From the IMG/VR virus record IMGVR_UViG_3300037493_003357, positions 1 to 26,023 of that record: a DNA stretch of 26,023 nucleotides. One strand, 5' to 3'. Below are positions 1-26,023 of this stretch, one piece after another. Made by a program: the position numbers and the translations under genes. The notes under the pieces are model-generated. The model searched no databases, was not told the origin of the DNA, and saw nothing but the letters and a program-made list of their open reading frames with translations. Origin of the DNA: a virus. How positions within the stretch are numbered: the first letter of the stretch is position 1; each line of letters begins with the position of its first letter.

Positions 1-240
1 CTTATGGAGTGGGTTCGTTTACACGCTGAATCAGTGACAGGTCGTATGGGTTATGCTGCGGGTTACAAAAAAGACATTGACCTTGAAATGTTGGACCCTA
101 CAGGAGTTGTTGTTGAGAAATGGATTCTTTATGGAACTTTCTTGACTGATGTAAACTTCGGAACGTTATCTTATAGTCAAGATGCGTTAGCGGATATCAC
201 AGCTTCTTTAAGAATGGACAGATGTGTGTTAGTATACTAA
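1..240 (+). CDS. 19: Tail tube protein, gp19-type (5' end outside window)
   Basis: This is the C-terminal 79 codons of a tail tube subunit, the protein whose hexameric rings form the inner tube through which DNA passes. The frame is open from base 1, and the ATG at position 4 is probably internal because the homologous region in T4-like tube proteins lies near the C-terminus. Recognisable features are the YKKDIDLEMLDPTGVVVEKW stretch and the ending with a beta-strand pattern (FGTLSYSQD, then SLRMDRCVLVY), both typical of gp19-like proteins. The gene is followed by a strong hairpin terminator, which fits a highly expressed structural gene. The family call is from recognition of the sequence; the upstream part cannot be seen. 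Confidence 0.85.
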   Translation, partial: LMEWVRLHAESVTGRMGYAAGYKKDIDLEMLDPTGVVVEKWILYGTFLTDVNFGTLSYSQDALADITASLRMDRCVLVY

Positions 241-274
241 TACTATTTACATAAAATTACACTCACTTATATTT

Positions 275-310
275 AACCGTAAAGCTAATAAACTTTACGG
301 TTATTTTTTT
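275..310 (+). terminator. Intrinsic terminator after tail tube gene
   Basis: A perfect 10-bp stem (AACCGTAAAG at 275-284, CTTTACGGTT at 293-302) with an 8-base loop is followed by an ATTTTTTT tract. It lies between the tail tube stop and the next ATG, only 2 bases before that ATG, so the downstream gp26-type gene must rely on read-through or on a leader that includes the hairpin. Confidence 0.85.
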
Positions 311-312
311 AT

Positions 313-1056
313 ATGGAAAATCAAACAAGAGACCACGGTCAAGACAATTTTACACTACCACACGATGTGGTACAATTACCATCACAAGGTATTTTTTATA
401 AAAACAAAAAGAAATCAATTAAAGTTGGTTATCTTACCGCATCAGATGAAAACATTTTGATGGGTGGGGCAGCTGATTTAACGATGACTTTATTAAGAGC
501 AAAAATTTACGAACCTGATGTTAAAGTTGAAGATTTAATTGAAGGTGATGTTGAAGCGATTCTAATTTTTTTAAGAAATACTGGATTTGGTCCTGAAATG
601 GTGTTAAATGTTACAGACCCTGTAACTAAAAAACCATTTAAAAGTACAATATTGTTAGACCAATTAAATATTATTAATGGTCAACAACCAAATGAAGATG
701 GTTCATTCACTATTTTATTACCAAAGTCACAATCGACAATTAAATTAAAACCATTAAGTTATGGTGAGATTATGGATATTAGTAAAATGGCTGAAACATA
801 TCCACAAGGAAGAGTTGTTCCAAGAATTACTTGGAGAATGCAAAAAGAAATTATTGAAGTTGACGGGTCAACTGACAAAGCTATGATTGCAAAATTTGTT
901 GAGTCAATGCCAATCTCTGACTCAAAATTCGTAAGAAACTTTATGAATGAAAATGAACCAAGATTGGATATGACCAAAACAATTGCAGCCCCGTCAGGAG
1001 AAAAACTAACAGTGAATGTTGGGTTTGGGGCTGACTTTTTTCGCCCTTTCTTCTGA
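313..1056 (+). CDS. 26: gp26-type baseplate hub / tail assembly protein
   Basis: The 247-aa product resembles the T4 gp26 family (baseplate hub subunit or assembly factor). The N-terminal part carries the family-like LPSQGIFY motif (about residues 22-29) followed by an LTASDENIL segment. The middle has the EGDVEAILIFLRNTGFG stretch (about 77-93) and the C-terminus ends in GFGADFFRPFF. Cysteine pairs seen in some relatives are absent. It sits between tail tube and tape measure, the place where tailed phages usually encode tail assembly chaperones. The last 41 bases overlap an ORF in the +1 frame, and a run of six T (1036-1041) lies in the overlap, so a frameshifted longer product is possible. 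The start is the first ATG after the terminator. Family assignment is by recognition, not search. Confidence 0.7.
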   Translation: MENQTRDHGQDNFTLPHDVVQLPSQGIFYKNKKKSIKVGYLTASDENILMGGAADLTMTLLRAKIYEPDVKVEDLIEGDVEAILIFLRNTGFGPEMVLNVTDPVTKKPFKSTILLDQLNIINGQQPNEDGSFTILLPKSQSTIKLKPLSYGEIMDISKMAETYPQGRVVPRITWRMQKEIIEVDGSTDKAMIAKFVESMPISDSKFVRNFMNENEPRLDMTKTIAAPSGEKLTVNVGFGADFFRPFF

Positions 1057-1195
1057 TTATAGGAAAGTACAGATAGATGAATTTTACTATCTGACAACAT
1101 TAATGAAAATCTCTTATCAAGATTTTGAAAGAATGCCGTTGTTTGTAAGAAAATATTTATTGGATAAATGGATTGAAGATAACAAGAAGGACTAA
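1016..1195 (+). CDS. Overlapping +1-frame ORF, gp51-like or frameshift extension
   Basis: A 59-codon ORF runs from ATG 1016 to TAA 1193-1195 in the +1 frame relative to the gp26-type gene, overlapping its last 41 bases. The product contains ALSSDYRKVQIDEFYYLTT, then MKISYQDFERMPLFVRKYLL, then DKWIEDNKKD. This is a compact helical protein with a MPxxxRxxLLDKWIE-like pattern that recalls small gp51/tail-chaperone C-terminal domains of T4-like phages. The protein-like sequence continues upstream of the internal ATG at 1103, so translation must start in the overlap (ATG 1016) or arrive by ribosomal slippage at the T run, giving a fusion of about 293 aa. It ends directly in a terminator stem and precedes the tape-measure gene. 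That it is coding is likely; the gp51 identity is inference. Confidence 0.65.
   Translation: MLGLGLTFFALSSDYRKVQIDEFYYLTTLMKISYQDFERMPLFVRKYLLDKWIEDNKKD
1036..1041 (+). other. Candidate slippery site (six T) for +1/-2 frameshift
   Basis: Zero-frame codons here are GAC TTT TTT CGC. Moving forward one base, or back two, after the Phe codons enters the frame of the downstream ORF (TTC GCC CTT TCT). The zero frame stops 15 bases later at TGA 1054-1056. The position between tail tube and tape measure matches that of known frameshifting tail chaperone genes (lambda G/GT; Mu uses -2). Function is inferred only. Confidence 0.35.
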
Positions 1196-1216
1196 AAAAT
1201 TAGTCCTTCTTCTATT
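1184..1216 (+). terminator. Intrinsic terminator before tape-measure gene
   Basis: A 12-bp perfect stem (AAGAAGGACTAA at 1184-1195 pairing with TTAGTCCTTCTT at 1200-1211) has an AAAA loop. It is followed by a weak T-rich tail that runs into the TATTTATATAGAAAC motif. It includes the stop codon of the upstream ORF and marks a transcription-unit border. Confidence 0.7.
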
Positions 1217-1227
1217 TATATAGAAAC
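1213..1227 (+). promoter_or_regulatory. Putative late-promoter motif, copy 1
   Basis: The sequence TATTTATATAGAAAC lies 12 bases before the tape-measure ATG and directly after a terminator. An identical 15-mer lies at 15857-15871 and a 13/15 match at 3152-3166, each before a structural-region gene. It contains the reverse complement of the T4 late element TATAAATA. The promoter role is inferred from position and repetition. Confidence 0.5.
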
Positions 1228-1239
1228 TAACTAATTGTA

Positions 1240-3114
1240 ATGGCAGATAATCTTAATGATTCGTTCGACGAACTTAAAAAAACTTTTGAAAGTTTAGGTT
1301 CTCCTATAGATAAAATGTTACAGTCAATTGAGGACATGGCTAATGCTGGTGATGCTCTTAATAACTCATTTATTGCAGGTAGAACAAGACTTGATGAAAT
1401 GAATGACGCTGCCGCTAGGTCAGCTGCAGGTATTATTCGTTTAGGTGGAGATATTGGAGATGTTTCCAAAACCATATCAGGAATTGCGGAAGGGTCAAGA
1501 AGACAATTTCTTGCAACTGAAGACCAAGTCAGTAAACTTTACGCGGCCACCGAAATTTTGGGAGGAACTAGTGCTGATTTAGTCGAAACATTTGGTAATG
1601 TTGGTATTGAAGTATCTCAAATTGGTACAAACTTAGAAAGTTCTATTGAATATATTCAAAGTGTTGGATTAAACGCCAAGGAAGTTATGGGAGATGTGAC
1701 TGGTAGCATGTCACAAATGAACCGATTCCAATTTGAGGGAGGTGTTCAAGGTTTGGCCAAGATGGCAGCACAAGCGTCAATGTTAAGATTTGACATGCAA
1801 CAAACCTTTACTTTGGCTGATAGAGTTTTAGACCCCGAAGGAGCTATAGACACCGCTGCGGCTTTCCAAAGATTGGGTGTTTCAATTGGTGGTTTGGCTG
1901 ACCCAATGGCATTAATGAATCAATCGATTAATGACCCATCTGGTTTACAAGACAGTTTATCAAAAGTTGCAAAACAATATACCGAGTTTGATGAAAAAAC
2001 AAAAACGTTTAAAATAAATCCTCAAGGTGTTTTAACTCTTAGAGAGTTGGAAAAACAAACAGGTGTTAGTGCTGCCGAAATGAGTAAAATGGGTCTTGCG
2101 GCTGCTGACTTAGATAGAAGACTTTCCGCTATTAGTCCCTCTCTTGATTTTGAAGATGAGGAAGATAAGAAACTTATTGCCAATATGGCCACAATGGATA
2201 AAGGTGGTGAATATATTGTACAACTTAAAAACGATAAGACTGGTGAAGTTGATAAAATCAAACTAAGTGAAATAACAAATGAACAACTTATTGCGTTAAG
2301 AGAACAACAAGAAAACGCACCAAAAACTTTAGAAGACATTCAAAAAAGCCAATTAAATGTTTTGGAAAATATTCAAAGAGCTGTTGAGGGTAATGTTGCA
2401 AAAGGTACATTTGGTATTGCTGGTTCTTCGGTTGTTAGAGGTAATTTAACAGGTGCAGAAAGAATTAGTAGAGCGGTTGCAGGTTCTGTTGATAAGGCAG
2501 TACCTGAAAGTGCTGCGATAACTGAAAAAGTTAATAGCTCAATTGAAAAAATGAGTGCGTTGTTTTTAGCAAAAGATTCAAATAAAATAAGTGCTGACGA
2601 TTTTGCAAAAAAATTGGCGTCACTTGAGGAAACTATTTTAAAAGATGCAAATAGTTTAGGCGAAAAGGGGATGAAAGCCTTTAAAGATATTATTTCAGAA
2701 TCAAGTAAAAAGGTTACAGGAAGTAGTGGTATTGAAAAAGAATTTAGAAATTTAAGTCAGGAAATTTTAAGTGCAACGGGTGGTGGTAAAGCTGTAACCG
2801 CAACAGAACACCTTAAAAAGAAAACTGAAGAAGAAAAATCGTTATCATATGCCGATATTATAGGTAGAAGAAATGAAAACCCCAAGACATCAACTACTGC
2901 TGGCACATCTACAGGTGGTGGAACATCAACAAATAAAGTTGATGTTGGAGGTACTATAACATTTAAATTTGATTTACCTGCAGGTACAACACTAAACCAA
3001 CAACAATTAAACGCAGCATTTAATAGTGAAGAGTTTAGACAATATATTGCCAACGTTGCAAAACAAAATTCTTCAGAAAATAAAGGTTCTGGTGTTCCAT
3101 ACTATGGACGATAA
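1240..3114 (+). CDS. Tape-measure-like tail protein
   Basis: The 624-aa protein is largely helical, rich in Ala, Ser, Lys and Glu. It has no strong transmembrane run. N-terminal stretches such as LNDSFDELKKTFESLG and repeated SIEDMANAGDALNNS-like heptads suggest coiled coil. A Thr/Ser/Gly-rich linker (about residues 551-567) separates it from a short C-terminal beta/helix tail (GTITFKFDLPAGTTLNQQQL). The length is close to T4 gp29 (590 aa), and the location after the tube and chaperone-type genes and before baseplate genes is the classic tape-measure position. Such proteins fill the tail tube, set tail length and are ejected before DNA. The call rests on position and composition; a baseplate hub protein is the alternative. 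The start is the ATG after the repeated promoter-like motif. Confidence 0.6.
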   Translation: MADNLNDSFDELKKTFESLGSPIDKMLQSIEDMANAGDALNNSFIAGRTRLDEMNDAAARSAAGIIRLGGDIGDVSKTISGIAEGSRRQFLATEDQVSKLYAATEILGGTSADLVETFGNVGIEVSQIGTNLESSIEYIQSVGLNAKEVMGDVTGSMSQMNRFQFEGGVQGLAKMAAQASMLRFDMQQTFTLADRVLDPEGAIDTAAAFQRLGVSIGGLADPMALMNQSINDPSGLQDSLSKVAKQYTEFDEKTKTFKINPQGVLTLRELEKQTGVSAAEMSKMGLAAADLDRRLSAISPSLDFEDEEDKKLIANMATMDKGGEYIVQLKNDKTGEVDKIKLSEITNEQLIALREQQENAPKTLEDIQKSQLNVLENIQRAVEGNVAKGTFGIAGSSVVRGNLTGAERISRAVAGSVDKAVPESAAITEKVNSSIEKMSALFLAKDSNKISADDFAKKLASLEETILKDANSLGEKGMKAFKDIISESSKKVTGSSGIEKEFRNLSQEILSATGGGKAVTATEHLKKKTEEEKSLSYADIIGRRNENPKTSTTAGTSTGGGTSTNKVDVGGTITFKFDLPAGTTLNQQQLNAAFNSEEFRQYIANVAKQNSSENKGSGVPYYGR

Positions 3115-3151
3115 TAAAACATTAGTTTGAAGAAAAAAATACAAATTAACC

Positions 3152-3166
3152 TATTTATTAAGAAAC
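3152..3166 (+). promoter_or_regulatory. Putative late-promoter motif, copy 2 (13/15)
   Basis: TATTTATTAAGAAAC differs from the other two copies by a swap of two central bases. It lies 6 bases before the ATG of the 1680-aa baseplate gene, in the 58-bp gap after the tape-measure stop. Confidence 0.45.
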
Positions 3167-3172
3167 GTATAG

Positions 3173-6100
3173 ATGGGTAGTCCGTTAGATTATATAAGCA
3201 CCGAAGGTTTTAGAAAAAAACTTATGACAAGGAATTTAGTACCTTATGCTAAATCACCTAGTCCTGCCAGTCCACCAATAACTTTTGAGGTAATACAAAG
3301 AGATTTAACACCTGTTGATAGTCCTGATTTTTTAATTGATACCCCATATATTGCCAATTCACAATTTTATCCACTTAACAAATGGGGAAATCAAGGGGGT
3401 TATTACCAAGCACCCGACCTCACAGGTAATTTAAATACAATTTCAAATCAAGGTGAATATGGACCTGGTCAACAGGATGCTCACATTGTGGACACAGGAT
3501 TTGCAGCAACTCAAAAATGGAGACCATTAAATGCTTACTCAAGTAATAATAACTTTGATGCTGGTGAAGCCGTTTCTAGTTTAGAAATTGTTACACCTGA
3601 CCAAGATAGAACACCAAATGGTCAACCTTACTTTACATTTGTACCTTCATCGTATAGACCTGTTTCAATCTTATTAAATCCCGACCCACAGGGTAGTGAT
3701 GGTTTATTAAGTGATGACTCGTTTATTGCTCGATTGGGTGCAAAAACATTAAAGAAAGAATTCCAAGACCGTATTGGTAGAGAGTTATTAAGACAAACTC
3801 TTGGACGTGCCAACATATTAAATGTTAATAGTAGTACAAACCTTGTTAATATTTTAACAGGAAATGTTCCGTTAATTGAACCAAACTATAACATTACGGT
3901 ACCGTCAAATCCATTGGGTGCGGCAGCCGACTTTGCTCTTAGATTAGGGGGAAGTACTTTACCATTTTCACCAATACCTGGTTCTTATTTTGACCAAAGT
4001 ATTAACCCACCACAACCAACAACCATTCAACAATCGTTGTTAGCAAATCCTATTGCCGCTGCGGGTAATTTTATTAGTAATTTATTAGGTGCTAATAAAA
4101 CAGGTACACAAATATTCTACGACAATACAGGACAAGGTCAAAAATCTATTTTATTTAAAAACCTTAACTACAATAAGTTTAAACCAAACTACGATAGAAC
4201 TTTATTAGATAGATTGGGTGGTGCTATTGTTGGAACTAACACAAACAACTCTAACTTTTATGTTGGTAGCACATCTTCAGACCCATCAAGAGTATTTTCA
4301 CCATCAGGGGCATTACCAAATGATGCGTTTGGTAATGAACAACAAGACCCCGTTTATGGACCATCTGAGTTGGCTCAGTTATATGAAGGTCCAAGTAAGG
4401 AGGTTAGACTTGGCGCTAACGGTCCAACATATAGTAATGGTGGTGGTATTGAAGGTGGATTCACATGGGTGTCTCCAAAGTACAAAGGTAACGCTGGTAA
4501 AAAAGTAGGACCAGGTGGTGCAATATATGACCAAGACCAAGACTTTAAACCATCATCTTATAATTCAACAGAGTCCACAGAAAGAACATTTAAAGAAGGT
4601 TCCATTCTTGATAAGACACAAAGAATTATTGATAGCCAACCACAAGGTGGTAAAAGATTACAACACGTTGGTAATGCAATGGACCAAGTCAGTAAAGTAT
4701 TCAATGATGGATACAAAGAAATGACAAAGGGTTCAAGAGTATTAACTTATGTTGGGTCAATTGGACAAGAAGTTGGTACTGAGTATTGTCGTGTATTTGC
4801 CAAAGATATTCCTTATTTACAATACAATGACCTTCAAAAGACTGACGGTATTACGACTGAAGGTAGAAGATTTGCTTGGTCTGTTTTAGATAAGACATAT
4901 AACCTTAACATTGCGCCAAACAAACAAGAGGGTGGACAAGATTCATCAAACATTATTGGTACGATGAATAATGCTTATGCTAAAAAATATATGTTCTCAT
5001 TAGAGAACTTGGCATGGGCAACATCAAACTCACCAGGTTTTGCGGTTTCTGATTTGGCGGTATGTGAGAGAGGACCTAATGGTGGTAGAGTTATGTGGTT
5101 CCCTCCTTATAACTTAACATTTAACGAATCAGTTCAAGCAAATTGGAATCCAAATGATTTTATTGGAAGACCTGAACCAATCTATACTTACAAAAATACA
5201 AGTAGAACGGGTAGTTTGACATGGGATATTGTTGTTGACCATCCATCAATATTAAATGTTATTGTTAACAAGGTGTTGGCAAATGAAACAAACAAAACAA
5301 GAGTTGATAGTATATTGGATTCATTCTTTGCTGGATGTAGAAAGTATGACTTATATGAATTAGCCAAAAAATACTATACAATAAATCCAAACGATTTATT
5401 CCAAATTCAACAAGCGATTACTTCTAAAGAAATTACAAGAGAACAGATGCAATATGCTGTTAGTACAATAACCGTGGACGCTCAAGTTGCAGGAGAAAAC
5501 GGTGCGGGTAATGGAAGTACGGGTGCTAACACTTCAAGCACACCAGCTCCTGGTAGTCCTGAGTATTTTGCAAAATATAATCAAATTGGTTTTTATTTTG
5601 GTAATGATTTTCCCAAACCAAAGACATCACCAAATTATACCGCAGAATATGAAAGATATACGAGCGCAACAAATAAGGCATTATATGCGAGTAAATCAAA
5701 TGGTGCTCAGTTAACTCAGGCTTTTGATACCATGGTTACACCAAACTATGTTATTGCGCAACAAATGGCTATTGATATTGCAGAACAAATAAAAAATAGT
5801 GAAAGTGGTGGTGTAACACTTATTGTAGATTCAAGCTGTTCTGCACCACAAACTGAAGCATATAACTTATCATTATCAACCAGAAGAATTGATTCTGTAA
5901 TCAAATTTTTTGCTGAAAACGCTGCGACAAAAGATTACGTAAAACAAAAAAAATTAATAGTAAAAAGTGGTAGAGGTCTTGGTGAAACAGCTCGTTCTGC
6001 ACCGTTAGTTTCAAAAACAAATCAACCACCGTATGAGTTATCGTCAAACCCTTCGGTAAATTGTACAGATACAAATGGTACTGTTGTTGGAGGTGACACG

Positions 6101-8215
6101 ATGGGTTCTTATGAAGTATTCACAACAAATGCTATGGCTTGTAGAAGAGCATATATTTCAAAGATTGAATCAAATCTAAAGGTTCCACAACCCGCACCAC
6201 CTAACCCTATAAAACAAACACAAACTGTTGTGACAGGTAATGTTGTAAAAACAACAGAAAAGATAAATACAACTGAAACAGTTGTGGTACCTAGAGATAA
6301 TATTAGTAAAAGAGTTTTAAGAGCGTTATTGTCTGAGTGTGATTATTTTGAAGTCATAAAACAAGAAACTCCAATGGTGTTTGATAATCTTAAAGATAAA
6401 TTAAAATTCTTTGAACCAGCATTCCACTCAATGACACCTGAAGGACTTAATACAAGATTGACGTTTTTACAACAATGTATGAGACCTGGTGATACAATAC
6501 CTGTGGTTAAATCTATTGGAGGTAGGGATGTGTTGGAATATAACAATGCCACAAATACTGCGTTTGGTGCACCACCAGTATTAATTTTAAGAGTTGGTGA
6601 TTTTTTTAATACTAAAATTATTCCAACAAGTTTAGGTATTACTTATGAAGGATTGGATATTAACCCTGAGGGTATTGGGGTTCAACCTATGATTGCAAAA
6701 GTGACAATGGCGTTTAATTTTGTTGGTGGTAGTGGATTAAAAGAATCTGTCGACAAATTACAAAATGCGTTAACGTTTAATTACTATGCAAACACTGAAA
6801 TTTATGATGATAGAGCTGACCCAACAGATTCAAGTTATAAAGTAATTGATAAAGATTTCTTACAGTTTGCGGCAATAAGCAATGTTTCGCCCCCAACTAT
6901 AAATGATGCTCAACCCAATAATGGTTTAAGTAATGAATCAACTATTGGAACTATATTAACTAATACTAGTAGTTTAAGTGCTCAAACAGGTACCCTTAGT
7001 TATCAAACCTTTATGGATAAGTTTGTTGGGGAAACACAAAATTATTTCACAAATGTTGTGAATAAAAATAAAGAAACTGTAAACCAATATAATAACGCAT
7101 TACGACAACAATGGATGTTAGAAAGAAATTATCAACAAGGTAAATTCTTATTGACCGAAAATAGTGAGACAATTTTATTTGGTAAACCTTATAATCTTGA
7201 AAAAAGAATTGATAATGTTTTTGAAGATTTAATATCCGATATTAAAAAGGATGATGATGAATTTATTAAATTTATTAAAGAAGATACATTTAATTTTACA
7301 AATAAAACGATTAGACAAGTTAAAGAAAATTTCACTAACTTTGTTAAAAATAAGAAAGGTACGTATCAAAATGCCGTAACGACTATTACTCAAAGTATGG
7401 TTAATACTCAACAAACTTATGTTGCTTACATTGCAAGGACAAATACCATTACATATTATGTACCATCATTTTCTGGAACAGGTACGGATGGTTCACAAGA
7501 TAAAGTTGGTAATGTTAAATCATTTATCACAATACCAACAACAAGTATTGACACAAGTTCAAAAAATGCGTCAAACACATTAGAAGAATTAAGTAATGAT
7601 ATTGTAACAATTAAAAGTGCTATAACAGCATTTAATGCGGTTACAATGTCCGCATATACTTTTAGTTATAATACTAACACATATAGTGGTATTTTGGTAT
7701 TTGCGCCTGATTATAAATTACCTGAAGGTCAAAAAGTTTTTGTTCCATTCAATAAATCAACATTTTTTGAGATTCCTTCATTTAGAAGGGAGTACATGTT
7801 ACTTTCTGACGATGTTGTTGATTCAAAAAAATATGAAACCTTTAAAAATGCAATGATTGGTAATATAATTAATAATGTGGGATTACTTGGTACTGCGGAA
7901 AAAGGACCTACATTAACTGATGCGTTTGATGAGTATTGGGATAGACTGGCAAAAGGTTTATTTGAAAGTGAAAATACTATTACTAAAGAATTTATTAATA
8001 GTATTGAAAAAGAAAAATTACAAGACTTCTTGAAGTTTACACCATTCCCAACCAAGAAAAGGTTATTTACCTACACTACTGAAAATGCGGGAACAGACTC
8101 TCAAAAAACATTGATTAAAGGATTAGGTGCAACTGAAAACTATAATACAAATAATAAAACGTGGGATGATGAAATATCTGCTGACGTATACGTATCAAAA
8201 GTAAAATTTAACTAA
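3173..8215 (+). CDS. Large baseplate protein, gp48/gp54-like parts with OmpA-like domain
   Basis: The 1680-aa product is a structural protein of the tail/baseplate. Residues about 640-690 contain PYNLTFNESVQANW and FIGRPEPIYTYKNTSRTGSL. This strand pattern is like that in T4 gp48/gp54, the tail-tube cap proteins. Around 1160-1210 it has LDINPEGIGVQPMIAKVTMA followed by FNFVGGSG and a LQNALTFNYYANTEIYDDRA stretch, also seen in such proteins. Between these, residues about 855-1000 resemble an OmpA-type peptidoglycan-binding domain: NLSLSTRRIDSVIKFF at 898-913, then a GRGLGE segment and ACRRAYISKIE near 985. The first 500 residues are Gly/Asn/Pro-rich and not recognised, and 1400-1680 is partly helical. 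The stop overlaps the gp53 start (TAATG), so the two are translationally coupled. Baseplate membership is well supported by context; the exact T4 counterpart is inference. Confidence 0.65.
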   Translation: MGSPLDYISTEGFRKKLMTRNLVPYAKSPSPASPPITFEVIQRDLTPVDSPDFLIDTPYIANSQFYPLNKWGNQGGYYQAPDLTGNLNTISNQGEYGPGQQDAHIVDTGFAATQKWRPLNAYSSNNNFDAGEAVSSLEIVTPDQDRTPNGQPYFTFVPSSYRPVSILLNPDPQGSDGLLSDDSFIARLGAKTLKKEFQDRIGRELLRQTLGRANILNVNSSTNLVNILTGNVPLIEPNYNITVPSNPLGAAADFALRLGGSTLPFSPIPGSYFDQSINPPQPTTIQQSLLANPIAAAGNFISNLLGANKTGTQIFYDNTGQGQKSILFKNLNYNKFKPNYDRTLLDRLGGAIVGTNTNNSNFYVGSTSSDPSRVFSPSGALPNDAFGNEQQDPVYGPSELAQLYEGPSKEVRLGANGPTYSNGGGIEGGFTWVSPKYKGNAGKKVGPGGAIYDQDQDFKPSSYNSTESTERTFKEGSILDKTQRIIDSQPQGGKRLQHVGNAMDQVSKVFNDGYKEMTKGSRVLTYVGSIGQEVGTEYCRVFAKDIPYLQYNDLQKTDGITTEGRRFAWSVLDKTYNLNIAPNKQEGGQDSSNIIGTMNNAYAKKYMFSLENLAWATSNSPGFAVSDLAVCERGPNGGRVMWFPPYNLTFNESVQANWNPNDFIGRPEPIYTYKNTSRTGSLTWDIVVDHPSILNVIVNKVLANETNKTRVDSILDSFFAGCRKYDLYELAKKYYTINPNDLFQIQQAITSKEITREQMQYAVSTITVDAQVAGENGAGNGSTGANTSSTPAPGSPEYFAKYNQIGFYFGNDFPKPKTSPNYTAEYERYTSATNKALYASKSNGAQLTQAFDTMVTPNYVIAQQMAIDIAEQIKNSESGGVTLIVDSSCSAPQTEAYNLSLSTRRIDSVIKFFAENAATKDYVKQKKLIVKSGRGLGETARSAPLVSKTNQPPYELSSNPSVNCTDTNGTVVGGDTMGSYEVFTTNAMACRRAYISKIESNLKVPQPAPPNPIKQTQTVVTGNVVKTTEKINTTETVVVPRDNISKRVLRALLSECDYFEVIKQETPMVFDNLKDKLKFFEPAFHSMTPEGLNTRLTFLQQCMRPGDTIPVVKSIGGRDVLEYNNATNTAFGAPPVLILRVGDFFNTKIIPTSLGITYEGLDINPEGIGVQPMIAKVTMAFNFVGGSGLKESVDKLQNALTFNYYANTEIYDDRADPTDSSYKVIDKDFLQFAAISNVSPPTINDAQPNNGLSNESTIGTILTNTSSLSAQTGTLSYQTFMDKFVGETQNYFTNVVNKNKETVNQYNNALRQQWMLERNYQQGKFLLTENSETILFGKPYNLEKRIDNVFEDLISDIKKDDDEFIKFIKEDTFNFTNKTIRQVKENFTNFVKNKKGTYQNAVTTITQSMVNTQQTYVAYIARTNTITYYVPSFSGTGTDGSQDKVGNVKSFITIPTTSIDTSSKNASNTLEELSNDIVTIKSAITAFNAVTMSAYTFSYNTNTYSGILVFAPDYKLPEGQKVFVPFNKSTFFEIPSFRREYMLLSDDVVDSKKYETFKNAMIGNIINNVGLLGTAEKGPTLTDAFDEYWDRLAKGLFESENTITKEFINSIEKEKLQDFLKFTPFPTKKRLFTYTTENAGTDSQKTLIKGLGATENYNTNNKTWDDEISADVYVSKVKFN

Positions 8216-8538
8216 TGGCATATCAATATTACAATAGATACAGTGAATTTCTTATTAATGGGGAACAAACTGTTGTGCCGTTTGTGCAAATACCACAAAA
8301 AACAACTGACAAATCTTACATATATAAAACGGCAAGAAGTAGACTGGATGTTGTTTCTCAAGAATATTATAACTCACCATATTTTAGTTGGTTAATTTTA
8401 CAAGCAAACCCACAATTTGGTGGGTTAGAAAACAACATATTTGATGGAGCGGTATTGATTATTCCATATCCACTACTACCTTCATTACAGGATTATAAAG
8501 CATCCTTAGAAAACTATTTTTATTATTATGGCAGGTAA
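8215..8538 (+). CDS. 53: Baseplate wedge protein gp53-type, LysM-like
   Basis: The 107-aa protein matches the gp53 type of small baseplate wedge subunit. It begins with YYNRYSEFLINGEQTVVPFV. The middle has a LysM-like pattern (SRLDVVSQEYYNSPYFSWLI, then LQANPQF) and the end a GAVLIIPYP segment typical of LysM folds. In T4, gp53 joins adjacent wedges into the baseplate ring. The ATG overlaps the previous stop by one base, and its 3' end overlaps the next gene by 11 bases, showing tight coupling with the large baseplate and hub genes. The identification is from motif recognition, and length agrees with the compact gp53 forms found in T4-like phages of Bacteroidetes. Confidence 0.75.
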   Translation: MAYQYYNRYSEFLINGEQTVVPFVQIPQKTTDKSYIYKTARSRLDVVSQEYYNSPYFSWLILQANPQFGGLENNIFDGAVLIIPYPLLPSLQDYKASLENYFYYYGR

Positions 8539-11500
8539 CAGACCGGGAGACAATAGTGGAAATATATTAGTAGAATTTGACTATAATAACATTATTGTTG
8601 TTGACCCAAACAAAACTATTGATGCGTTTGGAAATATTCGTGAAAGATTGGTTGACCATGAAAATATGGTTATGTTTGCTAACCTTGAAGCGGAACTTTT
8701 GCCAAGAACCAAATTAGCCGTTGGGGGTAGTCCTGAAGATAGAATTTCTATTTTATCTATTGCTAAAATTAATTTTTTAAGGCCAACTGAAGGTACTTCA
8801 CTTACAACAGGGTATTATGATGAATTAACGGGTAAAGGCACAAGAAACGGTTTAGGTGATAATCAATTAAACATAGAGGATATTGAACCTATAAACGGTA
8901 ATACCGCATATCAAAAAGTTACGGTTAATAATCCTGGAAATAAATCTACCGATAATGGATTATTAGGGATTACATCGATTAGAGTTACTACTAATACGTC
9001 ATTTATACCAACTGTAAGTATGGAGTTGGAAGATATTCAAGGACGAGCATTATTTCAATTAGGTGATAATTCACCATACGCTGCGTTTTTTAATTTACCA
9101 TATCCACCATTTTATTTAACACTTAAAGGTTATTACGGTCAGGCAATAAAATATCAGTTAAATTTAAAAACATTTAATGCCAGATTTAATTCTTTTAGTG
9201 GAAACTATTCAATTACTTTAGAATTTGTTGGATACAAATTTAATATCTTAAATGAGATTTCAATGGGTCATTTATTGGCCGCTCCTCACATGTATAGTAC
9301 AAGATTTGATATTTCTAAATCTGCAACATCATCTGAAGCACCAAATAAAAATATTGAGGCTGGTACAAAACAAACAGGTGCAATATCAAAAGAATCAACA
9401 AATAGTTCAAATAATATTGTAACTCAAATTGTTAGTGAAAGGGGTTATCAAAAAGTTGTTGAAGTTTATAGTGAATATAAGGCCAAAGGATTGATTGACC
9501 CAGATTTCCCTGAATTGACATTTGCTCAGTTAATTAATAAGTTAGAAACTTTTGAAACAACAATAATAAATTCATACACTAAAGTTGATATACAACCATT
9601 AACTAATATTAGGGCATATAAAGAAACGTTAACCAATTATTATAATGGGATTTATGGTAACCAAGATTCTTGGTTTAATACATACTTAAATTCAAGACCA
9701 ATTGTTTTAAATGATGGAACTTTAGTTTATGCGTTTAAAAAAGAAATATTAGAAGACCAAACTAAGAGACAAAAAGCATTGCAAGCCTTAAGTGCGGATA
9801 CAATTGCGTATAATGAATTATTGGCGTCAAATCCAACGTTAGGTACAAGTGGGGTATCAAAAATTGAAAATCCAATTAATTATGATACGTATTTTATTAA
9901 TGTGTCTCGTGACCAAATTAATGACACAAAAACAGTTATTGAACAATCAAATAACTATACGCCAACCGAAACAGATATAATAAAAGTCAAAGAGTATTTA
10001 GATAAAAAAATATTTGGATTAAGTAAAGAATCAATAGTGGGTGATAATACTAACCAATCTGCTAATTTTATTGTAAAACCATTACTTGTATTTAAGATTG
10101 AATCAATAACCGCTTGGGAATCCAAAAACAGCAATCCAAGATTTGAGAATTTAATATATCAAGTGGAAGCTGAAGTTAATAGAAAATTAACTCAATACGA
10201 AACAGCTTTGACCGCTGATTTTGCTAGAAAAATTGAAGATACCACAATAGGTCTTGGATTTAAACCATCAATAAGAAATATATCTGCGGTTGTTATGGCG
10301 TCCGCAGAAGCGTTTATTCGATTATTAGATGAGGTACACACAAACGCTTGGAATGTTAAATATGACCCTGTAAGACAACTTGCAATTTTAGATAATACAT
10401 CATCGGCACCTGGTGTCGATACACAGGGTAATGTTAAAATTTCGGCAAGGGCTGAAAGTGAAAATCAAGGATTGTCTACAAGTAAAGAACCTGTATACCC
10501 ATGGCCACAATATTTTGTTGAAACTCCCGAAGATAAAAAAGGACGTTTTCAATTAAAATATATTGCAGACCCTTCTGAAGTTAATATAACAAAAGGCTAT
10601 CTATATGATAAATGGCCTGAGGTTGAATTTGTTGAAGAGTATATGAGAGGACTAACTCAAAAGTTTAATCCGCCCATAGCCCAAGTACCGACAGATAGTC
10701 AAGCAACCACAAATATTATAAACATTAATGCGATTGAATATCCTTCAAATGGTGTTGCATATCTTAATAAAGAAGAAATTAAGTTTTTTTATGAAATATG
10801 GGAAAGACAATTTTTAACTTCAAACTATTCTGGATATATTAGAGCAAATGGTAATCAATTAAATCAATTAACTGATTTGGTTCTTAGTTCTGAGACAAAT
10901 AATATTATAAGTAGTTTAGGTGTTAGTTCACCATTTTTAACCTTAAAGTTAAAAAATTATAACATAACGGCTCAAAACTATGTTCAATTTTTAGAAAACA
11001 TATCTAACCAAGGGACTGGTAGGTCATACCAAGAATTTATTAGAGATTTTTATGTTACGCCATATATTAAAAATTTAACAGAAAATTCGTTTAATATTCT
11101 TACAACAAATCAACTAGGTAAAGAACCACAAAATAACGCCAAATCTGAGGCACTATTACAATTAGTTAAAGCTTCTAATAATGCACCATTAATTATTGAT
11201 ACTTATCCGTTTACAAACCCAAATTGGGTAAGTGGTAATATGAGTCTTAGTAATCAGGCTCAAGGGGACTCAGTATATAATACAAACCAAACTTTAACGG
11301 TTTTTAAACCAAGAAATGTAATTTCAAACTTTACAAGTGTTTATGATTACACAACTAATAGACCCGTTACTAATTTTTCGTATTTAAATGTTACTAATCC
11401 AATTACAGAAATTAGTGCAACAAATTTAACAACATTCTTAGACACAAGAAAAAATCCTGATAAATTTATACCAACCGAAGGATATGTTAACCATTTTAGA

Positions 11501-14500
11501 CCTGTAACCAACTTAACCACGGAAACAACCACAACGATGTTGAACACACCATATATGGTTAATGCAATTCAAAATGGTGTTTATAATTGGAGAAAAAAAG
11601 ATAAGTATCCTTATGTGCAAGCCGCATATCTCTTTATAAATTCATTACCGTTAGCGTCTTTAAGAGAAAGATATAAGACATATGGTTTACCAAACGATTT
11701 AGATTATATTGCATCTTGTTTTAAAAAGTTTGGAGCAATTCACAAAATGCCGTACGCTTGGGTACTAAAGATGGGTTCTTTATGGTACCGATATAAAACA
11801 TATAAAACAACTGGAGTTGATTTTCTTGAAACTGCTTGGAGTAACTTTGATTATAAAGTTAATTTTGACCCAGTAACAAGTTCTGACACCAAAACATATA
11901 CATTTCAATTTGATGGTGTTAAGAATATAAAATTACAAAATGTCTCAATTGTCACTAACTCAAAAATACAAACTGGATTTTATCCAAAAGTTATTAATGA
12001 TTTTAACGTTTTTTATAATGGATATGATTTGTATACAAAATATACTGACACAGAAATACAAACAAGTATTAATGGAGGTATGAAAGTATATAATTTTACA
12101 GATTCTAACATTTACCCAAATGGTTTTACTGGCACATCAATTCAAACATGGTCGGTAATTTTACCTGATAATTTAATTGATTTTGTTGCATCATCGGGAA
12201 CTTGTTCTCCAAATCAAAATACAACAGGAGTTAATTATTTTATTGTTCCTTCATTTGGTTCTTCAATAAATCAAGTTAACGTTGAATGTTTACAAAATAA
12301 CAATCAAATTGCACCAATATTAAATAACACATCTGTTTATAATGGGTCAGTTAGATTATTATGGTCTGCACCTAATTATGGTTATTTTGATAATAATCAA
12401 ATAGTTAAACCACAACCAGATTCTTACGTCAATCAAATTTTAACGGGTAATACAAAACAAGCACCCTTTAAATTATTATTGGAGAATAACTATTCAAATA
12501 TTGAAGAAGTATTTTCAGTTTTTGATAAAAGTATTTTAGATAAATTTGAGCAAGAGTTTTTAAATTTTTCTAAACCAGTATCTGATATAGATTTAGGACC
12601 ACAAGTTATTGTTCCTGTTAATCAATCTCCTGTAGATAATAGTGCGACGTTTAAAAACTTCCAATATTTGTTTAGAAGTTTAATGTCTGTTAATGCCAAA
12701 GCGGGGTTAACAAATTCGGAGTATTTTAATACTCTTGGAGATAAACAATTGGTTACATTTTCAAATACAATTAAATCGTTCATGGAATATGATGTAGTTT
12801 TAAAATATGGTAACCCTGCAAATTATAAAAGAAGAGTGGTTGATTCATTCCTTGCTTCAAATGGAGGAAACAATCCCGTTGTCGACCCAATTCAATTTGG
12901 TACATATATTAATAATACGTTACCATCTGTTAATGGAGCAATTACTTTAGCTCAATCAAAGGCTGCATATTCTCAAGCTTGGTTAGCGTTAGAAACTGAA
13001 GTAGGATTTTCAACAATTACCAATTTAAAATATACTAACCAAGGTTCATATATTACGGATTTCTTTATTGATAATAATATTGAATTCTCCGTTAATAATG
13101 TTGTGTTATGTTCGCAACTTATTAAACAATATGCCACTCAAAAGTTAAATGTACCAACAATTAATAGTACACAATTTAAAACAAACATTAACACTTATCT
13201 AGATGGAACTGATGCTTTACAAACACTTTTCTTAAATCAAGTATTAACAAGAGTAAGAGCCGATTTACCCAATCAACAAGAATTACCTGAAAGAAAAATA
13301 CAAAGTGTTATTGATGGACAACAAAGTAAAGTTGAAAATTATGAAGTGTTTAAAGCGTTAAATGATAAATGGATTTCTGGTGGTGATTTTACAAACAAAA
13401 CATTATTTGAGGACTTCTTATTTTTAGATAGAGCGTCAAGAAATATTGGAGATGTTCTTCTTATTGATATATTTGATTTAAAAAATACTTTAAAATCTAG
13501 TTCTATTAATATGGAAATGAGTGTATTTACATTTCTTAGTGGAATATTAATTAAAAACAAATTTAATGTAATGCCTTTACCTGCGTATGTTAACTTTTAT
13601 AACGTACAAGATGCTGATGGAACCACAATATCACAAAGTGCTGAAGGGTCTTTACAGTTTGCTGATAATATGTGGGGAACGTTTTTGGATGTTGACTATA
13701 GAAAATCAGGACCAAAAATGGTTTGTTTCTATACTGGTTTACCATCAACTTATTTAGATTTGCCAAAGGGAAATTCTCGATATAGAAATGATTCTTTTGA
13801 TTTAAGACGAGCATCGGAAAATCCATTAATTGAAAATCAAGTTGGAAAAAAAGATTGGGCATTATCTAATAAGTGTGTTGGGTTTAATGTTGATATTGGA
13901 ACAAGAAACCAGAATGTATTTTACTCGTTTAGTGTTTCTATGGATAGTGGTAGGGCAACTTCAGAAACAATTCAAACACAATTAAACATGGTTGACCAAT
14001 ATAATGGTAAAAATGTTGCAACTCAAAACGTTGGTTTATATAATTTATACAAACAAAGAAGTTATAAATGTGATATAGTTTGTTTAGGAAATGCGTTATT
14101 ACAACCTACTATGTATTTTAATCTTAGACACGTTCCAATGTTTAATGGTCCTTATTTAATTACTGAAGTTAATCACACAATAACCGCTGGTGAATTCCAA
14201 ACTAATTTTTCTGGTATTAGACAAGGAATTTATGATTTGCCGTCAATTGATAATTTTTTACAAAGTGTCAATCAAAATCTTTTAACTCAGATTGAAACTA
14301 TAATTCAGACTAATAAAGATAATATTACTGATAAACCAATCACCAATATTAATAAAACAGCACAATTAACTCAATTAGGTGATAATGTTGCTGCGGCAGC
14401 AAATACATGTACTAATAACTTAACTACAAATTATAGTACTTGGGGTGATTTTGTTGAATCCGTTACAATAAGTCTAACACCTACACAACTTGCCGATGCT

Positions 14501-15838
14501 ATTAAAGCTAAAACAACTAGTACTGAAATACAAACTAGTATCTACTTGTTATGTTATGTTCTAACATTTAATAAAGATAGTTTTTATGGTTATAATAACA
14601 ATTTTGCGTCGGTTGCATTAAATACTTATTGGGGAGAAAGTACAAAATATTTTATACAAAAACAATCATCATGTGTTAAACTTCCAAACTCATTGGGAGC
14701 TCCTACATCACAACCAATTGCCAACTTCCAAAGTCTTGATAAATTCTTAGATTTTATGATTGCAAGATTAACACCAAATATTCGAAGAATATATTATGGT
14801 GATAATGGTAACGCTCCGTTAGGTCTTTGGAAATATTATGTATGTTATTGGAAACCACCAACCGCTGAAAATCAGAACATACCTGAATCTTATTTTGATG
14901 CGAATCAAAATGAATTTAATACGTTAAAAAGTACTTTTGATAAAGCATATAAATCGGCAGCATCAGTGGGATTAGATTTTGAATCTGCAAGAAAGGCGGC
15001 AAATAAACAAGCCGAACAAATTGCTAATGGAGTTAAAGGAGCTACCAATAATCTTAATACAACAAAACTTCCACCTCCAACATGTCTTCCACCGACAATT
15101 GTATCGTTCTCACCATTAACAGGTGTTACAAACACAATATTGAATATAACAGGAACTCATTTAGAAAGTATTACTGCGGTGACGATAAATAACGTGAAAA
15201 CTACAACAGGAATAACTATTAATAGTAGTGTTAATATTGTTGTGTTGGTTCCGTTTAGTAATACATCAGTACCACAAAACAATACAATTGTTGTTAGTGG
15301 ACCATATGGCGCTACTGCTAGTTCGACAACGTTTACTTATAATCCATTACAGACATCTGCGGCACCACCAACAGTTGCGCCAAACGTATTACCAAATAGT
15401 AATACACAACCACAACAAACAGGACCTGTAACTATGACAGGTATTACCAAAACAAGTACTGTCAATACTCCTGGTTATACTAAGATTGGAATTAACCCAT
15501 TAATATTAGTTAATTGGGAAATATCAAGTTACCCTCTATCACCATACTTAAGTTATGACGTGGTTAAAGAGACTGTTTCATCAAACAATACCTTAGTTAG
15601 AAAGATTATTAATCAAGGAGTTGTTAGTTTAGGTGATAAATATACTAATGCTGCATTCTCTGAGTTTTATATTGAAGACGCTGATGTTATTTATGAAATT
15701 GATAATGATGGAGTAACAATACCAACAGACTGTGAAATAAATTACAAAATTAAAATATTGGCAAATACAATACTTCCAACTACTCCCCCAACTCAAACAG
15801 TCACTCAATGGTTCTCTAATCTAATCATCATACCATAA
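8528..15838 (+). CDS. Giant baseplate hub protein with gp27/gpD-like and IPT/TIG domains
   Basis: The 2436-aa product occupies over a quarter of the window. Residues about 145-250 form a beta-rich region (ITSIRVTTNTSFIPTVSMEL; YPPFYLTLKGYYGQ; YSITLEFVGYKFNIL) seen in hub-like proteins of related phages. Near 1850-1905 it has LLQPTMYFNLRHVPMFNGPY, LITEVNHTI and FQTNFSGIRQG, a pattern typical of the gp27/gpD tail hub fold. Residues about 1965-2110 contain GYNNNF, TYWGES and NFQSLDKFLDFMI, laid out like a glucosaminidase/lysozyme domain, but the usual catalytic Glu is not evident. Residues about 2187-2275 are an IPT/TIG domain (PPTIVSFSPLTG to TTFTYNP). The last 140 residues are an unrecognised beta-rich tail. 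T4 splits the hub between gp27 (391 aa) and gp5 (575 aa), so this looks like a fused and expanded version. Domain calls are by eye. Confidence 0.6.
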   Translation: MAGNRPGDNSGNILVEFDYNNIIVVDPNKTIDAFGNIRERLVDHENMVMFANLEAELLPRTKLAVGGSPEDRISILSIAKINFLRPTEGTSLTTGYYDELTGKGTRNGLGDNQLNIEDIEPINGNTAYQKVTVNNPGNKSTDNGLLGITSIRVTTNTSFIPTVSMELEDIQGRALFQLGDNSPYAAFFNLPYPPFYLTLKGYYGQAIKYQLNLKTFNARFNSFSGNYSITLEFVGYKFNILNEISMGHLLAAPHMYSTRFDISKSATSSEAPNKNIEAGTKQTGAISKESTNSSNNIVTQIVSERGYQKVVEVYSEYKAKGLIDPDFPELTFAQLINKLETFETTIINSYTKVDIQPLTNIRAYKETLTNYYNGIYGNQDSWFNTYLNSRPIVLNDGTLVYAFKKEILEDQTKRQKALQALSADTIAYNELLASNPTLGTSGVSKIENPINYDTYFINVSRDQINDTKTVIEQSNNYTPTETDIIKVKEYLDKKIFGLSKESIVGDNTNQSANFIVKPLLVFKIESITAWESKNSNPRFENLIYQVEAEVNRKLTQYETALTADFARKIEDTTIGLGFKPSIRNISAVVMASAEAFIRLLDEVHTNAWNVKYDPVRQLAILDNTSSAPGVDTQGNVKISARAESENQGLSTSKEPVYPWPQYFVETPEDKKGRFQLKYIADPSEVNITKGYLYDKWPEVEFVEEYMRGLTQKFNPPIAQVPTDSQATTNIININAIEYPSNGVAYLNKEEIKFFYEIWERQFLTSNYSGYIRANGNQLNQLTDLVLSSETNNIISSLGVSSPFLTLKLKNYNITAQNYVQFLENISNQGTGRSYQEFIRDFYVTPYIKNLTENSFNILTTNQLGKEPQNNAKSEALLQLVKASNNAPLIIDTYPFTNPNWVSGNMSLSNQAQGDSVYNTNQTLTVFKPRNVISNFTSVYDYTTNRPVTNFSYLNVTNPITEISATNLTTFLDTRKNPDKFIPTEGYVNHFRPVTNLTTETTTTMLNTPYMVNAIQNGVYNWRKKDKYPYVQAAYLFINSLPLASLRERYKTYGLPNDLDYIASCFKKFGAIHKMPYAWVLKMGSLWYRYKTYKTTGVDFLETAWSNFDYKVNFDPVTSSDTKTYTFQFDGVKNIKLQNVSIVTNSKIQTGFYPKVINDFNVFYNGYDLYTKYTDTEIQTSINGGMKVYNFTDSNIYPNGFTGTSIQTWSVILPDNLIDFVASSGTCSPNQNTTGVNYFIVPSFGSSINQVNVECLQNNNQIAPILNNTSVYNGSVRLLWSAPNYGYFDNNQIVKPQPDSYVNQILTGNTKQAPFKLLLENNYSNIEEVFSVFDKSILDKFEQEFLNFSKPVSDIDLGPQVIVPVNQSPVDNSATFKNFQYLFRSLMSVNAKAGLTNSEYFNTLGDKQLVTFSNTIKSFMEYDVVLKYGNPANYKRRVVDSFLASNGGNNPVVDPIQFGTYINNTLPSVNGAITLAQSKAAYSQAWLALETEVGFSTITNLKYTNQGSYITDFFIDNNIEFSVNNVVLCSQLIKQYATQKLNVPTINSTQFKTNINTYLDGTDALQTLFLNQVLTRVRADLPNQQELPERKIQSVIDGQQSKVENYEVFKALNDKWISGGDFTNKTLFEDFLFLDRASRNIGDVLLIDIFDLKNTLKSSSINMEMSVFTFLSGILIKNKFNVMPLPAYVNFYNVQDADGTTISQSAEGSLQFADNMWGTFLDVDYRKSGPKMVCFYTGLPSTYLDLPKGNSRYRNDSFDLRRASENPLIENQVGKKDWALSNKCVGFNVDIGTRNQNVFYSFSVSMDSGRATSETIQTQLNMVDQYNGKNVATQNVGLYNLYKQRSYKCDIVCLGNALLQPTMYFNLRHVPMFNGPYLITEVNHTITAGEFQTNFSGIRQGIYDLPSIDNFLQSVNQNLLTQIETIIQTNKDNITDKPITNINKTAQLTQLGDNVAAAANTCTNNLTTNYSTWGDFVESVTISLTPTQLADAIKAKTTSTEIQTSIYLLCYVLTFNKDSFYGYNNNFASVALNTYWGESTKYFIQKQSSCVKLPNSLGAPTSQPIANFQSLDKFLDFMIARLTPNIRRIYYGDNGNAPLGLWKYYVCYWKPPTAENQNIPESYFDANQNEFNTLKSTFDKAYKSAASVGLDFESARKAANKQAEQIANGVKGATNNLNTTKLPPPTCLPPTIVSFSPLTGVTNTILNITGTHLESITAVTINNVKTTTGITINSSVNIVVLVPFSNTSVPQNNTIVVSGPYGATASSTTFTYNPLQTSAAPPTVAPNVLPNSNTQPQQTGPVTMTGITKTSTVNTPGYTKIGINPLILVNWEISSYPLSPYLSYDVVKETVSSNNTLVRKIINQGVVSLGDKYTNAAFSEFYIEDADVIYEIDNDGVTIPTDCEINYKIKILANTILPTTPPTQTVTQWFSNLIIIP

Positions 15839-15856
15839 ATTTAACAAATAACGATA

Positions 15857-15871
15857 TATTTATATAGAAAC
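15857..15871 (+). promoter_or_regulatory. Putative late-promoter motif, copy 3
   Basis: TATTTATATAGAAAC is identical over 15 bases to the copy at 1213-1227. It lies 6 bases before the ATG of the 74-aa gene, in the 39-bp gap after the hub gene, so a new transcript for the two small genes that follow is plausible. Confidence 0.5.
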
Positions 15872-15877
15872 ATAATT

Positions 15878-16102
15878 ATGGATATTAAATCAGCATTAGA
15901 CAACTACCTTGGAAAATCTACAAGAATTTCTCAAGAAGATAACGGTGACGGAACTAAACAAGTTTGCGACTTAGATACAGGAGATTGTTATACTGTAAGA
16001 GAAAGAGACGGTCTTATTGAAAGAGCTGGACACCAAACAACTGCCAACAGAAGAGTTAGAGTTGAAACTGCTAACGGTGTTAAACAATTATTAAACGGTT
16101 AA
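15878..16102 (+). CDS. Small conserved-looking protein, function unknown
   Basis: The 74-aa protein is not recognised. It is polar, with a central CDLDTGDC element (two Cys spaced by six residues, about 35-42) followed by YTVRERDGLIERAGHQ and a basic RRVRVETANGVKQLL end. The Cys pair could form a disulfide or bind metal, but no known site is evident. It starts 6 bases after the repeated promoter-like motif and ends 4 bases before the next gene, so it is probably co-transcribed with the acidic protein. High expression as a virion or assembly protein is possible from the promoter context, but this is inference. The codon use looks like that of the neighbouring structural genes. Confidence 0.7.
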   Translation: MDIKSALDNYLGKSTRISQEDNGDGTKQVCDLDTGDCYTVRERDGLIERAGHQTTANRRVRVETANGVKQLLNG

Positions 16103-16106
16103 TAAC

Positions 16107-16808
16107 ATGAACATAGATAAGAAAATATTAAGTGAAATTCAAAGATACAATAGTATCAATAAATATATAATGGAACAGGCGGCAGAACCTGCACCTGATG
16201 ATTTGGGAGCTTTAACTCCTGATGCTGGTGCAACACCTCCACCACCACCTGCAGAAGCAGGAGTAGTTCCTCCACCACCTCCTGGCGGTGAAGTATCTGC
16301 ACCAAGTACAGAACCAACACCAATTGATGTTGACAGTGACCCCGACGTTGAAAAAATTGATGACGATGGAAAATCTGAAGAAAAAGATGAAGACGAAAGT
16401 GATGGTAGTGAAGAACTTGATATTACTGAGTTAGTGACTGCTCAAAAAGATACTCAATCAAAACAAGATGAATACTTTGAAAACTTATTTGGACAATTAG
16501 GTAAGTTGGAATCAAGATTAGGTGAAATGGATGCAATTATGAACAAGTTAAATGCTCTTGAAAACAAAATTGAGAAATACAGAGAAAAAACTCCACAGGA
16601 AAAATTAGAGTTAAGAAGTTATGACTCATACCCATTTAACCAAAAGTTATCACAATTCTTCGATGATAAGTCAGAAGAGATGGAAAAGACGGGAAAAAAT
16701 GATTATGTTTTAACACCTGATGACGTGACCGACATCAATGTTAATGATATCAAGAATTCTTTCCAAAACAAATCAAATGGATTTGAAGACGAGTTTAATT
16801 ACAGATAA
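16107..16808 (+). CDS. Acidic proline-rich coiled-coil protein, function unknown
   Basis: The 233-aa product has three parts. The N-terminal helix (about 1-23, DKKILSEIQRYNSINKYIME) is amphipathic. A disordered linker (24-110) contains two proline runs (TPPPPPAEAG and VVPPPPPGG) and then an Asp/Glu-rich block. A coiled coil (about 110-165, YFENLFGQLGKLESRLGEMD) follows, ending in a tail with NDYVLTPDDVTDINVNDIKN. This architecture resembles scaffold, prohead core or neck/baseplate accessory proteins, but no family is recognised. It is the last gene before a strong terminator and the replication promoter, hence the end of a structural-type unit. The ATG lies just 4 bases after the previous stop. 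Confidence 0.7.
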   Translation: MNIDKKILSEIQRYNSINKYIMEQAAEPAPDDLGALTPDAGATPPPPPAEAGVVPPPPPGGEVSAPSTEPTPIDVDSDPDVEKIDDDGKSEEKDEDESDGSEELDITELVTAQKDTQSKQDEYFENLFGQLGKLESRLGEMDAIMNKLNALENKIEKYREKTPQEKLELRSYDSYPFNQKLSQFFDDKSEEMEKTGKNDYVLTPDDVTDINVNDIKNSFQNKSNGFEDEFNYR

Positions 16809-16828
16809 TTAACACAACAACAAAATGG

Positions 16829-16857
16829 AAGGTCACTCAAAAGGTGACCTTTTTTTA
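16829..16857 (+). terminator. Intrinsic terminator closing the structural unit
   Basis: The 8-bp stem AAGGTCAC (16829-16836) pairs with GTGACCTT (16844-16851), with a 7-base loop and a run of seven T at 16850-16856. It sits between the acidic protein gene and the gp32 promoter. Confidence 0.9.
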
Positions 16858-16889
16858 TTTGACAAATTGATAAAACTAGACTATATTTG
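16858..16889 (+). promoter_or_regulatory. Bacteroidetes-type promoter for gp32 unit
   Basis: TTTG at 16858-16861 and TATATTTG at 16882-16889 are separated by 20 bases, which agrees with the Bacteroidetes primary sigma consensus (TTTG, about 19-21 bases, TAnnTTTG). It begins right after the terminator T run and lies 31 bases before the gp32 ATG. It suggests that the replication unit is transcribed by the host sigma factor, unlike the structural genes that carry a different motif. Confidence 0.7.
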
Positions 16890-16920
16890 TAAAACAAATT
16901 AAACTTAATATATAAAAAAC

Positions 16921-17766
16921 ATGATGAGTTCATTAGACGCCGTATTGGCACAGTACGAAAAAGCACAACAAGGGGGCGGGGCCCAAAGCAAAATGTCGCA
17001 AGACGAAAGAATGAAAAAGTATTTTGCTTGTATCCTTCTTGACAAAGAGAAATCAGGACAACGTAGAGTACGTATCCTACCTACACCAGATGGTTCTTCA
17101 CCATTTAAAGAAGCATGGTACCACGAAATTCAAGTTGGTGGTCAGTGGAACAAATTCTATGACCCAGGAAAAAATGACAACGAACGTTCACCTTTGAATG
17201 AGGTTTACGAAGAGTTAATGTCTACGGGTAAAGAGTCAGACAAAGAATTGGCAAAACAATACAAATCTCGTAAATTCTACATCGTTAAGGTTATTGACCG
17301 TGACCACGAAGAAGATGGTGTAAAATTTTGGAGATTTAAACACAACTATAAGAATGATGGTATCTTGGATAAAATCATTCCGATTTGGAGAAACAAAGGT
17401 GATATCACTGACCCTGAAAAAGGACGTGACCTTGTTATCGAATTGACAAAATCTAAAACACCTGCAGGTAAAGAGTACACAAGTATTTCTACAATCATGT
17501 ATGATGACCCAGCTCCTGTTCATGAAGACAAAGCTCAAGCTAACGCTTGGATTAATGACGAGATGACTTGGTTGGATGTATATTCTAAAAAACCTGTTGA
17601 TTATCTTGAGGCAATTGCTCGTGGAGAAACTCCAAAATGGGATAGTGATAAAGGTGGGTATGTTTACTTAAATGATGTTGAATCGACTACATCTATTGGT
17701 GGTAAATCTGCACCGATTGTTGACCCACAGGCTAACGACGAGGTAGACACTGAATTACCATTCTAA
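16921..17766 (+). CDS. 32: Single-stranded DNA-binding protein, gp32-type
   Basis: The 281-aa protein is a homologue of T4 gp32 (301 aa), which coats ssDNA and organises replication, recombination and repair. Visible features are the RRVRILPTPDG strand (48-58), EAWYHEIQVGGQWNKFYDPG (64-83), FYIVKVIDRDHEEDGVKFWR (119-138), and a W/Y-rich OB-fold core. The His of the T4 zinc site has a likely counterpart (H68), but the three Cys ligands do not: the only Cys is C37. The extreme C-terminus is acidic and ends DEVDTELPF, resembling the protein-interaction tip of bacterial SSB. Two ATGs lie in tandem (16921 and 16924), and either could start. It is the first gene of the replication block behind a host-type promoter, and its own terminator follows. 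Confidence 0.88.
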   Translation: MMSSLDAVLAQYEKAQQGGGAQSKMSQDERMKKYFACILLDKEKSGQRRVRILPTPDGSSPFKEAWYHEIQVGGQWNKFYDPGKNDNERSPLNEVYEELMSTGKESDKELAKQYKSRKFYIVKVIDRDHEEDGVKFWRFKHNYKNDGILDKIIPIWRNKGDITDPEKGRDLVIELTKSKTPAGKEYTSISTIMYDDPAPVHEDKAQANAWINDEMTWLDVYSKKPVDYLEAIARGETPKWDSDKGGYVYLNDVESTTSIGGKSAPIVDPQANDEVDTELPF

Positions 17767-17773
17767 TTAAACT

Positions 17774-17818
17774 GAGCTTGGGTACTTGTTTAAACATAGT
17801 GTCCAAGCTCTTTTCTTT
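17774..17818 (+). terminator. Terminator after gp32
   Basis: GAGCTTGG (17774-17781) pairs with CCAAGCTC (17803-17810). The stem can extend with two G-T pairs and three more pairs, and the loop holds the palindrome TGTTTAAACA. TTTTCTTTT follows. Downstream genes show no clear new promoter, so partial termination that makes gp32 the most abundant product is likely (inference). Confidence 0.8.
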
Positions 17819-17834
17819 TATAAAAAAATAACAC

Positions 17835-18062
17835 ATGGAAAATAGAATAGGAAAAAGAATGTTTGAATCTCTTGTATTGAAATACGAGAGTGAAGTTGCT
17901 GAAGCTGAGGCAACATTAATGGTTTATATGGAAAACGCAGTAGGGATTGGAGAACATCCACAACATTTTGAAGAAATGGATAACTTTGTTGAAAAACTAA
18001 CAAATGCTTCAGATAAACTTATTGCTCTAAAAGAATTTTATTCAAGACATTATGGCAATTAA
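17835..18062 (+). CDS. Small helical-hairpin protein between gp32 and uvsX, unknown function
   Basis: The 75-aa product is predicted by eye to be two helices (about 3-34 and 46-70) joined by a loop NAVGIGEHPQHFEE, likely an antiparallel coiled coil. No family is recognised. In T4 the neighbourhood of gene 32 includes the small genes 59 (helicase loader) and 33 (late-transcription co-activator), so a replication or transcription accessory role is possible by position only; no sequence match to either is claimed. The 3' end overlaps the uvsX start by 11 bases, indicating co-translation. Confidence 0.7.
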   Translation: MENRIGKRMFESLVLKYESEVAEAEATLMVYMENAVGIGEHPQHFEEMDNFVEKLTNASDKLIALKEFYSRHYGN

Positions 18063-19056
18063 GAAGAACGATTTTAGTTCGGTAAAGAAAAAATTCTCTA
18101 CTTCAGCTAAGTACAAACCACAAAGATTTTTTGATTTAGGTTCCGACTTCTTGGATGCGGTTGGACTGCCAGGTCCGGCAATTGGACACTTAAATATGTT
18201 CTTGGGTCACTCTGATACAGGAAAAACAACTGCGTTAGTTAAAGCTGCCGTTGATGCCCAAAAGAAAGGTATTCTACCTGTATTCATCATTACCGAACAA
18301 AAATGGTCTTTTGAACACGCAAAACTTATGGGTTTTGAATGTGAAGAAGTTGTTGATGAAGAATCGGGAGAAGTTGATTGGGACGGATTTTACATCTTTA
18401 ACAATAACTTTAACTACATTGAACAAATTACTGACTACATTAATAGTTTGTTAGATGCACAAGAAAAAGGTGAATTGGGTTATAGTTTATTATTCTTGTG
18501 GGATTCAGTTGGTTCAGTACCTTGTAAAATGACATTTGATGGTAAAGGTGGTAAACAACACAACGCATCTGTATTGGCAGATAAGATTGGTATGGGTATC
18601 AACCAACGTATTTCAGGTTCACGTAAGTCTGATTCAAAATACGAAAACACTTTGGTTATTGTTAATCAGCCTTGGGTTGAATTACCTGACAATCCATTTG
18701 GTCAGCCAAAGATTAAAGCAAAAGGTGGTGAGGCTATTTGGTTAAACTCATCTTTGGTATTCTTATTTGGTAATCAAAAAGGTGCGGGAACAAACAAGAT
18801 TACTGCAACAAAAGACAAAAGAAGTGTTAAGTTTGCAATCAGAACAAAAGTATCTGTAATGAAAAATCACATCAATGGATTGGGTTATGAAGACGGAAAA
18901 ATTATTGTGACACCACACGGATTCTTGGCAGGTAAAGAAGCGGCTGAAGAGAAAGTTTCGATTGAAAACTACAAGAAAGAATATGCGGAATATTGGAAAG
19001 ATATTCTTGGGGTTAGTTCAATTGATTTTGAACTAAAAGAAGAAAAGGAAGATTGA
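18052..19056 (+). CDS. uvsX: UvsX-type RecA-like recombinase
   Basis: The 334-aa RecA-fold ATPase should form filaments on ssDNA and drive recombination-dependent replication with gp32. Walker A is GHSDTGKTT at residues 52-60 and Walker B LLFLWDSVG at 146-154. A downstream NTLVIVNQPWVELPDNPFGQ stretch and the KAKGGEAIWLNSSLVFLFG segment match the RecA core region with the L2-like loop. T4 UvsX is 391 aa, so this version is somewhat short, and its C-terminus is acidic (ELKEEKED). The start overlaps the previous gene (ATGG within its last codons). RadA/Sms is unlikely because no zinc finger or Lon-like domain is present. Confidence 0.85.
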   Translation: MAIKKNDFSSVKKKFSTSAKYKPQRFFDLGSDFLDAVGLPGPAIGHLNMFLGHSDTGKTTALVKAAVDAQKKGILPVFIITEQKWSFEHAKLMGFECEEVVDEESGEVDWDGFYIFNNNFNYIEQITDYINSLLDAQEKGELGYSLLFLWDSVGSVPCKMTFDGKGGKQHNASVLADKIGMGINQRISGSRKSDSKYENTLVIVNQPWVELPDNPFGQPKIKAKGGEAIWLNSSLVFLFGNQKGAGTNKITATKDKRSVKFAIRTKVSVMKNHINGLGYEDGKIIVTPHGFLAGKEAAEEKVSIENYKKEYAEYWKDILGVSSIDFELKEEKED

Positions 19057-19075
19057 GTTATTGTTTAACAATTTA

Positions 19076-19091
19076 AATCACAAATGTGATT
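19076..19091 (+). promoter_or_regulatory. Small hairpin over the GTG start of the 5' nuclease gene
   Basis: AATCAC (19076-19081) and GTGATT (19086-19091) form a 6-bp inverted repeat with an AAAT loop, and the GTG start codon is in the right arm. It could lower translation of the gene. The stem is short and AT-rich, so this may be chance. Confidence 0.25.
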
Positions 19092-20090
19092 AAGACATTA
19101 TTAGTAGACGGAGATAATTTATTTAAGATAGGATTCCACGGAGCAAAAGACGTGTTTAACGACGGAGCTCATGTGGGCGGAGTATTTCACTTTGTGAGTG
19201 TACTCCGCAAATTCCTTGAAGAACACAACCATGATAAGGTTGTTGTGTTTTGGGATGGTGATTCTAATTCATCCATCAGAAAATCCATATACCCTCAGTA
19301 TAAGGCGAACAGACGACAAGACGATATGAATGAGTACAAGTACGAATCGTATTTGTATCAGAAGTCTCGTATCAAACAATATCTTGAAGAAATATTTGTA
19401 AGACAGGTTGAAATGCATGACAATGAAGCTGATGACCTCATTGCTTATTATTGTAAGATATCTAAAGACGAAAAGATTATCATTTTTTCGGCAGATAAAG
19501 ACCTCACACAGCTTATCTCGGCTGATGTGACAATCTATTCACCTATCACAAAACAATACTTTAAAAACGGAGATATGATATCACTTAACAAAGTGAACAT
19601 ACCTCATTACAATGTATTGTTGACAAAGATATTCACGGGGGATAAATCAGATAATATTGAAGGTATTCAAGGACTTGGAGAAAAAACTTTAGTTAAGTTT
19701 TTCCCTCAGGTGCAGGAGAAACCATGCACTATGGAAGAAATCTTGGATTATGCACGAAATATCCCGCAAGACAAACCTTCAAAAACATTTACAAATCTTT
19801 TGACTGGTAAAACAAAATCAACTATACTTGGTGAAGAGTTTTATACAACAAACAAAAAGATAGTCGACCTTACAAACCCTTTAATTACTGCCGATGGAAA
19901 AGAATTAGTTGAACAAATTTTAACCGACACTATAGACCCTACAGATAGGGGGTATAAAAACTTAATGAGAATGATGATGGAAGATGGTCTCTTTAAGTAT
20001 CTACCCAAGAACGATGAAGATTGGGTTAACTTCCTCACACCATTTATGAAATTAACAAGAAAAGAAAAAAGAAATACAAACAAAAATTAA
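19086..20090 (+). CDS. rnh: FEN-family 5' nuclease (T4 RNase H type)
   Basis: The 334-aa protein belongs to the 5'-3' exonuclease/flap nuclease family that removes RNA primers; T4 RNase H is 305 aa. Metal-binding acidic residues occur in the usual order: VDGDN (D8, D10), VVFWDGDS (D57, D59) with SIRKSIYPQYKANRR after it, NEADDL (E114, D116, D117), SADKDL (D137, D139) and GDKSDN (185-190). These are followed by the helix-hairpin-helix GIQGLGEKT (193-201). The start is a GTG at 19086, since no ATG is available before the catalytic VDGD strand and the upstream ATG at 19084 meets TGA at once. It follows uvsX by 29 bases and precedes an unknown gene by 2 bases, in the same replication unit. Confidence 0.88.
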   Translation: MIKTLLVDGDNLFKIGFHGAKDVFNDGAHVGGVFHFVSVLRKFLEEHNHDKVVVFWDGDSNSSIRKSIYPQYKANRRQDDMNEYKYESYLYQKSRIKQYLEEIFVRQVEMHDNEADDLIAYYCKISKDEKIIIFSADKDLTQLISADVTIYSPITKQYFKNGDMISLNKVNIPHYNVLLTKIFTGDKSDNIEGIQGLGEKTLVKFFPQVQEKPCTMEEILDYARNIPQDKPSKTFTNLLTGKTKSTILGEEFYTTNKKIVDLTNPLITADGKELVEQILTDTIDPTDRGYKNLMRMMMEDGLFKYLPKNDEDWVNFLTPFMKLTRKEKRNTNKN

Positions 20091-20092
20091 TT

Positions 20093-20545
20093 ATGAAAGA
20101 GCAAGACAGCACCAAAATGGAATTCTTATTGACGTTGAACGATAACATCGTTGTTCAAAGATTCTTTAATGTTAGAGGGTATAACCCCAAGGCAAAAAAC
20201 TCCTTGGAATTATATTACTTTATTCGACAATTTAAAGATGAGATTGAGTACTACTTGAAAATGAAAACAGTTGTTTATATGATGGATAACATGGATGCGA
20301 TTTCAAGTGACCCGTCAATTATGGACACATCACTTACTGAAGGTAGTGAACAATTCAACATTTACATTAAAATCGGAGAACAGACAATTTGTCATAGATA
20401 TTTTGATGGAAAAGTTTTTCCTCCAAAAGTTCGTTATACCGTTGATGTACGACCATTTTTAAAAAACACTTTAAGAGAATTAACTGACATTTTTTCCGAA
20501 CAAAAATTAAGTTTAGAATATTTGGACTTTGACCTAAACAAGTGA
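20093..20545 (+). CDS. Unknown protein in replication unit, possible internal duplication
   Basis: The 150-aa product is not recognised. Its two halves look alike: residues about 11-58 (LNDNIVVQRFFNVRGYNPKA, then LELYYFIRQF) and 88-138 (IGEQTICHRYFDGKVFPPKV, then VDVRPFL). Each has a strand ending in R(F/Y)F, a loop with PK, a second strand and a helix. They are joined by an acidic linker (ISSDPSIMDTSLTEGSE). This suggests a tandem small fold or pseudo-dimer. It starts 2 bases after the 5' nuclease stop and precedes the helicase by 35 bases, so a replication accessory role is plausible by context. It could be the positional counterpart of small T4 replication genes, but no homology can be asserted. 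Confidence 0.75.
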   Translation: MKEQDSTKMEFLLTLNDNIVVQRFFNVRGYNPKAKNSLELYYFIRQFKDEIEYYLKMKTVVYMMDNMDAISSDPSIMDTSLTEGSEQFNIYIKIGEQTICHRYFDGKVFPPKVRYTVDVRPFLKNTLRELTDIFSEQKLSLEYLDFDLNK

Positions 20546-20580
20546 ATATTTACTAAAACAGACGAACGAAACACTACAAT

Positions 20581-21954
20581 ATGAACAAGAACTTTGACTA
20601 CTTAGGGAATACATTTCAAATACAACTTTTAAACCAACTTATCGTGGATAAAGGATTTTCAACATCTATTATGGATGTAATTGAGAGTACTTATTTTGAT
20701 AACAAATACTTCAAGATTATCTTGCAAATGACCAAGGAGTACCACGCCAAATACCAATCTACCCCTAACTTCGATACTCTTGAACAAATTGTAAAATCTG
20801 AAATTTCACAAGAATTAGTTGCAAAAATTGTCCTTGACACCATCAAGCAAGTAAAAGACGCTCCATTTGAAGGAACACAGTTTGTTCAAGAAAAAGCGTT
20901 AAAGTTCTGTAAACAACAAGAACTTCAAAAGGCAATGGACAAAGCCCAAAAAATTATTACCGAGGGTGACTTTGAATCTTATGATAAGGTTGAAGGTTTG
21001 GTACGTGAGGCTCTTCAGGTTGGGGAAAAGGACACAGGTACAACTGATGTCTTTTCTAACCTTGACACAGTACTTGACGAGGATTTTAGACACCCAATTC
21101 CATTAGGAATACCAGGTATTGACAGATTACTTAAAGGTGGTTTGGCAAGAGGAGAAATTGGTGTTATCTTAGCGCCAACAGGTGTCGGTAAAACTACCAT
21201 CCTAACAAAGATTGCGAACACTGCGTTTAATCTTGGATATAATGTTCTTCAAATCTTTTTTGAGGACAACCCAAAGATTGTACAACGTAAACACTTCACA
21301 CTTTGGACAGGTATTGAACCCGACAACTTGGTAAAACACAAAGAAGAGGTTATGGCTAAACTTACAGAAATCAAAGAAACAATGAAGAACGAGTTAATTA
21401 TGAAAAAACTTCCTTCAGATTCTATGACTATGAATCAAATTAAAAACCAAATCAGAAAAATGATTGCTGATGGGACAAAGATTGACTTGGTTCTTTTGGA
21501 CTATATTGATTGTGTGGTTCCTGAAAGCTCAAGTAAAGATGAATGGAAAGCTGAGGGTTCAGTAATGAGAGGTTTCGAGTCAATGTGTCACGAACTATCG
21601 TTAGTTGGATGGACAGCAACACAGGGTAATAGAAGCTCTATATCTTCTGAGGTTGTTACCACCGACCAAATGGGTGGTTCTATTAAGAAAGCACAAGTTG
21701 GACACGTTATCATTACCGTGGCTAAAACTTTACAACAAAAAGAAATGAATTTAGCAACAATTGCGATTACCAAATCACGTATTGGTAAAGATGGGGTAGT
21801 GTTTGAGAACTGTAAGTTCAACAACGAACTACTTGAAATCGATACAGAGTCATCTGTAACGTTCTTAGGTTTTGGGGAACAACAAGAAGAAAGAAAACGT
21901 GACAGAGTTAAAGAACTCTTAGAAAAGAGAAAACAAAGAGAACAAAAACAATAA
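20581..21954 (+). CDS. 41: Replicative DNA helicase, DnaB/gp41 type
   Basis: The 457-aa hexameric helicase homologue (T4 gp41 is 475 aa) would unwind the fork 5' to 3'. The N-terminal helical domain covers about 1-150, including the FDTLEQIVKSEISQE segment. The RecA-like motor begins near 170 with IPLGIPGIDRLLKGGLARGE. Walker A is APTGVGKTT (198-206) and Walker B IDLVLLDYIDCV (about 301-312). GWTATQGNRSS and SIKKAQVGHVIITVAKT correspond to conserved DnaB-family motifs. The C-terminus is strongly charged (ERKRDRVKELLEKRKQREQK). The primase partner (gp61) is not in the window. The start ATG follows an A-rich leader. Confidence 0.88.
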   Translation: MNKNFDYLGNTFQIQLLNQLIVDKGFSTSIMDVIESTYFDNKYFKIILQMTKEYHAKYQSTPNFDTLEQIVKSEISQELVAKIVLDTIKQVKDAPFEGTQFVQEKALKFCKQQELQKAMDKAQKIITEGDFESYDKVEGLVREALQVGEKDTGTTDVFSNLDTVLDEDFRHPIPLGIPGIDRLLKGGLARGEIGVILAPTGVGKTTILTKIANTAFNLGYNVLQIFFEDNPKIVQRKHFTLWTGIEPDNLVKHKEEVMAKLTEIKETMKNELIMKKLPSDSMTMNQIKNQIRKMIADGTKIDLVLLDYIDCVVPESSSKDEWKAEGSVMRGFESMCHELSLVGWTATQGNRSSISSEVVTTDQMGGSIKKAQVGHVIITVAKTLQQKEMNLATIAITKSRIGKDGVVFENCKFNNELLEIDTESSVTFLGFGEQQEERKRDRVKELLEKRKQREQKQ

Positions 21955-21978
21955 TATAAATTAAAATAAACAAGAATT

Positions 21979-23838
21979 ATGGACGCATCACAAAAAATAT
22001 TGTCAGACTTAACCGTTTACATGAAGTACGCTAAATTCGTACCTGAAATAAACAGACGAGAAACGTGGGAGGAATTGGTAACCCGTAATATGAACATGCA
22101 TATTAAAAAATACCCATCTCTAAAAAATGAGATTAAAGAAGTATACAAAATGGTATATGATAAAAAGGTATTGCCTTCAATGAGGTCAATGCAATTTGGT
22201 GGTAAACCAATTGAGATTTCTCCAAACAGAATCTACAACTGCGCTTACTTACCTATTGACCACTTGGATGCATTTGCCGAGTCAATGTTCCTATTATTAG
22301 GTGGTACAGGTGTTGGGTATTCAGTTCAAAAACATCATGTTGAAAAATTACCTGAGATTAGAAAACCAAAATCAAATAGGTCAAGACGATTCTTAATCGG
22401 AGACTCTATTGAGGGATGGGCAGACGCAATTAAAGTATTGTTCAAATCTTATTTTGGAGAACAGTTATCAACACCTGAATTTGATTTTTCTGACATCAGA
22501 CCAAAAGGAGCTCAACTTGTGACATCAGGTGGTAAAGCACCAGGTCCTCAACCTTTGAAAGATTGTATACATAAATTAAAAGGTATGTTGGACTCAAAAG
22601 AAGACGGTGAAAAATTAACACCAATTGAAGTTCATGATATGGTTTGTCATATTGCGGACGCTGTGTTGGCTGGTGGTATCCGTAGAGCGGCGCTTATATC
22701 TTTATTTAGTGCTGACGACAACGAAATGATTTCTTGTAAATCAGGTTCTTGGTGGGAAAAAAATCCACAAAGAGGTAGAGCGAACAACTCAGCGGCACTT
22801 GTTAGACACAAGATTACAAAAGAATTCTTTATGGATTTATGGAAACGTGTTGAAGCGTCAGGAGCAGGTGAACCTGGTATCTATTTTACAAACGATAAAG
22901 ATTGGGGAACAAACCCATGTTGCGAAATTGCATTGAGACCAAACCAATTCTGTAACTTATGTGAGGTAAATGTTTCTGACATTGAATCACAAGAAGACTT
23001 AAATGCTCGTGTTAAAGCAGCGGCGTTCATCGGAACACTTCAAGCGGGTTACACTGACTTCCATTACTTGAGAGACATTTGGAGAAGAACAACTGAGAAA
23101 GATGCGTTGATTGGTGTATCTATGACAGGTATTGGTTCAGGTGTAGTTTTAGGATATAATATGAAAGAAGCTGCGAAAGCGGTTAAAGAAGAAAATACAA
23201 GAGTTGCTGAATTGATTGGTATTAACAAATCGGCTCGTATGACAACTGTAAAACCTGCGGGAACAACTTCATTGACGTTGGGAACATCATCAGGTATTCA
23301 CGCTTGGCACAACGACTACTACATCCGTAGAGTACGTGTTGGTAAGAATGAGGCAATCTACAATTACTTGGTGACAAATCACCCTGAATTAGTTGAAGAT
23401 GAATTCTTCCGTCCACATGACACAGCGGTTATTTCGGTTCCACAAAAAGCACCTGAAGGAGCAATTTTGAGAACTGAAAGTCCTTTCCAATTGTTAGAAC
23501 GTGTTAAGAAAATTACACAAGAGTGGGTTAGACCTGGTCACAGAACTGGTTCAAACAGTCACAACGTATCTGCAACTATCAGTTTAAAGGCTGAAGATTG
23601 GGAATTGGCGGGAGATTGGATGTGGGAAAACAGAGATTTCTATAATGGATTATCTGTATTACCTTATGATGGTGGTAGTTATATTCAAGCACCATTTGAA
23701 GATTGTACTGAAGAAGAATTTGAAAGATTATTTGCAAAACTTCACTCAATTGATTTAAGTAAAGTTATTGAGTTACAAGATAACACTGATTTGAGCGGCG
23801 AGTTAGCTTGTGCTGGTGGAGCTTGTGAGATTAAATAA
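21979..23838 (+). CDS. nrdJ: Monomeric class II (B12-dependent) ribonucleotide reductase
   Basis: The 619-aa enzyme reduces ribonucleotides to deoxyribonucleotides with adenosylcobalamin. Key residues match the Lactobacillus leichmannii monomeric enzyme (739 aa) in order and spacing. C88 (RIYNCAYLPI) and C325 form the active disulfide pair. C314 is the thiyl radical cysteine in NPCCEIAL, with E316 two residues later. The C-terminal CAGGAC pair (C611, C616) has the five-residue spacing of the shuttle cysteines. FLLLGGTGVGYSVQ (about 105-118) is typical of this group. It is about 120 residues shorter than the lactobacillus enzyme, likely trimmed in regulatory or surface parts. It needs no separate small subunit, and none is nearby. 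The gene sits 24 bases after the helicase and supplies precursors for replication. Confidence 0.9.
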   Translation: MDASQKILSDLTVYMKYAKFVPEINRRETWEELVTRNMNMHIKKYPSLKNEIKEVYKMVYDKKVLPSMRSMQFGGKPIEISPNRIYNCAYLPIDHLDAFAESMFLLLGGTGVGYSVQKHHVEKLPEIRKPKSNRSRRFLIGDSIEGWADAIKVLFKSYFGEQLSTPEFDFSDIRPKGAQLVTSGGKAPGPQPLKDCIHKLKGMLDSKEDGEKLTPIEVHDMVCHIADAVLAGGIRRAALISLFSADDNEMISCKSGSWWEKNPQRGRANNSAALVRHKITKEFFMDLWKRVEASGAGEPGIYFTNDKDWGTNPCCEIALRPNQFCNLCEVNVSDIESQEDLNARVKAAAFIGTLQAGYTDFHYLRDIWRRTTEKDALIGVSMTGIGSGVVLGYNMKEAAKAVKEENTRVAELIGINKSARMTTVKPAGTTSLTLGTSSGIHAWHNDYYIRRVRVGKNEAIYNYLVTNHPELVEDEFFRPHDTAVISVPQKAPEGAILRTESPFQLLERVKKITQEWVRPGHRTGSNSHNVSATISLKAEDWELAGDWMWENRDFYNGLSVLPYDGGSYIQAPFEDCTEEEFERLFAKLHSIDLSKVIELQDNTDLSGELACAGGACEIK

Positions 23839-24037
23839 TACACATACAAATATTGATGAATCAAACAAGGGGGAAGATATTCCCCCTTTTGACTTTTATA
23901 TTGAAAACGGAAAATATGTTTTTACAAAACATTATCATTTAAAAAGAGGTAGTTGTTGTGGTAATCAATGTCGTCATTGTCCTTATTTTCCTGCTCACAA
24001 AAAAGGAAATACTACTATATTTATAAACAATGGCTAA
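23825..24037 (+). CDS. Small Cys-rich DUF5522-type protein
   Basis: The recognisable part is PFDFYIENGKYVFTKHYHLK followed by RGSCCGNQCRHCPY. It closely resembles the DUF5522 family of small Bacteroidetes proteins, with a CC-x3-C-x2-C motif that probably binds metal. No in-frame ATG exists before this region. Candidate starts are GTG 23810, 23816 or 23825 inside the end of nrdJ, or a rare ATT at 23852; the last GTG is used here as a compromise. A strong hairpin with a T run (23867-23890) lies within its 5' codons. Its 3' end overlaps the gp25 start by 8 bases. Function is unknown. Presence in a phage suggests acquisition from the host (inference). Confidence 0.65.
   Translation: MRLNNTHTNIDESNKGEDIPPFDFYIENGKYVFTKHYHLKRGSCCGNQCRHCPYFPAHKKGNTTIFINNG
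23867..23892 (+). terminator. Hairpin with T run after nrdJ, inside the DUF5522 reading frame
   Basis: AAGGGGGAA (23867-23875) pairs perfectly with TTCCCCCTT (23880-23888) across a GATA loop, and TTTT follows directly. It has the form of an intrinsic terminator closing the replication unit. Because it is also within the DUF5522 frame, it may act as an attenuator instead. Confidence 0.7.
24018..24025 (+). promoter_or_regulatory. Possible TATTTATA element before gp25
   Basis: TATTTATA followed by AACA lies 4 bases before the gp25 ATG, inside the end of the DUF5522 gene. It shares only the 8-base core of the repeated late motif and is closer to the start than the other copies, so it is a weak candidate. 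Confidence 0.25.
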
Positions 24038-24500
24038 TGGTGTTACATATGGTATAAATTTTCCCTTTAGAGATTCTTTAAGGGGGGATTACTTACAATT
24101 AACGGAATTAGAGTCGCAAGAAATTAAAGCTGACTTGATGTTGTTATTGTTGACAAGAAAGGGTTCAAGATATTATTTACCACAATTTGGTACAAGATTA
24201 TACGAATTTCTTTTTGAGCCTTTTGATGGAATTACCTTTGATGCTATCGAATCTGACATCAGAGATGCTATTGAAACTTTTATGCCAAACTTATTGGTTA
24301 ATAGTTTAAGTATTACACCAGCTGACCTACAGGAAGAAGTAGATATTGCCACAGGTCAAAACGTTGCAGGCACAAGTGAATCATCAATTTACCGATTCCC
24401 AGGTAAAGGTACTTCAGAGTACACAGCAAAAATAAGATTAGATTACTCAACAAATGGTTCGACATATGCTCAGAGTGATTTTGTAATTATAAATATTTAA
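24030..24500 (+). CDS. 25: Baseplate wedge protein gp25-type
   Basis: The 156-aa protein is a gp25/GPW family member, the conserved sheath-initiator-like subunit found in all contractile injection systems. The core is LLLTRKGSRYYLPQFGTRLY, then EFLFEPFDGITFDAIESDIR (about 37-77). The LTRxGxRxxxPxFG pattern with the following (L/I)xExP-like element is a family hallmark. The C-terminal strands (YTAKIRLDYSTNGS) close the fold. In contractile tails it binds the trifurcation of the wedge with gp6 and nucleates the sheath. The gene overlaps the previous ORF by 8 bases and is followed after 5 bases by the gp6-type gene, the usual partner order. Confidence 0.9.
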   Translation: MANGVTYGINFPFRDSLRGDYLQLTELESQEIKADLMLLLLTRKGSRYYLPQFGTRLYEFLFEPFDGITFDAIESDIRDAIETFMPNLLVNSLSITPADLQEEVDIATGQNVAGTSESSIYRFPGKGTSEYTAKIRLDYSTNGSTYAQSDFVIINI

Positions 24501-24505
24501 TACAA

Positions 24506-26023
24506 ATGGCAAATAATAGAATATCATACGCATCTAGGGATTATCAGTCAATCAGGACCGAGCTCTTGAATTATACTAAAACTTACTACCCTGATTTAAT
24601 TCAAGACTTTAACGATGCTTCGGTATTCTCCGTATTCATTGATTTAAATGCCGCAATTGCAGACAACTTACATTATAACATTGACCGAAGTATTCAGGAA
24701 ACCGTTTTACAATATGCACAACAAAGGTCATCAATTTATAACATTGCCAGAACCTACGGTTTAAAATTGCCGGGACAAAGACCATCAGTTGCTTTAGTTG
24801 ATTTCTCAATTACTGTTCCTGCCTTTGGGGATAAAGAAGATGAAAGATATCTTGGAACATTATCAAGAGGTTCACAAGTTGTTGGGGCTGGAGTTGTATT
24901 TGAAAATGTTTACGACATTGATTTTGCTTCACCATATAATTCTCAAGGTTTCCCTAATAGATTAAAAATACCAAACTTTAACTCAAACAATGTTTTAGTT
25001 AATTATACCATTACAAAACGAGAAATTGTTGTAAATGGTATTACAAAGGTGTTTAAAAAAGTTGTCGGAGCAAATGATGTTAAACCGTTCTTTGAGATAT
25101 TTTTACCTGAAAAAAATGTATTAGGTATTACAAGTGTATTATTAAAGAATGGTACACAATATACAAACATACCAACAACTGCGGAGTTTTTAGGTTTAGA
25201 CAATAGATGGTACGAAGTGGATGCCTTAGCTGAAGATAGAGTTTTTATTGAAGACCCTGCAAAAGTTTCTGACCAACCTGGTATTAAAGTTGGTAAATAC
25301 ATTCAAACTCAAGATAGATTTATTACCGAATATACTCCTGAAGGGTTTAAGAAAATGACATTTGGTGGTGGTACCAATACGGCTCAAGACCAATTGAATC
25401 AGTTCACAACTTTAGGTACAACATTAGAACTTCAAAAATATTCTAACAATTTTTCATTAGGTTCAACATTAACACCAAACTCAACATTATTCATTCAATA
25501 TAGAGTTGGCGGTGGATTAGCAACAAACTTAGGAACAAACGTAATCAATCAAATTGGTACTGTTTCATTCTTTGTTAATGGACCATCTGAGACAACAAAC
25601 TCAGCGGTAGTTAATTCATTAAGATGTGTTAACGTAACTGCAGCGGTAGGTGGAGCGGGTATTCCATCATTAGAGGAAATTAGAAATTATGTTTCATTTA
25701 ACTTTTCAGCCCAAAAGAGAGCCGTTACAGTACAAGATTATGAATCAATTATTAGAAACATGCCAGCTCAGTTTGGAGCACCTGCAAAAGTATCTATAAC
25801 AGAAAATGACAACAAGATTTTAATTCAAATATTATCTTATGATACTTCGGGTAAATTAACCAATATTGTTTCAAACACTTTAAGACAAAATATTGCAAAT
25901 TATTTATCAAACTATCGAATGATGAATGATTACATTTCAATATTCAGCGCTGAGGTTATTGACTTAAGTATTGACGTTGCAATTGTTTTAGATTCGGCTC
26001 AAAACTCAGGACAAGTTATTTCA
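24506..26023 (+). CDS. 6: Baseplate wedge protein gp6-type (3' end outside window)
   Basis: An open frame of 506 codons from ATG 24506 continues past the window end. It is the N-terminal and central part of a gp6/baseplate J-like wedge protein (T4 gp6 is 660 aa), which dimerises to form the inner ring of the baseplate. Features are the start YASRDYQSIRTELLNYTKTY, the DFNDASVFSVFIDLNAAIAD segment (about 35-54), repeated beta strands, and the conserved AVTVQDYESIIRNMP (about 407-421). The latter is typical of gpJ/gp6 proteins and is followed by the ANYLSNYRMMNDYI helix (about 465-478). It is directly adjacent to gp25. A TATAAATA sequence (24488-24495) lies upstream inside gp25. Confidence 0.88.
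   Translation, partial: MANNRISYASRDYQSIRTELLNYTKTYYPDLIQDFNDASVFSVFIDLNAAIADNLHYNIDRSIQETVLQYAQQRSSIYNIARTYGLKLPGQRPSVALVDFSITVPAFGDKEDERYLGTLSRGSQVVGAGVVFENVYDIDFASPYNSQGFPNRLKIPNFNSNNVLVNYTITKREIVVNGITKVFKKVVGANDVKPFFEIFLPEKNVLGITSVLLKNGTQYTNIPTTAEFLGLDNRWYEVDALAEDRVFIEDPAKVSDQPGIKVGKYIQTQDRFITEYTPEGFKKMTFGGGTNTAQDQLNQFTTLGTTLELQKYSNNFSLGSTLTPNSTLFIQYRVGGGLATNLGTNVINQIGTVSFFVNGPSETTNSAVVNSLRCVNVTAAVGGAGIPSLEEIRNYVSFNFSAQKRAVTVQDYESIIRNMPAQFGAPAKVSITENDNKILIQILSYDTSGKLTNIVSNTLRQNIANYLSNYRMMNDYISIFSAEVIDLSIDVAIVLDSAQNSGQVIS

Follow-up and report, generated by a model that had tools for sequence, protein, structure and literature searches.

A probable programmed +1 frameshift in the T4-type tail chaperone gene of an IMG/VR virus and its relatives

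Introduction

Recoding by a forward shift of one base is known from prfB, the gene for release factor 2, in which ribosomes shift +1 at CUU_UGA, and from Listeria PSA, in which a +1 frameshift takes place at CCC_UGA. Frameshifted tail chaperones have been described as conserved across long-tailed phages 'except T4', the G/GT pair of lambda being made by a -1 frameshift at GGGAAAG (PMC5009743), and the tail chaperone of the haloarchaeal myovirus HSTV-2 likely uses a +1 shift (PMC5009743, PMC8211752). For T4, gp26 and gp51 have been described as short and long chaperones that are produced without frameshifting, a different mechanism being reported for T4-like phages (Vladimirov, Gautam and Davidson 2022, as cited in PMC10885494 and PMC12846349). 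Frameshifted tail chaperones and -1 signals in T4-like phages are already known, with polyT -1 signals mentioned for tail assembly chaperone (TAC) genes of this group (PMC12846349). No description of the +1 class presented here was found in the literature accessible to us, in which the 2022 study is represented by the papers citing it.

Here, we analyse a stretch of viral DNA of 26,023 nt, IMG/VR record IMGVR_UViG_3300037493_003357, referred to as the window. A sequence-only reading had noticed that a gp26-type gene ending at 1056 is overlapped by a +1-frame ORF reaching to 1195, and had left the choice between ribosomal slippage and a separate protein. We propose that the locus is very probably a single gene for a T4-type tail chaperone, from which a programmed +1 frameshift at UUU_CGC would yield a 247-aa and a 293-aa form (Table 1). 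The sequence comparisons behind this proposal show a conserved slip site, the frame relation, selection on the +1 frame from the slip onward, the absence of start codons in relatives and the homology with gp26/gp51.

Table 1 Features of the tail chaperone locus in the window
Feature	Position	Strand	Basis or remark
gp26-type gene, short tail assembly chaperone form (TAC-N, 247 aa)	313..1056	+	PF12322, PHROG 150, AlphaFold2/BFVD
Predicted +1 fusion (TAC-NC, 293 aa)	313..1195	+	Frame 0 over 313-1041, one base skipped, +1 frame to 1192, stop 1193-1195
ATG in the +1 frame, possible internal start	1016..1018	+	36/36 in window clade
GGGG, 4 bases 5' of the T6 run; possible stimulator, not general	1028..1031	+	GGG codon (Gly239) 36/36 in window clade
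Slip site TTT TTT CGC	1036..1044	+	P-site UUU 1039-1041 predicted to re-pair to UUC; A-site CGC 1042-1044 very rare
+1-frame C-terminal domain, helical, post-slip residues ALSSDYRK...	1043..1195	+	Alignment, pN/pS, AlphaFold2
Downstream gene in tape-measure position	1240..3114	+	Position only

Results

The gp26-type ORF lies in frame 1 and closes with a TGA at 1054-1056, and the overlapping ORF lies in frame 2 (+1, equivalent to -2) and comprises 59 aa when counted from ATG 1016. The T6 run that had been seen in the overlap occupies exactly 1036-1041, in the frame-0 context GAC TTT TTT CGC CCT TTC TTC TGA. When TTTC (1039-1042), the sole in-frame TTTC of the gp26-type gene, is read as one step, translation continues without a stop to a fusion of 293 aa, in agreement with the size of about 293 aa anticipated for a slippage product. 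A gp19-like tail tube gene (PHROG 4542) precedes the gp26-type gene and ends at 240; the downstream gene gave no significant match in Pfam or PHROG, and its homologous position is taken by the annotated tape measure in phages immuto and LIS04. The placement between tail tube and tape measure, as is typical of G/GT-type genes and as the sequence-only reading had assumed, was thus recovered, on the 3' side by position. The chance that a +1 frame stays open for 46 codons beyond a stop is about 0.04 in this AT-rich window, in which 28 of 1515 out-of-frame runs reach that length; the length of the frame is by itself unremarkable, and its significance comes from conservation.

Elsewhere in the window, the tail/baseplate region harbours two very long ORFs, at 8528-15838 (2436 aa) and 3173-8215 (1680 aa), neither of which has a significant Pfam match, the second showing only a weak OmpA-like stretch. 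A B12-dependent-like ribonucleotide reductase is located at 21979-23838, between the DnaB-like helicase and gp25 genes. At the DNA level, the window returned no match among known phages, and a tblastn search against plasmids gave none either.

The window protein matches PF12322 (T4_baseplate) with 26.2 bits against a gathering cut-off of 24.5, with relatives scoring up to 86 bits, and PHROG 150 (baseplate hub) with an E value of 1.8e-11. The gp26-type protein and the C-domain were folded as two separate parts with AlphaFold2. The model of the former (pLDDT 86.5) found matches in BFVD to the SP-15 hub (E 3e-18), gp26 of Aeromonas phage 25 (E 1e-5) and a gp51-like protein of CP21 (E 9e-5). The model of the C-domain (pLDDT 79.8) consists of helices, and no structural hit to it had an E value under 0.8; in the PDB, no relative was found by sequence or by fold. 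In an alignment of 43 relatives, conservation of the C-domain starts at the slip Phe and follows the pattern F-x-L-x(3)-Y ... MP-x(3)-R, in which R is invariant and F, L, Y and P are nearly so. An assignment of the C-domain to DUF6760 (PF20546) of injection systems was rejected, with best scores of 14.5 and 12.4 bits against a gathering threshold of 27, and is kept as a lead only.

Close relatives were taken from IMG/VR as contigs with 77-97% identity, giving 36 different junctions that we call the window clade and that sit on a long branch (2.8) in the tree. All 36 have TTT TTT at the slip site; the next codon is CGC or CGT, in a single junction CTC, and CCT TTC TTC comes after it. Their +1 frame continues after the slip as [AVS]LSS[DEN]YRK...; the frame relation is kept in every one of them, and more distant junctions, over 140 in number, keep it too. 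Within the clade, the tail past the frame-0 stop has a pN/pS ratio of 0.155 when read in the +1 frame, whereas the two remaining frames give 1.76 and 0.98; together with the frames themselves, this bears out the overlapping coding arrangement first noticed in the sequence. From ATG 1016 up to the slip, the ratio is 3.6 in the +1 frame versus 0.18 in frame 0. Because the +1 frame is thus unconstrained before the slip and constrained after it, selection on this frame begins at the slip site, unlike what a start at Met 1016 would entail. The A-site codon CGC accounts for 2 of the 8483 window codons, at 1042 and 19206.

The tetranucleotide AATG, formed by ATG 1016 and an AAT codon, is invariant in 36/36 clade junctions, while five other invariant Asn columns alternate between AAT and AAC. 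Neither AATG nor GGGG varies within the clade, unlike other Asn and Gly codons, and an extra start, an RNA element or chance may lie behind this; in the wider set, GGGG upstream of the slip site is invariant in only some groups. No SD-like motif was seen before any of the 17 gene starts checked in the window, the upstream regions being A/T-rich, as in Bacteroidota.

Further junctions came from scans with other members, from GenBank phages and from contigs in bacterial and archaeal bins, and the +1 class was gathered by frame and then by slip tetramer, with no +1-frame junction discarded for want of the tetramer. The class holds 183 different junctions, which share ancestry and do not count as independent events, and all have TTT or CTT followed by T or C at the homologous FF position (TTTT in 100, TTTC in 54 and CTTT in 29). 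The comparison of homologues proposed along with the sequence-only reading therefore turned out in favour of conservation of the overlap, the slip codons and the frame relation, in the clade as well as in these 183 junctions. In distant relatives, FFWP in frame 0 (TTT TTT TGG CCT, TTT CTT TGG CCT or TTC TTT TGG CCT) stands against FFGL... in the +1 frame, and site variants include CTG TTT followed by CGC or CAG in Streptomyces phages, TTT TTT AGT in LIS04 and TTT CTA in LR756508. Phages of the Streptomyces type prefer TTC over TTT as Phe codon (61 to 46), yet the slip codon is TTT in 12/12. The frame-0 stop follows 3-7 codons past the slip in most relatives, with CGC or UGG as the A-site codon, and the frame relation also holds in 11/11 contigs from bacterial and archaeal bins. 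Sequencing error was ruled out, as the arrangement recurs in hundreds of independent contigs and in relatives that have no homopolymer.

Removal of sequences over 80% identical left 83 non-redundant relatives. Upstream of the slip, the +1 frame has no ATG, GTG or TTG in 31 of them and lacks every table-11 start codon in 28, and in 10 it opens merely 2 codons before the slip; a separate gene is impossible where there is no start codon before the slip, that is, in the 31. Outside the window clade, the counterpart of ATG 1016 is missing in 92 of 147 unique junctions. A search for a general stimulator found an SD-like tetramer among the 18 nt preceding the slip in just 28/83 non-redundant relatives and a mean z of -0.4 for downstream RNA folding. 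Of the GenBank records inspected that carry annotation, not one lists the joined gene; the second half is either missing or given as a separate hypothetical protein, with an internal ATG start in immuto.

Other modes of expression occur at the same place. Five giant myoviruses (PBECO4, GAP32, BF, Vibrio 2.275 and Atu_ph07) and two viral contigs have T_TTT_TTC (U_UUU_UUC) at the same FF codons and the second domain in the -1 frame, and the giant-phage -1 fusions match the +1 fusions over the full-length profile (E 6e-22). A clean separate downstream gene, named beforehand as the finding that would speak against slippage, was encountered in a few rare lineages only and in a different frame: in L178 and L184, which are nested inside the +1 group, the C-domain is an ATG-started gene after the gp26-type stop, an apparent loss of frameshifting judging from the sequences, and L085 has another separate arrangement of the second domain. 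In a quick tree, in which the deep branches are long, few changes of expression mode are needed.

The T4 proteins gp26 and gp51 are homologous, their family profiles matching with E 2e-21. The profile of the fusion aligns colinearly with the gp51 family profile up to the gp51 C-terminus, with modest support (E 5e-5, probability 68), and the C-domain alone gave no significant match to single gp51. These data agree with the short/long chaperone view of gp26/gp51 as it is relayed by the papers citing the 2022 study. T4 gene 26 is located on the - strand and gene 51 on the + strand, so a frameshift from 26 to 51 is impossible. Consequently, the suggested link between this locus and the gp26/gp51 pair stands as far as homology is concerned but not for a shared mode of expression, gp51 being an in-frame long form encoded on the opposite strand. 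The comparison suggests that the two-gene arrangement of T4 may be derived, recoding being otherwise the rule in this family. In the Klebsiella phages L390 and L394, the gp51- and gp26-type genes follow the tail tube gene as neighbours on a single strand, in contrast to T4.

Discussion

According to our proposal, most ribosomes would terminate at 1056 and release the short form, and a minority would pause at the rare CGC codon in the A site, where the P-site tRNA-Phe could move one base forward from UUU to UUC. The shifted ribosomes would then make the long form with its helical C-terminal domain. By analogy with lambda G/GT, both forms may bind the tape measure protein, with the C-domain bringing in tail tube subunits and the frequency of the shift setting the ratio of short to long form.

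The choice between slippage and a separate gene thus falls strongly on the side of slippage, with +1 as its direction. That ATG 1016 might instead start an overlapping gene for a 59-aa protein, with no fusion being made, is very unlikely. The ATG and its invariant AAT codon are found throughout the window clade, and the three lineages L085, L178 and L184 do possess a separate ATG-started gene, but in the clade the residues between ATG and slip vary freely in the +1 frame (G/V/D/A, L/S, Q/L/S/W/R, T/N/S/I), and the lack of start codons in 31/83 relatives (28/83 if every table-11 start is allowed) disfavours such a protein further. Moreover, the AGGAG before ATG 1016 is 15 nt away in a window where no gene has an SD motif, and a separate protein would leave the conservation of TTT TTT unexplained. 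A combination, in which the window clade makes the +1 fusion and also a free C-domain from ATG 1016, is unlikely as well, if less so: it would accommodate an ATG that is conserved alongside a conserved slip site, but a free protein of this kind would begin with unconstrained residues, and most relatives are without the ATG.

Backward slippage by two bases along the U-run, the -2 shift known from Mu, would enter the identical reading frame and give a fusion of 294 aa, and T6 or T7 permits re-pairing after -2. We regard it as extremely unlikely, because the homologous sites TTC TTT TGG, TTT CTA TGG and CTG TTT CGC allow tRNA-Phe to re-pair after a +1 shift only. Slippage of RNA polymerase could likewise supply mRNAs in both frames from the T6 run of the window and the T7 run of many relatives; this is barely credible, and as a general mechanism it is excluded, since many relatives have no run beyond TTT (TTT CTT TGG, CTG TTT CGC) and keep the frame relation unchanged. 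The +1 frameshift at UUU_CGC accordingly remains our preferred reading.

Taken more broadly, the comparisons point to a very large and mostly unannotated +1 class, defined by UUU or CUU plus a pyrimidine and a slow A-site codon (UGG or CGC), with no stop codon and no general SD or structure stimulator. It probably drives the T4-type tail chaperones of phages of Bacteroidota, cyanobacteria, Streptomyces, Streptococcus and Bacillus, other lineages having switched at the same codon pair to -1 frameshifting, a separate gene or, in T4, gene duplication. The change of direction between +1 and -1 at a fixed codon pair offers a natural comparison of how the ribosome chooses on a near-identical U-run. 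The motif would also be a general +1 signal that current predictors handle poorly, and its recognition would correct many phage annotations that lack the long form or let its second half begin at a false start.

With lambda G/GT, the window locus shares the position between tube and tape measure, two forms with a common N-terminal part and a low-level frameshift, predicted in the case of the window, close to the end of the first ORF; it would differ in shifting +1 at UUU_C instead of -1 at GGGAAAG. The likeness to prfB lies in CUU or UUU slipping onto a codon that begins with U, which in relatives with TTT CTT TGG resembles CUU_U. The A-site stop codon of prfB is absent from the +1 class, and where prfB has an SD-like stimulator 3 nt upstream, SD-like motifs occur only in the minority of relatives counted above. 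A +1 shift likewise serves tail or structural genes of Listeria PSA and, probably, of HSTV-2, but the genes and the slip codons are others. The giant myoviruses have a homologous gene, a shift at the same FF codons and a similar C-terminal domain, combined with the opposite direction and the slippery sequence U_UUU_UUC. T4 gp26/gp51, finally, belong to the same PF12322 family, with structural matches and a short form next to a long form carrying a C-terminal domain; T4, however, has two separate genes on opposite strands, where the window would have one gene and a +1 shift.
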